64,000 nt of DNA. It comes from Oceanimonas pelagia (GTDB lineage: Bacteria; Pseudomonadota; Gammaproteobacteria; Enterobacterales; Aeromonadaceae). Positions within the stretch are counted from its first letter, which is position 1; each line of letters starts with the position of its first letter. The DNA lies in the NCBI RefSeq assembly GCF_030849025.1, contig NZ_CP118224.1, positions 1,224,001 through 1,288,000 on the forward strand. Reading direction: 5' to 3'. Shown one piece after another: positions 1 through 64,000 of the stretch. The translations under genes and the position numbers were made by a program. The notes beneath the pieces are model-generated. The model worked only from the letters and a program-made list of their open reading frames with translations. It searched no databases and had not been told where the DNA came from.

Positions 1-114
1 ACGCCCAACATTCAGGTGGACGCCCAGACCTACGAGGTGTACTGCGACGGCGAGCTGCTTACCTGCGAGCCCGCCACGGTATTGCCTCTGGCCCAGCTGT
101 ATTCGCTGTTTTAA
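1..114 (+). CDS. ureC: Urease alpha subunit UreC, C-terminal 37 residues only
   Basis: The reading frame is open from the first base and ends with TAA at 112-114. Its last residues ([21 protein letters not shown]) match the conserved UreC tail, in which the acidic GELLTCEPA stretch precedes a final Leu-Phe. UreC carries the dinickel active site, which lies upstream of this window. ureE follows after 12 bases, so this is the end of the structural urease genes within one operon. Confidence 0.9.
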
Positions 115-126
115 CAAGGAACCATC

Positions 127-579
127 ATGCTGAACATTACCCACAACGAGGGGCAAAGTACCCGGCCTGCCGACGACACCCTGACCCTGCCCTTTGAGTT
201 GCGCCAGAAAGGACGGCTGCGCGCCGTCAGTGACGGCGGCACCGAGCTGGGCCTGTTTCTGGAGCGGGGCCGGGTGCTGAGGGCCGGCGACAAGCTGGTA
301 AGCGAAAGTGGCCGGGTGTTTGAGGTACGCGCCGGGGCCGAGCCGGTGGTCACCGCCCATGCCCCCGACTGGCCTGCCTTTGCCCGGGCCTGCTATCACC
401 TGGGCAACCGTCACGTCACACTGGAGATAGGCGAGCGCTGGCTGCGTTTTGCGCCGGATCATGTGCTCGAGCACCTGGCCGAGCATCTGGGCCTGCGGCT
501 GGAGCGTGAGCAGGCCCCTTTTAATCCCGAGTCCGGCGCTTATCACGGCCTGGGCGGCCACCATCATCATGATCACTGA
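127..579 (+). CDS. ureE: Urease accessory protein UreE, nickel metallochaperone
   Basis: A 150-residue protein of normal UreE length. UreE binds nickel and delivers it to the UreG/UreF/UreD complex for urease activation in the cytoplasm. The conserved metal-site segment CYHLGNRHV is at about residues 89-97 (His91, His96), and the C-terminus is a histidine tail (GGHHHHDH) that stores extra nickel in many UreE proteins. The start ATG follows the ureC stop and an AAGGA ribosome site. The gene overlaps ureF by 11 bases. Confidence 0.95.
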   Translation: MLNITHNEGQSTRPADDTLTLPFELRQKGRLRAVSDGGTELGLFLERGRVLRAGDKLVSESGRVFEVRAGAEPVVTAHAPDWPAFARACYHLGNRHVTLEIGERWLRFAPDHVLEHLAEHLGLRLEREQAPFNPESGAYHGLGGHHHHDH

Positions 580-1231
580 CGGCGAGCTGCTGGGGCTGCT
601 GCACCTGGCCAGCCCGGCCTTGCCCATTGGCGGCTTTGCCTGGTCCGCCGGGCTGGAGTCGGCCATTGAGCTGGGCTGGGTAACCCATGAAGCCGAGCTC
701 AGGGACTGGCTCACCGTCACCCTGCAGGGGCTGGCCCACCTTGATCTGCCGGTGCTGCTGCGTGCGTATGGCGCGCTGGCGGCTGGCCAGTACGAGGCGG
801 TGGCCTGCTGGAGCGATTTTATTCGCGCCAGCCGCGAAACCCGGGAGTTGTTGTTTGAAGACGAGCAGCAGGCCCTGGCGCTGGTGCGGCTGCTGAAAGG
901 GCAGGGGGTAAATGTGGCCATGCTGCCCGCGTCGCCGGCCCTGATGTGCGTCTGGGCACTGGCGGCCCGGCAGTGGGGGCTGAGTGCCCGCACCGCCGCT
1001 CTGGGCTTTGCCTGGAGCTGGCTGGAAAACCAGCTGGCGGTAGCCAGCAAGACTCTGCCATTGGGGCAGACCGCGGCGCAGCGGCTGCTGCTGGCGCTGA
1101 AGCCGGCGTTAAGCGAGGCGCTGGTGCTGGCCGAATCCCTTGACGATAACCGGCTGGGGCTGGGCCTGCCCGGTCAGGTGCAGGCCAGCGCCCTGCATGA
1201 AACCCAATATTCACGATTGTTCCGGAGCTGA
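569..1231 (+). CDS. ureF: Urease accessory protein UreF
   Basis: A 220-residue all-helical UreF-type protein. UreF bridges apo-urease (with UreD) and the GTPase UreG during nickel insertion. The N-terminal signature [21 protein letters not shown] is typical of the family. The frame is open further upstream, but the start at 569 lies inside the ureE histidine tail and gives the usual UreF N-terminus. The overlap with ureE suggests translational coupling. No ureD is visible in the window. Confidence 0.93.
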
Positions 1232-1235
1232 AAAT

Positions 1236-1883
1236 ATGAGTACACACTGTTTGCGCGTTGGCGTGGGGGGGCCGGTGGGCTCGGGCAAAACGGCGCTGCT
1301 GCGCCAGCTGTGCGCGGCCCTGCGCCAGCACTACGATCTGGCGGTGGTCACCAACGACATTTACACCAGGGAAGACGCCGAGTTTCTGCTGCGCCACCAG
1401 GCGCTGGAAGAAGACCGCATTCTGGGGGTGGAAACCGGCGGCTGCCCCCATACCGCCATTCGGGAAGACGCCTCCATGAACCTGGCGGCCATCGACACCC
1501 TGCAACAGCGTCACCCCGGCCTGGAGCTGGTGCTGGTGGAAAGCGGCGGCGACAACCTGTCCGCCACCTTCAGCCCCGAGCTGTCGGATCTCACCCTCTA
1601 TGTCATCGACGTGTGCGCCGGCGACAAGATCCCCCGCAAGGGCGGCCCCGGCATTACCAAGTCGGATTTGCTGATCATCAACAAGACCGATCTGGCGCCC
1701 ATGGTGAACGCCTCGCTGGAGGTGATGGACAGGGATGCCAGACGCATGCGCGGCGAGCGGCCCTTTGTATTTACCAACCTGATGCGCGGCGACGGCCTGC
1801 TCGAAATCATTCTCTTTATAGAGCGCCAAGGCATGCTGCGCCCGCTGCCCGCCGATTTTGCCATTCACGGAGAACAAGCATGA
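1236..1883 (+). CDS. ureG: Urease accessory GTPase UreG
   Basis: A 215-residue SIMIBI-class GTPase that couples GTP hydrolysis to nickel delivery. The P-loop GPVGSGKT is at residues 12-19. The family motifs [13 protein letters not shown] (Cys-Pro-His nickel-binding site), [15 protein letters not shown] and NKTDLAP (guanine specificity) are all present. The frame is open upstream, but the ATG at 1236 gives the canonical start four bases after the ureF stop. The end overlaps the next gene by an ATGA junction. Confidence 0.96.
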
Positions 1884-2431
1884 AAAAAGCCCTGATTACC
1901 CTGGCCGCCCTGATGCCGGCCGCCGCTTTTGCCCACCCCGGCCACGGCGAGGCCGGCCTTGCCGCCGGTTTGCTGCACCCCATGATGGGAGGGGATCACC
2001 TGTTGGCCATGCTGGCCGTGGGCATGCTGGCCATGGCCGGCGGCAACCGGGCGGGCTGGCGCCTGCCCCTGACCTTTGTGGCGGCCATGGTAGCGGGGGC
2101 GATCCTGGGCATGGCGGGCATGGGATTGCCGGCGGTGGAGCCGGTGATCCTGGTGTCCATGGTGGTGCTGGGTGGCCTGCTGGCCGCCAATGTGGCCGGT
2201 GCGGGCCGCGGCCTGCTGCTGTTGTGCGCCCTGTTTGGTTTGTTCCATGGCAATGCCCATGGCCTGGAGACGCCGGCGTCCGGCTCGGCTCTGATCTTTA
2301 TGGCGGGGTTTGTGCTGGCCACCGGTTTGTTGCATGCCGCCGGCTGGCTTGCCGCCCGCCATCTGCATCAAACCCTGCTGCGAGTGTTCGGTTTTGCCGT
2401 GGCCGGCGTTGGCCTGCTGGCAGCGATATAA
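1880..2431 (+). CDS. ureJ: HupE/UreJ family nickel (or cobalt) permease
   Basis: A 183-residue hydrophobic protein with an N-terminal signal-like segment ending AFAHPGHG, then about six membrane spans. The metal-permease motif [10 protein letters not shown] (HX5DH type) and the later [13 protein letters not shown] are hallmarks of HupE/UreJ proteins. The start overlaps the ureG stop (ATGA), so it is translated with the urease operon. Its likely job is to supply nickel for urease. Family knowledge supports the role; metal specificity is inferred from context. Confidence 0.9.
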
Positions 2432-2506
2432 TGACGTGAGGAGTTTTCCGAAGTCATTCCGGCCTTTGAGCCGGCATTCAGAGCAGAATGCACCATGGCT
2501 GCACTA

Positions 2507-2536
2507 AAAACATGCCGGGCCAGGCCCGGCATGTTT
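2507..2536 (+). terminator. Intrinsic terminator after the urease operon
   Basis: An 12-bp G+C-rich stem (AACATGCCGGGC pairing with GCCCGGCATGTT) around a short loop, with a short T run, lies 76 bases after ureJ. It probably ends the urease transcript. Confidence 0.75.
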
Positions 2537-2640
2537 CCAAAAATGCTGCCTTCCTGGTCAAATGCGCCGGCACCGCGTTGCCAAAAGTGCCGATTGAGCC
2601 GATAATTCCGGTTTAAATCATCATTTCAGAGTTACCCCCC

Positions 2641-3933
2641 ATGCTTGAACAATATTTTAAGCTCAAAGAGCTCAACACCAACGTCCGCCAGGAGGTGGTG
2701 GCGGGCATTACCACCTTTCTTACCATGGCCTACATCATCTTCGTCAATCCGGCGATTTTGTCGGAGGCGGGCATGGATTATGGCGCCGTGTTTGTGGCCA
2801 CCTGTCTGGCGGCGGCATTGGGCTGCTTTATCATGGGGCTGGCGGCCAACTACCCCATTGCCCTGGCGCCGGGCATGGGCCTGAACGCCTTTTTCACCTA
2901 TACCGTGGTGCTTACCGAAGGCTACAGCTGGCAAAGCGCCCTGGGCGCCGTGTTCTTCTCCGGCTGTATCTTTGTGCTGCTCAGCCTGTTCAAGGTGCGG
3001 GAGTGGATCATCAACGCCATTCCTCAGCCGCTCAAGCTCGGCATTGCCGCCGGCATCGGTCTGTTTCTGGCACTGGTGGGGCTGAAAAGCGCCGGCATTA
3101 TCGTGGATAACCCGGCCACCCTGGTGGGGCTGGGCGACATTACCGGCCTGCAGGCGGGCCTGGCGGTGCTGGGCTTTTTCCTGATCATCGGCATGGCGGC
3201 CCGGGGCATGCGCGGTGCGGTGATGATCGGCATTCTGGCGATCACCGGCCTTGGCCTGGCTTTTGGCGATGTGGAATATCAGGGCATAGTGTCTGCCCCG
3301 CCTTCCATCATGCCCACCTTTATGCAGCTGGACATTGCCGGTGCCTTTAACGTGGGCATGCTGTCGGTGATCTTCGCCTTTCTGTTTGTGGACCTGTTCG
3401 ATACTTCCGGCACCCTGATCGCCGTGGCCCAGCGGGCCAAACTGCTGGACGAGCAGGGCCGGCTGCCGCGCCTGGGCCGCGCCCTGCTGGCCGACAGCAC
3501 CGCTTCCATTGCCGGCTCGGTGCTGGGCACCTCCACCACCACCTCCTATGTGGAAAGCACCGCCGGCGTGGCCGTGGGCGGACGCAGCGGCCTCACCGCC
3601 GTGGTGACCGGCCTGCTGTTTATTGCCGCCATTCTGTTTTCGCCGCTGGCGGGCATGGTGCCGGCCTACGCCACCGCCGGTGCCCTGGTGTATGTGGCGG
3701 TGCTGATGCTGGCTCAGCTGGCCCACCTGCACTGGGACGACCTCACCGAAGCCGTGCCCGCCGTGGTGGTACTGGTGATGATGCCCTTTACCTTCTCCAT
3801 CGCCCACGGCATTGCCTTTGGCTTTATCAGCTTTGTGGGCGTCAAGGTGCTGTCCGGCCGCGCCAGTGAAGTGAGCCCGGTGGTCTGGGCGCTGGCGGTG
3901 CTGTTTGCGCTGAAGTTTGCCTTTGGCGTGTGA
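2641..3933 (+). CDS. NCS2/AzgA-type adenine, hypoxanthine or guanine permease
   Basis: A 430-residue integral membrane protein with 12 or more predicted spans, the normal size for AzgA-like purine:proton symporters in the inner membrane. Family segments visible are VVAGITTFLTMAYIIFVNP at the N-terminus, ALAPGMGLNAFFTY, and the pair FLFVDLFDTSGTLIAVA and LGTSTTTSYVESTAGVAVGGRSGLTA that form the substrate site. It stands alone between terminators. I cannot tell from sequence whether adenine or guanine/hypoxanthine is preferred. Confidence 0.88.
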   Translation: MLEQYFKLKELNTNVRQEVVAGITTFLTMAYIIFVNPAILSEAGMDYGAVFVATCLAAALGCFIMGLAANYPIALAPGMGLNAFFTYTVVLTEGYSWQSALGAVFFSGCIFVLLSLFKVREWIINAIPQPLKLGIAAGIGLFLALVGLKSAGIIVDNPATLVGLGDITGLQAGLAVLGFFLIIGMAARGMRGAVMIGILAITGLGLAFGDVEYQGIVSAPPSIMPTFMQLDIAGAFNVGMLSVIFAFLFVDLFDTSGTLIAVAQRAKLLDEQGRLPRLGRALLADSTASIAGSVLGTSTTTSYVESTAGVAVGGRSGLTAVVTGLLFIAAILFSPLAGMVPAYATAGALVYVAVLMLAQLAHLHWDDLTEAVPAVVVLVMMPFTFSIAHGIAFGFISFVGVKVLSGRASEVSPVVWALAVLFALKFAFGV

Positions 3934-3972
3934 GCGCGCGGTGCAGCATTGACGCCAGTCGCCATTAAATAC

Positions 3973-3999
3973 AAAAAAGCCCCGGAACCGGGGCTTTTT
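3973..3999. terminator. Bidirectional terminator between the purine permease and asnS
   Basis: The stem AAAAAGCCCCGG / CCGGGGCTTTTT with a two-base loop has an A run on one side and a T run on the other. It sits between converging genes and can end both transcripts. Confidence 0.85.
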
Positions 4000-4020
4000 G
4001 CTTTCATTTTTCGCGAATAA

Positions 4021-5421
4021 TCAGAACTCGGCGTTGCGCGGGGTGCGGGGGAAGGGGATCACATCCCGCACGTTGCCCATGCCGGTGACGTAGGCCACCA
4101 GGCGTTCAAAGCCCAGACCAAAGCCGGCATGAGGCACGGTGCCGTAGCGGCGCAGATCCCGGTACCAGCCGTAGTCTTCCTTGTTCAGGCCCATTTCTTC
4201 CAGGCGGGCGTCCAGTACTTCCAGCACCTCTTCCCGCTGGGAGCCACCGATGATCTCGCCAATGCCGGGAGCCAGCACATCCATGGCCGCCACGGTTTTG
4301 CCGTCCGGGTTCAGCTTCATGTAGAAGGCCTTGATGTCTTTCGGGTAGTTCTTCACCACCACCGGCGCCTTGAAGTGTTCTTCGGCCAGGTAGCGCTCGT
4401 GTTCGGAAGACAAATCCACGCCCCATTCCACCGGGAACTCGAACTTCCTGCCGGATTTTTTAAGGATCTCCACCGCATCGGTGTAGTCCACCTGGGCGAA
4501 GTCCTTTTCCACAAAGCTCTGCAGCCGGGTAATGGCGTCTTTATCCACACGCTGGGCGAAGAAGGTCATGTCGTCCATGCGCTCTTCCAGCACAGCGCGG
4601 AACACGTATTTCAGCATGTCTTCGGCCAGTTTGGCGGCATCATCCAGATCGGCAAAGGCCACCTCCGGCTCCACCATCCAGAACTCGGCCAGGTGGCGGC
4701 TGGTGTTGGAGTTTTCGGCGCGGAAGGTGGGGCCAAAGGTATACACCTTGCTCAGGGCGCAGGCGTAGGTCTCGGCGTTGAGCTGGCCGGACACGGTAAG
4801 AAACGCTTCCTTGCCAAAGAAGTCTTCGCCAAAGTCGATGTCGCCCTTGTCGGTGCGCGGCAGGTTGTGCAGATCCAGGGTGGATACCCGGAACATTTCC
4901 CCGGCGCCTTCGCAGTCGGACGCGGTCACGATGGGAGTGGCCACCCACATGTAACCGTTTTCATGAAAGAAGCGGTGCAGCGCCTGCGACAGGCAGTTGC
5001 GCACCCGGGCCACGGCGCCAATCAGGTTGGTGCGCGGGCGCAGGTGGGCGTATTCCCGCAGATATTCAATGGAGTGGCGCTTGGCGGCCATGGGGTAGGT
5101 GTCGGGATCGTCTACCCAGCCCACCACCTTGACCTCGGTGGCCTGCAGCTCGAAGTCCTGGCCCTGGCCCTGCGACTCCACCACTGTGCCGGTGACTTCC
5201 ACCGAGCAGCCGGTAGTCAGACGCACCACTTCAGACTGATAATTCGCCACGTTATTGGGCACCACGGCCTGCACCGGATTGAAGCAGCTGCCATCGTGAA
5301 TGGCCAAAAACGAAATTCCCGCCTTGGAGTCACGGCGAGTGCGAATCCACCCCTTAACGGTAAGGGGGGTGCCAACGGCATATTTGCCTGCCAGCACATC
5401 AGTTACGGATGCGTGGGTCAT
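4021..5421 (-). CDS. asnS: Asparaginyl-tRNA synthetase
   Basis: A 466-residue class IIb aminoacyl-tRNA synthetase that charges tRNA-Asn. The N-terminal OB-fold anticodon domain (about residues 15-110) is followed by the catalytic core. Motif 2 is visible as [22 protein letters not shown] and motif 3 as [27 protein letters not shown]. The frame is open 54 codons further upstream, but the start at 5421 gives [14 protein letters not shown], the usual N-terminus of bacterial AsnS. It is transcribed divergently from the next gene. Confidence 0.97.
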
Positions 5422-5533
5422 GTAAATCGCTCTCCAGCTTTGAACTAAACCGGCCCCTGGCCGATACACTATACATAAGGGAGCTAATGTTACCCGTGTG
5501 GGGTCAGGACTCAAGCAAAAGATGGGAGGGGCT

Positions 5534-5878
5534 ATGGCGAAGCAACGCAAAGACTGGCTCGGCGCCTGGCTTGCGGCCCTCACCGGCGGCGGCTGGACAC
5601 TCTACATACTGCTGCTGATCCTGTTTCACTACGGCCGGCCCGAGCAGCACTACGGCTATCTGCGCTACCTGGAGGTGGAAGTGCGCACCGGCTGGCTTAC
5701 CCTGCCGACGCTGTGGTTTCACCTGGGCATCTGGGGCGCCCTGGGGCTGGCGGTGACCACCTTTACCCTGGTGCACCTCAAGGGCCGGCGCCACAGCCAG
5801 TATCTCAAGGTGTATCTGGTGATGCTGGCCGCCGCCGCCCTGTTTACCCTGCTGTTGTTTTACTTTTATCCCGCCTAG
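5534..5878 (+). CDS. Small membrane protein of unknown function
   Basis: A 114-residue protein with three predicted membrane segments (about residues 11-29, 55-78 and 90-111) and a tyrosine-rich stretch between the first two. I do not recognise the family. I chose the ATG at 5534 because GGAGGGG lies just before it; the frame is open upstream to 5498. The L,D-transpeptidase gene starts 48 bases downstream, so the two may be cotranscribed, but nothing else ties it to the cell wall. Confidence 0.65.
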
Positions 5879-5926
5879 GGCGAGAAGTTGACCATACTTG
5901 TGGCAACAACCCAGGGAGGGGATGCG

Positions 5927-7255
5927 ATGATAAACATACTGCTCAGGCTGTTGATAACCGTGGCCCTGCTGCTGAGTGGCCCGGCATGGGCGCAGCTGTT
6001 GTGGCATCACGGCAACACGCTGAATCCGGCCGGGCAGCAGTTGCAACAACTGTTGCTGCCCGATGAGCCTGCGTTTGCCGCCATGAGTCCGGCCGAACGG
6101 GACGACTGGCTAACCCGGGAATGGCGTGCCGTGTTGCAGGAAAGAGAACGCTTCGCCCAATACACCCTGCCGGCCCACTGGCGCACCGAGGGCTTTGACC
6201 AGGCCATTCGCCAGCAGGAGCTCACTACCTACATGGCCGGCCAGGCCCCCGATTACCACGGTTACCGCGAACTGCAGCGTCATTACCAGCGCCTGGCCGA
6301 TGTCACCCATTACACCACACTGCCTTCGGGGCCGAACGTACGCCCCGGCGAGCGGGACGCGATCATTCCGGTGCTGCGCCAACGGCTGGCGGAGCTCGGC
6401 CGGCAAGTGCCGGTGCCGGTCGGCCGGGCCGATGTACTGGACCCGCCGTTAAGTGAAACTCTTTCCACCCTGCAGCGGGCCGGGGGCCTGGAGGTGACGG
6501 GAGGGCTGAATCAGGCCACCCGTGCACTGATTAACCGTCCGCCCGCCGAACTGCGCGCCGAAATAAAAATCAACCTGCACCGCTGGCTGCGGCTGCCCCC
6601 GGCCACCCGTGACTATGTATTGATCAACATTCCTTCCTACCGGCTCACCCTGGTACGGGACGGTCGGCCCCAACTGGCCATGAAGGTAATAGTGGGCCGG
6701 CCCGACTGGCCCACCCCCGAGCTGGCCACCCACATAGACGCCCTCAAGGTGAACCCGGACTGGACCCCCACCGCCAATATAATGCGGGAAGACCTGTTGC
6801 CGGCTCAGCGGCGCGACGCCGGCTATCTGGATCGCAACGGCTTTATTGCCTGGCTGCCCGGAGAAAGTGCGCCCGTGTTGCCATCCAGCATCAACTGGCA
6901 GGCTCCGCCCCCCGGTCTGCGCCTGGTGCAAGAGCCTGGCCCTCACAATGCCCTTGGGCGGCTCAAGTTTGAAATGCGTAACCGCCACAGCGTGTATTTG
7001 CACGACACCCCCCATAAATCCCTGTTCGGCCGGGACCGGCGGGCGCTCAGCCACGGCTGCGTGCGCCTGGCCGAGCCGGCGGCACTTGCCAGCGGGCTGG
7101 GCTGGCAGGTACCCGGGCACGAGCGTACCCAGGTGCTGCCGCCGTCACAGCGGCTGCCGGTCTACATGGTGTATTTCACCACCTGGAGCGAGGGCGGCAG
7201 CCTGGTGTTTGCCGGGGATATTTATGGCAAAAACCGGGCCGCCAACGACGCATAG
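5927..7255 (+). CDS. L,D-transpeptidase, YcbB-like
   Basis: A 442-residue exported enzyme. An N-terminal signal sequence (about residues 1-22, ending PAWAQ) is followed by a scaffold with a peptidoglycan-binding-like segment (near residues 165-205), then the YkuD catalytic domain. The active-site motif SHGCVRL is at residues 375-381, with Cys378 as the nucleophile, and the upstream histidine is in SVYLHDT. Such enzymes form 3-3 cross-links or attach proteins to peptidoglycan in the periplasm. It is shorter than E. coli YcbB (615 residues). The ATG at 5927 has a GGGAGGGG ribosome site. Confidence 0.88.
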   Translation: MINILLRLLITVALLLSGPAWAQLLWHHGNTLNPAGQQLQQLLLPDEPAFAAMSPAERDDWLTREWRAVLQERERFAQYTLPAHWRTEGFDQAIRQQELTTYMAGQAPDYHGYRELQRHYQRLADVTHYTTLPSGPNVRPGERDAIIPVLRQRLAELGRQVPVPVGRADVLDPPLSETLSTLQRAGGLEVTGGLNQATRALINRPPAELRAEIKINLHRWLRLPPATRDYVLINIPSYRLTLVRDGRPQLAMKVIVGRPDWPTPELATHIDALKVNPDWTPTANIMREDLLPAQRRDAGYLDRNGFIAWLPGESAPVLPSSINWQAPPPGLRLVQEPGPHNALGRLKFEMRNRHSVYLHDTPHKSLFGRDRRALSHGCVRLAEPAALASGLGWQVPGHERTQVLPPSQRLPVYMVYFTTWSEGGSLVFAGDIYGKNRAANDA

Positions 7256-7622
7256 CAACACCATTGGAATTCGAACGAATCCTTGAATGGGAACCAAACG
7301 AAAAACATGAACAATAGAGCGGGAGCGGGCGGTGAACTTTCGGAAACTTGCATTAATAAACTGCCTTGCGGCTCGTGGAACTGAGCTATAAATAATAACA
7401 AGCACAATGCTTAAGGCCCGGCACTTAAGAGAAGAGAAAAGTACCGGATCATATAATCAAGCGAAAGGGAGGCCGCGAGACTATATGAAGCAAACAGGCA
7501 CAGGCGGTGCCGGATTGAAAGCAAAGCACTCTGAGTGACTCAGAGCCAAAGCAAGTTTTAACCAGGAAGGTTTTCTGTAAAACAGGGACCTGAAAACACA
7601 AGCAAGGAAAGAGGGTTTTCTT
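7256..7622 (+). promoter_or_regulatory. Leader and promoter region of the Tad pilus locus
   Basis: This 367-base gap precedes the pilin gene and is poorer in G+C than its surroundings. It holds a TATAAT hexamer at 7452-7457 without a convincing -35 box at normal spacing, and a perfect hairpin CTCTGAG-TGA-CTCAGAG at 7529-7545. A long untranslated leader ending in AAGAGGG before the pilin ATG is likely. I see no coding sequence in it. Confidence 0.45.
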
Positions 7623-7829
7623 ATGTTTATTGCCAAAGAACTGTTGCGTCTGGTGAATGATGAAGATGGTCTGACCGTGGTTGAATATGCGATTGCGGGT
7701 GGGTTGGTAGCTGCGGGTGTGGTTACTGCTTTTGTGGGATTGGGGGAAAGGGTTGATTTGGTAATTACAGACCTTTGTGGAAGTGTTGGTAAATCTGATG
7801 CAGCTTCCGCTGCTACGAAAAATTGTTGA
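7623..7829 (+). CDS. flp: Flp-type class IVb pilin, major subunit of the Tad pilus
   Basis: A 68-residue prepilin. The short leader ends in Gly, and the sequence after it, LTVVEYAIAGGLVAAGVV, has Glu at +5 and Tyr at +6, the class IVb Flp cleavage signature recognised by TadV. The hydrophobic assembly helix follows. The mature tail holds two cysteines (DLCGS and the final KNC). It is the first gene of the Tad locus and is followed by a hairpin terminator that should keep its transcript more abundant than the downstream ones. Confidence 0.93.
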   Translation: MFIAKELLRLVNDEDGLTVVEYAIAGGLVAAGVVTAFVGLGERVDLVITDLCGSVGKSDAASAATKNC

Positions 7830-7839
7830 TATCTAAAAA

Positions 7840-7861
7840 GGCGGCCAGTGCCGCCATTTTT
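7840..7861 (+). terminator. Partial terminator (attenuator) between flp and tadV
   Basis: GGCGGC-CAGT-GCCGCC forms a perfect six-bp stem with a four-base loop, followed by ATTTTT. It lies between the pilin stop and the prepilin peptidase start, 13 bases before the tadV ATG. The position suggests partial termination that gives a high pilin-to-machinery ratio. Confidence 0.7.
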
Positions 7862-7873
7862 AATGGTGGGTAT

Positions 7874-8392
7874 ATGGAACAGCTACCATTAATACTATTT
7901 TTGATGGCGGCGTGCTGGATGGATCTGGCCCGCCAAAAGATTCCCAACTGGCTGACGCTGAGTTTTATTCCCCTGGCGTTGGCCTTTCATGCCTTTGTTG
8001 GTGAAGGCCCGGCCTTTGCCCTGACCGGTCTGGTTTATTCCTTTATTATTCTGTTTCCGTTTTTTGTATTGCGTATTCTTGCCGGTGGTGACGTCAAGCT
8101 CGGCATGGCCATTGCCACCTTTGTAGGCTGGCAGGTATTTCTCGAAGCCCTGCTCTATGGCCTGATGATTGGTTTGCCCTTGGTATTAATACTGGCCTGG
8201 CGCCGGGTGGGCTGGCAGGGCTTTAAAACCACCTTCAGCCGTTACGGCATTATCCTTGGCTCCCGCCGCTATCTGGCGCCGGCAGAGAATGAAGTGGCCG
8301 GCCTGAAGGTGCCCTACGGTCCGGCCCTGGCCCTGGGCGCGGCGCTGGCGGTGGTACTGAACGAGCTGCAACTTTTTACCCTGGTGTCCTGA
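7874..8392 (+). CDS. tadV: TadV/CpaA prepilin peptidase (A24 family)
   Basis: A 172-residue inner-membrane aspartic peptidase that removes the leader of Flp and of the TadE-type pseudopilins. The two catalytic aspartates are visible in ACWMDLARQKIPN and in LAGGDVKLG. It lacks the N-terminal methylase domain of PilD, as expected for TadV. The start at 7874 follows a GGTGGG ribosome site; an open frame runs further upstream into the hairpin and is unlikely to be used. Confidence 0.9.
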   Translation: MEQLPLILFLMAACWMDLARQKIPNWLTLSFIPLALAFHAFVGEGPAFALTGLVYSFIILFPFFVLRILAGGDVKLGMAIATFVGWQVFLEALLYGLMIGLPLVLILAWRRVGWQGFKTTFSRYGIILGSRRYLAPAENEVAGLKVPYGPALALGAALAVVLNELQLFTLVS

Positions 8393-8445
8393 CATACTGG
8401 TCGGCCGCTAGCTTGCAGCTGCCGGCTTAAAAGGAGGTAACAAGG

Positions 8446-9681
8446 ATGTACCTGCCCAAACCCAAAACCCTGGCCGATACCGGCCTCTCCAAGGAATTAC
8501 TGTTTCGCCTCTGCCTGCGCCACCTGCAGGAAGAGGCGTCGCTGTCTTTGCCCGCACTGGCCGAGCGCCTGTGCCTGCGCGGCAGCATTGTCGAGCCCCT
8601 GCTGCAGGAGCTGAAAACCCTGCAAATGGTGGAGGTGCGCGCCTCGGGCCGTATGGACGAGCCCATTCGCTTTGCCCTTACTCAAAAAGGGCAGTACGAA
8701 GCCCAGGTGCTGAACGAGCGCGACGGCTACATAGGCCCGGCGCCCATCCCCCTGGCCGACTACAATCGCCTGGTGCTGGCCCAGTCTCTGGGGGAGCGCA
8801 GCATTCGCCGGGAGCGGCTTGAAGCCGCGCTTGCCGACATGGTGATCAGCCCCGAGCTGGTCAACGTGCTGGGCCCGGCCCTTAATTCGCGCCGGCCCCT
8901 GCTGATTTACGGCCATGCCGGCACCGGCAAAAGTTTTTTGTGCCACCGTTTTAACAAGGTATTTGACGAGCATATTTATGTGCCTCATGCCATTGCCATT
9001 CAGAACACCATTATTCCGGTGTTCGATCCCCTTTATCACTGGCGAACCGAGCACGACGAACCCGAACATGACGCCCGCTACATTGCCTGCCGGCGGCCGC
9101 TGGTGATGGTGGGCGGCGAACTCAAGCTTGATATGCTGGAGGTGCATTTTGACCGGCAATCCCGCCAATACAGCGCGCCCTTGCAAATGAAAGCCAATAA
9201 TGGCGTATTTTTAATTGACGATCTGGGTCGCCAGGGTTTTTCCGCCGATGAACTCTTCAATCGCTGGATTGTGCCCATGGAGGAAAAGCGGGATTTTCTT
9301 TCCCTTCCCAATGGCCTGCATTTTGATATTCCCTTTGAACAGATACTGGTGTTTTCCACCAACCTGGATCCGGAGTCCATTGCCGACGAGGCGTTTTTAC
9401 GCCGCCTGGGCTACAAGCTGCAATTGCAGGCCATGCCGGAAGAACTTTACCGAAAAGTCTGGAACATGAACCTGGAAAAATACCGGCTGTCCGCCACCGA
9501 TGCATTATTCCACTTTATGGTGAAAAAACTGCACCAGGGCAGCAACAAACCGCTGATCGCCTGCTATCCGCGGGATATTCTGGGCATCGCCCGCGACATT
9601 ATGCATTTCAATGGTCAGGCCAACGAGCCGTTGAATGAAGAAGTTTTAACCAAAGCCTGGCACATGTATTGCGTGCACTGA
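8446..9681 (+). CDS. AAA+ ATPase with an N-terminal winged-helix-like domain, embedded in the Tad locus
   Basis: A 411-residue protein. Residues about 15-85 look like a winged-helix fold. The AAA+ core has the P-loop GHAGTGKS at 156-163, Walker B VFLIDDLGR at 254-262, a sensor-1 Asn in VFSTNLDP near 306, and a candidate arginine finger in RRLGYK near 320. It is not the TadA secretion motor, which lies downstream. A strong ribosome site (AAGGAGG) precedes the ATG. It sits between tadV and rcpC, which suggests a regulatory or assembly role in piliation. I know of no defined function. Confidence 0.8.
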   Translation: MYLPKPKTLADTGLSKELLFRLCLRHLQEEASLSLPALAERLCLRGSIVEPLLQELKTLQMVEVRASGRMDEPIRFALTQKGQYEAQVLNERDGYIGPAPIPLADYNRLVLAQSLGERSIRRERLEAALADMVISPELVNVLGPALNSRRPLLIYGHAGTGKSFLCHRFNKVFDEHIYVPHAIAIQNTIIPVFDPLYHWRTEHDEPEHDARYIACRRPLVMVGGELKLDMLEVHFDRQSRQYSAPLQMKANNGVFLIDDLGRQGFSADELFNRWIVPMEEKRDFLSLPNGLHFDIPFEQILVFSTNLDPESIADEAFLRRLGYKLQLQAMPEELYRKVWNMNLEKYRLSATDALFHFMVKKLHQGSNKPLIACYPRDILGIARDIMHFNGQANEPLNEEVLTKAWHMYCVH

Positions 9682-9725
9682 CTATACTCCCGATGTGGAG
9701 CAACGTTTAAACCAAGGATCAGGTT

Positions 9726-10520
9726 ATGAAAACACGCACTCTGTTATTGTTTGTTCTCTCCGTGGGCTTTGGTGTCGCGGCCGCCATCATGGCCAACAAC
9801 TGGCTCAATCAGCAAAGCGAAGCCGCCCGGGCCAAGGCCGAGGGCGACACCACCCAAGTGGTGGTGGCGGCGGTCGACCTGGTGCCCGGCGCCCCCATTG
9901 AGCCCATTCACGTGCAACTGAAAGACATCGACACCCGCCTGGTGCCGCCCGGCGCCCTTACCAGCCTTGAGGCAGCCCAGAACATGGTGGCCAAGAACAA
10001 CCTCTACCGGGGTGACGTGCTGCGCAGCGAGCGGCTGGCGCCGGTGGGCGAGGGCAGCACCCTGTCCGTGCTGCTGGAGCCCGGCATGAGGGCGGTAACC
10101 GTGCGGGTAAACGACGTGATCGGCGTGGCCGGGTTTCTGCTCCCCGGCAACCGGGTCGATATTCTGTTTACCGAAGGCAGCATGACCCGCACCGTGCTGA
10201 AAAACCTCAAGGTGCTGGCGGTGGATCAAACCCAGCATACTGACGAAAACCGTCCCAAGCTGGTGCGCGCCGTTACCCTGGAGGTGGATCCCGAGCAAGC
10301 CGAACGGCTGGTGAACGCCAGCTCCAATGGCCGTATTCAGCTGGCGCTGCGCAACCCCAACGACGAGCAGGATTTGCAGCTTGAAACCGTGGCCGCCGTG
10401 GCCAGTGAGCCGCAGGCCGTCGCCGAGCCCGAGCCGGCCCCCCGGACGGTGCGGCCACGGGCTTCCACCATCGATCTCATCAAGGGCACCAGCCAGCAGC
10501 AGGTGCCGGTTAAAAGCTGA
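9726..10520 (+). CDS. rcpC: Flp pilus assembly protein RcpC/CpaB
   Basis: A 264-residue periplasmic protein anchored by an N-terminal hydrophobic segment (about residues 5-25). An SAF-type domain follows (VVVAAVDLVPGAPIEPIHVQLKDID), then the RcpC/CpaB core with RAVTVRVNDVIGVAGFLLPGNRVDIL. It is thought to connect the secretin to the periplasmic part of the Tad machine. The Pro/Ala/Glu-rich C-terminus looks flexible. rcpA follows in the same operon. Confidence 0.92.
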   Translation: MKTRTLLLFVLSVGFGVAAAIMANNWLNQQSEAARAKAEGDTTQVVVAAVDLVPGAPIEPIHVQLKDIDTRLVPPGALTSLEAAQNMVAKNNLYRGDVLRSERLAPVGEGSTLSVLLEPGMRAVTVRVNDVIGVAGFLLPGNRVDILFTEGSMTRTVLKNLKVLAVDQTQHTDENRPKLVRAVTLEVDPEQAERLVNASSNGRIQLALRNPNDEQDLQLETVAAVASEPQAVAEPEPAPRTVRPRASTIDLIKGTSQQQVPVKS

Positions 10521-10562
10521 AAATAAACACAATTCTACCAATTAGTGCACATGGAGGTGGCT

Positions 10563-11972
10563 ATGAGAGCCCTGTTGGCAAGCGTACTGGGGTTAACCCT
10601 GCTGGCGGCAACCGGCCCGGCAATGGCCGGCGGCAGCCTGAACGAGGCGGGCAACGAAATGCAGTTGCCCATTCACAAGTCCCGCTCACTCATGCTCGAC
10701 CGGCCCGCCAGCCGGGTGTCGGTGGGCAACCCGGCCATTGCCGATGTGCTGGTGCTGCAGGACCGCGAGCTGTATCTGGTGGGCAAGTCCCTCGGCCACA
10801 CCAACCTGATGGTGTGGGACATGAACGACAACCTGATGCAGGTATACGACATTGAAGTGAGCCATGATCTGCAGGGCCTGAAAGAGCGCCTGTACCGTTT
10901 TCTGCCCAATGAGCCCATTCAGGTGCACACTTCCCAGGGCCAGCTGGTGGTAAGCGGTGAAGTGTCCAACCTCGACCGGCTCAATGCCGCCTATGAACTG
11001 GCCCGGGGTTATGTGGTAGCCGCCGAGGGAGGCACGGCCCGCTCCGAGGTGATGAACATGATGAGCGTGGGAGGCGGCCAGCAGGTAATGCTGGAAGTCA
11101 CCGTGGCCGAGGTGGCCCGGGATACGTCACGCAGCTGGGAGTCGGCCTTTGAGTTGCTGGAGCGCTCCGGCAACTGGGGATTCTCGCTGCTGCGTGACAG
11201 CGTGGGCCAGCTGGCCGGTTTTGGCACCAACACCGTTATCGGCAGCTTTGCCAGTGCCGACACCGTGTTCAATGTGGCCCTGGACTTGGCTAAAACCCGA
11301 GGTCTGGCCCGAGTGCTGGCCGAGCCGCGCATCACCGCCATCAGCGGTCAGTCGGCCGAGTTTCTTTCCGGGGGTGAATACCCGGTGCCGGTGCCCACCG
11401 AAGATGGTGTGGCGGTGGAGTTCAAGGAATTTGGGGTGGGCCTCAAGTTCACCCCCGTGGTACTGGGCAGCGGCAAAATCAACCTTAACCTCAACGTAAC
11501 CGTTAGCGAGCCGGTGGTGGCCAACTCCGCCAACGTGCCCCTGTTTGGCGACATTACCGCCCTCAGCAAGCGCAGCGCCGGCACTACCGTGGAGCTGGGG
11601 GATGGCCAGACCATCAGCATTGCCGGTTTGCTCAGTGAGAACAACCGCGAGCAAATCAGCCAGATGCCCTTTGTGGGAGATATTCCCGTGCTGGGTAACC
11701 TCTTTACCAGCCGCAGTTTTGCCAAAGGTGAATCCGAGCTGGTGATCATGGTCACTCCCCGCCTGGTGCGGCCCTTCGACAAGCAGCAGGTCACCCTGCC
11801 CACCGACGGCTTTATTGAGCCCAACGATCTCGAGTTTTACCTGCTGGGCCGCATGTCGCACCGCTCCCGTGTAAGCGAAGGCGCGCCGGCCACCGGACAG
11901 AGTGGCAACAGCGGCGTGAATCCGGCCATGAACGAAGGCGGCATGGAGCAGACCTATGGTCAGTCGCTCTAG
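10563..11972 (+). CDS. rcpA: Tad secretin RcpA/CpaC, outer-membrane pilus channel
   Basis: A 469-residue exported protein with a signal peptide ending PAMAGG. An N-terminal BON/secretin N-domain region (IHKSRSLMLDRPASRVSVGNPAIADVLVL) leads to the secretin barrel, with VEFKEFGVGLKFTPVVLG and GQTISIAGLLSENNREQISQ matching secretin signatures. It forms the channel through which the Flp pilus leaves the cell. The ATG at 10563 has GGAGG before it, so the GTG at 10545 is less likely. Its 3' end overlaps an upstream extension of the next frame, not its chosen start. Confidence 0.94.
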   Translation: MRALLASVLGLTLLAATGPAMAGGSLNEAGNEMQLPIHKSRSLMLDRPASRVSVGNPAIADVLVLQDRELYLVGKSLGHTNLMVWDMNDNLMQVYDIEVSHDLQGLKERLYRFLPNEPIQVHTSQGQLVVSGEVSNLDRLNAAYELARGYVVAAEGGTARSEVMNMMSVGGGQQVMLEVTVAEVARDTSRSWESAFELLERSGNWGFSLLRDSVGQLAGFGTNTVIGSFASADTVFNVALDLAKTRGLARVLAEPRITAISGQSAEFLSGGEYPVPVPTEDGVAVEFKEFGVGLKFTPVVLGSGKINLNLNVTVSEPVVANSANVPLFGDITALSKRSAGTTVELGDGQTISIAGLLSENNREQISQMPFVGDIPVLGNLFTSRSFAKGESELVIMVTPRLVRPFDKQQVTLPTDGFIEPNDLEFYLLGRMSHRSRVSEGAPATGQSGNSGVNPAMNEGGMEQTYGQSL

Positions 11973-11991
11973 CGGAACAAGGAGAACCACC

Positions 11992-12261
11992 ATGAAACAG
12001 TTATTGCTGACCCTGCTGACCACCGCCGTGCTTGCCGGCTGCGCCAGTGAACGTTACTACGGCTTTGACATGGGGCAGGACACCAAAGCCCTCGACACCC
12101 TGCAGGTGCTCGATCCCGGTGCCGCCGCCCGCAACGACGGCAAGCTGGCCGCTCTCACCCTTAACGGGGAATACGGCGTATCCCTGCACGACAAATATGT
12201 AAAAGGCGCCGAGGCCCCGGCCGAAGGCAAAACCCAGGTAACCCTGAATTTTGGTGATTAA
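11992..12261 (+). CDS. Small outer-membrane lipoprotein in the RcpB position
   Basis: An 89-residue protein with a lipoprotein signal (lipobox LAGC near residue 17). The mature part is short and polar, and I see no known domain. It lies exactly where rcpB or other pilotin-like genes are found in Tad loci, right after the secretin, so a role in secretin assembly is a fair inference from position only. AAGGAGAA precedes the ATG. Confidence 0.75.
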   Translation: MKQLLLTLLTTAVLAGCASERYYGFDMGQDTKALDTLQVLDPGAAARNDGKLAALTLNGEYGVSLHDKYVKGAEAPAEGKTQVTLNFGD

Positions 12262-12272
12262 GGAGTAACGTC

Positions 12273-13727
12273 ATGAAAGCGCTGCCGCACCCTAACAAAC
12301 AGAAAGGCGCCGTACTGGTTCTGGTGACGGTGGCGCTGTTCGTGTTGCTTGGCTTTACCGCCCTGGCTCTGGATGGTGGGTATTTGATACTCAATAAAAA
12401 CCGTTTGCAGGATGCGGTGGATGCTGCAGCGCTGAGCGGAGGAAAAACACTTTCCTTGACTGATGAGGATAAGAACACACAAGCCGAAGCCGAAAAAGCG
12501 GTTCGAGAGACGCTGAAAGCCATTTTTCAGGGGGAGGGCTTTCAGAAGATGAACGTAGATACTACCAAACTGGCGGAAACTGTGGCGGTAGAATTTTCCC
12601 TCAAACCAGTACCTTTTGATCCTATTGATGATCCAACAGCCAAATACCTGAGGGTGAGAATGGAAACTGTTCCTGTTACTCAGTTTTTTTCCCAGTTGAT
12701 GGTGGATGTCTGGCAGGTGAGGGCTTCGGCTGTAGTGGGTTCATTGGCTCCGGAAAAAGGAACGGAAATTTGTGATGTGGTGCCATTGCTCATGCTGGTT
12801 GATCAAAATGATGTGGGCACAGAAGGCTATGGATATAAAATGGCATCAGCTGAAGAACCTGGTGACATTATGGTCATAAAATCGCCGGCTGCCGGGGAAC
12901 CCAATATGGCACCTGGACACTTTCAGGCATTAAGGCTGGGAGAACAAAAGGGGGCTGATGCCTATCGTGAAGGACTGGCAAGTGGTTACTGTATTAGTCT
13001 TGATGAAGATTATGAAGTGGATGAATGTAAAGAGGGTGATAGTAATTGTACCTTGACTGTTACCAACGGTGAGCAAGGCAACATGGCTGGCCCTACGAGG
13101 CAGGGGCTCAACACCCGATTTAACATTTATAATCCAGGTAAATTTAAAAAACCATTAGTTGCGCCAGACGATCCTAACGCCAGTGAAAGTGATTTTTACT
13201 CAGACTGCACTTTGTCCAAATCAGGTGTTCTTGATTTTAAGGATAATAACCTTGTGGGCTACCTTGAGGTACTGCTAAATGATGGTAGCACCACTAAAGA
13301 TGAGATGTTGTCTCTTTTGAGTGAAAAGAAAGAGGATTCAAGCTTAAAGGCTAATGAGGTGAAGGCAATCGACGACTATATTAAGGCAATAAATGGAATG
13401 CAGTTGTACTCTGATTATAAAAATCCGCTTAGTGAAAGAAATAAAAAATATGAAGTTAAGGGAAATGATCATGGTTGTTTAGATAGCCGGCGAATTGTTA
13501 AGGTTCCTGTTGCCGTTGGTGGAGAAGGTGTAGGTAAAAATATTCCTGTGATCGGTGTGGCCTGTATCTTCCTGAACCAGCAAGTAACAGGTAATGGACT
13601 CAGTCAATATATTGTGGGCGAGCTGATTCCAGAGTGTGGTGCTGATGGTGATGGAACCGATGATGACTCAGGTTTCAGCCAGCCAAGGTTGGTTCTATAT
13701 AACGATACCGGCAGTGAGGATTCATGA
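12273..13727 (+). CDS. tadG: TadG-like Tad pilus protein
   Basis: A 484-residue protein. The N-terminal TadE/G-like segment (KQKGAVLVLVTVALFVLLGFTALALDGGYLI) is one membrane helix, followed by NRLQDAVDAAALSGG, typical of TadG. It lacks the +5 Glu of processed pilins. The remainder is an acidic extracellular or periplasmic region with several cysteines and no recognisable von Willebrand domain. Base composition from about 12400 onwards is clearly lower in G+C than the flanking tad genes. Its stop overlaps the next start. Confidence 0.82.
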   Translation: MKALPHPNKQKGAVLVLVTVALFVLLGFTALALDGGYLILNKNRLQDAVDAAALSGGKTLSLTDEDKNTQAEAEKAVRETLKAIFQGEGFQKMNVDTTKLAETVAVEFSLKPVPFDPIDDPTAKYLRVRMETVPVTQFFSQLMVDVWQVRASAVVGSLAPEKGTEICDVVPLLMLVDQNDVGTEGYGYKMASAEEPGDIMVIKSPAAGEPNMAPGHFQALRLGEQKGADAYREGLASGYCISLDEDYEVDECKEGDSNCTLTVTNGEQGNMAGPTRQGLNTRFNIYNPGKFKKPLVAPDDPNASESDFYSDCTLSKSGVLDFKDNNLVGYLEVLLNDGSTTKDEMLSLLSEKKEDSSLKANEVKAIDDYIKAINGMQLYSDYKNPLSERNKKYEVKGNDHGCLDSRRIVKVPVAVGGEGVGKNIPVIGVACIFLNQQVTGNGLSQYIVGELIPECGADGDGTDDDSGFSQPRLVLYNDTGSEDS

Positions 13728-14206
13728 TGCGCTTATTGTTATCAGGCTACGCCAGCAAACAGAAAGGGCTGGCGGCCGTTGAAGCGACCATAGTGTTGCC
13801 GTTGATGTTGTTGCTGATGCTGGCTATTGGTGAGTTTGGTCGGGCTCTGTATCAGTATGCGACCTTGACTCAGGCTCTGCGTGGGGGAGCTCTGTCAATG
13901 GACAGAATGGGTACTTATGTCGACAACCCGACAACCCGGGCGGAAAAGGAAAATACTGTAAAAAACATTATTGTTTACGGTAATGCTGCCGGCTCCGGTA
14001 ACCCGGTGCTGCAGGGCCTGTCTAAAAGTAATGTCACTTTCAGTGGTATTTACGAACTTCCTGTGGATAGCGGTAATTACTACTCTGATATCAGTATCAG
14101 TTATAGCTGGCAGCCTATCTTTGGGAATGAATTCAATACTTTTGTTGCCGGTAGCATGTCACTTGATTTTCCACTTAACACCAGTATGACAGTGAGAGTG
14201 AAATAA
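13724..14206 (+). CDS. tadE: TadE-like pseudopilin (first copy)
   Basis: A 160-residue prepilin-like protein. The sequence QKG-LAAVEATIVLPLMLLLMLAIGEFGR shows a Gly before the hydrophobic helix and Glu at +5, the TadE signature cut by TadV. The C-terminal domain is beta-rich and probably exposed. The start overlaps the tadG stop by four bases, and its stop overlaps the next ATG, so the three genes are translationally coupled. Confidence 0.86.
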   Translation: MMRLLLSGYASKQKGLAAVEATIVLPLMLLLMLAIGEFGRALYQYATLTQALRGGALSMDRMGTYVDNPTTRAEKENTVKNIIVYGNAAGSGNPVLQGLSKSNVTFSGIYELPVDSGNYYSDISISYSWQPIFGNEFNTFVAGSMSLDFPLNTSMTVRVK

Positions 14207-14682
14207 TGATTAACAAGGTGAGTAAATCAGTGAAAGGTAAACAGCAAGGCTTGGCAGTAGTAGAGTTTGCCATTGTTGGTTCTGTGGTTTTTCTTGTGCT
14301 GTTTGCGGTGATGGAGCTGGGCCGCCTGCTTTATACCTGGTCGGTGCTTAACGAGGTCACTCGGCAAGCTGCTAGGATAGCAACGGTATGTTCACCCGAC
14401 GAAAGTGTTTCAGTAGCTAACTCAGTTGCCAGCAGGCTTGGGGGCGGGGTGCCGGGGTTAACCGGTAGTAATGTGAATATTGAGTATCTGACAGACAGTT
14501 TTATACCTGTGTCGGGTGCCGAACTGCCCTATTATGTGAGAGCCGGCATTGTTAACTACCGTTTTGAAATGATATTGCCGATGTCCGTCGACCTTTCCAT
14601 GTTCAGCCCCAATTTTTCAACCGTGGTCAGAGCGGAAAGCCTGGGTGAAACGCCGGATGGCGTGGTTGCTTGTTTTCCCTAA
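14206..14682 (+). CDS. tadF: TadE/TadF-like pseudopilin (second copy)
   Basis: A 158-residue prepilin-like protein with the processing segment QQG-LAVVEFAIVGSVVFLVLF (Glu at +5) and then MELGRLLYTWSVLNEVTRQAARIAT, which is strongly TadE-like. In other Tad loci the gene at this place is named tadF; the assignment rests on order. Two cysteines (ATVC and the terminal VACFP) could form a disulfide. Confidence 0.84.
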   Translation: MINKVSKSVKGKQQGLAVVEFAIVGSVVFLVLFAVMELGRLLYTWSVLNEVTRQAARIATVCSPDESVSVANSVASRLGGGVPGLTGSNVNIEYLTDSFIPVSGAELPYYVRAGIVNYRFEMILPMSVDLSMFSPNFSTVVRAESLGETPDGVVACFP

Positions 14683-14696
14683 ATAATGGAGTAGCT

Positions 14697-15905
14697 ATGA
14701 CAGACGCCAAAATAGTGGAACTGGAGCGAGAAAGCATGCAGACATTGCCCGCCCTTTCCTGTCCCTTGCAGCTGAATGTAATGGATCCGGACGAGCGGCT
14801 GTGGCCTCTGCTCAAGGTAAAGCTGCATAACAGCAGCCAGCTTCAGCTTAAAAAGCTCAACGATCAGGATTTTCTGCCCAAGGGCGAGCGTCAGGTGTTG
14901 CTGCTGGTGGATCACCCCGTGCTGGCGCCGGTTTACGACGAGCTGGAGCGCAAGGCCGGAGAAAGCCGCAGCCTCATTTTTATGGGAGATCCTGCCAACA
15001 CCGTCCTGGTGCGCCGGGCCATGCGCATGGGCGCCGCCGACTTTTTACCGCAAAACAGCGATCCCATTGAGCTCTGGTCCGCCCTGGTGCGCATTTCCGC
15101 TCAGGTATCGGCCAGCATCAGCCTGGCCCCGGTCACCGTGGTGATAAACGGCAAGGGCGGTTCGGGTGCCAGTTTTGTGTGCGCCAACCTGGGGCATGCC
15201 TTTCAGAGCAGCGACGAAAAGGTGCTGCTGCTCGATGCCTGCCGCCATTACGGCTCGCTGGCCGACTACCTCAATATTCGGGACAAACAGGGTGGCCTGA
15301 ACGATGCCCTGCAACGTGCAAGCGAAATGGACGCCATGGCCCTGGCGGGCATGGTCAGCAAGGCCCGGGACGGCATGGACGTCATGCCTGCCTCCGTGCT
15401 GCCCCTGCACGATGAAAATACCGTCAGTGCCCGCCAGTGTGCCCAGTTGCTGCATCTTATGCGCGGCCAGTATCAGCGGGTGGTGGTGGACATGTCCCGC
15501 GGGCCCGAGGCCTGGAACCTGCCGCTGCTGGAAAACGCCGAGCAGGTGGTGGTGGTCATGCAGCAAAGCCTGAGCGCGTTGCGCGAAACCATTTTCCTGC
15601 TGCGCCAGCTGCGCCACGAACTGGGCATTGGCAAGGATCGTATTCTGCTGCTGGTTAACCGCTACGATAAAAAAAAGGACGTATCCCTGCAGGAAATAGA
15701 AAAAGCCACCGAGATCAAACGCATTACCACCCTGGCCAACGACTTTGCCATGGCCGAAACCTGCACCGATCTGGGCCGGCTGGTGGCGGAAGAAAAACGC
15801 AACCACAAACTGGTGGAGGGCTTTAATCACCTTTCCAGCGCGCTTAAGCCCGGACATGAACGAGACGACAGGCCGGGATTATTCAAACGACTGTTCGGTA
15901 ACTGA
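14697..15905 (+). CDS. tadZ: TadZ/CpaE-like pilus localisation ATPase
   Basis: A 402-residue protein. Residues about 60-130 form an atypical receiver-like domain (RQVLLLVDHPVLAPV ... MRMGAADFLPQNSDP), followed by a ParA/MinD-like domain. The nucleotide loop KGGSGAS at 153-159 lacks the usual second lysine of KGGxGKT, a known type of variation in TadZ proteins. TadZ marks the cell pole or site where the Tad machine assembles. The start at 14697 fits the spacing after the previous gene. Confidence 0.9.
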   Translation: MTDAKIVELERESMQTLPALSCPLQLNVMDPDERLWPLLKVKLHNSSQLQLKKLNDQDFLPKGERQVLLLVDHPVLAPVYDELERKAGESRSLIFMGDPANTVLVRRAMRMGAADFLPQNSDPIELWSALVRISAQVSASISLAPVTVVINGKGGSGASFVCANLGHAFQSSDEKVLLLDACRHYGSLADYLNIRDKQGGLNDALQRASEMDAMALAGMVSKARDGMDVMPASVLPLHDENTVSARQCAQLLHLMRGQYQRVVVDMSRGPEAWNLPLLENAEQVVVVMQQSLSALRETIFLLRQLRHELGIGKDRILLLVNRYDKKKDVSLQEIEKATEIKRITTLANDFAMAETCTDLGRLVAEEKRNHKLVEGFNHLSSALKPGHERDDRPGLFKRLFGN

Positions 15906-15925
15906 CCGAACAAAGGGGGTCACGG

Positions 15926-17233
15926 ATGAACCTTGAAGACTATATCCTCAGCCAGGAAGAAGAAGGTCACAAGCAGCGTTTGCACGGCAAGCTGATGGAC
16001 ATGCTCGATCTGCCCATGCTGCAGACCGTTTCCAAAGAGCAGGCCAGCGATCAAATTGAACGCCTGGCCCATCAGCTGATGCAGGACTCGCCAGTGCCGC
16101 TCTCCATGAGCTCGCGCCAGAAAATTATTCGGCAAATTCTCGACGAGGTACTGGGCCTGGGCCCGCTTGAGCCGCTGCTGGCCGACGCCGGCATCGCCGA
16201 TATTATGGTAAACGGTGCCAAAAGCATTTACGTGGAGCGCCGGGGCCGCATTGAGCGCGTGCCGCTCACCTTTCACGACGATGAGCACCTGATGGGGGTA
16301 ATTGAGCGCATTGTGTCCAGCGTGGGCCGGCGCATAGACGAGCTTTCGCCCATGGTGGATGCCCGCCTGAAAGACGGCTCCCGGGTAAACGCCATCATTC
16401 CTCCCCTGGCGCTGAACGGGCCAACGGTGTCCATTCGTCGTTTTACCGTGGAAAAACTGGCCATCGATACCCTGATTGATTTTGGCACCATTACCCCGGC
16501 CATTGCCCAGGTGATGGAGGCGGTGGTCAGGGGCAAGCTCAACATTCTTATCTCGGGCGGTACCGGCACAGGTAAAACCACCTTTCTTAATATTCTGTCG
16601 AGCTTCATTCCGTCCAATCAGCGCATTATCACGGTGGAAGACTCGGCCGAACTGCAGTTGCAGCAGCCCCATGTGGTGCAGCTGGAAAGCCGGCCCGCCA
16701 ACATTGAGGGCAGAGGTGAAGTCAGCCTGCGGGATCTGGTGAAAAACACCCTGCGTATGCGCCCCGACCGCATTGTGGTGGGGGAGGTACGCGGGGCCGA
16801 GGCCTTTGACATGCTCACCGCTATGAACACCGGCCACGAAGGCTCGCTGACCACGGTGCACGCCAACACGCCCCGCGATGCCCTGAGCCGTCTTGAAAAC
16901 ATGGTCTCCATGACCGGGTTCGACATGCCGGTAAAAAACATTCGCACCCAGGTGGCCTCGGCGCTGGACTTGATCATTCAGCTGGAGCGGCAGGAGGACG
17001 GCAGGCGGCGCATGATCAGCATGCAGGAAGTGCACGGCATGGAAGGGGAAACCATCACCATGTCGGAAATCTTTACCTTTGAACGCACCGGCATGGATGC
17101 CGAAGGCAATGTGCAGGGCCGGCACAAGGCCACCGGGGTCATGCCCAACTTTTATGACCGCCTGGCCCGCCGGGGCATGGTGCTGCCTCGCAGCCTGTTT
17201 GGTGACGACGAGCTGCACAAGGGCATTTTCTGA
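15926..17233 (+). CDS. tadA: TadA/CpaF secretion ATPase, Tad pilus motor
   Basis: A 435-residue hexameric ATPase of the type II/IV secretion superfamily that powers pilus extension and retraction. The N-terminal domain ends near residue 180. The Walker A motif GGTGTGKT is at 211-218, followed by the Asp box (ITVEDSAELQL), Walker B (MRPDRIVVGEVRGAEA) and the His box (TGHEGSLTTVHANTPRDA). All catalytic motifs are intact. It follows tadZ by 20 bases and leads into tadB. Confidence 0.96.
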   Translation: MNLEDYILSQEEEGHKQRLHGKLMDMLDLPMLQTVSKEQASDQIERLAHQLMQDSPVPLSMSSRQKIIRQILDEVLGLGPLEPLLADAGIADIMVNGAKSIYVERRGRIERVPLTFHDDEHLMGVIERIVSSVGRRIDELSPMVDARLKDGSRVNAIIPPLALNGPTVSIRRFTVEKLAIDTLIDFGTITPAIAQVMEAVVRGKLNILISGGTGTGKTTFLNILSSFIPSNQRIITVEDSAELQLQQPHVVQLESRPANIEGRGEVSLRDLVKNTLRMRPDRIVVGEVRGAEAFDMLTAMNTGHEGSLTTVHANTPRDALSRLENMVSMTGFDMPVKNIRTQVASALDLIIQLERQEDGRRRMISMQEVHGMEGETITMSEIFTFERTGMDAEGNVQGRHKATGVMPNFYDRLARRGMVLPRSLFGDDELHKGIF

Positions 17234-17245
17234 CGGGAGGCGCTT

Positions 17246-18214
17246 ATGAACATGCTGATTTTTCTGGCTCTGGTGGGGCTGGCGGTGGTGTGCCTGAGCA
17301 TGGCGCTGTTTGTGCCCATCAGCCAGCCCCGGCTGAAATATTCCACCATGCTCAAGCGCCGGGTGCAGGCGCTGGCGGAGGAAAACCGGGAGCAGGCCCA
17401 GGCGTCCATTTTTCGTACCAAAAAGCTGGACGCCCTGTCGCCGGCGTTGCGCCGCATAGAAACCCTGCCGTTAATGGAGCGGGTGGCGTTTTCTCTGGAG
17501 CTGGCCGGCTCCAGACTCTATGCCTATCAGCTGGTGCTGATAGTGGGGGGGATTACCCTGGTGCTGGTAGTGGGCAGCTGGTGGTGGCTGCACAATCTCT
17601 GGCTGAGTCTGCTTATGCTGGTGGTGCCCTCACTGATTGCCTGGATCAAGCTGAAGCGCAGCTACCTCAACCGGCTGGCGCTGTACGAGCAGCAAATGCC
17701 GGAAGCGCTGGACATCATGAAACGGGGCCTGCAGGCGGGTTATTCCTTTGCCGACACCATCAAGCTCATCAGCGAGCAGATGCCCAACCCCATCGGCCGC
17801 GAGTTCGCCCTGGTGTTTGCCGACATCAACTACCGCAAGGATGTGCGCAAGGCCATGACCGGCCTGCTGGAGCGGGTGCCCAGCATCTCCAACATGGCGC
17901 TGGTCAGCGCCGTGCAGGTGCAGCGGGAAACCGGCGGCAACCTGGTGGAAAACATCGACAAGCTGGCCACCATCATTCGTGACCGGTTCAAGTTCAACCG
18001 CCAGTTGCGCACCCTGTCGGCGGAAGGACGCATGTCCGGCTGGGTGCTGGTACTCACGCCCTTTGCGCTGTTTGCGCTGATTTTCGTGACCACGCCAAGC
18101 TACATTACCGAGCTGGTAAACACGCCGGAAGGCAACCGCCTGTTGATTGCGGGGGCCATTGGCATGGCGCTGGGCACCTGGTGGATTAGCAAAATTATCA
18201 AGATAGAGGTGTGA
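17246..18214 (+). CDS. tadB: TadB inner-membrane platform protein
   Basis: A 322-residue membrane protein with a T2SSF (GspF-like) domain. Membrane segments flank the cytoplasmic part LYEQQMPEALDIMKRGLQAGYSFADTIKLI, and QVQRETGGNLVENIDKLATIIRDR is the conserved GspF segment. With TadC it forms the platform that couples the TadA motor to pilin polymerisation. Only one base separates its stop from the tadC ATG. Confidence 0.94.
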   Translation: MNMLIFLALVGLAVVCLSMALFVPISQPRLKYSTMLKRRVQALAEENREQAQASIFRTKKLDALSPALRRIETLPLMERVAFSLELAGSRLYAYQLVLIVGGITLVLVVGSWWWLHNLWLSLLMLVVPSLIAWIKLKRSYLNRLALYEQQMPEALDIMKRGLQAGYSFADTIKLISEQMPNPIGREFALVFADINYRKDVRKAMTGLLERVPSISNMALVSAVQVQRETGGNLVENIDKLATIIRDRFKFNRQLRTLSAEGRMSGWVLVLTPFALFALIFVTTPSYITELVNTPEGNRLLIAGAIGMALGTWWISKIIKIEV

Positions 18215-18215
18215 T

Positions 18216-19157
18216 ATGGACACGCTCAATCAAATGTTGGGTCAGGTGCTGGCCGATCCGCAATTGCGCCAGTGGGTGCTGATTGGAGTGGTTGGCCTGA
18301 GCGCTCTTACCCTGTTCTGGGGGCTGACCCTGGTGGCCAGCGGGGTGGCCAGCCCTTATCGCCGTCAGCTGCGGGAAATTCAGCGGGAAGTGGATGAAGA
18401 CGAAGAATCCCTGGAGCAGCGACTGGTTATCGCCAAGGAGCACGGCAGCGGCTTTAACGGCCATCGGGTGCGCACCCTGCTGGTGCACGCCGGTTATCAG
18501 AAAGGTTCTGCCTACCGGGTGTTTGTGGGGATCAGAGTGATGGTAATACTGGTGTCCTTGCTGGTCACCTTTGTTGTCCTCAATATGATGACCCAGTTGC
18601 CTCTGAGCGGCATTCTGCTGGTGCTGCTCGGGGTGGGTTATGTGGCCTATATTCTGCCGGTATTTGTGCTGGAGCGGCTGGCCAACAAGCGTATGACCCG
18701 CATGAAGCTGGCCATGCCCGATGCCCTCGACTTGCTGGTGGTGTGCACCGAGGCCGGCCTGGGGTTCAAGGCGGCGTTGCAGCGGGTGGCCCAGGAGGTG
18801 AGCATGAGTCATGAAGAGCTGGCCGAGGAGCTGACGCTGATTTCCGCCAAGCTCAGGGCCGGCTTCAGCATGCAGCAGGCCTTTGACGAGTTTATTCTGC
18901 GCACCGGGCTGGAAGACTTTAAAAGCCTGAGTGTGGCCATTAACCAGAGCATTCAGCTGGGCACCAGCATTGCCGAAACCCTGCGTATCTACGCCGATGA
19001 ATACCGCATCAAGCGCAAACAGGAAGCGGAAGAAATGGCGGCCAAGGTGGGTACCAAGATGATTTTTCCGCTGGTCACCATGATCTGGCCATCGTTTTTT
19101 ATCGTGGCCATTGGTCCGGCCCTGATCAAGGTGTTCCGGGTGTTCGGCAACATGTAG
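18216..19157 (+). CDS. tadC: TadC inner-membrane platform protein
   Basis: A 313-residue partner of TadB, also with a T2SSF domain (AMPDALDLLVVCTEAGLGFKAALQRVAQEV ... LGTSIAETLRIYADEYRIKRKQEAEEMAAKVGTK in outline). Several membrane spans lie at the N-terminus and near residues 100-150, and one at the C-terminus. The extra N-terminal span is usual for TadC. Confidence 0.93.
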   Translation: MDTLNQMLGQVLADPQLRQWVLIGVVGLSALTLFWGLTLVASGVASPYRRQLREIQREVDEDEESLEQRLVIAKEHGSGFNGHRVRTLLVHAGYQKGSAYRVFVGIRVMVILVSLLVTFVVLNMMTQLPLSGILLVLLGVGYVAYILPVFVLERLANKRMTRMKLAMPDALDLLVVCTEAGLGFKAALQRVAQEVSMSHEELAEELTLISAKLRAGFSMQQAFDEFILRTGLEDFKSLSVAINQSIQLGTSIAETLRIYADEYRIKRKQEAEEMAAKVGTKMIFPLVTMIWPSFFIVAIGPALIKVFRVFGNM

Positions 19158-19160
19158 CCG

Positions 19161-19190
19161 GGCCTTCCCCCCTTGGCAAGGGGGAAGGCC
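19161..19190 (+). terminator. Strong hairpin between tadC and tadD
   Basis: GGCCTTCCCCC pairs with GGGGGAAGGCC around a short loop. There is no T run after it, so it may be an mRNA-stabilising or processing hairpin rather than a classical terminator. It could lower tadD expression relative to tadA-C. Confidence 0.45.
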
Positions 19191-19271
19191 AATACTGGCC
19201 CGAACGAAACACAACGACTAGCATAAGAACAATAAAAGCGTTTGCCACGGAACCGGCTCGAGGATAACAAC

Positions 19272-20219
19272 ATGAAACATACTGCAATGGCGCTGGTAAT
19301 CATTCTGCTGTCCGGTTGCTCTGCCATGTCGGACTCTCGCGAAAACGGACTTTCTTCCGTCAAAACTCCGGGGGCGGGGGCCATTAAACCCACCAACGGC
19401 CAGGAAGCACAAATGCTGATTGCCCAGTCCCAGACCTCGGGTGATCTCGACGCCATGATCTATGCCTACACTCAGGCGCTGGCGTTTGACGATTTCGAGG
19501 CGGTGGATATTTATCTCAACATCGCCCGGCTGGAGCGCCAGCGCAACAATAATGCCCGGGCCGAGCAGGCTTACCGCAGCGCCCTGGCGCAGGACAGCAA
19601 GCGTCTGGATGTTAAAGAAGGGCTGGCCCTGCTGCTGATTGACATGAAACGCCACAACGAAGCCGAAACCCTGTTAAGGGAAGTGATCAGTACCGATCAG
19701 GCCAGGCTGGGCCAGCGCACCGCCGACGCGGGGGAATGTGTTACCAACGCCGACTCGCCCTGGCGCAGCTACAACGGTCTGGGGTTGCTGGCGGATATTC
19801 TGGAGCAGGGCCAGCAGGCCCGGAAATATTATCAGTGTGCCCTGCAAATTCAGCCTGGCATGGCCATGCTGCACACCAACCTGGGTTTCTCCTATTACCT
19901 GGAAGGGGAATACCCCCAGGCCGAGCGCTCCCTGCTGCGGGCGGTGAACCAGGAGCCTGAATATGAGCGTGCCTGGAGCAACCTGGGGCTGTTGTATTAC
20001 CGCTGGGGCCGCAGCTCGGAAGCACTGATGGCGCTGCGCAAAATCATGTCCCAGGCCGAAGCGCTCAATGATCTGGGCTATATCGCCATGATGGAAGGGG
20101 AATATGAAGACGCGGCGAGCCTGTTTCAGCGTGCCATTGATGCCTCGCCCCGTTACTACCCCAAGGCGGTGGAGAACCTGAACCAGGCGAAGTCCATGCA
20201 GGCCGTCAGCAAGCGTTGA
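19272..20219 (+). CDS. tadD: TadD, TPR lipoprotein of the Tad locus
   Basis: A 315-residue lipoprotein with lipobox LLSGC near residue 15, then five or more tetratricopeptide repeats (for example YNGLGLLADILEQGQQARKYYQCALQIQPG and YERAWSNLGLLYYRWGRSSEALMALRK). TadD is needed for Flp pilus assembly, probably by supporting the secretin or other envelope parts. The ATG at 19272 follows GAGGATAAC and gives a normal lipoprotein signal; an upstream in-frame start would spoil it. Confidence 0.9.
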   Translation: MKHTAMALVIILLSGCSAMSDSRENGLSSVKTPGAGAIKPTNGQEAQMLIAQSQTSGDLDAMIYAYTQALAFDDFEAVDIYLNIARLERQRNNNARAEQAYRSALAQDSKRLDVKEGLALLLIDMKRHNEAETLLREVISTDQARLGQRTADAGECVTNADSPWRSYNGLGLLADILEQGQQARKYYQCALQIQPGMAMLHTNLGFSYYLEGEYPQAERSLLRAVNQEPEYERAWSNLGLLYYRWGRSSEALMALRKIMSQAEALNDLGYIAMMEGEYEDAASLFQRAIDASPRYYPKAVENLNQAKSMQAVSKR

Positions 20220-20228
20220 GGGTTGGCC

Positions 20229-20870
20229 ATGCAGCTATACAGCTTTTTTAACAGCTCGACTTCTTACCGGGTGCGGATTGCCCTGGCGATCAAGGGGCTG
20301 AGTGTGGATTACTGCGCCGTCAACCTGAGGGCCGGTGAACAGCGAGAAACAACCTACCGGGCTTTGAACCCGGCCGGTGGCGTGCCTTTGTTGATCGACG
20401 AGCAGGGCAACGGGCTTGGCCAGTCGCTGGCCATTATCGACTACCTTGAGGCCCTGCATCCCGAGCCGCCCCTGCTGCCTGCTAACCCTCTGGTCCGGGC
20501 CAGAGTGCTGGAACTGGCCCATCTTGTGGCCTGCGACATGCACCCGCTTAACAATCTTCGCGTGCTTAACTACCTGACAAACGAGCTGGGCGTCAGCGAA
20601 GCCCAGAAGCAGGCTTGGTACGAACACTGGATAGCAGAAGGGCTGAGGGCTGCCGAAGCATTATTGATCCGGTACGGGTTTGGCGACTACTGTTTTGGCG
20701 ACCGGCCCACCCTTGCCGACTGCTGTCTGGTACCTCAGGTGGCCAACGGTATGCGCATGCACTGTGATCTCACGTCCTATGCCAGGGTGATGGCCGTTTA
20801 CCAACACTGTCTGCAGCAACCTGCGTTTCAGCAGGCTGCGCCGGCCATGCAGCCCGACTTTACTTCGTAA
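20229..20870 (+). CDS. maiA: Maleylacetoacetate isomerase (zeta-class glutathione transferase)
   Basis: A 213-residue two-domain GST fold. The N-terminal glutathione-site motif SSTSYRVRIALAIKGL matches the zeta-class SSxxSxRVRIAL signature. The enzyme isomerises maleylacetoacetate in tyrosine and phenylalanine breakdown. No other gene of that pathway is in the window. It starts nine bases after tadD. An alternative TTG at 20223 is less likely. Confidence 0.88.
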   Translation: MQLYSFFNSSTSYRVRIALAIKGLSVDYCAVNLRAGEQRETTYRALNPAGGVPLLIDEQGNGLGQSLAIIDYLEALHPEPPLLPANPLVRARVLELAHLVACDMHPLNNLRVLNYLTNELGVSEAQKQAWYEHWIAEGLRAAEALLIRYGFGDYCFGDRPTLADCCLVPQVANGMRMHCDLTSYARVMAVYQHCLQQPAFQQAAPAMQPDFTS

Positions 20871-20941
20871 CCCTGCTTGCTGGCGGGGGCGAAAGTGTCC
20901 GCACGTCCACCAACTTTATTTTTCATGTCAGACAAGGCCGC

Positions 20942-21349
20942 TCAGTGCAGCGGGCTGGTCGCCGCTGCCGGCCCGATCACAAAAAGGCGGCTGCTGGCTT
21001 GCCCGGGGGGCGAAAAGGTTCCATCTTGCTGTTGCCAGCACACCACGGCGGCAATGGCCGGGCTGGCCAGGGCTTTTTGCAGCTGGTCCGGACTAAGGCG
21101 GTGGGCATCCACCACGTAAGCCGGATTGATGCCGGCGGCGCTCAGGGTGTGGCGACACAACCGGCCCGGCGCGTTGGCAATCAGGATCCAGCCGGTGCTG
21201 CTGTGGCTTAGTGCCGCCAGGCTCGCGAGCAAGGCGGCCGGAGGTTCGGCCATCGGGCGGTTGCCGGTACTGGCGGTGGTGCTGCAGCGGGGCAGCGGGT
21301 CTTGTTGAGAGATCAGTGCCTGCTTGCGGATTAACGAAAGGTGCATCAT
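20942..21349 (-). CDS. sulA: SulA-like SOS cell-division inhibitor
   Basis: A 135-residue protein resembling the SulA/RecA-like family in its central part, STGWILIANAPGRLCRHTLSAAGINPAYVVDA, which parallels the SulA segment that contacts FtsZ. E. coli SulA has 169 residues, so this one is short at the N-terminus. A near-consensus LexA box overlaps its promoter (21374-21389), which strongly supports an SOS role. It would block FtsZ polymerisation after DNA damage. The family call from sequence alone is moderate; the regulatory site raises it. Confidence 0.72.
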   Translation of the reverse strand: MMHLSLIRKQALISQQDPLPRCSTTASTGNRPMAEPPAALLASLAALSHSSTGWILIANAPGRLCRHTLSAAGINPAYVVDAHRLSPDQLQKALASPAIAAVVCWQQQDGTFSPPGQASSRLFVIGPAAATSPLH

Positions 21350-21373
21350 GGTTCGGCCCTGCCTGTTGTTTTA

Positions 21374-21389
21374 CTGTTTATATATACAG
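21374..21389. promoter_or_regulatory. LexA binding site (SOS box)
   Basis: The 16-mer CTGTTTATATATACAG matches the LexA consensus CTG-N10-CAG with an A+T core. It overlaps the -10 region of the minus-strand sulA-like promoter and lies 101 bases upstream of the plus-strand DUF4250 gene, so LexA could control both. Confidence 0.88.
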
Positions 21390-21414
21390 TATTCACTTGA
21401 GGCGGGCTGGTCAA
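21386..21414 (-). promoter_or_regulatory. Sigma-70 promoter of the sulA-like gene
   Basis: Read on the minus strand, TTGACC (21414-21409) is followed after exactly 17 bases by TACTGT (21391-21386). The LexA box covers the -10 hexamer, so repression by steric blocking is expected. Confidence 0.65.
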
Positions 21415-21489
21415 TATTTAACTGGTTAAATTTACAGTGTTTCGATCTTGCCGGCAGTTTCACCGGCCCGTTACCTGCAGGAGAGCCAC

Positions 21490-21684
21490 ATGGACAGAAC
21501 GCAACTGGAACGAATGGACACTCACATGGTGCTGAGCATTCTCAACGAAAAGCTGCGCATTGAATGCGACAGCCTGGATGCACTGCTGTCGCGCTACGAG
21601 CTTGACGGCGGCTGGCTGAGGGCCCGCATGGCACAAATTGGCTACCGTTACGACAGCCATACCAATCAGTTCCGGGCCGCTTGA
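21490..21684 (+). CDS. DUF4250 domain protein
   Basis: A 64-residue protein matching the DUF4250 pattern, with MDTHMVLSILNEKLRIECDSLDALLSRYELD and a C-terminal YRYDSHTNQFR. The function of the family is unknown. The ATG at 21490 has an AGGAGAG ribosome site. It is divergent from the SOS-controlled sulA-like gene and shares the control region that holds the LexA box. Confidence 0.8.
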   Translation: MDRTQLERMDTHMVLSILNEKLRIECDSLDALLSRYELDGGWLRARMAQIGYRYDSHTNQFRAA

Positions 21685-21690
21685 GAAGGT

Positions 21691-21720
21691 AAAACCGGGC
21701 TGTCATAGTCCGGTTTTTTT
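21691..21720 (+). terminator. Intrinsic terminator after the DUF4250 gene
   Basis: AAAACCGG pairs with CCGGTTTT around an 11-base loop and is followed by more T residues. Confidence 0.78.
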
Positions 21721-21735
21721 GTAGAGGACACGGGC

Positions 21736-22389
21736 ATGGATCCACAGTTCTGGCACCAGCGTTGGCAAACATCGCGCATTGGCTTTCATCAAGGCGACAT
21801 CAATACTCATCTGCGTGCCTGCTGGCATCACACCGAAGCGCGGCCGGGCACCGAGGTGCTGGTGCCCCTGTGTGGCAAAAGTCGCGATATGCACTGGCTG
21901 GCGGAGCAGGGCCACTCCGTGGCCGGCTTTGAGCTGTCGCCGCTGGCGATCGGGGACTTTTTTGCAGAAGCCGGGCTGGCGCCGCTGTGCCAATCCGAGG
22001 GCCCCTTTGTGCGCTGGCAGCGGCCCCCGTTCAACCTGTATGAGGGTGATTTCTTCAGGGCCGATACTCTGGGCCGGCAGTTTGCACTGGCCTATGACCG
22101 GGCGGCCCTGATTGCCCTGCCGCCCGCCATGCGGCCCGGTTATGCCGCTCTGCTGGCGGCGCTGATGCAAGCCGGTGGCCGGATGCTGCTGATCACCGTT
22201 AATCACGATGGCCCCGAAGAGCAGGCACCGCCCTTTGCGGTGGATGAGACCGAGGTAAAAGCGCTGTTTGAGCCGCATTTCGAGGTGAAGCTGCTGCAGC
22301 GCATTGAAGAAGGCCGGCAGAACCGCCGGGTGGCGGCGGGAGAGTGCCGCTTTTTTGATGAGCTGTGCTTTGTGCTGAAGCGATATTGA
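21736..22389 (+). CDS. tpm: Thiopurine S-methyltransferase
   Basis: A 217-residue SAM-dependent methyltransferase. The family N-terminus (FWHQRWQTSRIGFHQGDIN) and the SAM-site segment VLVPLCGKSRDMHWLAEQGHSVAGFELS are clear. Bacterial Tpm proteins methylate thiopurines and, in some species, selenium or tellurium compounds. It is a single gene preceded by a terminator. Confidence 0.93.
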   Translation: MDPQFWHQRWQTSRIGFHQGDINTHLRACWHHTEARPGTEVLVPLCGKSRDMHWLAEQGHSVAGFELSPLAIGDFFAEAGLAPLCQSEGPFVRWQRPPFNLYEGDFFRADTLGRQFALAYDRAALIALPPAMRPGYAALLAALMQAGGRMLLITVNHDGPEEQAPPFAVDETEVKALFEPHFEVKLLQRIEEGRQNRRVAAGECRFFDELCFVLKRY

Positions 22390-22625
22390 TGTTAACAAAT
22401 TGAAGCATAATTCTGATTTTATGTTAATATGCAGCCTGATGTTTCAACTTGTTCTTTCTGTGTAATACTTTTATCTGTAAAATAACTATTCACTGAATGC
22501 GGCTGTTAATGCTGCATTATGCATCACTTGATGAGCATTATGCAGATGAATGGGCTGTAACATCTTCTTTTTACAGTAATTGTTATTTTTACCGTGCCGC
22601 GAGCGCCGGCCGGAAAGGAGTATTC
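22390..22625 (+). promoter_or_regulatory. Control region upstream of the YjiH-family gene with paired repeats
   Basis: This A+T-rich gap carries GCATTATGCA twice, at 22514-22523 and 22535-22544, spaced 21 bp apart (two helical turns). Together they form an imperfect dyad, CTGCATTATGC at 22512-22522 facing GCATTATGCAG at 22535-22545. The geometry suits a dimeric or tetrameric repressor. I cannot name the regulator. Confidence 0.5.
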
Positions 22626-23990
22626 ATGGAGAAAACGCTGACGGCGCGCGCCAGTGGCACCCGCAACTGGCTGATGTTTGTGCTGCCCTCGCTGGCGGGC
22701 ATTCTGCTGTTCATGACCCCCGTGGCCTGGCAGGGCAACCTCACCATCATGATTGCGGTGCTGGCCAAGAGCGTGCAGGCCGCTCTGGGGGCACACCTGC
22801 CTGCCATTGTGACCGGCATTATCACCCTGTCGGCACTGCTGACGCTGCTCGGCAGCCTGTTCAGGCCCGCCTGGCTGCAAAATCATGCCTTTTTCAATAC
22901 CCTGTTCAATGTGCGGCCGGTGTGGCTGGTGAGCCGGCTGCTGGGTGCCCTGTTTGTGTTGCTGGTGTACTTTCAGGCCGGCCCCGAGCTGCTCTACAGC
23001 GGCGACACCGGTGGCCTGGTGCTGAACGATCTGCTGCCGGTGCTGTTTTCCGTGTTTATCTTTGCCGGCCTGCTGCTGCCGCTGCTGCTCGACTTCGGTC
23101 TGCTGGAGCTGGTGGGCACCCTGCTTACCGGGGTGATGCGACCGGTGTTTCGCCTGCCGGGACGCTCGGCGGTAGACTGCATGGCCTCCTGGCTGGGCGA
23201 CGGCAGTGTGGGCATTCTGCTCACCAGCAAGCAGTATGAGGGACACCACTACACTCAGCGGGAAGCGGCGGTGATCGGCACCACCTTTTCGGCGGTGTCC
23301 ATTACCTTCAGCCTGGTGGTGCTGGCCCAGGTCAAACTGGAGCACATGTTTCTGCCCTTTTATGGCGCCGTGTGCTTGGCGGGCATAGTGGCGGCCATTG
23401 TGGTGCCGCGGCTGCCGCCGCTGTGCTGGAAGAAAGACACCTTCATCAACGGCGAAGCCCGTCCGGCCAATGCCGAGACCACCCCGGAAGGTTACTCCCG
23501 CCTGAGCCACGGCCTGAGCTTGGCGCTGGCCCGCGCCGACAGGGTGGAAGGCCTGGGGCAGGTGGCGCGCACCGGCGTGCACAATGCCCTCGACATGTTG
23601 CTGGGTGTGTTGCCGGTGGTCATGGCGTTCGGCACCCTGGCGCTGGTGGTGGCGGAAACCACGCCGCTGTTCAGCTGGCTGGGCGTGCCCTTTGTGCCGC
23701 TGCTGGAGCTGCTGCAAATTCCCGAAGCGGTGGCCGCGTCCCAGACCATGGTGGTGGGCTTTGCCGACATGTTTATTCCGGCCATTCTCGCCACCTCCAT
23801 CGAGAGCGACATGACCCGGTTTGTGATCGCCGCCTTGTCGGTAACCCAGCTTATCTACATGTCGGAAGTGGGCGCCCTGCTGCTGGGCAGCAAGATCCCG
23901 GTGAACATTGTTGAGCTGTTTGTGATCTTCCTGATGCGCACCCTGGTTACCCTGCCGGTGATCGCCCTGGTGGCACACTGGGTATTCTGA
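22626..23990 (+). CDS. YjiH-family membrane transport protein (Gate/nucleoside-recognition domain)
   Basis: A 454-residue inner-membrane protein with about ten spans and two Gate-type domains (DFGLLELVGTLLTGVMRPVFRLPGRSAVD and a related region near residues 340-420). YjiH proteins are thought to move small polar solutes, but no substrate is established. The ATG at 22626 follows AAAGGAG; an upstream in-frame start lies inside the operator-like repeats and is less likely. Confidence 0.8.
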   Translation: MEKTLTARASGTRNWLMFVLPSLAGILLFMTPVAWQGNLTIMIAVLAKSVQAALGAHLPAIVTGIITLSALLTLLGSLFRPAWLQNHAFFNTLFNVRPVWLVSRLLGALFVLLVYFQAGPELLYSGDTGGLVLNDLLPVLFSVFIFAGLLLPLLLDFGLLELVGTLLTGVMRPVFRLPGRSAVDCMASWLGDGSVGILLTSKQYEGHHYTQREAAVIGTTFSAVSITFSLVVLAQVKLEHMFLPFYGAVCLAGIVAAIVVPRLPPLCWKKDTFINGEARPANAETTPEGYSRLSHGLSLALARADRVEGLGQVARTGVHNALDMLLGVLPVVMAFGTLALVVAETTPLFSWLGVPFVPLLELLQIPEAVAASQTMVVGFADMFIPAILATSIESDMTRFVIAALSVTQLIYMSEVGALLLGSKIPVNIVELFVIFLMRTLVTLPVIALVAHWVF

Positions 23991-24044
23991 TCGGCCCCGT
24001 GGCTTCTATACTTTCGCCACGCGCAGCGGGAACAGGAGAAGCCC

Positions 24045-24581
24045 ATGTATCAAAATGTGCTGGCATTCTGGTTTGAAGAGCTGAGCCCGGCCCAGTGGTG
24101 GCACAAGGATGCTAAGCTGGATGCCGCCATTGCCGAACGTTTTGGCTCCCTGCATGAGCGGGCCTGCCAAGGCGAGCTGTGGCAATGGCGCAGCGGCGCA
24201 CTGGGCCGGCTGGCGGAGATCATTGTGCTCGACCAGTTTTCCCGCAATATTCACCGGGGCAAACCGGCATCCTTTGCCGCCGACGGCATGGCCCTGGCGC
24301 TGGCTCAGGAGGCCATCCGCCAGGGCGCCGAACACGGCCTCAGCCGCGAGCAGCGGCTGTTTCTGTACATGCCCTTTATGCACAGCGAATCCCTCGGCAT
24401 TCACGACCAGGCCCTGGTGTTGTTTGAACGGCTGGGCCTGGCCGACAACCTGGATTACGAGCGCCGCCATCGCCGTATTATCGAACGTTTCGGCCGCTAT
24501 CCGCACCGTAATGCCATTCTGGGCCGGCCGTCCACGGCGGAAGAGCTGGTGTTTCTCAAACAGCCCGGCTCGGGATTCTGA
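24045..24581 (+). CDS. DUF924 family protein
   Basis: A 178-residue soluble helical protein with the DUF924 features VLAFWFEELSPAQWW, IIVLDQFSRNIHRG and LFLYMPFMHSES. The fold is TPR-like, and no activity is agreed for the family. It follows the YjiH gene by 54 bases and ends in a strong shared terminator. Confidence 0.88.
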   Translation: MYQNVLAFWFEELSPAQWWHKDAKLDAAIAERFGSLHERACQGELWQWRSGALGRLAEIIVLDQFSRNIHRGKPASFAADGMALALAQEAIRQGAEHGLSREQRLFLYMPFMHSESLGIHDQALVLFERLGLADNLDYERRHRRIIERFGRYPHRNAILGRPSTAEELVFLKQPGSGF

Positions 24582-24586
24582 CATTA

Positions 24587-24628
24587 AAAAAAAGGCCGGC
24601 GTCATTTAATGACGCCGGCCTTTTTTTC
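24587..24628. terminator. Bidirectional terminator between the DUF924 and DUF2057 genes
   Basis: AAGGCCGGCGTCA pairs with TGACGCCGGCCTT around TTTAA, with A and T runs on the two sides, between convergent genes. Confidence 0.92.
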
Positions 24629-24641
24629 TTTTTACCTTTTA

Positions 24642-25277
24642 TTACTGCTGCTGAATGGCCCAGATCTGAAAGGCGCGGCGGGTGTCGGCGTCGGCGGCGT
24701 TCCACCAGTGTTGCAGCATTTCCATGGCGTCGGCGTCTACCACGGCGTCACCGAACTTGGCCTGGGCGGCGGCCACGGCGGCCTCGGTGCGGCCGTTAAA
24801 GGCCTGGCGGGTTTCCTTCAGGTATGCCTGAATGCCACCGGCGGTGTCCAGCCCGGCGGGCATGGGAATGGTAGACAGCTCGGCGTCAACGGGCTGGCCG
24901 GTACGCTTGTCCACCACGGTCAGTTGCTCCGGCTGCTCGCGCAGAAACTGCTTGGCCAGCTGGTAGTTAAGCGGCGCCTTGAAGTCGATGGTCAGCTCGG
25001 CATCGGCAGGCACGTCGGCGAGTTCAATGATCACCGGCTCGCCGTTCAGCACCCGCACTTCGTTGCGGTTGGAATAGTCGTTGGTGTAGCCGATGGCCAG
25101 CTGGTTCTTGCCTTCGTTCAGGGTAACTTCATGAATGCTTTTGGTAATGGTGTTGGCGGTTTTCTCGCCATTCACCAGAAAAATCTGATAAGGCTGCTGG
25201 GCTTCAAAGGTGGCGGCGCTGGCGCCAAAACACAGACCGGCCGCGGCCAGGGCGGCAAGGGTAACATGCAGTTTCAT
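24642..25277 (-). CDS. DUF2057 family exported protein (YccT-like)
   Basis: A 211-residue protein with a clear signal peptide (cleavage near GASAATFEAQ). The mature sequence, with FLVNGEKTANTITKS and ELNEGKNQLAIGYT-like text, fits the YccT/DUF2057 family of periplasmic proteins of unknown role. The start at 25277 is chosen because it gives the signal peptide and has AGGAGCCC upstream on the minus strand; the frame is open far upstream. Confidence 0.85.
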   Translation of the reverse strand: MKLHVTLAALAAAGLCFGASAATFEAQQPYQIFLVNGEKTANTITKSIHEVTLNEGKNQLAIGYTNDYSNRNEVRVLNGEPVIIELADVPADAELTIDFKAPLNYQLAKQFLREQPEQLTVVDKRTGQPVDAELSTIPMPAGLDTAGGIQAYLKETRQAFNGRTEAAVAAAQAKFGDAVVDADAMEMLQHWWNAADADTRRAFQIWAIQQQ

Positions 25278-25387
25278 AGACAAGGGCTCCTGAGCCATTC
25301 TGCCCGTTTCGGGCGTAAAGTAACGAATTAAACCGGAGGATTGTGACAATTTATAAAACCGGACGCAATTGGCAAACCGGTGCCGGC

Positions 25388-27442
25388 TCACGTTTCCCGT
25401 GTAAAGGGGGGCAGGGCATTGAGCAGCGCCGGGCCATAGCGACGGGTGAGCAGGCGCCGGTCCAGCAGCACAATGCGGCCCCGGTCGGTTTCGGTGCGCA
25501 GCAGCCGGCCACAGGCCTGGATCAGTTTGCGCGATGCTTCGGGCACGGTGAGCTGCATAAAGGGATTGCCGCCGCTCATGCTGATCCATTCAGCCATGGC
25601 TTCTTCCACCGGCGAGGTGGGCACGGCAAAGGGCAGTTTGGTGATGATCAGGTTGGTGAGGTAATGGCCGGGCAAATCCAGCCCCTCGGCAAAGCTGCCG
25701 GTGCCAAACAGCACGCTGGGCTGGCCGCCGTCGCACTTCATGCGGTGCAGCTCCAGCAGCGCCTGGCGGCCGGCCTCTCCCTGCACCAGCAGCGAATGGC
25801 CCTTGCCGCGCAGCGCCGCGGCCACCGCGTTCATTTGCCGGTAGGACGAAAACAGCACCAGGCTGGCCTGCTCATCCTTCAGCCAGCGGGGAATTTCCTT
25901 TATCAGTAGTTCATCAAAGCCCGCCTCCTGGGGTTCGCAGGGCAGTGACGGAATAATCAGGCGCGAGCTCCGGTAATCAAAGGGGGAGTTCAGCCGCAAA
26001 TACTGGCTGCCGTCGTCGGGCCGCAGGCCCACCGCCCGGCGAAAATAGCTGAAGTCATTGAGCGCGGTAAAGGTGGCCGAGACCATGATCACCGCCGCCG
26101 CCCGCGACCAGCACCATTGCTCCAGCAAATGACCCACCGCCAGCGGCGTGGCGCACAGGGTAATGTCGTTCTTGCTCTGCTCCAGCCAGCGTGCCGGCGG
26201 CGTGTGCTTGGGACCCACGGCCCTGAGCATCAGCTCGCACAGGCTGAGGGCTTCGTCGGCATGCAACTGCTGCAGGCTGACGCCGGCCATGGCGCCCGAT
26301 ACCACACTGTTGCCCGGCTGCTGCTTGAGTGCTTCGGCAAGCTGGGCCTGCAATCGTCCCAGCCCCTGGGCCAGCTGCTTGTGTTCGTCCTTCAGGGTGG
26401 TGAGGGTGTGGCTCAGCAGCTCGGGCAGCTCGCCGGCGGCAAAGCGCAAGCAACCCTGATCATCGGGAGCGAGATCTCCCGAGCGCAGGGCCGCCTGCAA
26501 TTGTTTGTGCAGCTCCGTTAGCGAAGGGATCAGCTGTTGCAGCGCCTGCTGGGTGCGGTTAACGGCGCTGTGGCCGTCATCCTTGAGTGCGGTGGCAAGG
26601 TTTGGCAACTGCTTGTTGAACTGCTCCAGGTTGCGCCGGGCCGCACGCAGTGCCAGCCGGGCCGAGCCCTGCTCCCGGGCGATGTGGGCAATGTGGTGGG
26701 CTTCGTCCAGCACATACACGCAGCTTTCCGGCTCGGGCAGAATAATGCCGCCGCCCATGGCCAGATCCGCCAGCAGCAGGGCGTGGTTCACCACAATGAC
26801 GTCTACCTTGTCGAGTTCGGCCCGGGCCAGGTGAAAAGGGCAATGGCTGTGGCCCAGCTGGGGCTGGCAACTGTGGCGTTCGGTTTGCAGTTGCGCCCAC
26901 AGGGCATCAATAATGGGCTCGGGCCAGCTGTCCCGATCCCCGGCCCAGTCGCCCGCCTCCAGCGCCCGCCACAACCCGGCCAGTTGCTCCTGCTGGGCCG
27001 GGGTCAGCGCCTCGCTGGCGTCAAACATGCCCATCTGGCTGTTACCCTGCACCAGGCTCTGCAGCCGCTGGCGGCAGCAATAGCGGGCCCGGCCCTTGGC
27101 CAGGGTAAAGGTAAAGGCGGGCTGGCAATGGGGCTGGAACAACGGCAGATCCTTGTTCACCAGTTGCTCCTGCAGCGCCAGGGTGGCGGTGGAGATCACC
27201 AGCTTTTTATGGTTGAGCCGGGCCCAGGGAATGCAGGCCTGCAAATAGGCCAGTGACTTGCCAATGCCGGTGCCGGCCTCGGCCACCAGAATGCGCCGGG
27301 CCGGGTCGTGCTGGCCCAGCAGCACCTTGCCGATTTCCGCCACCAGGAAGTTTTGTTCCCGTCTGGGCTTAAAGCCCTGAATCGACTGACTTAACTGGCG
27401 GTAGTTGGCCCGCACAAGCGTGCGGTAATCGGCGCTGGGCAT
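25388..27442 (-). CDS. dinG: DinG-family ATP-dependent 5'-3' DNA helicase
   Basis: A 684-residue XPD-like superfamily 2 helicase. Motif I is VAEAGTGIGKSLAYLQA, the DEAH box is VLDEAHHIAHIARE, and cysteines in RARYCCRQRLQ and in HSCQPQLGHSHCPFH could hold the 4Fe-4S cluster. The C-terminal motif QACGRLLRTETDRGRIVLLDRR is motif VI. It may be DinG or its close relative YoaA. No LexA box is visible before it, so SOS control, as in E. coli dinG, is not shown here. Confidence 0.9.
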   Translation of the reverse strand: MPSADYRTLVRANYRQLSQSIQGFKPRREQNFLVAEIGKVLLGQHDPARRILVAEAGTGIGKSLAYLQACIPWARLNHKKLVISTATLALQEQLVNKDLPLFQPHCQPAFTFTLAKGRARYCCRQRLQSLVQGNSQMGMFDASEALTPAQQEQLAGLWRALEAGDWAGDRDSWPEPIIDALWAQLQTERHSCQPQLGHSHCPFHLARAELDKVDVIVVNHALLLADLAMGGGIILPEPESCVYVLDEAHHIAHIAREQGSARLALRAARRNLEQFNKQLPNLATALKDDGHSAVNRTQQALQQLIPSLTELHKQLQAALRSGDLAPDDQGCLRFAAGELPELLSHTLTTLKDEHKQLAQGLGRLQAQLAEALKQQPGNSVVSGAMAGVSLQQLHADEALSLCELMLRAVGPKHTPPARWLEQSKNDITLCATPLAVGHLLEQWCWSRAAAVIMVSATFTALNDFSYFRRAVGLRPDDGSQYLRLNSPFDYRSSRLIIPSLPCEPQEAGFDELLIKEIPRWLKDEQASLVLFSSYRQMNAVAAALRGKGHSLLVQGEAGRQALLELHRMKCDGGQPSVLFGTGSFAEGLDLPGHYLTNLIITKLPFAVPTSPVEEAMAEWISMSGGNPFMQLTVPEASRKLIQACGRLLRTETDRGRIVLLDRRLLTRRYGPALLNALPPFTRET

Positions 27443-27588
27443 GGCAAATTTCCGGTATAAAATGCGGTCACAAGTATACCCGGTAGACGGTTATATGCCA
27501 GTTGCAACCGGCAGGGGTGAAAAAGAGGCATGGATCACACTTGGTTACCGGACGAGCGTCATTGTCACAAAAAGTTCCCGCGATTTTG

Positions 27589-27617
27589 TTGCACGGGCAA
27601 AATACCGGTGATAGGCT
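27589..27617 (+). promoter_or_regulatory. Candidate porin promoter
   Basis: TTGCAC (27589-27594) and TAGGCT (27612-27617) are 17 bases apart. A perfect 12-bp palindrome AACGCTAGCGTT lies just downstream at 27630-27641 and could be an operator. Both are suggestive only. Confidence 0.35.
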
Positions 27618-27697
27618 GCTCGCCATAGTAACGCTAGCGTTGCTAACACAGGGAATAACAAGGACTTAGTGTTTAATTACAGTAGGCAAATAAAATC

Positions 27698-28690
27698 ATG
27701 AAAAAAACGATTCTTGCACTGACCATCCCTGCGCTGTTCGCTACCTCTGCCAGCGCTGTGACCGTTTACTCCGACGAAGGCGCCCAGGTTGATATCTATG
27801 GCCGCGTACAATACGAAGCTGGCGCTCTGGATTATCAGGCTGCCAAGCCTGAAAAAGCAGAAAACTTCGGTGGTTTGGGGGAAGCCCGTCTGGGTACCAA
27901 CATCAAATATGCCCTGAACAACGACGTGGATCTGATCGGTAAGCTGGAATGGCAGGTTGCTGCTGAGAAGTCTGACGGCTCCAAGTTTGATTCCCGTTAC
28001 GCCTGGGCCGGCTTCCGCTTTATGGACACCACCGACCTGACTGTGGGCCGTGTGAACAGCCCCTATGCTCAGCTGCTGGATTACACCGACGTGCTGAACG
28101 TGTTTGGTGGTATTGCAGCATACGGCTCTGAGCTGGGTACTACCGATAAGGTAGACGACATGGTGCGTGTAGCTTACGCCGCCAATGGTGTTGACCTGCG
28201 TGCCGGTTACTCTTTCAACGATGCCGACAAACAAGACACTAACACTGGCGAAGAAAATCGCTGGTCTGTGTCTGCCGGTTACACCCTGCCGATGGGTCTG
28301 GGTTTTGGTGCTGCCTACGAGCAAATCGCTTTCAATAATGGCGCAGACCAGGACAACTGGATTGCCGGTGTGAACTACACCCTGGATGGCCTGTACGTAG
28401 CCGCCATTTACACCGAGCAGGAAAAAGACGTTCTGGGCGGTGGCAAAAACGAGTCTGAAGGTTACGAGCTGCACGCTCAGTACAATGTAGACGCCTGGAC
28501 CGTACTGGCTCAGTACTCCAATGAAGAATACACCCCCGCTGGTGGTTCCTCTGAAGATACTGTTGACGCCATCACTCTGGGTGTTCAGTACAGCCTGACT
28601 CCGAAAGCCAAGCTGTACGGTGAATACCTGATCAGCGACGTGGCTGACGAAGACGACCTGTACGGCGTTGGTATTCAATATAACTTCTAA
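27698..28690 (+). CDS. General porin, outer-membrane trimeric beta-barrel
   Basis: A 330-residue porin of the OmpU/OmpC type. The signal peptide ends ATSASA, the mature protein starts VTVYSDEGAQVDIYGRVQYE, and the chain ends in Phe (GIQYNF), the usual signal for outer-membrane barrel assembly. Codon use favours GGT, GCT and CGT more than its neighbours, as expected for a very abundant protein. A group II intron sits one base after its stop codon, separating it from its natural terminator at 31673-31698. Confidence 0.93.
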   Translation: MKKTILALTIPALFATSASAVTVYSDEGAQVDIYGRVQYEAGALDYQAAKPEKAENFGGLGEARLGTNIKYALNNDVDLIGKLEWQVAAEKSDGSKFDSRYAWAGFRFMDTTDLTVGRVNSPYAQLLDYTDVLNVFGGIAAYGSELGTTDKVDDMVRVAYAANGVDLRAGYSFNDADKQDTNTGEENRWSVSAGYTLPMGLGFGAAYEQIAFNNGADQDNWIAGVNYTLDGLYVAAIYTEQEKDVLGGGKNESEGYELHAQYNVDAWTVLAQYSNEEYTPAGGSSEDTVDAITLGVQYSLTPKAKLYGEYLISDVADEDDLYGVGIQYNF

Positions 28691-28691
28691 C
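28686..28691 (+). other. IBS1, 5' exon target of the group II intron
   Basis: TCTAAC, which includes the porin stop codon TAA (28688-28690), is the last six bases before the intron 5' end. It is fully complementary to GTTAGA at 29445-29450. Confidence 0.7.
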
Positions 28692-29857
28692 GTGCGACGA
28701 GAGTCGTGCGAGTCCTAGTCTAAATCTTTGATTTAGCTAGGAAAAGTGGTCAGGGGTTGCCCCCTGACCACTCCCTTACCTCCGTAGATGGCTGAATCGG
28801 AGGGCCCTTCCAGGGTTCCATCACTATCCAATAAGCGCACTTTGCGCACTCAATATAACCAGGGATGAAAATCCTGTGGTACAAACAGCGGCCTGCGGCT
28901 GCCTGTTATTCAATGAGAGCTTTCCGCTCACATCTCAAATGTGATGAATGATCATCCTGTTCTCCAAACGGGTTCGGTCTGACCATCCACATTCAATTTT
29001 TCGACCTATTCCATGTACGGAAGAGGCGCGTGTTTGCGTCTGTCCAGTGGTCACGTCGTGATTGAATGCCAACCAGGGAGAATGGCCGCCTACGCCATTC
29101 TTGAAACTCGCACGCGCAAGCTGTGTGTTCGATTGTTCCACCCGCTGCTGTACTTCCCTGTGGAGCAGCGGACATGGGAACCCATTGTTCAGCCAATGGT
29201 GGTCCAGGGATAGGGCATTTCTGGTAACGGATTTGTCCGAAGCTTCCTGACAATGTACTCACCCGCAAGGGCCCGGTTTCTGTGAAGAAACCGGTAGATT
29301 CTGCCAGCAGCAATGGTGGATGAGAGGCTAGACCAGCAGGCTAGGGTGAACGTATGTGAATCACTGATAAACCTCGTCATTGTAAACCGGCGCAAGCTGC
29401 TGAATTCGCCGGAGCCAAAATGGCACATAGCCGGTTAACCCTTTGTTAGATGGGGTTACGCTGACATCAGGCTATCGGGGAACAGGTGGCACCTAAGGCC
29501 ATGCAATCATTCGAACACACGGAACTCGGCAATCCCGTTATCGTGCCCATTCGGGCAGGCGAACCGCAAGGGGAGCTGTTGCGGTAGCGGGCATGGGAGG
29601 CAGGAAAAAGCGAATGCCAGTCTGTAACGGATTGGATAGCGGTCAACATGCCGCACCCGAAAGGGGAGCAGACGTCCTGCTGGTCTTCAACTGCGTGAAA
29701 ACGTGTAAAGCGTCCAACGTGTCTAAAGAAAGCGAGTGAAGGTGTTGCAGCACCTTCACTCAATACCCTGACGGGGCGATAAGCTCTCCCCGTTAGGGGA
29801 GAACTGTCCGCTTCGCCGGGGTGCTTTCAACACAAAAGCACTTCGGAGGATAGCAAG
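28692..29857 (+). ncRNA. Group II intron RNA domains I-III upstream of the encoded protein
   Basis: No protein gene is supported in this stretch. The first 100 bases fold into successive hairpins (for example CCTAG...CTAGG, and GTGGTCAGGGG pairing with CCCCTGACCAC at about 28746-28775). Sequence from about 29250 to 29857 reads like a structured intron core, with EBS1 at 29445-29450. The piece from about 28780 to 29250 is not obviously part of a standard domain I and makes the 5' region longer than usual. Confidence 0.6.
29445..29450 (+). other. EBS1, exon-binding site 1 of the group II intron
   Basis: GTTAGA is displayed in the loop of a TAACCC / GGGGTTA hairpin and is complementary to the six bases before the intron (28686-28691). 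Confidence 0.7.
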
Positions 29858-31555
29858 ATGAGTGCATCCAAACCAGCGGCAGCCGCCGCGACTCTGGTTG
29901 TATCTGCATTCTCCCATCCGACCGACTGGCACAGTATTCACTGGCGTCAGGTTCATCGGCGGGTGCGGGGGCTACAGGTACGGATCGCAGAGGCAACCAA
30001 GAACCAGCAATGGCGACGCGTCAAGCAGTTGCAGCGCCTGCTGGTACGCTCGTTTGCAGCGCGTGCGCTGGCCGTCAAACGAGTCACTGAAAATCGAGGC
30101 AAACGGACCGCCGGGGTGGACGGAGCAATCTGGAGTACGCCCGACACCAAATGGCAGGCCATAGGTCGTCTGACGCGAACGGGGTATCGCCCTCAGCCGC
30201 TCAGACGGGTTTATATTCCCAAGAGCAACGGTAAACGCCGTCCGCTCGGGATCCCCACCATGCACGACAGGGCCATGCAGGCGTTATATCTGCTGGCGTT
30301 GGAGCCGGTGGCGGAAACCACGGGAGACCTTAATTCCTACGGCTTCCGGCCCCACAGATCTACCGCTGACGCGATAGCGCAATGTCGTAATGCGTTGTCA
30401 CGAAAGCTACAGGGCCCTTGGGTTCTAGAAGGGGATATCAAGGGGTTCTTTGACAATATCAGCCACGACTGGATACTGCGCCACGTCCCCCTGGACCGGC
30501 AGGTACTCAGAAAATGGCTGGCATCCGGGTACATGGAGAAAGGCAGGCTGTTTGCAACCACGGCAGGTACACCGCAAGGTGGCATTATCTCGCCGGTCAT
30601 TGCGAACATGGTGCTGGATGGGCTCGAAACTCGTTTGGCTGCGTTATGCCAGACTCGGGCAGACATACTGGCGCTGCGCATCAAATATGTCAGGTATGCC
30701 GATGACTTCATCGTGACCGGCAGTTCGAAAGAGCTGCTGGAAACAAGAGTAAAACCGCTGATCGAGGCCTTTATGGCGGAGAGAGGGGTGGAGCTGTCGG
30801 CAGAGAAAACCCTGATCACGCATATTGATGATGGTTTTGACTTTCTCGGCAAGAACCTGCGTAAGTACAAGGGTAAGCTGCTGATCAAACCAAGTAAAAA
30901 GAATGTGAAAGCGTTCTTGAGCAAGGTCAGTGACGAGCTGAAACGGTACAGGATGGCACCGGCATGGCAGGTGGTGATGCGGCTCAACCCGATGATTCGG
31001 GGCTGGGTCAACTACCACCGTCATGGGTCGTCCTCGCAAACGTTCTCCTACGTGGACCATCGGCTGTGGCACATGCTGTGGCGATGGGCGAAACGCAGGC
31101 ACTCCAATAAGCCCAGACGCTGGATCGCCCAGAAGTACTTTGGGCAGCAGCGGGGCCGGAAGTGGGTATTCTTCGGAACGCCCCCGGATGGGAAAACGTT
31201 GTTTCTGGTGCAAGCGAACCAGACAACAATAAAGTGGCACGCCAAGATCAGAAGCGAAGCCAATCCCTATGATCCGAAGTTCGAGCAGTACTTTGAGAAG
31301 CGTCAGTTGGAGCGACTCAAGGAGAACCGGCTTTGGACCAGCAAGCTCAAGCTGATATGGGAGAAGCAACAGCGCCGTTGCCCGCTTTGCGGGGAACCGT
31401 TCCGGGATAATGATGACTGGGATTTACACCACATCATCTACCGGACACGGGGTGGCGGTGATGAAAGCACGAACCTGGTAATGCTGCATCCAAATTGTCA
31501 CCGGCAGTACCATGCCAAGACAGACAGTAAGGAAGCTGGTGTCTATGTTAAGTAG
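29858..31555 (+). CDS. ltrA: Group II intron-encoded protein: reverse transcriptase, maturase and HNH endonuclease
   Basis: A 565-residue multifunctional protein. An N-terminal RT-associated domain (about residues 24-95, with WHSIHWRQVHRRVRGLQVRI and VTENRGKRTAGVDG) is followed by the RT core with the active site YADD at 280-283 and GTPQGGIISP near 237-246. The maturase X domain spans about 340-440. A C-terminal HNH nuclease has CPLC (508-511), HH at 524-525, and NCHRQYH at 546-552. All catalytic residues are present, so the intron may be mobile. GGAGG precedes the ATG. Confidence 0.95.
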   Translation: MSASKPAAAAATLVVSAFSHPTDWHSIHWRQVHRRVRGLQVRIAEATKNQQWRRVKQLQRLLVRSFAARALAVKRVTENRGKRTAGVDGAIWSTPDTKWQAIGRLTRTGYRPQPLRRVYIPKSNGKRRPLGIPTMHDRAMQALYLLALEPVAETTGDLNSYGFRPHRSTADAIAQCRNALSRKLQGPWVLEGDIKGFFDNISHDWILRHVPLDRQVLRKWLASGYMEKGRLFATTAGTPQGGIISPVIANMVLDGLETRLAALCQTRADILALRIKYVRYADDFIVTGSSKELLETRVKPLIEAFMAERGVELSAEKTLITHIDDGFDFLGKNLRKYKGKLLIKPSKKNVKAFLSKVSDELKRYRMAPAWQVVMRLNPMIRGWVNYHRHGSSSQTFSYVDHRLWHMLWRWAKRRHSNKPRRWIAQKYFGQQRGRKWVFFGTPPDGKTLFLVQANQTTIKWHAKIRSEANPYDPKFEQYFEKRQLERLKENRLWTSKLKLIWEKQQRRCPLCGEPFRDNDDWDLHHIIYRTRGGGDESTNLVMLHPNCHRQYHAKTDSKEAGVYVK

Positions 31556-31571
31556 GCATTTATGAAGGCTT

Positions 31572-31605
31572 GAGCCGGATGCCGGGAAACCGGCAAGTCC
31601 GGTTC
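31572..31605 (+). ncRNA. Group II intron domain V
   Basis: A 34-base hairpin beginning GAGCCGGATGCCGGG, with a GAAA tetraloop, and ending GTCCGGTTC, the catalytic domain V pattern. Domain VI follows directly. Confidence 0.88.
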
Positions 31606-31672
31606 TTAGGGGGGAGGGGAGCAGTAATGTGACCTTCCTACCCGACATCAGCTAACTAGCTGATACAGAAGT

Positions 31673-31698
31673 AAAAAGCCGGCGAAAGCCGGCTTTTT
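31673..31698 (+). terminator. Intrinsic terminator, probably the original porin terminator
   Basis: AAAAAGCCGGC-GAAA-GCCGGCTTTTT is a perfect stem with a stable GAAA loop. It lies 27 bases after the intron 3' end, where the porin terminator would be if the intron were removed. It can also serve the DksA-like gene on the other strand. Confidence 0.85.
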
Positions 31699-31777
31699 AA
31701 TGCCTGTGTTTCAGGCTTTCTGCGCTCTACCTCTCCTCACGCCTCACCCCTTACGTTTTACGTCCCACGTCCACGCC

Positions 31778-32149
31778 TCACAGCGTCCAGCTGGCATGCT
31801 GGGCTTTCTGATACTTCTGTTCACAGCTGTCACAACGCTGCCGGCACGGATCCGCCAGCAGTTGCACCGGCTCGAGCTCGGCTTCACAGTCGCTGCACAG
31901 GCCGTACAGGCCCAGCTGCCACTGGCACAGGGCGGCGTCTGCCTGACGCAGCAGTGTCAGTTGTGGTTGCAGTTGCGGCCAGGCCGCCAGGGACGGGTGG
32001 TCGGCCCATTCGTCGGGGGACACGGCGTGCAGCCGGGCGGCCAGTCCGGCATCCAGCTCCCGCAGCCGGTGCAAAAAGCCCTGGCGGCGTTCTTCCGCCA
32101 CCGCCAGCAGCCGCTGCTCAAGCTCGTGTTCGGTAATATTGCTGCTCAT
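31778..32149 (-). CDS. DksA/TraR-type C4 zinc-finger protein
   Basis: A 123-residue protein. The C-terminal part YGLCSDCEAELEPVQLLADPC...CDSCEQKYQ has two CxxC pairs about 20 residues apart, the DksA/TraR zinc finger. The N-terminal half is a predicted helical coiled coil. DksA-type proteins bind the RNA polymerase secondary channel. It is shorter than DksA (151 residues), lacks a clear DxxDxA tip motif and is probably a paralogue of unknown specificity. Confidence 0.75.
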   Translation of the reverse strand: MSSNITEHELEQRLLAVAEERRQGFLHRLRELDAGLAARLHAVSPDEWADHPSLAAWPQLQPQLTLLRQADAALCQWQLGLYGLCSDCEAELEPVQLLADPCRQRCDSCEQKYQKAQHASWTL

Positions 32150-32296
32150 GATGACATCCAGTCGGTGGAATATGCCGTCCAGTATAGGGTTGGCCAGTTG
32201 TTAACATCATGATGCAAATCAAGGGAATGAAGCGCGGGCCGGCAACGGCCGCAGGCAAGGCGAACCCCGGGCGGTGGTTTGCCTGCGCGTTGGCTC

Positions 32297-33238
32297 TTAC
32301 CCTTCGGCCCGCATGTTATCCAGCACCCGGCGTATGTCGTCGGTGTGGGTCAGAGTGCGAATGGCGGCGAACAGCTCCCTGGCCTCTGTATATTGCAGCT
32401 TGAGGTAGTTGAGCCACTGTTTGATGCGGTTGGGGTAATACATGCCCTTGTCGCCGGCCACTTCCAGCCCGGAATAGGTTTGCAGCAGCTCAATCACCTC
32501 GGGCCAGGTCATGGCGGCGCCGCCGGTCTTGATGGTGGCGGCCAGGTTGGGCAGGGCGAGGGCACCCCGGCCCAGCATCACATCCGCACAGCCGCTTTGT
32601 TGCTGGGCCTGAGCGGCCTGCTCCGCGCTCCAGATTTCGCCGTTCACGATCACCGGAATGGTGAGCCGTTGCCTGATTTCCGCCACCAGGGGCCACCAGG
32701 CCGGCGGACGGTAGCCGTCCTTTTTGCTGCGGGCGTGCACCGCCAGTTCGCTGATGCCGGCATCGGCCAGGGCCTGGCTGTTTTCCAGATAGCTGTCGCG
32801 CTGTTCCAGCCCCAGGCGGATTTTGGCGCTCACCGGCAGGTGCGCGGGCACGGCCGCGCGCACCGCCTTGCCAATGCGATAAAGCTGTTCGCTGTCGGCC
32901 AGCAGGGCGGCGCCGCCTCTGTGCTTGTTCACGGTTTTGGCCGGGCAGCCAAAGTTGAGATCTATGCCCTCGGCGCCCAGCCGGCAGGCCTGATCGGCGT
33001 TTTCCGCCAGCCAGTCCGGCTCCTGGCCCAGCAGCTGAATGCGCACCGGGGTGCCGGCGGGGGTTTTGCAGCCCTGATGCAGCTCGGGGCACAAACGGTG
33101 AAACACTCTTGGCGGCAGGCGCATGTCCACCACCCGCACGAATTCGGTGACACACAGATCAAAAGGGTTCAGGCGGGTGAGCAGGTCCCGCATTAAATGG
33201 TCGAGCACCCCTTCCATCGGGGCCAGGATCAGGCGCAT
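32297..33238 (-). CDS. dusC: tRNA-dihydrouridine synthase C
   Basis: A 313-residue FMN-dependent TIM-barrel enzyme that reduces U16 of tRNA. It starts MRLILAPMEGVLDHLMRDLLT, typical of Dus proteins, and has the catalytic Cys in NFGCPAKTVNKHRGGAALL. DELCVTEFVRVV-type text near residue 28 favours DusC over DusA or DusB. The frame is open upstream, but the ATG at 33238 gives the family N-terminus. Confidence 0.92.
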   Translation of the reverse strand: MRLILAPMEGVLDHLMRDLLTRLNPFDLCVTEFVRVVDMRLPPRVFHRLCPELHQGCKTPAGTPVRIQLLGQEPDWLAENADQACRLGAEGIDLNFGCPAKTVNKHRGGAALLADSEQLYRIGKAVRAAVPAHLPVSAKIRLGLEQRDSYLENSQALADAGISELAVHARSKKDGYRPPAWWPLVAEIRQRLTIPVIVNGEIWSAEQAAQAQQQSGCADVMLGRGALALPNLAATIKTGGAAMTWPEVIELLQTYSGLEVAGDKGMYYPNRIKQWLNYLKLQYTEARELFAAIRTLTHTDDIRRVLDNMRAEG

Positions 33239-33361
33239 GGCAATAACTACCCACAACAAAAGGCGGCAGTGTACCGGGCCGGCGGGCAAAGCGCCATGGT
33301 TCTGACGGGGCCCGGTTTTTGCTATATTGCCCTTAAGAAGGTTGGCTGGCAGGAGAGCGCC

Positions 33362-33754
33362 ATGCGTATATTGTTTGCACTGCTGGGGAGCATTTCACTG
33401 GGGCTGGGGTTGCTTGGTGCCTTTTTACCGGTGCTGCCCACCACGCCGTTTGTGCTGCTGTCGGCCTTTTGTTTTGGCAAGTCGTCTCCCGGTGTGCACC
33501 GCTGGCTGGTTAACCACCGCTGGTTTGGCGGCATGATTCAGGACTGGCAAACCCACCGGGGTCTGCGGCTTCCTGTGCGCCGGCGGGCGCTGTGGCTGAT
33601 GGCGGCGAGTTTCACCCTGTCCATTTATCTGGTGCCGCTGTGGTGGGTACGCGGCCTGCTGGTGCTCACCTTTATTGCGCTGGCGTGGTGGATGTGCCGG
33701 CTGCCGGTGGTGCCCGAGCGCCCCGTGGTTGCAATGGAGCAGACGAGGCCCTAA
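33362..33754 (+). CDS. ybaN: DUF454 family membrane protein YbaN
   Basis: A 130-residue inner-membrane protein with the DUF454 pattern [30 protein letters not shown] near the N-terminus and two membrane hairpins. Its function is unknown. It precedes apt-dnaX-ybaB-recR in the same order as in E. coli, which supports the name. The ATG at 33362 follows AGGAGAGC. Confidence 0.9.
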
Positions 33755-33818
33755 GATTTCACTCCTTAATTCAATGCCATGCCCGCTCGCGCCGGGCCCG
33801 ATGAGGCAGCCAGATCCC

Positions 33819-34364
33819 ATGAAACAAGACACCCTCAAGCTGATTGCAAACAGCATCGTTTCCATTCCCGATTACCCCAAGCCCGGCATTGTGTTTCGTG
33901 ACATCACCGGCCTGGTGGAAAACGGCGAGGCCTTTCGCCAGACCATAGACACCCTGGTGGAGCACTATCGTCACTCCGGTGTGCGCAAGGTGCTGGGCAC
34001 CGAAGCCCGGGGCTTTATTTTTGGTGCACCGGTGGCGGCGGCGCTGGGCGTGGGCTTTATTCCGGCGCGCAAGCCGGGCAAGTTGCCCCGGGAAGTGGTG
34101 GAAGTGTCCTATGAGCTGGAATACGGCTCCGACAAGCTGCAGATCCACGCCGACTCCATTGTGCCCGGCGAAAAGGTGCTGATCATCGACGATCTGCTGG
34201 CCACCGGCGGCACCGTGGAGGCGGCGGTCAAGCTGGTGCGCCGCTGTGGCGGCGAGGTGCAGGATGCGGCTTTTGTGATTGGTCTGCCGGCCCTGGGCGG
34301 AATGCAGCGGCTCAACCGGCTGGGCGTGCGCGTGACCAGCCTGGTTGAATTTGACGGCCACTAA
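33819..34364 (+). CDS. apt: Adenine phosphoribosyltransferase
   Basis: A 181-residue purine salvage enzyme that makes AMP from adenine and PRPP. The N-terminus [22 protein letters not shown] and the PRPP-binding motif [17 protein letters not shown] are diagnostic. The start at 33819 gives the normal length. dnaX begins five bases after the stop. Confidence 0.96.
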
Positions 34365-34368
34365 GCCC

Positions 34369-36702
34369 ATGAGTTATCAGGTTCTGGCCCGCAAGTGGCG
34401 TCCGCGCCGCTTTGCCGAGGTGGTGGGGCAGCAGCATGTGCTGACCGCCTTGGTGAACGCCCTGGCCCAGGGCCGGTTGCATCACGCCTACCTGTTCAGC
34501 GGCACCCGGGGGGTGGGCAAGACCTCCATCGCCCGGCTGCTGGCCAAGGCGCTCAACTGTGAGGGTGGGGTCAGCGCCGATCCTTGTGGCCAGTGTGCCA
34601 GCTGTCAGGAGATTGAGCAGGGGCGGTTTGTCGATCTGCTGGAAATCGACGCTGCCAGCCGCACCAAGGTGGAAGACACCCGCGAGCTGCTCGACAATGT
34701 GCAGTACCAGCCGGCCCGCGGCCGGTTCAAGGTGTATCTCATCGACGAGGTGCACATGCTCTCCCGCCACAGCTTTAACGCCCTGCTCAAGACGCTGGAA
34801 GAGCCGCCGCCCCATGTGAAGTTTTTGCTGGCTACCACGGATCCGCAAAAACTGCCCATTACCATTTTGTCCCGCTGTCTGCAGTTTCATCTCAAAAGCC
34901 TGGAGCCGGCGCTGATAGACGGCCAGTTGCAGCATATTCTGCAGCAGGAGCAACTGGCCTTTGAGCCCGAGGCCACAGCGGCCCTGGCCCGGGCCGCCGA
35001 CGGCAGCCTGCGCGATGCGCTCAGTCTCACCGATCAGGCTCTGGCCTTTGGCAACGGCCAGTTGCAACTGGCTCAGGTGGAGCGCATGCTCGGCAACCTG
35101 AACCGGGAGCAGCTGCTGGCGCTGGTGGAGGCGGTGCTGGCCGGCGACGGTGCCGCCCTGCTGGCGCGGGTGGCGGAGCTGGCCAGCCTCGGACCGGACT
35201 ATGACCATGTGCACAAGGAGCTGATCGCCTTCTGGCATCAGCTTGCTCTGGCCCAGGTGGTGCCGGCCCAGGGAGTGCCCCATGCCGATGAGCTGAACCG
35301 GCTGGCGCCTTTGGTGAGTGCGGATCAAATCCAGTTGTATTACCAGATTTGCCTGCAGGGCCGAAAGGATCTGCCCTTTGCCCCCGACGGTCGCTCGGCG
35401 CTGGAAATGACCCTGCTGCGCGCCCTGGCCTTTGTGCCTCAAAGCGCCGCTGCGAGCGGGCCAACCCCCGTTACTCCCTCTGTGACCGTTACTCAGCCGG
35501 AGCCTGCGTCTGCAAAAAAGCCCGAGCCGGTGGCCGCGCCGGCGCCGAATGAAGACGACGAGGCCATGACCGCCAGGCTCGAACAGGAGCAGGCGCAAAT
35601 CTGGCAGGAGGCGGCGCGCATGGGCAAGGACGTTGCAGGCCCAGTGGTAACAGAGGAAGCCTCGGCACCGTTCGCGCCGGCACCGGTTGCCTCTGCGCCT
35701 TTGGGGGAGCCGCCGGCGGCCGCGGTGGCCAGCCCGGTTGTGGCGCAAGTCACCGGCAACGGGCCGCAGTCCGTCTCCGCAGCTGAGCCTGCAGAGACGA
35801 CGGACTCCGCCCCCGCGCCACTGGTGGATGAAGCCGCCGAGCAGGCGGCACGCATTCGCCGGCTGCTGCAAACCCGTAACCGGCTGCTGAGCCAGGAGCG
35901 CAGCGAGGTCAGGGCCGCCCCCGAGCCAAAGGTTCGGACGGCACCAGCCCGGCCGGCCAGCCCGGCGGTGGCTACTCCGGAGCGCCCTGTGGCGGTGGCA
36001 TCCCGGCCATCTGCCCCCGCCGCGCCGGTGGCCGAGGGGCAAGCTGCCCGGCCGCAAGACGAGCTGCCACCCCTGGATGCCTACAACGACATGCCCTGGG
36101 ACGACAACGAGGTTCCGCCCTGGGAGCCGGAAGGCACACCGCCACCGTCCGCGCCGTCACAACCGGCGCCAGTCCGCCCCGCGCCCGTGCGTGTGCAACC
36201 CCAGGCCGAGGCTGCGCCCCAGGCGGCCGTGTCGCCGTCGGTGCCGCGGGCAGTCTGGAACATCAAGGACGGCCCCGAGCCGCTCAGGCCATCGCAACTG
36301 TTGCCTCAGGCCGAGGACGACTGGGCACGGCTGGTGTCGCAACTGCCGGTGGGGGGCCTGTTGCGCCAGCTGGCCATGCACAGCACCCTGGAGCGAGACG
36401 GCGAGCGGTGGCAGTTGTGGCTGCGCCCGCAGCACAAGCATCTGCTGAGCGACAAGACCCGGGAAGAGCTGCAAGCCATGCTGGTTGAGCACCTGGGCAG
36501 GCCCGTTACCCTGAGCGTGGCCCTGGGCGAGCAGGGTCAGACTCCGGCCGAGGTGGAGCAGCAGCTCTACCTGGCGGCGCGGGCGCGAGCCAGAGATGAA
36601 ATCGAGGCCGATGATGCGGTACAATTCCTTATCTCGCGTTTTGCTGCCGAGCTGGATGTCGACAGCATCGAGCCCATGGCGCATGTATCAACCCATCAAT
36701 AA
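34369..36702 (+). CDS. dnaX: DNA polymerase III tau subunit (and gamma by frameshift)
   Basis: A 777-residue clamp-loader subunit. The P-loop GTRGVGKTS is at 45-53, the zinc-binding cysteines lie in CEGGVSADPCGQCASC near 64-79, and the AAA+ core extends to about residue 365. A long Pro/Ala-rich linker leads to the C-terminal domain that binds the polymerase and DnaB. The heptamer AAAAAAG at 35514-35520 is in the slippery phase, and a -1 shift would stop after ten more codons, giving a gamma of about 394 residues. Confidence 0.96.
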   Translation: MSYQVLARKWRPRRFAEVVGQQHVLTALVNALAQGRLHHAYLFSGTRGVGKTSIARLLAKALNCEGGVSADPCGQCASCQEIEQGRFVDLLEIDAASRTKVEDTRELLDNVQYQPARGRFKVYLIDEVHMLSRHSFNALLKTLEEPPPHVKFLLATTDPQKLPITILSRCLQFHLKSLEPALIDGQLQHILQQEQLAFEPEATAALARAADGSLRDALSLTDQALAFGNGQLQLAQVERMLGNLNREQLLALVEAVLAGDGAALLARVAELASLGPDYDHVHKELIAFWHQLALAQVVPAQGVPHADELNRLAPLVSADQIQLYYQICLQGRKDLPFAPDGRSALEMTLLRALAFVPQSAAASGPTPVTPSVTVTQPEPASAKKPEPVAAPAPNEDDEAMTARLEQEQAQIWQEAARMGKDVAGPVVTEEASAPFAPAPVASAPLGEPPAAAVASPVVAQVTGNGPQSVSAAEPAETTDSAPAPLVDEAAEQAARIRRLLQTRNRLLSQERSEVRAAPEPKVRTAPARPASPAVATPERPVAVASRPSAPAAPVAEGQAARPQDELPPLDAYNDMPWDDNEVPPWEPEGTPPPSAPSQPAPVRPAPVRVQPQAEAAPQAAVSPSVPRAVWNIKDGPEPLRPSQLLPQAEDDWARLVSQLPVGGLLRQLAMHSTLERDGERWQLWLRPQHKHLLSDKTREELQAMLVEHLGRPVTLSVALGEQGQTPAEVEQQLYLAARARARDEIEADDAVQFLISRFAAELDVDSIEPMAHVSTHQ
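35499..35552 (+). promoter_or_regulatory. Programmed -1 ribosomal frameshift signal in dnaX
   Basis: The slippery heptamer A-AAA-AAG (35514-35520) is preceded by GGAG at 35499-35502, 11 bases upstream, in the position of the stimulatory Shine-Dalgarno-like element of E. coli dnaX. It is followed by a G+C-rich potential hairpin (GCCGG at 35526-35530 with CCGGC at 35539-35543). The -1 frame reaches TGA at 35550-35552. Confidence 0.82.
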
Positions 36703-36715
36703 AGAGTAACGACCT

Positions 36716-37045
36716 ATGTTTGGTAAAGGTGGACTTGGCAATATCATGAAACAGGCCCAGCAGATGCAGGAAAAAATGCAGAAGCTGCAGGAAGAGCTGG
36801 CCCAGATGGAAGTGGTGGGTGAGGCCGGTGCCGGCCTGGTGAAGGTCACCATGACTGGCAGCCACTCGGTACGCCGGGTTGAGCTGGACGACAGCCTGCT
36901 GGAAGACGACAAGGAGCTGCTGGAAGATCTGCTGGCCGCCGCCGTCAACGACGCCGTGCGCCGCATTGAAGAGCAGAACAAGGCCCGCATGGGCGAGCTC
37001 ACCGGCGGCATGCAGCTGCCCCCTGGCTTTAAAATGCCGTTCTAA
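36716..37045 (+). CDS. ybaB: YbaB/EbfC nucleoid-associated protein
   Basis: A 109-residue small dimeric DNA-binding protein. It starts [33 protein letters not shown] and contains [20 protein letters not shown], the family signature. It lies between dnaX and recR in the conserved cluster. Confidence 0.95.
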
Positions 37046-37056
37046 AGCAAAGTCTT

Positions 37057-37137
37057 AAGCTGGAAGCCTGAAGCTGGAAGGTAAACACTGACGTCTGCAA
37101 ACGCGGCGCTTATCCTTCCGCTTCCAGCTTCCAGCTT
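37057..37137. repeat. Inverted repeat of the AGCTGGAAGC family between ybaB and recR
   Basis: The left arm (37057-37081) contains AAGCTGGAAG twice, and the right arm (37114-37137) contains its complement CTTCCAGCTT, also partly doubled. Together they can form a long imperfect hairpin. Related paired motifs are found after hrpA and after mscS. Confidence 0.65.
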
Positions 37138-37155
37138 TCTTTCAAGAGTTTTCCC

Positions 37156-37761
37156 ATGCGTTTCAGCCCGTTACTGGATGAATTGATCAAAAGCCTGCAG
37201 GTGTTGCCGGGTGTGGGGCCCAAATCGGCCCAGCGCATGGCCTTTGCCCTGCTGGAGCGCCAGCGCGCCGGTGGCCGCAAGCTGGCCCACGTGCTGGAGC
37301 AGGCGCTCGATAACATCGGCCATTGCCGCCAGTGCCGCACCTTCACCGAAGAAGACATCTGCACCATTTGTGCCAGCCCCAAGCGGGCGATCAGTGGTCA
37401 GTTGTGTGTGGTGGAAAGCCCCGCCGACGTGGTGGCCATTGAGCAGACCGGCCAGTACCAGGGCCGTTATTTTGTGCTGATGGGGCACTTGTCGCCGCTG
37501 GACGGCGTGGGCCCGGAAGATCTGGGGCTGGACGTGCTCGAAAACTGGCTGGCCGCCGAACACTTCAGCGAGCTGATCCTGGCCACCAACCCCACGGTGG
37601 AAGGGGAAGCCACCGCCTACTTTATTGCCGATATCGCCCGAAGCCACGGCGTGGCGGTGAGCCGCATCGCCCACGGCGTGCCCATTGGCGGCGAGCTGGA
37701 GCTGGTAGACGGCAATACCCTGAGCCATTCCTTGATGGGCAGAAAGGCCTTCACCGACTAA
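37156..37761 (+). CDS. recR: Recombination mediator RecR
   Basis: A 201-residue protein of the RecFOR pathway. A helix-hairpin-helix motif ([17 protein letters not shown]), a C4 zinc finger ([16 protein letters not shown]) and a Toprim domain ([12 protein letters not shown], and the final [10 protein letters not shown]) are in the normal order. It loads RecA onto SSB-coated gaps with RecO. Confidence 0.96.
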
Positions 37762-37767
37762 AAGGGG

Positions 37768-38007
37768 TCAGGCGGGATACAGCGTCAGGCTGGCAATCCG
37801 TACCAGCACGCCCACAAACAGCAGCATGCCGCCGTAACGCAGCCAGCGATATTCCTGCAGGGTGAGATCCTTTGCCCGGTTGAACACGATGCGCGGCAGC
37901 GCCAGCCAGTCGTGCTTGCGCCGGCCGTAGCGCCAGCTTCCCACCAGCACCAGCGCCATTCCCAGGCCCAACAGCAGCGGTTCGGCGATTTTTAGCCAGA
38001 GCATCAT
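37768..38007 (-). CDS. Small inner-membrane protein of unknown function
   Basis: A 79-residue protein with two predicted membrane helices (about residues 5-24 and 57-75) joined by a basic loop (RYGRRKHDWLALPRIVFNRAKD). A ribosome site AAGGGA precedes the double ATG at 38007. I do not recognise the family. It ends seven bases from the convergent recR. Confidence 0.6.
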   Translation of the reverse strand: MMLWLKIAEPLLLGLGMALVLVGSWRYGRRKHDWLALPRIVFNRAKDLTLQEYRWLRYGGMLLFVGVLVRIASLTLYPA

Positions 38008-38098
38008 TCCCTTGCCCCCTGTTTTGCATTTGTTAACGGTTTGTTGCCGCCAGTGTAGCCGGGCGCAGGCGGGCCCGGCCATTAGCCAAAGGTCGCAG

Positions 38099-38788
38099 TC
38101 AGCTCGCCAGCCACAGATAAAGATGAAACAGCGGCGGCGCCAGCAGGGCGGTGATCACGCCGCACACCACCATGGCGAGTGAAGAGAAGGCCCCCTGCGT
38201 GCTGCCCACTTCGGCGGCGGCACCGGTGCCGATGGCATGGGCGCCGGCGCCCATGGCCAGACCCTGGGCCTCGGGGTGGTGTATGCCCGCCAGCCGCATC
38301 AGCGGAAAACCGGCAATGGCCCCCATCATGCCCACGATGATCACCAGACCGGCAGCAATGGCGGGAATGCCGCCCATGGCTTCGCTTACGCTCATGGCCA
38401 GCGGCGTGGTAATGGAGCGGGTCGCCACCGATGCCAGCAGCTCGGGGCTGGCATGAATGAGGCCGCCAATCAGCAGGGTGGTGCCCACCGAAATCAGCAC
38501 CGACAGGCCGCAGCACAGCAGAATGGGCACCAGTTGGCTGCGGATCTTGGCGGCCTGCTGGTACAGGGGCAGGGCAAAGGCCACCACCGCCAGCTCCAGC
38601 AGCAGGCTGAGGGGTTGGGTACCGGCCTGGTAATTGGCGGGATCCTCTCCCAAGGCCAGCAACAGGCCGATCACCAGCAGTGCCGGTATCATGATGGGGT
38701 TCACCAGGGGGCTGTTCAGCCGGCGCGCCAGCTTGCGGGTGAGCAGGTAAAACAGCACGGTAACGGGCATGGCCAGCCAGAACATCAT
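38099..38788 (-). CDS. lrgB: LrgB/CidB family membrane protein (YohK-like)
   Basis: A 229-residue integral membrane protein. PLVNPIMIPALLVI and the C-terminal LAMGAGAHAIGTGAAAEVGSTQGAFSSLAM are family signatures. LrgB/CidB proteins are linked to control of murein hydrolase activity, and relatives in plants and bacteria export small organic acids such as glycolate or pyruvate. The start overlaps the lrgA stop by four bases. Confidence 0.92.
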   Translation of the reverse strand: MMFWLAMPVTVLFYLLTRKLARRLNSPLVNPIMIPALLVIGLLLALGEDPANYQAGTQPLSLLLELAVVAFALPLYQQAAKIRSQLVPILLCCGLSVLISVGTTLLIGGLIHASPELLASVATRSITTPLAMSVSEAMGGIPAIAAGLVIIVGMMGAIAGFPLMRLAGIHHPEAQGLAMGAGAHAIGTGAAAEVGSTQGAFSSLAMVVCGVITALLAPPLFHLYLWLAS

Positions 38789-39123
38789 GACACCAGCCTC
38801 TGATACAGCCGGCCCACCAGCAGCAGGATCAGCACCAGCCCGGTGGTGGCGGCCAGCAGAATAAAGCCCAGGCCCCGGCTCAGCACGTCCGCGTAGCTGA
38901 GCAGGCCGGCGGCCACCGGAATAAACAGCAGCGCCATGTGGCGCAGAATGAGCTGGCCGCCGGCAAAGATCCATTCCAGCCGCACCAGCTGGGTGCTGAG
39001 CAGGGTAAACAGCAGCAGCAGGCCAATGATGCTGGCGGGAAAGGCAAAGGGCAGCAGGGCGGCGACGGCCTTGCCCACCAGCAGGCAGGTCAGGATCACC
39101 GCAAAATCACGGATCAGTTTCAT
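38785..39123 (-). CDS. lrgA: LrgA/CidA family holin-like protein (YohJ-like)
   Basis: A 112-residue protein with four membrane helices. FPASIIGLLLLFTLL and GGQLILRHMALLFIPVAAGLLSYADVL are LrgA signatures. It is coupled with lrgB and forms the usual two-gene unit. Confidence 0.92.
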   Translation of the reverse strand: MKLIRDFAVILTCLLVGKAVAALLPFAFPASIIGLLLLFTLLSTQLVRLEWIFAGGQLILRHMALLFIPVAAGLLSYADVLSRGLGFILLAATTGLVLILLLVGRLYQRLVS

Positions 39124-39132
39124 ACGGATATT

Positions 39133-40548
39133 CTACAGTGACTGTACATAGCGGGCCACGGCCTGCAGCAGCGCCAGCCTGGGTTCATCGTCCTGATGCT
39201 CGATCACCAGTTGTTCCAGCCGGTGCATATAGGCCTCGGCATGGGCCGAAAGTTTATCCTGGCAGTGCAGGCGCCAGCGCTGCCACTCCTGCTCGCTGAG
39301 GGTATGGGGGTAGTTGCGTGCCCGGTAGCGGAACAGCAGTTCCGGCAGCCGGGAGTCGCTGAACTGCAGCGGCAGCTCCGCCAGGGCCTCGGGCCGGCTG
39401 TCGCGCACCATGGCCATGGCGGCCTTGTCGGCGTCACCGAAAAAGCCCTGGTACAGAGCGGTGTCGACATCGCCGTCGGCTTCAAAGCCCTCGTCCTGCC
39501 GGTATATGGCTTCCACCTTTTCGCGAATTTCCGGATGCTGGCGCAACAGATCCAGGCTTTTCCGGCACTGGGCGCGATCAATGCCCAGCTCGTCGGCACG
39601 CTGCTCGGTAAGTGCGGCCGCCTTGGCCAGCACCGGGCACTTGTTGATGTGCACCAGTTTCAGCGGCACCGGCGGCAGCTCGCCCAGCTCGCTCTTTTTG
39701 GTGTAAAGACGCTGGCGCAGGGTGTCGGCATCGAGCTCCGCCAGGGGCGACAGGTCTTTCGCCAGATCCACGCAAATCACCGCATTGGCGTTGTCCGGGT
39801 GCCAGGCCAGGGGCGCCACCCAGCTGGCGCAACCCTGCCAGGCGGAAAACATGCCCGACACGTGCACCAGTGGTTTGCTGTTAATGATGTCGATCAGCGC
39901 CTTCACCCTGTGCTTGCTGCGCAGCTCAAACAGATAGTCAAACAGCCGGGGCTGAGCCTGTTTCAGCAGCCGGGCGAGGGCAATGGTGGCACGCACGTCG
40001 GCCAGGGCGTCGTGAGCCTGGCCGTGATCAATGCCATTGGCCTGGGTGAGTCGCTCCAGCTTGAAGCTGGGGCGGCCGTCCTCGTCTTCCGGCCAGTTTA
40101 TGCCGTCGGGCCGCAGGGCGTAAAAGGCCCGTACCACGTCCAGCAGATCCCAGCGGGAATTGCCCTGCTGCCAGCTCCAGGCGTAGGGATCGTAAAAGTT
40201 GCGGTACAGGCTGTAGCGGGTCACTTCGTCGTCGAAGCGAATATTGTTGTAGCCCAGCACACAGGTGTGCGGCCGGCTGAACTGCTCGTGGATCCGCGCG
40301 ATGAACTCCGCCTCGCACAGGCCGTCCTGCTGCGCCTTCTGCGGGGTAATGCCGGTGATCAGGGTGGCCTCGGGGGAAGGCAGGTAGTCCGCCGGCAGCC
40401 GGCAATAGATCATCAGCGGCTCGCCGATTTCGTTGAAGTCGGCGTCGGTGCGAATACCGGCAAACTGCACCGGTCTGTCTTTGGCCGGGCTGACGCCGGC
40501 GGTTTCATAGTCGTAGAAGTAGAAGGTGGGCAGGCTCTGCTCGCTCAT
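39133..40548 (-). CDS. sbcB: Exodeoxyribonuclease I
   Basis: A 471-residue 3'-5' single-strand DNA exonuclease of the DEDDh class. The first catalytic pair is D13/E15 in FYFYDYETAGVSPAKDRPVQFAGIRTD. The later conserved segment HDALADVRATIALARLL holds the exonuclease III motif. Its length agrees with E. coli ExoI (475). It acts in mismatch repair and recombination. Confidence 0.96.
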   Translation of the reverse strand: MSEQSLPTFYFYDYETAGVSPAKDRPVQFAGIRTDADFNEIGEPLMIYCRLPADYLPSPEATLITGITPQKAQQDGLCEAEFIARIHEQFSRPHTCVLGYNNIRFDDEVTRYSLYRNFYDPYAWSWQQGNSRWDLLDVVRAFYALRPDGINWPEDEDGRPSFKLERLTQANGIDHGQAHDALADVRATIALARLLKQAQPRLFDYLFELRSKHRVKALIDIINSKPLVHVSGMFSAWQGCASWVAPLAWHPDNANAVICVDLAKDLSPLAELDADTLRQRLYTKKSELGELPPVPLKLVHINKCPVLAKAAALTEQRADELGIDRAQCRKSLDLLRQHPEIREKVEAIYRQDEGFEADGDVDTALYQGFFGDADKAAMAMVRDSRPEALAELPLQFSDSRLPELLFRYRARNYPHTLSEQEWQRWRLHCQDKLSAHAEAYMHRLEQLVIEHQDDEPRLALLQAVARYVQSL

Positions 40549-40627
40549 TGTTCTTTATGCACTTGGCTGTGTTTGTGCATCATTATGCGTGACTCGGACA
40601 GGGAACCCAAGCGAATGAAGGGAAAAC

Positions 40628-40654
40628 AAAAAGGCCGGAGCAGCTCCGGCCTTT
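40628..40654 (-). terminator. Intrinsic terminator after maoP
   Basis: AAAGGCCGGAG-CAG-CTCCGGCCTTT. Read on the minus strand it ends in a T run, placing it between maoP and sbcB as the maoP terminator. Confidence 0.85.
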
Positions 40655-40659
40655 GGCAC

Positions 40660-40995
40660 TCAGTCGGCGGTATCTTCCACCGGCTCGTAGTCGTCTTCGC
40701 TGCCGGCGCTCATGGGGGAGCACAAACGGTGCACCCGGCGCGGGCCGATTACCTTGAGGTATTTCAGCCACACCTTGGCATGGCGAAGTTCGGGGGCGGC
40801 CTGCTGCTGCACCTGTTCAACAAAGCGCTGCTCTTCATCGGTCATGGGCGCGCGCTGGCCGGTATACAGGCCCAGCATGGCATGGCCGCATTGTTCAAGC
40901 AGCTGGGCTTCGGTCACGGTGAACTCGCCACAGCGGCGCAGCCCGCGCGGGAAGTGGGTAAAGTCCTGGAACGGCTTGCCTGACTCAAAGCTCAT
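40660..40995 (-). CDS. maoP: Macrodomain Ori organisation protein MaoP (DUF413, YifE-like)
   Basis: A 111-residue protein with the DUF413 core HFPRGLRRCGEFTVTEAQLLEQCGHAMLGLYTGQRAPMTDEEQRFV. In E. coli MaoP acts with the site maoS to constrain the Ori macrodomain. The start at 40995 gives the standard N-terminus. The acidic C-terminus (EDDYEPVEDTAD) is typical. Confidence 0.88.
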   Translation of the reverse strand: MSFESGKPFQDFTHFPRGLRRCGEFTVTEAQLLEQCGHAMLGLYTGQRAPMTDEEQRFVEQVQQQAAPELRHAKVWLKYLKVIGPRRVHRLCSPMSAGSEDDYEPVEDTAD

Positions 40996-41127
40996 ATGCA
41001 CTCTCACTCTAACGTGGCATTGATGATCGCGGAAAGTATGGCACTCGGGTCCGGTACGCAAAATCAATTTTTTTTACGTGTCGTGAAAATTTGTTTTATG
41101 AGTTTTTAGTGAACAACCCCGCCGTCG

Positions 41128-41991
41128 TCAGGAGGCGGTTTCGCCGGCATCCATGGTCAGTTCAAGAAAACGCGGGTGCTGGCGCAGCGGGTCGAATTCC
41201 TCGTCTTCCGCCGCCACATGGCGCAGGTGCACATTGTTGGCCACCGCCAGTTCCAGATCGCTCAGGGCCTGCTCCTCATGACCCATGCCGGCATTGGCAC
41301 AGGCGCGCTGATAAAGGGCATGGGCATTTTGCGGATCCACCTGCATGACCCGGTTGCACAGGCTCAGGGCCCACTGGCGTTCGTTCATCATCAGGGCGGC
41401 GTCGGCCTTGTGAGTGAGGGCGTCGAGATCGCCGGGCTTGATGTGCAGGATCTGATCGTAAATTTCCATCTTGGCCTGGGGGCTTTGCTCCTGACTGGCC
41501 CGCAGCCAGAGCGCGTGCACCTCCTGAAAACGTTCAATTTCCCGGTAGTTTTCCGCAATGACTTTGGTTTTTCGTTGCAGTTCCCGCTCAATTTGCCGCA
41601 GCTTGCGTTCGTAATTATCGGTGATCTGCTTCATCTGGGTTTCCACATAATCCCGCGCCGACTTTTTCAGCTCGCGCAGTGACTGCCAGCCCACAATGGC
41701 CAGCACCGAGGCTGCCCCCGCCAGCAGGTAGAAGAAATAGGTCACGGTGATGTTGGCGTAGCTCATGGCCTTGTCGGCCACCCCCAGCTCCTTCTGTACC
41801 ACCTCTTCCTTTACGTTTACGCGAAACTGGGCCATTTCGGTGCGCAGCGCCTTCAGCTCGTCGAGCATGTAGCGTTCCATCAGGGGAGTGAGCCGGGTGC
41901 GCTCTTCTTCTTCGGAGGGACCGGCGGGCTCGGCGGCGATCAGGGGCCCGGAAAGGCACAACAACAGCAGGGCGGCGAAATGTTTGAGCAT
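41128..41991 (-). CDS. TPR-containing membrane protein with a coiled coil
   Basis: A 287-residue protein. A signal peptide (1-20, ending LIAAEP) is followed by a helical region, one membrane span at about 80-102, a charged coiled coil at about 105-160, and three or so TPR-like units (170-260: MEIYDQILHIKPGDLDALTHKADAAL, and QVDPQNAHALYQRACANAGMG). No specific family is recognised. It probably works as a scaffold in the envelope. A candidate sigma-70 promoter lies upstream. Confidence 0.72.
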   Translation of the reverse strand: MLKHFAALLLLCLSGPLIAAEPAGPSEEEERTRLTPLMERYMLDELKALRTEMAQFRVNVKEEVVQKELGVADKAMSYANITVTYFFYLLAGAASVLAIVGWQSLRELKKSARDYVETQMKQITDNYERKLRQIERELQRKTKVIAENYREIERFQEVHALWLRASQEQSPQAKMEIYDQILHIKPGDLDALTHKADAALMMNERQWALSLCNRVMQVDPQNAHALYQRACANAGMGHEEQALSDLELAVANNVHLRHVAAEDEEFDPLRQHPRFLELTMDAGETAS

Positions 41992-42518
41992 GAGAAACCG
42001 TAAGAATCTGGTGTGAACCGAATGTAAAAATCGGTGCCAAGGATAACCCGTGGATTATTCGCTTTCAAATTATTGTCGCGAGTGACAGTCGCTGTCCTGT
42101 ATTTAGGGTGCTAATGATGTCTTCGGTATTTTTTGAATGGTTTGATTGATTTGAATACAGAGCAGATGGTGTGGTGTTGCATGAGAAGGTGATTAAAAAG
42201 TGAACGGGTGTGATGCGAGAGTGTCGGTTGCCGGCGTTACCGGTTAGTTTCCTGCGACAAAAGGTTACCGCCGTTCGTGAGGCTGATGGTGCGGCGTTGC
42301 TGAATCGAGGTGAGGAGTCGTTCAGGCCTTTTGTTGCATGGGATTGGCGGGAGTTCGGGGTGCTCAATGCGAAGCGAAAAAGGAGAAAAACGGGGTGGCG
42401 AAATGCATGCTGTTCAAATTAATTTCATGGAATTCGCCTTGCAATCGATAAATGGTTTGTTAGGTTAATAAAGGATTTTTGATTAGCCCACTAACCAAAA
42501 GAGCTTGAAGCAATCATT
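41992..42518. other. Intergenic region between the TPR protein and ectA
   Basis: These 527 bases separate two divergent genes. No coding sequence is supported; the short open frames here have no ribosome sites or family resemblance. The last 100 bases before ectA are A+T-rich and probably hold the ectoine promoter, but I find no hexamer pair at good spacing. Confidence 0.5.
42040..42068 (-). promoter_or_regulatory. Candidate promoter of the TPR membrane protein gene
   Basis: On the minus strand, TTGAAA (42068-42063) and TATCCT (42045-42040) are 17 bases apart, about 50 bases before the start codon. Confidence 0.45.
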
Positions 42519-43025
42519 ATGGATACCACCGTTGACCTGCAACTTGTGCTGCGACATCCCAATGCCACGGACGGGCGTAACGTCAATCTGCTGATTGACC
42601 GTTGCAAACCTCTGGACACCAATTCCACCTACTGCAATCTGCTGCAGTGCTCGCACTTTGCCGACACCTGCATGCTGGCCGAAGACGAGGACGACGGCAC
42701 CCTGCTGGGGTTTATCTCTGCCTACCGCAAACCCGCCGAACCGGACACCCTGTTCGTGTGGCAGGTAGCCATAGATAAACGCGCCCGCGGAGAAGGACTG
42801 GCCCGTCGCCTGCTCGACAACCTGCTCGATGCCGACGCCTGCCAGGGCGTGCGCCGCATTGAAACCACCATTACCCCCGACAACGCCGCATCCTGGGGGC
42901 TGTTTGACAGTCTGGCCCGGGATCGGGGCGCCGGCGCCGGCAGCCGTCATGTGCTGTTTGATCAGGAACGTCACTTCGGCGGCGAGAGCAAAAGCGAGAT
43001 CCTCTATCGCATTCCGCTCGCCTGA
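42519..43025 (+). CDS. ectA: L-2,4-diaminobutyrate N-gamma-acetyltransferase
   Basis: A 168-residue GNAT-fold enzyme, second step of ectoine synthesis. FVWQVAIDKRARGEGLARRLLDNLL is the acetyl-CoA site, and RRIETTITPDNAASWGLFDSLARDRGA is typical of EctA. It is the first gene of the ectoine cluster. Confidence 0.95.
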   Translation: MDTTVDLQLVLRHPNATDGRNVNLLIDRCKPLDTNSTYCNLLQCSHFADTCMLAEDEDDGTLLGFISAYRKPAEPDTLFVWQVAIDKRARGEGLARRLLDNLLDADACQGVRRIETTITPDNAASWGLFDSLARDRGAGAGSRHVLFDQERHFGGESKSEILYRIPLA

Positions 43026-43083
43026 GCCCGTCTTTTCCCTTTTTTCGCATTTAACGATTTGAATCAGACTTTAAGGAGTCGTG

Positions 43084-44355
43084 ATGAGTATTTTTGACGT
43101 AATGGAATCCAGTGTACAAACCTATGCCCGCTCGTTTCCGGTGGTGTTTAATCAGGCCAGGGGCGTGTGGCTGCACGATCAGGGCGGCAAGCGCTACCTG
43201 GACTTTCTGGCCGGTGCCGGTACCCTCAACTACGGCCACAACCACCCGGCCCTGAAAGAGGCTCTGATCGAATATATTCAACGGGACGGCATCACCCACG
43301 GCCTGGACATGCACACCGATGCCAAGGCGAAATTCCTGAGCGCGCTGCAGAACATCATTCTCAAGCCCCGTGATCTGGATCACGTGGCCCAGTTCACCGG
43401 CCCCACCGGCACCAATGCGGTGGAAGCGGCGATGAAACTGGCGCGCAAGGTCACCGGCCGGGAAAACATCGTGGCTTTCACCAACGGTTTTCACGGTGTG
43501 AGCCTGGGCGCCCTGGCGGCCACCGGCAACCAGCATCATCGCGGTGGCGCCGGCACCGTGCTGGCCAACGTGACCCGTTTGCCCTACGACGGGTACGCCG
43601 GCACCGGTGAAGACAGCCTGGTGCTGTTCGAAACCATGCTGAACGACAACTCCAGTGGCCTGGACAAGCCCGCCGCCGTGCTGTTTGAAGTGGTACAGGG
43701 CGAGGGGGGCCTGAACGCCGCCTCGGTCACGTGGTTGCAGCGCCTGGAGAAAATCTGCCGCGCCCACGGCATTCTGCTGATTGCCGACGACATTCAGGCC
43801 GGCTGCGGCCGCACCGGCACCTTCTTCAGTTTTGAGCCCGCCGGTATCAAGCCCGACATCATCACCCTGTCCAAGTCGCTGAGCGGTATGGGCCTGCCCT
43901 TTGCGCTGGTGCTGTTGCGTCCGGATCTGGATCAGTGGGAGCCGGGCGAGCACAACGGCACCTTCCGGGGCAACAACCACGCCTTTATCACCGCCCGCAA
44001 GGCGCTGGAAACCTTCTGGCAGGACGACGCCTTTGCCGCCGGTGTGCGTGCCAAGGGTGAGCTGCTCACCCGCCGTCTGCAAACCCTGGTGGACAAGTAC
44101 CCCCAGCTGTTCGACAAGGTGAAAGGCCGCGGCATGATGCAGGGCATCGCCTGCGTGAACGGCGACATTGCCGACGAGATCACCAGCCGGGCCTTTGAGC
44201 TGGGCCTGGTCATCGAAACCGCCGGCCCCGACGACGAAGTGGTCAAGTGCCTGTGCCCGCTCATTATCACCGAAGCCGAGCTGACCCAGGGCCTGGATTG
44301 GCTGGAGCAGGCCATTGTCGACGTGGCCGCCAAGCGCCTGAAAAAGGCGTCATAA
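43084..44355 (+). CDS. ectB: L-2,4-diaminobutyrate:2-oxoglutarate aminotransferase
   Basis: A 423-residue class III PLP aminotransferase that makes L-2,4-diaminobutyrate from aspartate semialdehyde and glutamate. FTGPTGTNAVEAAMKLARKVTGR and the PLP lysine in IITLSKSLSGMGLP are clear. I chose the ATG at 43084, after AAGGAG, over the GTG just before it. Confidence 0.96.
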   Translation: MSIFDVMESSVQTYARSFPVVFNQARGVWLHDQGGKRYLDFLAGAGTLNYGHNHPALKEALIEYIQRDGITHGLDMHTDAKAKFLSALQNIILKPRDLDHVAQFTGPTGTNAVEAAMKLARKVTGRENIVAFTNGFHGVSLGALAATGNQHHRGGAGTVLANVTRLPYDGYAGTGEDSLVLFETMLNDNSSGLDKPAAVLFEVVQGEGGLNAASVTWLQRLEKICRAHGILLIADDIQAGCGRTGTFFSFEPAGIKPDIITLSKSLSGMGLPFALVLLRPDLDQWEPGEHNGTFRGNNHAFITARKALETFWQDDAFAAGVRAKGELLTRRLQTLVDKYPQLFDKVKGRGMMQGIACVNGDIADEITSRAFELGLVIETAGPDDEVVKCLCPLIITEAELTQGLDWLEQAIVDVAAKRLKKAS

Positions 44356-44437
44356 GCCTGCATTATCGCCCTGAAATGTAACAATACGGCCCCGCCCTGG
44401 CGGGGTCGCAAATACCGAACAAACTGAAGGAAACACC

Positions 44438-44845
44438 ATGATCGTACGTACCCTTGCCGACTGTGAGAAAACCGAGCGTCGCGTGGAGTCCGAAACCGGC
44501 ACCTGGGAAAGCACCCGCATGTTGCTCAAGGACGACAAGATGGGTTTTTCGTTTCATATCACCACCATCTACGCCAACACCGAAACCCACATCCATTACC
44601 GGAACCATCTGGAGTCGGTGTATTGCATGAGTGGCAACGGCGAAATCGAGGATCTGGCCACCGGCAGGATTTACCAGATTGAGCCGGGCACCCTTTACAT
44701 TCTCGATCAGCACGACGAGCACCTGCTGCGCGGCGGCAGCGAAGACATGAAGCTGGCCTGTGTATTCAACCCGCCGCTCACCGGCAAGGAAGTGCACGAC
44801 GCCGACGGCGTGTATCCGCTGGAAACGGAAGCAGCGGAAGGCTAA
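44438..44845 (+). CDS. ectC: L-ectoine synthase
   Basis: A 135-residue cupin enzyme that cyclises N-gamma-acetyl-diaminobutyrate to ectoine. [18 protein letters not shown], the metal-site segment [19 protein letters not shown] and [12 protein letters not shown] are family features. No ectD (hydroxylase) follows, so the product is probably ectoine only. Confidence 0.97.
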
Positions 44846-45222
44846 AGCAAGTCAGCTGCGCAAAGCATCGGCGGGGATTGCTGTAGCCGACCGTCAAATG
44901 CCAGGGCCGAATAATTGCTCCTGCATTTTCGGCATTCCCGCCATCCATGGCGGTCAGATACATTTGCCGAGCGCCCATGGGGCGAGCTTGCTCGCCGTAA
45001 CGAATCAGTAAAGTCTGAGCGAACATCCAGTGAATGTTCGCAGCAGGCTTTACTGGTGAGTGGCATCCCCCGAAGCGTGTCGGCGGAATGCAACCGCGCC
45101 GGTGATTTGCAAAGGCATTATTTCGCACCTTTTCACTGGGCAGGGTTATGAAACCCAGGCCCACTGAAAGTGTGCGCTCCAGAATATCAAACTTTTATTT
45201 CAGGGAACGGGAGAGCAATAAC
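44846..45222. repeat. Hairpin-rich spacer between ectC and the aspartokinase gene
   Basis: This 377-base gap lacks a gene. It holds three perfect or nearly perfect hairpins in series: CCGCCAT-CC-ATGGCGG at 44938-44953, GGCGAGC-TT-GCTCGCC at 44981-44996 (REP-like), and a 50-base hairpin at 45006-45055 with CAGTAAAG and CTTTACTG at its ends and GCGAACAT facing ATGTTCGC inside. They look like small mobile repeats inserted in the operon. Confidence 0.65.
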
Positions 45223-46659
45223 GTGTTACATACGGTAGAAAAAATCGGCGGCACCTCCATGAGCCAGTATCAGGCGGTACGCGACAATATCGTGCTGTAT
45301 AACCGTAAAAACGATAACTACTACCAGCGCATGCTGGTGGTGTCGGCCTTTGGCGGCATTACCGACGGCCTGCTGGAGTGCAAGCGCACCGGCGCGCCCG
45401 GGGTCTATGCCACCTTTGCCGACGCCGAAGACGACCACGCCTGGGAGCAGGCGCTGGACAACGTGAGCCAGCGCATGGCGCAGATCAACGAGCAAATGTT
45501 TGGCGTTACTCCCGAGCGGGCCCTGGCCGACGCCTTTTTGCGGGAACGTATTGCCGGCATTCGTGACTGCCTGCATCACCTGCGCCGGGTCTGTGCCTTT
45601 GGTCAGTTTCAGCTGGCGGAGCAGTTGCAGACCATTCGCGAGCTGCTGGCGGCCATGGGGGAGGCTCACAGTGCCCACAATATGGTGTTGTATCTGCGCC
45701 AGAGCGGCGTGAACGCCATTTTGATGGATCTGACCGGCTGGCGCACCGACGAGGCGCTGCCGCTGGATGAGGTACTCAACCAGGCCCTGGCCCGGGTGGA
45801 TTTGTCTACCCAGCTGCCGGTGGTGACCGGCTATGCTCACTGCAAGGAAGGGCTGATGAGCAGTTTTGACCGGGGCTACAGTGAAATGACCTTCAGCCGG
45901 CTGGCGGTGCTGAGCGGCGCCCGGGAAGCCATTATTCACAAGGAGTATCACCTGAGCAGCGCCGATCCGCGCCTGGCCGGCGAGGACCAGGTTATTCCCA
46001 TTGGCCGTACCAACTACGACGTGACCGATCAGCTGTCCAACCTCGGCATGGAGGCCATTCACCCCCAGGCCGCCAAGGGGCTGCGTCAGCAGGGCATTCC
46101 GCTGCGGGTGCGCAATACCTTTGAGCCGGACCACGAAGGCACGCTGATCACCACCGACTACCGCAGCCCGGCACCCTGTGTGGAAATGGTGGCCGGCCGT
46201 CGTAACCTGTTTGCGGTGGAGCTGTTCGATCAGGACATGGTGGGCCGGGTGTCCCATTACGCCGAGGGCTTTACCGACGAGCTTGACAAGATGCACCTGA
46301 ACCTGGTGGCCAAGGACATGAATGCCAACACCCTCACCTATTATGTGGCGGGCAACCGCAAGCAGGTGCGCCGGCTGGTGGGAACCCTGCAACGCCGCTT
46401 TGAAAACGCCGAGGTCACCACCCACAAGGTCTCGCTGGTGTCGGCGGTGGGCAGCGACATGAGCATTCCCGGCCTGCTGGCCCGCTCGGTGGGCGCGCTC
46501 AACCGGGCCGAGGTGCCGGTGCGCGCCGTGCACCAGTCGTTGCGGGCGGTGGAAATGCAGTTTATCGTCGACGACGAGTTCTACGAGCGGGCGGTGGTGG
46601 CTCTGCACGATGAACTGGTGCAGACCCATGCCGAGACCGTAGCGCTGGCGGTGGCGTAA
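45223..46659 (+). CDS. ask_ect: Ectoine-specific aspartokinase
   Basis: A 478-residue aspartate kinase that feeds phosphoaspartate into ectoine synthesis and, as a family trait, escapes normal feedback inhibition. HTVEKIGGTSMSQYQAVRDNI and MLVVSAFGGITDGLLECK mark the catalytic domain, with ACT domains at the C-terminus. I chose the GTG at 45223 because GGGAGAG lies before it and it gives the usual Ask_Ect N-terminus; the frame is open to an ATG at 45148. Confidence 0.92.
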   Translation: MLHTVEKIGGTSMSQYQAVRDNIVLYNRKNDNYYQRMLVVSAFGGITDGLLECKRTGAPGVYATFADAEDDHAWEQALDNVSQRMAQINEQMFGVTPERALADAFLRERIAGIRDCLHHLRRVCAFGQFQLAEQLQTIRELLAAMGEAHSAHNMVLYLRQSGVNAILMDLTGWRTDEALPLDEVLNQALARVDLSTQLPVVTGYAHCKEGLMSSFDRGYSEMTFSRLAVLSGAREAIIHKEYHLSSADPRLAGEDQVIPIGRTNYDVTDQLSNLGMEAIHPQAAKGLRQQGIPLRVRNTFEPDHEGTLITTDYRSPAPCVEMVAGRRNLFAVELFDQDMVGRVSHYAEGFTDELDKMHLNLVAKDMNANTLTYYVAGNRKQVRRLVGTLQRRFENAEVTTHKVSLVSAVGSDMSIPGLLARSVGALNRAEVPVRAVHQSLRAVEMQFIVDDEFYERAVVALHDELVQTHAETVALAVA

Positions 46660-46789
46660 ACATCACCACAAGCCGTCATGGCCACCTTCGTGGGCATGAC
46701 GGCTGTTCCGGCCTGGCCATCGCTACACTGGCAGCAGGTCCCGCATTTTGGCACACTGGCACTATCGCTTGTTTTAATGAGATTCCTTC

Positions 46790-47071
46790 ATGGCAAAACG
46801 TGCCTGTGCCCTGCATATTCTGGTAAAAACCGAGGCCGAGTGTCAGGCCCTCAAGGCCCAGCTCGACAAGGGGGCCGATTTTCACCAGCTCGCCAAAAAG
46901 CACTCCCTCTGCCCGTCCGGTAAAAAGGGCGGTGATCTGGGCGAATTCAGCAAGGGCGACATGGTCGGCCCGTTTGACAAGGCGGTGTTCACCGGGCCCG
47001 AGCTCAAGGTGCAGGGGCCGGTTAAAACCCGTTTTGGCTATCATCTGATCAAGGTGCTCTACCGCCACTGA
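46790..47071 (+). CDS. ppiC: Peptidyl-prolyl cis-trans isomerase C (parvulin)
   Basis: A 93-residue single-domain parvulin. [45 protein letters not shown] and [10 protein letters not shown] match PpiC along its full length. It has no signal peptide and should be cytoplasmic. Confidence 0.95.
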
Positions 47072-47101
47072 TCCCCGTCACCCATTCACCGGACAGCGTT
47101 C

Positions 47102-48724
47102 ATGTATCTTGAGCACGTTCAGATCCACAATTTCCTCGGTATCAATCGGCTTTCCCTGCCGCTGGATCAGAGCACGGCGCTGATGGGGGAAAACGCCTGG
47201 GGTAAAACCAGTCTGTTCCGGGCCCTGTGGCGGCTGATGGGGCGGGGCGCCTGCTGTTACGCGTTTGCGGAAGAAGACTTTTTTCGTACCGAAGACGGCC
47301 AGCCTGCCGATGAACTGTTGATTGTTCTCACTTACCGCGAGCACAGGCCCGGAGTGAGCGAGCACTCCAGTCGTCTGGCCCGGCTGGAGCCTGTGTGGGT
47401 GGCCCACAAGGACAGGTATCACCGGGTGCACTACCGCGCCAGCGCCCGGCGGGAAAATGGTGCCGTGCATTGCCGCCACGAGTTTCTCGACGGTGCCGGT
47501 AACGTCATTGAACTGGCCGATGCCCACGCCATGGTGCACCGGCTGATTGAAATGAACCCGGTGTTCCGGCTGCGGGACTCCCGGGGCGCGCCCCGGGATC
47601 TGCCCATCGTCAACCTCAACGGCGACTACCAGCAACTGCTGAGCCGGCTGAGCGAACAGCTGGCGGAAGAAGACGAGCTCAGCCGCGCCGAGATCCAGGC
47701 AGGCCTGGACGCGGTACGGCAACTGTTTGAACACTACTTTACCCCCCAGGGCGCCACCAGCCGGGCACCGCGCCGGGCCCGGGACATCGCCATTCACCCG
47801 GTTACCCTCAGCCAGCTGGGCAAATTCAACGACTGGCAGCCGCCGGGTGAGGAAAGCGGCCTGTCGCTGGCGCTGGCGGCGGTGGCCCGTACCATTCTGC
47901 AGGCCCGGGGTGGGCGGCCCATTGAAACCGGATCCCGGCCGCTGCTGCTGATAGAAGATCCCGAAAGCCGGTTGCACCCCACCATGCTGGCGGCCACCTG
48001 GGGCATTCTGGAGCGCTTTCCCGGCCAGAAACTGGTCACCACCAATTCCGGGGATCTGCTGTCGGCGTTTCCTCTCAACCATTTGCGCCGGCTGGTGCGG
48101 CTGGAAGAGGAAACCCGTTGTCTGCACATCGGCAACGAACGCTACAGCGCCGAAGACATGCGCCGCATCGCCTTTCATGTGCGCATCAACCGGCCCATGT
48201 CGCTGTTTGCCCGCTACTGGTTGCTGGTGGAAGGGGAAACCGAAATCTGGCTGCTCTCCGAGCTGGCGCGCATCTGCGGTTATGTGCTGCCCGCCGAGGG
48301 CATTCGTATTATCGAGTTTGCCCAGTGTGGCCACAGCCCGCTTATCAAGGTGGCGCGGGACTTTGGCATTGGCTGGCATCTGCTGACCGACGGCGACGAG
48401 GCCGGACAGAAATACGCCCAGGGGGTGCGCAGCATGCTGCGGGGCGAGCGGGAAGGGGACCATCTTACCGTGCTGCCCCGGGCCGACATTGAGCATTACA
48501 TGTATTTCAACGGCCTGGAGCAGGTGTTTCGCCACGAGGCCAACATTCACGACAAGCACACGCCGCCGTCGCGCATCATCGAGCGGGCGCTCAGCCGGCG
48601 TAGCAAGCCGGGCATGGCCCTGGCCATGGTGGAAGCCATTGAACCCCTCGGCATCGACGGGGTGCCGGTGGAATTGCGGCGCATGTTTGCCCGCATGGTC
48701 GCGCTCGCCCGCCGACAAAGGTAG
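47102..48724 (+). CDS. ybjD: OLD-family ATP-dependent nuclease (YbjD-like)
   Basis: A 540-residue protein. An N-terminal ABC-type ATPase domain has the P-loop GENAWGKTS at 29-37 and the segment LLLIEDPESRLHPTMLA (Walker B). A C-terminal Toprim domain has VEGETEIWLLSEL and TDGDEAGQKYA. OLD proteins are DNA nucleases, some linked to phage defence, but YbjD's role is not established. There is no gabB-type helicase next to it, so this looks like the solitary housekeeping form. Confidence 0.9.
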   Translation: MYLEHVQIHNFLGINRLSLPLDQSTALMGENAWGKTSLFRALWRLMGRGACCYAFAEEDFFRTEDGQPADELLIVLTYREHRPGVSEHSSRLARLEPVWVAHKDRYHRVHYRASARRENGAVHCRHEFLDGAGNVIELADAHAMVHRLIEMNPVFRLRDSRGAPRDLPIVNLNGDYQQLLSRLSEQLAEEDELSRAEIQAGLDAVRQLFEHYFTPQGATSRAPRRARDIAIHPVTLSQLGKFNDWQPPGEESGLSLALAAVARTILQARGGRPIETGSRPLLLIEDPESRLHPTMLAATWGILERFPGQKLVTTNSGDLLSAFPLNHLRRLVRLEEETRCLHIGNERYSAEDMRRIAFHVRINRPMSLFARYWLLVEGETEIWLLSELARICGYVLPAEGIRIIEFAQCGHSPLIKVARDFGIGWHLLTDGDEAGQKYAQGVRSMLRGEREGDHLTVLPRADIEHYMYFNGLEQVFRHEANIHDKHTPPSRIIERALSRRSKPGMALAMVEAIEPLGIDGVPVELRRMFARMVALARRQR

Positions 48725-48755
48725 AATGCGCCCCACGAATTGACGGAGGCAAATC

Positions 48756-49484
48756 ATGACAGAATTGCTGCCGGCGCGATTGTTCGCGCCTTTGGCTCTG
48801 AGCGCGGTGGCGGCCCTGGCGCTGCTGGTGTGGATACTGAAAAACGGCGAACTCTGCCCCGGCCAGCGCCGGCGCATCGGCGACGGCGCCATGTCGGTGT
48901 GGGCGGTGTTTGGTCTGGCGCTGATGCTGGGGGTTGAAGCGGCCGTGCCGGCCTTCATGCTGTGGCTGGGGGGGGCCACCCTGGTGGTGGGGCTGGGCGC
49001 CGTGTTGTATCAGGCCCGCATGCAGGGCAAGCGCAGCCTGAGTGTGAGCTGGCATTACCCGGCGCTGGTGCTGGCCCTGCTCTTTGGTGCCCTGGTGAGC
49101 TGGCGCATGGGGCCGGGCTGGGCGCTGCTGGCGGCCGGCGCCGGTGGTTGTGTGTTTGCCCATCTTATTATGGTACGCGCCCGCCACCGGCTGCAGGCGT
49201 TTAATGTGTTGCTGCCCCTGGCCGGCTCTGCCTTTGGCGTGCTCTGGCTGCTGGCGCTGGCGGTGCGGGCCGCCGGTCTTGAGGACGCGGCCCTGGCGGC
49301 GCTGGTGATGCCTTTTGTGCAGGTGAGTGCCGCCGTGCTGGTTGGCGCCCTGGTGTGGTTGCTGCCCTTGCTGCGCAAGGAGCAGACCAAACCGCCGGTG
49401 ATTGCGGTTGCGGCCCTGTTAATTTTGGGGGCGCTCACCCTTGGTCAGGGCATGATCTGGCACATGGCCGGTAACATTAGTTAA
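48756..49484 (+). CDS. Multi-spanning membrane protein of unknown function
   Basis: A 242-residue very hydrophobic protein with seven or eight predicted spans, which recalls the DmsC anchor type (ELLPARLFAPLALSAVAALALLVW at the start), but no partner subunits are nearby. AGGCAAAT is a weak ribosome site before the ATG. The function is not known. Confidence 0.6.
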   Translation: MTELLPARLFAPLALSAVAALALLVWILKNGELCPGQRRRIGDGAMSVWAVFGLALMLGVEAAVPAFMLWLGGATLVVGLGAVLYQARMQGKRSLSVSWHYPALVLALLFGALVSWRMGPGWALLAAGAGGCVFAHLIMVRARHRLQAFNVLLPLAGSAFGVLWLLALAVRAAGLEDAALAALVMPFVQVSAAVLVGALVWLLPLLRKEQTKPPVIAVAALLILGALTLGQGMIWHMAGNIS

Positions 49485-49576
49485 ACATCAATTTTTCTGG
49501 CCGAATCACAAATTTTTCTCGTTGTACTTGTGATTGGGCCATTTCTAGAATGCGCGCCTCGAAATCCGGAGGCGCC

Positions 49577-50716
49577 ATGCATCTTGTTCCCCTTTACACC
49601 CATCTGATCCTGCTGACCCTGGGCAATGCCTTCCTGGTGACCCTGGTGGCCGTCTACCTCAACGGCCAGGGCGCGCCGGCGGCACAAATTGGCCTGGTGG
49701 GGGCGGCCTTTTACCTGGGCATGCTGGGGGCGAGCTTTTTTGCCGACAAACTCATTCAGCAACTGGGCCATGTACGTGCCCTGGTGCTGTGCAGTGCCAC
49801 CCTGTCGCTGGCGGCACTGGCGCTGACCTGGACCAGCCTGTTGCCGTTGTGGCTGGTGTTGCGCATGGTGGCGGGCATGGCGGCGGCGGTGAGCTTTGTG
49901 GCGGTGGAAAGCTGGGTGCTGGGGGTGGCGCCGCTCAATCGCCGCTCCGGTGCCATGGCCCGTTACATGCTGGTGTATTACTTCAGTTACGGTGCCAGCC
50001 AGCTGTTTATTGACTGGATTCCGGTTGCCAGTCCGCTGGCCTTCTGGCTGGCCACCGGCCTGTGTGCCGCGGCCTTGCTGCCGCTGCGCTGGGCGCGCAC
50101 CCCCAATCTTGACGCCGAAACCGCTGGCGAAGGCGCGGTTTCCGGCAAGCCGCCCCGGGCCGACCGGGCCCTGGGCCTGGCCGGCTGTCTGGTGGCGGGC
50201 ATGCTGCTGGGCGGTCTTTATGCACTGATGCCCATTCAGCTGGAGCAGCTGGCCCTGGGCGAGGAAGTGGGGCTGTACATGGCCTGGCTGATTTTGTGCG
50301 GCATGGCGTTCCAGTTGCCTAACGGCAGCCTGGCGGATCGCTTTGGCAAGCGGGCCATGATGGTGGTGCAGACCCTGATGGTCGGCAGCGGCTGCCTGCT
50401 GCTGTGGGAGTTCAGCGACAACAGCACCCTGATCCTGGCCTTTGCCCTGGTGGGGGCGGGCGCCTTTACCCTGTATCCCACCACCATGTCTTACGCCTGT
50501 GGCAAAATGCATGGCCGGGCCCTGGTGCGCATGACCCAGAAGCTGATGTTTGCCTACAGCATCGGCTCGCTCACCGGCCCGGTGATCGCCGGCATGTTGC
50601 TGGAAAAATACCAGGCCGGGTTGTTTCTGTTCATTATTCTGCTGGTGGCGGGCTGGGCCCTGTGGCTGTTGCTGGTGCGGCTGGTGCTCGACAAGCCTCT
50701 GGGCGATGCGGTGTAA
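49577..50716 (+). CDS. MFS transporter, YcaD-like
   Basis: A 379-residue transporter with about 12 membrane spans. The repeated segments GAAFYLGMLGASFFADKLIQQLGHVRALV and LPNGSLADRFGKRAMMV are MFS loops (between spans 2-3 and 8-9). YcaD proteins have no known substrate. The ATG at 49577 is preceded by GGAGG; an in-frame upstream ATG at 49550 lacks one. Confidence 0.82.
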   Translation: MHLVPLYTHLILLTLGNAFLVTLVAVYLNGQGAPAAQIGLVGAAFYLGMLGASFFADKLIQQLGHVRALVLCSATLSLAALALTWTSLLPLWLVLRMVAGMAAAVSFVAVESWVLGVAPLNRRSGAMARYMLVYYFSYGASQLFIDWIPVASPLAFWLATGLCAAALLPLRWARTPNLDAETAGEGAVSGKPPRADRALGLAGCLVAGMLLGGLYALMPIQLEQLALGEEVGLYMAWLILCGMAFQLPNGSLADRFGKRAMMVVQTLMVGSGCLLLWEFSDNSTLILAFALVGAGAFTLYPTTMSYACGKMHGRALVRMTQKLMFAYSIGSLTGPVIAGMLLEKYQAGLFLFIILLVAGWALWLLLVRLVLDKPLGDAV

Positions 50717-50762
50717 CCAGGCTTGTTGCCGGGGCATATGTCGTTTTTCCTGCAACCATGAG

Positions 50763-50788
50763 AAAAGGCCTGCACATGCAGGCCTTTT
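50763..50788 (+). terminator. Intrinsic terminator after the MFS gene
   Basis: AAAAGGCCTGCACATGCAGGCCTTTT is palindromic over its full length (stem of 12 bp with a minimal loop) and ends in T residues. Confidence 0.85.
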
Positions 50789-50885
50789 GCTGTTCATGCC
50801 GATGAAACCTCACGGATGACGCTCCGGTCTTAAGAGTGTAATGTCACCATAATAACAATCCGTATTTTCATTACAGGGGGCTTCC

Positions 50886-51359
50886 ATGAAACTGAAACCA
50901 CTTTCTGCCGTTGCCGTGCTGGCCATGCTGGGCCTGGCCGGTTGCGCCAATACCGATGTGTATTCCGGTGATGTGTACAGCAGCAGTGCCGCCGGCCGGG
51001 CCCAGACCGTGACCTACGGCACCCTGGTGTCGGTGCGGCCGGTGAAAATTCAGGCCGGGGATGAAAATCCCAATGTCATCGGTACCCTGGGAGGCGGTGT
51101 GATCGGCGGCATCGCCGGCAGCACGGTCGGGGGGGGCACCGGCCGCTCGCTGGCCACGGCCGCCGGTGCCATTGCCGGTGCCATGGTGGGCTCCAAGGCC
51201 GAGGAAAAGATCAACCAGGTGAACGCGGTGGAGCTGGAGATCCGCACCGACAGCGGCGAGAGCCTGGTGGTGGTGCAAAAGGCGGATCGCAGCTGGCAAC
51301 CGGGCCAGCGGGTGCGCATGATCGGCTCCGGCAGCAGCATGAGCGTGGCGCCATACTGA
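50886..51359 (+). CDS. slyB: SlyB-like outer-membrane lipoprotein with a glycine zipper
   Basis: A 157-residue lipoprotein (lipobox LAGC near residue 20). The GTLVSVRPVKIQAG segment is followed by a glycine-zipper stretch (GGGVIGGIAGSTVGGGTGRS) and a C-terminal RMIGSG beta part, as in SlyB/Pcp proteins. SlyB stabilises the outer membrane and is induced by PhoPQ in enteric bacteria. A bidirectional terminator follows. Confidence 0.88.
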   Translation: MKLKPLSAVAVLAMLGLAGCANTDVYSGDVYSSSAAGRAQTVTYGTLVSVRPVKIQAGDENPNVIGTLGGGVIGGIAGSTVGGGTGRSLATAAGAIAGAMVGSKAEEKINQVNAVELEIRTDSGESLVVVQKADRSWQPGQRVRMIGSGSSMSVAPY

Positions 51360-51371
51360 GATAACTGTTGA

Positions 51372-51407
51372 AAACAAGAAAGGCGCCGCAAGGCGCCTTT
51401 CTTGTTT
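51372..51407. terminator. Bidirectional terminator between slyB and the small peptide gene
   Basis: AAACAAGAAAGGCGCC and GGCGCCTTTCTTGTTT pair over 16 bp around GCAA, with T-rich sequence on both strands. Confidence 0.92.
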
Positions 51408-51462
51408 CACAGGAAATATTGTTATTTCTTAGTGTTTTACAGTCCTGTCTTCCCGGGCTCAG

Positions 51463-51546
51463 TTAGAATTGTGCCAAGGAAGGTGCAGAAACGGCAAGCG
51501 TGGTTGCGCAGACTGTAAAAATGACGGTTATGACTAACTCTTTCAT
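51463..51546 (-). CDS. Predicted 27-residue hydrophobic peptide
   Basis: An ATG at 51546 with an AGGAAGG ribosome site ten bases upstream opens a frame of 27 codons and a TAA. The product starts MKELVITVIFTVCATTLAVS and ends APSLAQF, a charged start, a hydrophobic core and an Ala-x-Ala type end, so it resembles a bare signal peptide or a small membrane peptide. It has its own strong promoter (51580-51608) and shares the slyB terminator. No family is recognised. Support comes from the signals around it. Confidence 0.68.
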   Translation of the reverse strand: MKELVITVIFTVCATTLAVSAPSLAQF

Positions 51547-52048
51547 TATTTACCTTCCTCAACAGTGGGCTGTGTGATCACTATAGCGACACCCTGTTTT
51601 CTTTTCAATCACATTTTTTGTTTTTAACTGCGGTTTCTGTGATGTGAGCAGGATAGCGTCCATTTTTGTCAGTAACTTTGGCGGGATCTTGCTTTAGGCT
51701 TTGAATTTACGACCTTTTATCTTGGTTCTTAAAATAATTTTTTTATTTATATCATACACTTGTGTTGTTTGTTTGGTTTTGTTGGGGTTGGTGGTCTTAC
51801 GGTCAGAAATACGATCTCATTTTGAAAAAACAGGGCGGAAACGCCTCTTGCCGGAAGGAAGGGGCGTTTCCGAGTCTGCCCTGTGGTGAAAATGTGCCCG
51901 CCAAAGCTGACGTGAAAGACAGAAATCCGGGTGTCAGGCCCGGCTTTCTGGCTGAGCAGCCCGATCCGGGACACTGCATTCAAACACCGGTTTCTGCTAG
52001 ACTGCGCGCCAGATTTTTTGGCAGAAACATGTTGATAAACAAACAGGG
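51547..52048. other. Intergenic region upstream of hrpA with a large hairpin
   Basis: The stretch is A+T-rich to about 51790. A two-part hairpin lies at 51831-51883 (CAGGGC with GCCCTG at the outside, GGAAACGCC with GGCGTTTCC inside), followed by a shorter hairpin around 51929-51945 (CCGGG / CCCGG). An open frame here with a TTG start has no ribosome site and I do not call it. Confidence 0.4.
51580..51608 (-). promoter_or_regulatory. Sigma-70 promoter of the 27-residue peptide gene
   Basis: On the minus strand, TTGAAA (51608-51603) and TATAGT (51585-51580) are exactly 17 bases apart, both near consensus. The predicted start of transcription is about 27 bases before the ATG. Confidence 0.75.
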
Positions 52049-55000
52049 GTGTTGAGTTTGGCGCAGTCGGTTGAACAGTTGCAGGCAAGGCTGAAGGAGT
52101 GCAGGGGCGCGGAGCGCGGGCGGTTTCGCCGCCGGCTGCAGGGCGTGGCAAAGCTGAATGAAGGCAAACGGCAACAGGTGCTGGAGAAAATCGCCCTGGA
52201 AATGGCCACCTCCATGGCCGAGCGCAGCCGCCGGCAAGCGTTGCTGAACAGCCCTATTACCTATCCGCCCCAGCTGCCGGTCAGCGACAAGCGCGACATC
52301 ATCAAACAGGCCATTCAGGACCATCAGGTGGTGATCATTGCCGGCGAAACCGGCTCGGGCAAAACCACCCAGATCCCCAAAATGTGCCTGGAGCTGGGGC
52401 TGGGGATTGATGGCACCATAGGCCACACTCAGCCCCGGCGGCTGGCGGCGCGCAGCGTGGCCACCCGTCTGGCTCAGGAGCTGGGTTGCGAGCTGGGCGA
52501 GCGGGTCGGTTTCAAGGTGCGCTTTAGTGATCAGGCAAGCAGCGAGACCCAGGTCAAGCTGATGACCGACGGTATTCTGCTGGCGGAAATTCAGCAGGAC
52601 CGTTGGCTGCGCCAGTACGACACCATCATTATCGACGAAGCCCACGAGCGCAGCCTTAACATCGACTTCATTCTGGGCTACTTGCGTCAGCTGCTGCCCA
52701 AACGGCCCGATCTCAAGGTGATCATCACCTCCGCCACCATAGATCCGGAGCGCTTCTCCAGGCACTTCAACGACGCCCCCATTATCTCGGTGTCGGGCCG
52801 CACCTACCCGGTGGAGCTGCGCTACCGGCCGCTGGTGGACGACAACAACCGGGAGCGGGATCAGCTGCAGGGCATTTTCGATGCGGTGACCGAACTCACC
52901 AGGGAAGGCCCGGGTGACATTCTGATCTTCATGAACGGCGAGCGGGAAATTCGCGACACCGCCGACGCCCTGCGCAGGCTGGAGCTGCGCCATACCGAAA
53001 TTGTGCCGCTGTTCTCGCGGCTGTCGAACGCCGAGCAGAACCGTATTTTTGAATCCCACTCCGGCCGGCGCATTGTGCTGGCCACCAACGTGGCGGAAAC
53101 CTCGCTCACCGTGCCCGGCATTCGCTACGTGATCGATCCCGGCACTGCCCGCATCAGCCGTTATTCCTACCGCACCAAGGTGCAGCGGCTGCCCATTGAG
53201 CCGGTGTCCCAGGCCAGCGCCAACCAGCGAATGGGGCGCTGCGGCCGGGTAGAGGCGGGCATCTGCGTTCGCCTGTACAGCGAAGAAGACTTTTTAAACC
53301 GGCCGGAATTTACCGATCCCGAAATTCTGCGCACCAACCTGGCCTCGGTCATTTTGCAGATGCTCTCTCTGGGGTTGGGCGACATTTCCGCCTTTCCCTT
53401 TGTGGAAGCGCCGGAAAAGAAACACATCTCCGACGGCATTCGCCTGCTGGAAGAGCTGGGCGCGGTGCAAAACGAGAACAACGAGCTCATCCTGACCCCG
53501 CTGGGGCGGGATTTGTCCCGGCTGCCGGTGGATCCGCGCCTGGGCCGCATGGTGCTGGCGGCCCGCGACCACGGCTGCGTCACCGAGGTGATGGTGATCA
53601 CCGCCGCCCTCAGCATTCAGGACCCCCGCGAACGCCCCCTGGACAAACAGCAGGCCGCCGCCGAAATGCACCGCCGCTTTGCCGACAAGGACTCGGACTT
53701 TGTGGCCTGGATCAACCTGTGGAACTACCTCAAGGAGCAGCAAAAGGTGCTCAGTGGCAACCAGTTCCGCAAGCAGTGCATGAGCGAATTTCTCAACTAC
53801 CTGCGGGTGCGGGAGTGGCAGGATATTTACAGCCAGTTGCGGCTGGTGGTGCGGGAGCTGGGCTTTGCCCTCAACAGCACCCCCGCCGGTTACGACAGCC
53901 TGCACCGGGCCCTGCTGACCGGCATGCTCAGCCAGGTGGGGATGCGCGACGGCGACAAAAAGGAAATGCTGGGCGCGCGCAATGCCCGCTTTGTGCTGGT
54001 GCCGGGCTCGGCCCTGGCCAAAAAGCCGCCGCGCTGGCTGATGGTGGCCGAGCTTACCGAAACCCACCGGCTTTATGGCCGCACCGCCGCACGCATTGAT
54101 CAGCAGTGGCTGGAAGAGGCGGGGGCCCACCTGCTCAAGTCCAGTTACAGCGAGCCGCACTGGTCGAAAAAGCAGGGCGCGGTGATGGGCTATGTGAGCA
54201 AGACCCTGTTTGGCCTGCCGGTGGTGGTGCGCCGCCGGGTCAACTATTCCGCCGTGGACCCCAAACTGTGCCGCGAGTTGTTTATTCGCCATGCCCTGGT
54301 GGAAGGGGAGCTCAGCACTCGGCACGAGTTCTTTCACCACAATCAGGCGCTGCTGGAGCAGGCCGAGACCCTGGAGCACAAGTCGCGTCGCCGGGATCTG
54401 GTGATCGACGACGACACCCTGTTCCGCTTTTACGATGAGCGCCTGCCCGCCGACATTGTGTCCATCCGCCATTTCGACAAGTGGTGGAAAACCGCGCGCA
54501 AGGCCAACCCGGAGCAGCTGCACTTTACCGAAGAGATGCTGCTCAGCGAGCGTGCCGGTGCCGTGACCACCCGCGACTACCCGGATGCCTGGCAGCACGA
54601 CGGCCTGAACCTGCCCCTGGACTATCAGTTTGAGCCGGGCAAGGAAGAAGACGGCGTGACCGTGCGCATTCCGTTGCCGCTGCTCAACCAGGTGGCTGCC
54701 GAACCCTTTGAGTGGCAGGTGCCGGGCCTGCGCCGGGAGCTGCTGGTGGCGCTGATCAAGTCCCTGCCCAAGCCCATGCGCAAGCACTTTGTGCCGGCGC
54801 CCAACTTTGCCGAGGCGCTGCTGGCGGCCATGACCCCATTCGAGGGCCCGCTGCTCGACCAGATGGAAAAACACCTGCGGCGCATGACCGGCGTGACCGT
54901 GCCTCGTGAAGACTGGGACTGGTCGGCCCTGCCGGCGCACCTCATCATGCGCTTTGCGGTGGTGGACGCCGACGGCAATACACTTGCCACCGGGCGGGAT

Positions 55001-55936
55001 CTGGAAAGCATCAAGCTCAGCCTGCAGGGCCAGGTGCAGACCGCGCTCACCCAGGCGGTGGACGACGATCGCTTTGAGCAGGAAGGCCTGCTTACCTTTC
55101 CCGCCAAAGCCATTCCGCAGACCTTTGCCGCCAAACGGGCCGGGTTTGAGGTTAAAGCCTACCCGGCGCTGGCGGATCAGGGCGACAGCGTGGCGCTGCA
55201 ACTGTGCGAAGACGAAGCCAGCCAGGCCCGGACCATGTGGGACGGCCAGTGCAAGCTGTTGCAGCTGCAACTGCCGTCGCCCATCAAGTACCTGCAGGAC
55301 AAGCTGCCCAACAAGGCCAAGCTGGGGCTCTATTTCAACCCTTACGGCAAGGTACTGGATCTGGTGGACGACTGCATTCGCGCCGGCATTCATCAGCTGA
55401 TGCGTGAGCACGGCGCGCCGGCCTGGACCCCGGCGGAATTTGAAACCCTGAAAAACAAGGTGGCCGGCGAGCTCAACCCCACGGTAGCGGCCATTGCCCT
55501 GCAGGTGGAAGAGGTGCTGAGCCGGGCGCAGGCCATTAAAAAACGGCTCAAGGGCAAGATAGATCTGGCCATGGCCATGGCCATGTCGGACATTCAGGCC
55601 CAGCTCGACGGCCTGATTTACCGCGGCTTTGTCACCGACACCGGCGCCGAGCGGCTGAAGGATCTGTGCCGCTACCTGGAGGCGTTAAGCCGACGGCTCG
55701 ACAAGCTGGGCATAGATCCGCACCGGGACAGGGCACACCTGCTGAAAATCCAGAACGTGCAAACCGCCTACCAGGCCCTGCTGAAAAAGCAGCCCAGAGG
55801 CAAGCCGCTGGACCCGGAGGTGAAAGCCGTGCGCTGGATGATTGAAGAGCTGCGGGTGTCCTACTTTGCCCAGACCCTGGGCACCCCTTATCCGGTGTCG
55901 GACAAGCGCATACTGCAGCAGATAGAAGCGCTTTAA
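52049..55936 (+). CDS. hrpA: ATP-dependent RNA helicase HrpA
   Basis: A 1295-residue DEAH-box helicase, the same size as E. coli HrpA (1300). Walker A is GETGSGKT at 99-106, the DEAH motif is in [16 protein letters not shown], and motif VI is in [12 protein letters not shown]. An OB-fold and a long DUF3418 C-terminal region follow. HrpA resolves stalled or colliding ribosomes and processes some mRNAs. The start is a GTG or a nearby TTG; neither has a strong ribosome site. Confidence 0.95.
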
Positions 55937-56072
55937 AGCTGGAAGTCGTTAGCTGGCCTTTTGGTCAAACAAATCGCCAAAAAAGAGGGCGCAATGCGAA
56001 GCATCAGTGTGCACTGACCGACGGCAGTGCACTGCTCTGCAAACGATAAAACGCCAGGCTTCCGGCTTCACA
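55936..56072. repeat. Repeats of the AGCTGGAAGC family and a hairpin between hrpA and rplY
   Basis: AAAGCTGGAAG follows the hrpA stop, and a complementary CCAGGCTTCCGGCTTCACAG lies near 56054-56073. Between them GTGCACTG (56009-56016) faces CAGTGCAC (56025-56032). This resembles the paired repeats after ybaB and mscS. Confidence 0.5.
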
Positions 56073-56074
56073 GC

Positions 56075-56103
56075 TTGCCCCGTCAGGGGCTGCGTGTTAC
56101 CAT
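56075..56103 (+). promoter_or_regulatory. Candidate rplY promoter
   Basis: TTGCCC (56075-56080) and TACCAT (56098-56103) are 17 bases apart, and the leader to the ATG is about 60 bases. Confidence 0.45.
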
Positions 56104-56169
56104 CCGCGCGCTTTTATCAAGGCAAAGGCCGGTCGCAGCCTTTGTCATTAACCTCAAAGAGAGAAGATT

Positions 56170-56457
56170 ATGTCATTTGTATTTGAAGCCGAAGTGCGTT
56201 CTGACCTGGGGAAAGGTGCGAGCCGCCGCCTGCGTCATGAAGACAAAGTGCCTGCCATCGTTTACGGCGGCAACCAGGAGCCGGTAGCCATTGCTCTGGA
56301 CCACAAAAAAGCCATCATCGCTCAGGCCGACGACGCCTTCTACAACGAAGTACTGACCCTGGTTATCGATGGTCAGGAAGTGAAGGTGAAGGTGCAGGAC
56401 GTTCAGCGTCACCCCTACAAGCCCAAGCTGGCTCACCTGGACTTCGTTCGCGTTTAA
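56170..56457 (+). CDS. rplY: 50S ribosomal protein L25
   Basis: A 95-residue single-domain L25, the 5S rRNA-binding protein of gammaproteobacterial size. [30 protein letters not shown] and [21 protein letters not shown] are diagnostic. AGAGAGAAG precedes the ATG. Confidence 0.96.
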
Positions 56458-56472
56458 GCGCAACGAGCCTCA

Positions 56473-56500
56473 GAAAAAACCGCCGCAAGGCGGTTTTTTT
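56473..56500 (+). terminator. Intrinsic terminator after rplY
   Basis: AAAAAACCGCC-GCAA-GGCGGTTTTTTT is a classical stem, loop and T run. Confidence 0.9.
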
Positions 56501-56667
56501 GTGCCTGTCATGTCATGCCATGCCAGTTGCGATAAACCAGTAACCTAACATGAGCCTTGTTTGGTGATATGGGAGAGCTTCAGCCAGGCTGCTGCAACTA
56601 CCCTTTGAGCCTGTCAGGCGGGGTGACCAGACCTGGACTTTCCCATGAAGAACAAGGAAGCAACATC

Positions 56668-56892
56668 ATGAGTACAAAACCGGAAAGAGATATTGAAAAA
56701 GCCTATTCCACACCGGAATTTGTGGCAAAGCTGCGACGTCTGGCTGACGCACTGGAGCGTGGTGAAAAGTTTGAAATACAGATAGCCGGCGAACGTGTCT
56801 ATGTTCCCGTTCGTGCCAAATACAGCATTGAGCACGAGCGGGAAGGTTCAGAAGAAGAAATTGAGTTTCAGATTAAATGGACTCATGAATAA
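56668..56892 (+). CDS. Amphi-Trp domain protein
   Basis: A 74-residue acidic protein. The core VAKLRRLADALERGEKFEIQIAGERVYVPVRAKYSIEHEREGSEEEIEFQIKW matches the amphi-Trp domain, a small domain of unknown function common in halophiles. The ATG at 56668 follows AAGGAAG. Its end overlaps the end of the convergent yegD gene by ten bases. Confidence 0.82.
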   Translation: MSTKPERDIEKAYSTPEFVAKLRRLADALERGEKFEIQIAGERVYVPVRAKYSIEHEREGSEEEIEFQIKWTHE

Positions 56893-58241
56893 ATTTTCTC
56901 GGCCCAGCGGGTGAGGCCGGCGGTGACACTGCCGAAGTGATCGCCAACCACTATGGGGGTGTGCTCAAACTGCTGTTGCAGAAACCGGTTCAGTACCGGG
57001 GAGCGGGCGGTGCCGCCGGTGACAAAGACCACTTCGGGCTTGGTGCCGGCCTGAGCAATGGCCTCGGCAATCAGCGTGGCAATGCGGTTCAGCTCGCGCT
57101 GGCAGGCCCGGGCAAAGTCGTCCCGATCCAGCCGAATGGTCAGCTCCTGGTCGATGTCGGACAACCCAACCTGTTGCGCGCTCTGCTCGGTGAGCGCAAT
57201 CTTGCCTTGCTCGGCGGCATTCACCACCCGGTAGCTGAGCCTGTTTTTTTGCATGGTCAGCAGCCGGTTTACCAGCTCGGGCTGGGCGGCATCGCGCACC
57301 AGTTGTTGCAGAAAGCGGCCGTTGGCGGCGCTGTAGAACTCGGTTTGCAGGTTGATGTCGTTAATGGCCACCGCCTGCCAGTAGCTGTGTACCGGTATGG
57401 CCTTGCCGGTTTTCAGCAGGCTATTCAGGCCAAAGGCCGGCATCATGCCTTTCAGCGCCAGGGCAATGTCAAGGTCGTTGCCGCCTACCCGTTCGCCGCT
57501 GTGGCTTAACAGATCCGGGCCGCGATCCTGTTGCGCGGCCCGCTTTGGTCCCATCAGCAGCAGGGAACAGTCGGTGGTGCCGCCGCCAATGTCCACCACC
57601 AGCACCCGGGTTTCCCGGCTCAGGCCGGCTTCATATTCAAAGCCCGCCGCTACCGGTTCAAACTGGAACTCCACGTCCTTGAAACCCACCCGTTTGGCGG
57701 CATGGGTGAGAATGGCGAGGGCCTGGCGGTTGCTTTCTTCCCCCCGCAAACCCTGGAAGTTCACCGGCCGGCCAATCACCGTCTGGGTGACGGTGCGGCC
57801 CAGGGCGGCTTCGGTGAGCGTTTTCACGTTGCTCATCATGGCCGCCACTATGTCTTCAAACAGTTCAATTTGCTGCGGCATCAGGCCGCTGGCGCCCAGA
57901 AACGACTTGGGCGACTTGATGTAGTAGCCCTCATCGGGCGCTTGCAGGTAGCTGGCCAGGGCATCGCGGCCAAAGGCCAGCTCGGCGGGAATAGCATCCA
58001 GCGCCAGCTCCCTCAGGGCGGCCTGGCCTTGTTGCAGTGCAATGGTGCGTTGCCGTTTGAAGGTGTCCTGCTCGGCCGCGGGCAGCCGGCCATGCAGCCA
58101 GTTGACGATTACCGCGCGGCTCGGGGCATACAGGTTCGAGGCGATATAGCGGCCATGGCTGCCCAGCGGCAGAATGGTCGGGTGATTGCCTTCCATTACG
58201 CCGACGGCGCAGTTTGATGTGCCGTAGTCAAATCCAATCAT
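56883..58241 (-). CDS. yegD: Hsp70-family protein YegD
   Basis: A 452-residue protein with the Hsp70/actin ATPase fold only, lacking the substrate-binding domain of DnaK. MIGFDYGTSNCAVGV is the phosphate-1 motif, VLVVDIGGGTTDCSLLLM is phosphate-2, and FVTGGTARSPVLNRFLQQQF is the adenosine site. Its function is not settled. The ATG at 58241 gives the standard start; a TTG upstream is less likely. Confidence 0.92.
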   Translation of the reverse strand: MIGFDYGTSNCAVGVMEGNHPTILPLGSHGRYIASNLYAPSRAVIVNWLHGRLPAAEQDTFKRQRTIALQQGQAALRELALDAIPAELAFGRDALASYLQAPDEGYYIKSPKSFLGASGLMPQQIELFEDIVAAMMSNVKTLTEAALGRTVTQTVIGRPVNFQGLRGEESNRQALAILTHAAKRVGFKDVEFQFEPVAAGFEYEAGLSRETRVLVVDIGGGTTDCSLLLMGPKRAAQQDRGPDLLSHSGERVGGNDLDIALALKGMMPAFGLNSLLKTGKAIPVHSYWQAVAINDINLQTEFYSAANGRFLQQLVRDAAQPELVNRLLTMQKNRLSYRVVNAAEQGKIALTEQSAQQVGLSDIDQELTIRLDRDDFARACQRELNRIATLIAEAIAQAGTKPEVVFVTGGTARSPVLNRFLQQQFEHTPIVVGDHFGSVTAGLTRWAEKIYS

Positions 58242-58412
58242 AGCGGGCCCCAAAGCAAAAAAAGGCCGCGCAGCATACCGGCATATGCCGCCTCAGGCAA
58301 GGCGCCTGCCGTCTCATTACGGCGAAGGAAGCGCGAGTTGTCCATGGCGCCGGCAGGGCTTGCCGAATAGACTTGGCTCATCAGTGTGCGCGAAACATTC
58401 GGTGCCAGGCCC

Positions 58413-59627
58413 ATGATCCCATCATTCATTTATGCCGATCGCTATCGCAATGAAGGTACTCGCAGCTACAGTCGCCATGCCGCCTACACCGAGGCCGCGA
58501 AGGCCTACCGGCCCGATGCCGATCACGCGGGCTTTGCATTGCCGGTGTTTGCGCTGCCCCGGGCGCAGCTGAAGGTCTATGCGGCCAATCCGGCGCCGGC
58601 CCTGCTGGCGTACTATCTGAACGATCATCAGGGGCTGTTTTGCCTGCACCCGCAGGTGCTGGCAGAAAAGCGTGCCGATCCCTACGTGCAGCATACCCTG
58701 GCCCGGGGAGCGCCCCGGCCCGGCATGGCGGTGGTGCCCAGCTCGTCATCCCGTACCCTTTATGTGCAGGGTGCGGCGATCCCCCATGCGCTCAAGGTGC
58801 ATTTTCCGTTTCGCGTGTCCCGCTATGAGCGGAAAATGCGCGACGAGGTGATAGAGCAGGCGATCAATGTCTCCCTCGAGCTGGAGCGGGGCACAGGGCG
58901 GCTCGATCATCACTTTGCCTTTTTACGGGAAGTACTGGGAGTGGTGCATCAGCGCCTGGCCAACGACAGGGCACGTGGGGAAAACTGGGGCTATCTGGTG
59001 CGGGAGATGACGCCCTTTCCGCCGGCACCGGACAGACGTGGCCTGCTGCCGGGCTTTGCTCTCTATGGCCGGGACTTTTACGATCCCGGGGCCCGGCCGC
59101 TGCTGTTTGAACTGATTGGCGAACAGGAGCCGTGCCGCTTTGTGCTCGACCACATTCTGCTGCCCGTGGTGCGGCACTGGGTGAGCTGTTTTCGGCAATT
59201 TGGCTTTTTGCTGGAGCCCCATGGCCAGAACCTGTTGCTGGAGCTGAATGCTCGGCACCGGATCACCCGGCTGGTGCACCGGGATCTGAGCGTGGGCATC
59301 GACATGCGCCGGCGCCGGGACCTGGGGCTGTGCAGTGATCACCTCAACCATTACAACCGCATGGAAAGCGGCGCCTTTCACAGCATTACCTACGACAAGT
59401 TCATGGGCAGCCATTTCTTTGATCGCATTGTGGCCGAGTGCCTGGCGGAATATGCCGGCCTTGCCCGGGAGGACTTCTGCGGTCCCTGCCGGGAAGCGTT
59501 CGCGCACGCTTTTCCCGAGCATGAGCGCTATCTGCCGCGAACCCAGTGGTATTTCAGCGAACGACGGGATCGATACCACAAGCCGCTGTACCGGAACACC
59601 GGCCGGCCCCCCGAGTGGCGGCCCTGA
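58413..59627 (+). CDS. Orphan IucA/IucC-family protein (siderophore synthetase-like)
   Basis: A 404-residue protein. The middle motif VVPSSSSRTLYVQGAAIPHALKVHFPFRVSRYERKM (SSSSRT at about 110-115) parallels the ATP-site segment of NIS synthetases, and LLEPHGQNLLLELNARHRITRLVHRDL near 270-296 parallels their C-terminal active-site region. True NIS synthetases have about 600 residues, so this is shorter, mainly at the N-terminus. No other siderophore genes are near. The start is uncertain; a GTG at 58386 is also possible. Confidence 0.65.
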   Translation: MIPSFIYADRYRNEGTRSYSRHAAYTEAAKAYRPDADHAGFALPVFALPRAQLKVYAANPAPALLAYYLNDHQGLFCLHPQVLAEKRADPYVQHTLARGAPRPGMAVVPSSSSRTLYVQGAAIPHALKVHFPFRVSRYERKMRDEVIEQAINVSLELERGTGRLDHHFAFLREVLGVVHQRLANDRARGENWGYLVREMTPFPPAPDRRGLLPGFALYGRDFYDPGARPLLFELIGEQEPCRFVLDHILLPVVRHWVSCFRQFGFLLEPHGQNLLLELNARHRITRLVHRDLSVGIDMRRRRDLGLCSDHLNHYNRMESGAFHSITYDKFMGSHFFDRIVAECLAEYAGLAREDFCGPCREAFAHAFPEHERYLPRTQWYFSERRDRYHKPLYRNTGRPPEWRP

Positions 59628-59706
59628 TGGTGGCTGCATTTTCACTTGCGCCGGGTCGTTAAAGGCACTTGTATTGATACAGGTGATCACATCAAGGAGA
59701 AGAGTC

Positions 59707-60099
59707 ATGGACAGTCTGTTGAGTGCCTGGCGCCCCCGGGTGCTGAGTCTGGTGCGCATGGTGACGGCGTTTTTGTTTATGCAGCATGGCGGTCAGAAGA
59801 TTCTGGGCTTTCCGGCTCCGGCCCGGGGCGAGTTTGAGCTGTTTTCGCTGATTGGGGCGGCCGGTGTGCTGGAGTTGTTTGGTGGCGCCCTGCTGCTGGT
59901 GGGGCTCTATACCCGACCGGTGGCCTTTGTGCTGTCGGGGCAGATGGCCTTTGCCTATTTCATTGCCCATCATCCGCAGGGGTTCTGGCCGCTGAACAAC
60001 GGCGGTGAGCTGGCCATCATGTTCTGCTTCGTGTTCTTTTATCTGGTGTTTGCCGGCGGTGGCAGCTGGAGCCTGGATCGCGTGCAACGCCGGCGCTGA
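59707..60099 (+). CDS. DoxX family membrane protein
   Basis: A 130-residue protein with four membrane helices. RMVTAFLFMQHGGQKILGFP and GGALLLVGLYTRPVAFVLSGQMAFAYFIAHHPQGFWPLNNGGELA fit the DoxX family. The ATG follows AAGGAGAAG. Its role is unknown beyond membrane-redox associations in relatives. Confidence 0.88.
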   Translation: MDSLLSAWRPRVLSLVRMVTAFLFMQHGGQKILGFPAPARGEFELFSLIGAAGVLELFGGALLLVGLYTRPVAFVLSGQMAFAYFIAHHPQGFWPLNNGGELAIMFCFVFFYLVFAGGGSWSLDRVQRRR

Positions 60100-60171
60100 G
60101 CAGAGAGGGGTGGGAAGAAGAAACGGCCGTGTCTATAATGCGGCTGTTTTTTTAAATTTTTTCAGGTGGTT

Positions 60172-60678
60172 ATGAAGCTTAAAGAGATTGACAAGCGCCG
60201 TTATCGCGGCCATCTCAACCGGGTGTTCATTGGCTCGGCGCTGGCCCTGGCGGCGTTCAGTCTGGGCATCGCTCAAGTGTTGATCGCCCTGTTTCCCGAC
60301 GCCGACGGCAGCCATTTTCACTGGAACCTGCTGGGGGTGGTGGCCGGTGCCCTGCTGGTGGGAGCCGGGCTCAGCCGTTTGCGCCGGCACCCTTTCATGA
60401 CCGAAGTGGTGTACGTGTGGGAGCTGAAGCAGCAGCTCAACAGAATAAGCCGCAGGCGCCGCCAGCTGGAGGCCGCCGCCAAGGAGGGAGACGCCACCGC
60501 CATGCAGGTGCTGCAGTTCTGCTACGCCGGCTCGCGCCAGCTGTGGCAGCTGGACGACAACACCATAGTAATGGACGAGCTGGCGGTCAAACAGACCGAG
60601 CTCCACAACCTGGCCGGGAAGCACGGTGTCACCCTTGATGCCGGCGCGTATCACCCGTCCATGCTGGAGCGGTTTTAA
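60172..60678 (+). CDS. DUF3087 family membrane protein
   Basis: A 168-residue protein with two N-terminal membrane helices and a helical cytoplasmic part rich in Arg, Gln and Leu (WELKQQLNRISRRRRQLEAAAKEGDATAMQVLQFCYAGSRQLWQLDDNT). It matches what I recall of DUF3087; no function is known. AGGTGG precedes the ATG at 60172. Confidence 0.78.
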   Translation: MKLKEIDKRRYRGHLNRVFIGSALALAAFSLGIAQVLIALFPDADGSHFHWNLLGVVAGALLVGAGLSRLRRHPFMTEVVYVWELKQQLNRISRRRRQLEAAAKEGDATAMQVLQFCYAGSRQLWQLDDNTIVMDELAVKQTELHNLAGKHGVTLDAGAYHPSMLERF

Positions 60679-60681
60679 GCC

Positions 60682-60872
60682 ATGCAACAGGCCATGGTGG
60701 GGTTTCAGCAGGACGAACAAGGTGACTGGGTGGCCCGGCTGGCCTGCGGCATGTGCGTCACCAGCCGCCCTTTGTAAACCGCCCCTGGGTGGTCACCGCC
60801 GAAGGCCGAACGGCCATGCTGGGGGTTCGGCTTGACTGCAAAAAGTGTGATCGGAACGAACCGGTTATCTGA
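60682..60872 (+). pseudogene. DUF3565-type small zinc-binding protein, frameshifted
   Basis: The first 23 codons read MQQAMVGFQQDEQGDWVARL then ACG, and the expected continuation HVRHQPPFVNRPWVVTAEGR with the later LDCKKCDRNEPVI is found in another frame. One base is missing near 60750 (GGCATG where GGCCATG would keep the frame). The family pattern (GDWVA..L.CGH..HVRHQPP..NRPWV, then LDCxKCD) is otherwise complete. It is either a recent inactivation or a sequencing error in a G+C-rich stretch. Confidence 0.75.
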
Positions 60873-60883
60873 CGGGAGGAAAG

Positions 60884-61234
60884 GTGCTGTCGCTGTTTTT
60901 CAAGTCGTTGCTGGGGGCGCTGGCGGTGTTGCTGATTGCGCTGTTGTCGAAAAGCAAAAGCTTTTTCATTGCCGGTCTGGTGCCCCTGTTTCCCACCTTC
61001 GCTCTGATTGCCCACTACCTGGTGGGCACGGAGCGCACCCTGGCGGACCTGCGGGTGACCGCCCTGTTTGGACTCTATTCCCTGTTGCCCTATGCGGCCT
61101 ATCTGCTGGCGGTGTACTGGCTCAGTTATCGTTTCGGCCTGCTGGCTACCCTGACCCTGGCCACTCTGGTGTGGGGGCTGTGCGCAGCCGGTCTGCTGCT
61201 GGCATGGATGCGGCTTTATTCCGAGGTGGCCTGA
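60884..61234 (+). CDS. glpM: GlpM family membrane protein
   Basis: A 116-residue protein with four membrane helices. FFKSLLGALAVLLIALLSKSKSFFIAGLVPLFPTFALIAHY is the GlpM signature. It starts at a GTG with GGGAGGA upstream. In Pseudomonas GlpM affects alginate, but its exact activity is unknown. Confidence 0.88.
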   Translation: MLSLFFKSLLGALAVLLIALLSKSKSFFIAGLVPLFPTFALIAHYLVGTERTLADLRVTALFGLYSLLPYAAYLLAVYWLSYRFGLLATLTLATLVWGLCAAGLLLAWMRLYSEVA

Positions 61235-61319
61235 GCAGACTCCCTATACTGGTGGTATTACGGCTGGCGCACGAGCCGGCCTGACACCCCGGTAACATGC
61301 CTGCACAAGGAGCTGCGAG

Positions 61320-62297
61320 ATGGCCGGCAACACGCACTGGCGACTGATTACGCCGGATCAGTATCACTGCCCCGAGCCGCCGGCCAGCACCCGGCTGCAA
61401 CGGGGCTGGCACCGGCTGCAGCGCCTGCTGGGTGTGGCCGGGCGGCCGAATGATGACAATGCCGGCCAGCTGCCCGATCACGGTGAATTTAACCGTTTGC
61501 CCGCCATCAGAGCCCTGGACGCCTTTCTTAAAGGCTGGCCGGGAGACAGCCGGGAAGTACGCTTTTTGCTGGATCCGCCGTTCAGTACCACCGCCAGCAT
61601 CGCGCGGGACTGGGCCGAATGGCGGCAATGGCCGAGGTTGACGCCGCCCACCCGGGCGCAACTGAACGAGGCTAATGTGATGGCCTGGTGGCAGGGGCAG
61701 CAGGTGCGCGGCCCCTGGCTGATTGACGATCTCGCCCGTTATTTTCTGCGCACGGCCCGGGGCATGGTGTTTTTGCGCCGGCTGCTGGTGCTGCTGGTAC
61801 AGGGGGCGTTCGGCACCGGCCTGGTGGTGTGCAACAGCTGGACCTACCGGTTTGTGGTGCAGGGGTTTGAGCCCGGGATCGGCGCCGTTTATTGCTTTGC
61901 GCCGGCCTCGGCCGCCTTGCTGCGGGAGCTGGGGGTGAAGGGAACCGAGCGGCAACTGGCACGGCTGGCGGCGCGGGCCAGAGGCAATGCCGGCGTGGCG
62001 CTGGCGTTGTGGGGCGGACAACACGAGCAGCAGGCACTGCCCCAAATACCGGTCTGGGCGGATGATAATGCCGCTTTTATCCTTTATGCCCTGTTGCTGC
62101 ACCGGGGGCTGGATGAGCCAGGTCTGCAGCAGGTGCTGCCCATCATGGCGCCGGAGCGGCTGGCTGCCCGCCTGTTGCGGCTGGCCGGTGCCGGTCTGGT
62201 GCAGCAGAACAGCACAGGCTGGCAGGTGAGCCCGGCGGCCTATGGTGAGGTGCGCGAGTTTCTGGCCGGGCGGGAGCACGGCCTGGATGACTTTTAA
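61320..62297 (+). CDS. Protein of unknown function next to mscS
   Basis: A 325-residue, mostly soluble, Arg- and Leu-rich protein. No membrane helix or signal peptide is evident. The middle (AVWFLRRLLVLLVQGAFGTGLVVCNSWTYRF-like) has one hydrophobic patch, and the C-terminal 70 residues look like a winged-helix domain (ERLAARLLRLAGAGLVQQNSTGWQVSPAAYGEVREFL). It ends 14 bases before mscS, so the two are probably cotranscribed. I do not recognise the family. Confidence 0.65.
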   Translation: MAGNTHWRLITPDQYHCPEPPASTRLQRGWHRLQRLLGVAGRPNDDNAGQLPDHGEFNRLPAIRALDAFLKGWPGDSREVRFLLDPPFSTTASIARDWAEWRQWPRLTPPTRAQLNEANVMAWWQGQQVRGPWLIDDLARYFLRTARGMVFLRRLLVLLVQGAFGTGLVVCNSWTYRFVVQGFEPGIGAVYCFAPASAALLRELGVKGTERQLARLAARARGNAGVALALWGGQHEQQALPQIPVWADDNAAFILYALLLHRGLDEPGLQQVLPIMAPERLAARLLRLAGAGLVQQNSTGWQVSPAAYGEVREFLAGREHGLDDF

Positions 62298-62311
62298 CGC
62301 GGGGTAATGTC

Positions 62312-63133
62312 ATGGATGCCGAACAACTGACCCGTTTGTTTCGCCGTATCACACCGGCGGTGCTCACCGAGCTGGCGCTGGTGGTGCTGGTGGCGCTGGC
62401 GCTGGCCTGGCTGATACAAACCCTGTTGCCGCGGCTGGCCACCCGGCTGCATGGCCGGCGCCGGCACTGGGTGCTGGCGCTGATCCCCACGCTGCGCATT
62501 CTGGTGGTGCTGGTGGCCATCGGCTGGGTGATCAGCCTGGTGATCGAGCCCTCGCTGCGCAACATGGTGGCCATTCTGGGGGCCGTTGGTCTGGCCCTGG
62601 GTTTTGCCCTCAAGGATTATGTCAGCAGCCTGTTTGCCGGCGTGGTGGCGGCCTATGAACGGCCCTACCGGCCCGGTGACTGGATAGAGGTGGACGGCTG
62701 CTACGGCGAGGTGCGCCATATCGGGCTGCGGGCTCTGGAAATGGTGACCCCCGACGACACCGTGGTGGTGGTACCCCATTCAAGGCTGTGGAACGGGCTG
62801 ATCCGCAATGCCAACAACGGCGATGCCAGCCTGATGTGCGTGGCCCGCTTTTACCTGGCGCCGGAGCACGATGCCCACCAGGTGCGCCGGCTGCTGCACG
62901 ACGTGGCTCTGTCCAGTCCCTACCTCAAGCTCAGCCGGCCCGTGCTGGTGGTGATGGAGGATCATCCCTGGGGCAGCCGCTACCGTATCAAGGCCTACCC
63001 CCTGGATCCGCGCCAGCAGTTTTTGTTTATCTCGGATCTCACCGCCCGGGGCAAGGCCGCCTTGCTGGCCATGGGCGTGGAGTTTGCCCGGGTGGAGGCC
63101 ATGGCCCGGGGCGGGGAGAGCAATGCGGGGTAA
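62312..63133 (+). CDS. mscS: MscS-family mechanosensitive channel
   Basis: A 273-residue channel with three membrane helices. The third, pore-lining one is VAILGAVGLALGFALKDYVSSLFAGV, and the beta domain follows with RPYRPGDWIEVDGCYGEVRHIGLRALEMVTPDDTVVVVPHSRL. Its size is that of the small MscS type. It releases solutes during hypo-osmotic shock and fits the other osmotic genes here. Confidence 0.94.
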   Translation: MDAEQLTRLFRRITPAVLTELALVVLVALALAWLIQTLLPRLATRLHGRRRHWVLALIPTLRILVVLVAIGWVISLVIEPSLRNMVAILGAVGLALGFALKDYVSSLFAGVVAAYERPYRPGDWIEVDGCYGEVRHIGLRALEMVTPDDTVVVVPHSRLWNGLIRNANNGDASLMCVARFYLAPEHDAHQVRRLLHDVALSSPYLKLSRPVLVVMEDHPWGSRYRIKAYPLDPRQQFLFISDLTARGKAALLAMGVEFARVEAMARGGESNAG

Positions 63134-63172
63134 AAGCCGGAAGCGGCAAGCAAAATATACGCTTCCGGCTTT
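63133..63172. repeat. Inverted repeat between mscS and the BCCT gene
   Basis: AAAGCCGGAAGCG (63133-63145) is perfectly complementary to CGCTTCCGGCTTT (63160-63172). It lies between convergent genes and belongs to the same GGAAGC-type repeat family as those after ybaB and hrpA. It may act as a shared terminator. Confidence 0.65.
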
Positions 63173-63181
63173 CGGTGCCGG

Positions 63182-64000
63182 CTACACCTTCAGCGGGGTG
63201 ATCTTGTCTTCCGTCTGTCCTTCCTGCTGCTGACGAAGCTCCTCATATTCGGCCTGCTGAGCCAGCACCGAGCCTTCCGGCGCCTGCGAGGTTTCGCCCT
63301 GCTCCCAGGGGGCCGATTGCGGCAGCGCCTCGATATGAATGGTTTTCAGGGAGTAATCGGGCTGGTAGTGCAGATCGTACTTGGCGGCCCGAATAATCGA
63401 TACCATCATCATGGCCATGATCACAATGAGCGGTGCCCCGGCGAAGATGGAGGCGGTCTGCAGGGTAGACAGGCCGCCCAGGAACATCAGCACCGCCGGC
63501 ATAAAGCACAGGGTAAAGGCCCAGAACAGCCGGTTCCAGCGGTGGGGCTCGCCGTCCACTTCCCGCTGTACCACAGAGGCCAGAATGTAGGAAATGGAGT
63601 CAAAGGTGGTGGCGGTAAAGATGATGGCCAGCAGGGTGAACACGGCGATCATCAGCCAGCTCATGGGCAGGGTGTTCAGCACCGCAAAGATCGCCGCCGT
63701 GGGGCTTTGCTGGTTGAGAATGGCCACAATGTCGAGCCCGCCCGACAGCTGCAGATACAGGCCATAGTTGCCCAGCACCACAAAGAACACGGCGCAGCCC
63801 AGGGAGCCGAAGAAAATCGAGCCCACCACCATCTGGCGAATGGTGCGGCCGCGGGAGATCTTGGCAATAAACAGGCCCACCGTGGGCGCAAACACCAGCC
63901 ACCAGGCCCAGTAGAAAATGGTCCAGTCCTTGGGAAAACGGGTTTCCTGAAAGCCGTGCTCGGCAAAGGGGCCGAACGACTCGGTCCAGGTCATCATGGT
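63182..64000 (-). CDS. BCCT family osmolyte transporter, C-terminal part
   Basis: About 272 residues of the C-terminal half of a betaine/carnitine/choline transporter, cut by the window end. DWTIFYWAWWLVFAPTVGLFIAKISRGRTIR is the BCCT signature with the tryptophans of the substrate box, and later spans follow (TLLAIIFTATTFDSISYILASV). The tail is long and Gln/Glu-rich, which suggests an osmosensing cytoplasmic extension. Substrate (glycine betaine, choline or ectoine) cannot be told. Confidence 0.92.
   Translation of the reverse strand, partial: TMMTWTESFGPFAEHGFQETRFPKDWTIFYWAWWLVFAPTVGLFIAKISRGRTIRQMVVGSIFFGSLGCAVFFVVLGNYGLYLQLSGGLDIVAILNQQSPTAAIFAVLNTLPMSWLMIAVFTLLAIIFTATTFDSISYILASVVQREVDGEPHRWNRLFWAFTLCFMPAVLMFLGGLSTLQTASIFAGAPLIVIMAMMMVSIIRAAKYDLHYQPDYSLKTIHIEALPQSAPWEQGETSQAPEGSVLAQQAEYEELRQQQEGQTEDKITPLKV

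Follow-up and report, generated by a model that had tools for sequence, protein, structure and literature searches.

Group II introns lodged in the groEL stop codon of Azotobacter were reportedly dealt with by Ferat in 2003 and by Michel in 2007. This stop-codon lineage is described in PMC4465626. A second comparison is offered by the class C introns, which, according to PMC4424553, insert at terminator motifs and do so without an endonuclease (En). The intron described here, found in a window of 64,000 nucleotides from Oceanimonas pelagia, shares with the Azotobacter introns a related intron-encoded protein, a long 5' extension and the stop-codon slot; those are inserted inside the groEL stop, whereas this one follows a porin stop by one base, has a porin target and carries rewritten EBS1 and EBS2. 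With class C introns it has in common the tolerated position at a gene end, but it encodes an HNH domain and pairs with stop-codon sequence. As regards the protein, the best solved relative is PDB 6me0 (619 bits), the maturase of a T.el4h-type group II intron: compared by protein sequence, the two are homologous RT/maturase/HNH proteins over residues 20-555.

The element is very probably a mobile IIB-like group II intron living in the slot of the porin 3' UTR between stop codon and terminator. Its parts are the following:

27698..28690, + strand: porin gene, 5' exon (ORF of 330 aa; Pfam Porin_4, 1.1e-33)
28679..28683, + strand: IBS2, TATAA (covariation scan)
28686..28691, + strand: IBS1, TCTAAC, with the stop codon inside (exact complement of EBS1)
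28692..31646, + strand: group II intron, 2955 nt (Rfam matches; empty sites in relatives)
28692..29180, + strand: 5' extension, 489 nt ahead of the domain I match (distance to the RF02012 match)
29181..29327, + strand: domain I stretch (RF02012, 95 bits)
29380..29384, + strand: EBS2, TTGTA (covariation scan)
29445..29450, + strand: EBS1, GTTAGA, in a hairpin loop (exact reverse complement of IBS1; fold; covariation scan)
29858..31555, + strand: intron-encoded protein, 565 aa (ORF; RVT_N, RVT_1, maturase GIIM and HNH domains)
31572..31605, + strand: domain V (RF00029; fold)
31609..31646, + strand: domain VI; presumed branch point: the unpaired A 31640 (RF00029; fold)
31647..31664, + strand: small hairpin opening the 3' exon (fold; some empty sites have a sequence that is similar in part)
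31672..31699, + strand: porin terminator, GCCGGC GAAA GCCGGC between flanking A and T runs (fold; conserved in empty relatives)

The porin ORF of the window ends in GIQYNF, its last codons being TTC TAA with the stop at 28688-28690, and a single C (28691) stands between this stop and the intron start GTGCG at 28692. The termini, GTGCG at 28692 and AC at 31646, follow the GUGYG and AY pattern of 5' and 3' ends. Domains V and VI, together with a branch A, are those of a mobile IIB-like intron: their stretch folds with a z of -5.8, and the unpaired A 31640 sits 7 nt upstream of the 3' splice site. The 5' extension opens with a GUGCGAC/GUCGUGC hairpin (28692-28709; fold z -8.25 for 28692-28780). 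RT, maturase and endonuclease (HNH) domains of the encoded protein are all intact, and YADD is present in its RVT_1 sequence; PADLOC matches of this protein were set aside as generic RT matches.

The first-pass annotation had placed a group II intron at 28692-31646, one base past the porin stop and parting this stop from its terminator, and all of this was borne out by Rfam, folding and empty sites; the intron is full-length. Both proposed borders hold as well. The covariance-model check that it advised succeeded at the 3' end, where the full RF00029 model on 31570-31646 scored 66.3 bits and ended exactly at 31646, but the 5' end lies beyond the reach of the models, which stop short, and was set by the register of EBS1 and IBS1, by the empty sites and by GTGCGAC, a conserved start. 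It had further reasoned that intron-less relatives should continue after the porin stop with the sequence of 31647-31698; they do so, terminator included. Of six aligned empty sites, four have a gapless junction, L009 and L014 are two bases short there, and in same-genus genomes the empty sites are collinear. The terminator hairpin starts 26 bases past the intron end. A terminator pattern scan reported it on the minus strand only and gave 4 matches against 3.9 in shuffles, so the terminator call rests on fold and conservation; a promoter scan of the window was likewise at shuffle level (2 matches against 2.3).

The complementarity between IBS1 and GTTAGA at 29445-29450, claimed from the beginning, is exact, and it was recovered without presupposing it. 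A covariation scan that compared intron positions with 12 exon offsets, blind to the expected site and covering porin, groEL and tRNA targets, put the EBS1/IBS1 site first and also recovered EBS2/IBS2; in the window the latter consists of four Watson-Crick pairs and one G-T pair. With G-T allowed, all six EBS1 positions are paired in 70 of 71 exon-flanked introns and in 10 of 11 distinct IBS1/EBS1 pairs, while 20,000 shuffles of these pairs gave a mean of 2.2 and a maximum of 8, and never reached 10. The porin sites (TCTAAC/GTTAGA, TCTAAG/CTTAGA, TCTAAT/ATTAGA twice, and TCTAAT/GTTAGA) pair at six positions in five of five cases: the variable base past the stop, C, G or T, is matched by G, C or A in EBS1, with one G-T wobble. 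The accompanying claim that GTTAGA is held in a hairpin loop stood as far as the fold goes, but locally this hairpin has only modest stability (z -2.0), which is weak by itself. Four introns (L107, L109, L110, L123) pair at five of six positions in the expected loop; in the rpsI intron L056 and in L099 no EBS1 was found, and a column scan for EBS3/IBS3, as in the IIB type, gave no clear single covarying column.

This intron would splice and retrohome, and its mobility may depend on strong transcription. It would be transcribed together with the porin and splice itself out with its own maturase, and through target-primed reverse transcription the RNP would insert copies at empty porin stops. 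As the sequences support, the site is found by pairing: EBS1 pairs with the six bases that end the exon (part of TTC followed by TAA-N), and EBS2 with five exon bases further upstream. Because the C-terminal QYNF motif and the stop are encoded here, these exon bases hardly vary among the family's porins, and one guide thus fits even very divergent ones: 27 of 29 porins end in AACTTCTAA (29 of 30 loci yielded a porin end, L028 being dropped and the ends of L029 and L031 read separately).

By sequence, the window intron is a retargeted offshoot of the known stop-codon lineage. Its protein is 61% identical to that of the A. vinelandii intron L074, falls into the same region of the tree, and groups with the 5'-extension lineage of the Azotobacter groEL intron in two trees (quick method, midpoint root). 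The porin clade has an SH-aLRT of 100 in both, and is joined to three Vibrionaceae groEL-stop introns with 95 and 94. Since the porin introns are nested within the groEL-stop lineage, EBS1 (from TACATC to NTTAGA) and EBS2 were rewritten, the groEL-to-porin direction of this switch depending on the quick trees and their midpoint root. In the literature searched, which covered few subscription papers (Michel 2007 may already list some of these targets), neither porin-stop introns nor group II introns with a tRNA were found.

Could the intron be an immobile relic, which arrived once, is now inherited vertically and has an intact protein and ribozyme only through its young age? We consider this improbable, though several observations would fit it. 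The intron is single-copy in its genome, and a second exact 10-base site AACTTCTAAC, inside another gene, is unoccupied (EBS1 fits it fully, EBS2 at three of five positions, counted by eye); G217, a further genome of the family, has a truncated remnant. Against it, the same porin slot contains an intron or remnant five times, spread over three genera of a single family, and EBS1 follows the local base (three of the five are whole; the Oceanisphaera psychrotolerans copy is cut off where its contig ends, and that of G217 is the remnant). Moreover, the window intron is 95% identical to the O. psychrotolerans copy, compared with 74% for flanking DNA and 69-71% for the porin, and the base after the stop differs between the two; the intron thus moved horizontally, and it was acquired by this genome through recent transfer. 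An exact-pattern census with TAAN+GTGCGACGAGAGTCG, which is strict and misses variants such as G027 (one mismatch), was positive in 2 of 394 genomes sampled from the order; among 369 sampled from the class it picked out 1, the window's own. The groEL-end pattern GGYATGATGTAA had no match in the window's own genome, nor had the intron in a megablast against plasmids and E. coli genomes.

Less probable still is that the slot was chosen for regulation, splicing rejoining porin mRNA with its terminator and thus tuning mRNA stability or level: the intron does part stop from terminator in porin, PpiC, ETF-QO and many groEL cases (by eye), but the distribution is sporadic, with 3 of 29 porin loci occupied and 26 empty, and nothing points to a host benefit. 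The class C (IIC) reading, in which the terminator or the hairpin 31647-31664 is recognised instead of the stop region, has next to no probability, even with both structures just downstream, since the intron stands before and not after the terminator, EBS2 and HNH are both present, the porin sites pair with EBS1 throughout, and the hairpin, rejected as target, is absent at the 3' exon start of G027 (by eye) and unconserved among the six aligned empty sites.

Returning to the mobile intron of the stop-terminator slot, its relatives allow a broader and tentative interpretation, to which we give somewhat less than even chances: the lineage is specialised on the stop-codon slot and not on a gene, having settled in seven or more protein genes, each time no further than one base from the stop, with EBS1 and EBS2 rewritten each time and few departures; the long 5' extension would be an adaptation for folding and splicing beside a terminating ribosome; and the tRNA-Gly branch would play the same trick, a spare tRNA paying for the damage. 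Stop-slot members were found in groEL, porin, PpiC, ETF-QO, rpsI, gapA and pflB, and a related branch splits tRNA-Gly and bears a spare tRNA-Gly(CCC). The main set comprised 80 introns, of which 12 were left without a target in the table (for 7 of these 12 the 5' end could be recognised, and it lay at a non-stop site); counts of changes on the tree left out L088 and five rows whose site is not known (L096, L118, L133, L135, L136). Known departures from the slot are the off-target L088 and the group of L099, L102, L107 and L109.

Before domain I, stop and tRNA introns have 155-637 nt, a range valid only for those whose length was taken up to the Rfam match of that domain, versus 44-87 nt in 15 kin at other sites. 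The window intron, with 489 nt before RF02012, has the large 5' insertion of the Azotobacter groEL lineage; by distance to EBS1, the extension is longer still in some groEL introns (571-1135 nt, against 753 nt in the window). The tie of the extension to stop-adjacent sites suggests that it is adapted to the presence of ribosomes at the 5' splice site, yet L088, an off-target copy with no stop site, has a long extension too.

Natural retargeting of a group II intron is here caught at several steps, with a guide that changes in concert with its target and a type of slot, the stop codon, that stays fixed, and several related, naturally evolved guide/target pairs become available for intron-targeting studies. 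The locus is also a testable case of a retroelement niche that spares the host even if splicing fails. GroEL, S9, GAPDH and PFL as hosts would fit the idea of strong transcription; ETF-QO and PpiC would do so less obviously. That a 3' UTR site costs little, as the first-pass annotation had argued, is supported: because the stop precedes the intron it is intact in spliced and unspliced mRNA, and the porin can be made either way. Even the groEL relatives, whose stop is split by the intron, still read a stop in the unspliced form in 43 of 43 cases, and in the spliced form in all 27 with a 3' end found by pattern. Two of these 27 spliced stops are TAG, one of them since another intron start follows.

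It was confirmed that a well-formed group II intron lies at the porin locus of the window, as one copy in the genome of Oceanimonas pelagia, which is a single contig of 3.59 Mb. The locus is built as follows:

27698-28690, + strand: porin gene, ending TTC TAA
28692-31646, + strand: group II intron of 2955 nt, starting GTGCG one base past the porin TAA
29858-31555, + strand: intron-encoded protein with RVT_N, RVT_1, maturase and HNH domains
3' of the intron, + strand: small hairpin, then the porin terminator, as recognised by folding

Within the intron Rfam matched a domain I stretch at 95 bits and domains V/VI at 66 bits, the latter match ending exactly at 31646. YADD is present in the intron-encoded protein; of its relatives with a solved structure 6me0 is the best, at 619 bits.

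The first-pass annotation had placed the intron between the porin stop codon and its terminator, and these borders were borne out by porin loci without the intron (empty sites), supplied by genomes of the window's own genus, which in the taxonomy used also takes in Oceanisphaera psychrotolerans (G012) and Zobellella iuensis (G020). Thirty porin loci were given and 29 had a readable end (L028 did not); the intron occupied three of the 29 (the window genome, G012 and G027) and 26 were empty. Six empty relatives could be aligned with the joined window flanks through the terminator, four of them (L003, L004, L010, L011) running across the junction without a gap and two (L009, L014) missing two bases there; the context TAAN-ATYAGCT is common to L010 and L011. 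When longer flanks were compared with five empty loci, both sides matched in L004, L009, L010 and L014 (79-86% upstream, 79-92% in downstream pieces), and L003 matched at 73% upstream and over just 44 nt on the downstream side, up to the end of its locus.

The window element is a new, retargeted variant within a known specialised lineage, and the pattern at the level of this lineage is the more interesting result, part of which may already be published. The kin set comprised 80 introns, the window and 79 other loci, 12 of which were left out of the target classes. The groEL stop codon, split as TA^A or TG^A, is the site of 43 introns (groEL was identified in L074 by Pfam and in the others by the end sequence, with C-terminal GGM repeats as a second criterion for those with a listed open frame), tRNA-Gly that of 18, and three follow a porin stop. 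Single introns follow the stop of a PpiC-type isomerase (L111) and of ETF-QO (L130), both genes assigned by Pfam; one is off-target (L088) and one (L096) was seen solely beside its own end sequence. More distant kin from an order-level search stand directly after the stops of rpsI (L034, L056), gapA (L053) and pflB (L039, L040, L041, L054), each gene named from one searched C-terminal fragment; EBS1, the intron guide, fits in six of these seven introns, G-T allowed, and among the seven it was not found in L056. On a 75-row tree (quick method, midpoint root), placement at a stop or tRNA requires two changes and the named targets nine, as counted by rows, with six rows, including L088, outside both counts.

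Guide and target were paired by a scan of intron positions against exon offsets, with no prior position given, in 58 introns belonging to one of four target classes out of 62 whose 5' parts were aligned. The top result set EBS1 (29445-29450) against the final six bases of the exon, and the next separate pairing was EBS2 (29380-29384) against exon bases -13 to -9. After 13 further introns were added, six of six positions of EBS1/IBS1 were Watson-Crick in 66 of the 75 rows; five had one G-T, three had intron sequence upstream instead of exon, and L088 was the one row with a mismatch. Once two duplicates and the tandem rows still present had been taken out, all six positions paired in 70 of 71 (65 purely Watson-Crick). 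Among distinct EBS1/IBS1 pairs 10 of 11 were full, compared with a shuffle mean of 2.2, and none of 20,000 shuffles was as high.

Five porin-stop cases were found, in one family and three genera:

Window intron: Oceanimonas pelagia
L059: Oceanisphaera psychrotolerans, truncated where the contig ends, 2287 nt in
L058: Aeromonas MAG
L153: genome G027
L163: genome G217, 5' remnant

Across them EBS1 tracks the variable base after the porin stop (base/partner C/G, G/C, T/A, T/A, and a T-G wobble in O. psychrotolerans), and their clade has an SH-aLRT of 100 on the 75-row tree. The intron has passed between species, since the window and O. psychrotolerans copies are 95% identical whereas the flanking DNA is at 74% and the porins at 69-71%. 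The route was probably homing into the nearly invariant porin end, 27 of 29 porins ending AACTTCTAA.

Mobile group II introns are transcribed with their host, spliced with the aid of a maturase, targeted as an RNP and inserted after an HNH cut. Here the intron would most likely be carried on the porin transcript, the maturase would assist its splicing, the RNP would locate other porin ends via EBS1 and EBS2, and HNH would cut the bottom strand at the target. Porins, GroEL, S9 and GAPDH are strongly transcribed, and it is plausible that the site was chosen for strong transcription. The host protein could be complete without splicing in the groEL and porin cases, because the split groEL stop reads as a stop into the unspliced intron in 43 of 43 (TAG in 41, TGA in two) and the porin stop lies 5' of the intron. 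Once spliced, the groEL stop reads TAA in 25 and TAG in two of the 27 introns whose 3' end was located by a pattern; one of the TAG cases is L079, where a second intron start directly abuts the first intron's end.

The 5' extension, taken as the distance between the start of the intron and its Rfam domain I match, is 489 nt long in the window and 155-637 nt in those stop and tRNA introns for which it was determined in this way. In 15 kin that occupy other sites the distance is 44-87 nt (seven of them belong to the kin set and eight to another set, L042 and L055 sharing one genome). None of these 15 has an upstream frame of at least 50 codons that stops 10 nt or less from the junction; frames of 208-485 codons continue into the introns L099, L110, L123 and L127, which therefore interrupt genes. 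The group of L109, L099, L102 and L107 lies inside the tree with neither extension nor stop site, which agrees with the two going together, loss and gain being indistinguishable. The extension may serve to hold the ribozyme clear of a ribosome halted at the junction or of a tRNA half that has folded. A passage of PMC4465626 credits to Michel 2007 a subset that is monophyletic and carries a large insertion at its 5' end; going by that passage, this subset is very likely the lineage of the window intron.

The exception is L088 (1-127), a groEL-type copy with a long extension (688 nt to EBS1) and no stop site, in Pseudoalteromonas arctica, which also carries the groEL copy L063; its exon is AAGAAGTA, and the host gene is presumably a transposase by its looks.

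The tRNA-Gly introns are mobile introns with a spare copy of the gene they break. In 18 relatives (L112-L117, L119-L122, L124-L126, L128, L129, L131, L132, L134) the intron splits the tRNA-Gly(CCC) gene at CTTCCCAAGC^, a point of the anticodon stem's 3' half that falls between nt 40 and nt 41 in our own numbering, and an intact tRNA-Gly(CCC) lies inside the same introns just 5' of the protein gene. ARAGORN, run on 80 loci that did not include L118, found the intron-borne tRNA in exactly those 18; EBS1 GCTTGG matches in all 18, and by a loose pattern all 18 have a second T-arm half 3' of the intron, with a full reading in seven.

Several arrangements were also observed. In L155 of Z. iuensis (3623-9271) two introns stand head to tail at a single groEL stop codon, the downstream one starting ATGCG instead of GTGCG; this start would restore the A after GATGTA, perhaps making a fresh target for a second insertion. 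L096 (1-3460) is putatively a tandem array or circular form, because one whole intron with its repeated end fills the 3460-nt contig. A separate clade without the 5' extension (L042, L043, L046, L047, L048, L055, L150, L152) has a conserved 5' exon in common, approximately TAAC or TGAC, N, C, an A/T-rich run, then TTGTCC, TGGGGC, ATGCCC or TTGTTC. In G006, of the window's genus, intron fragments lie on two contigs (L161 and L162), one of them with a groEL stop of the TG^A form and the intron start ATGCG.
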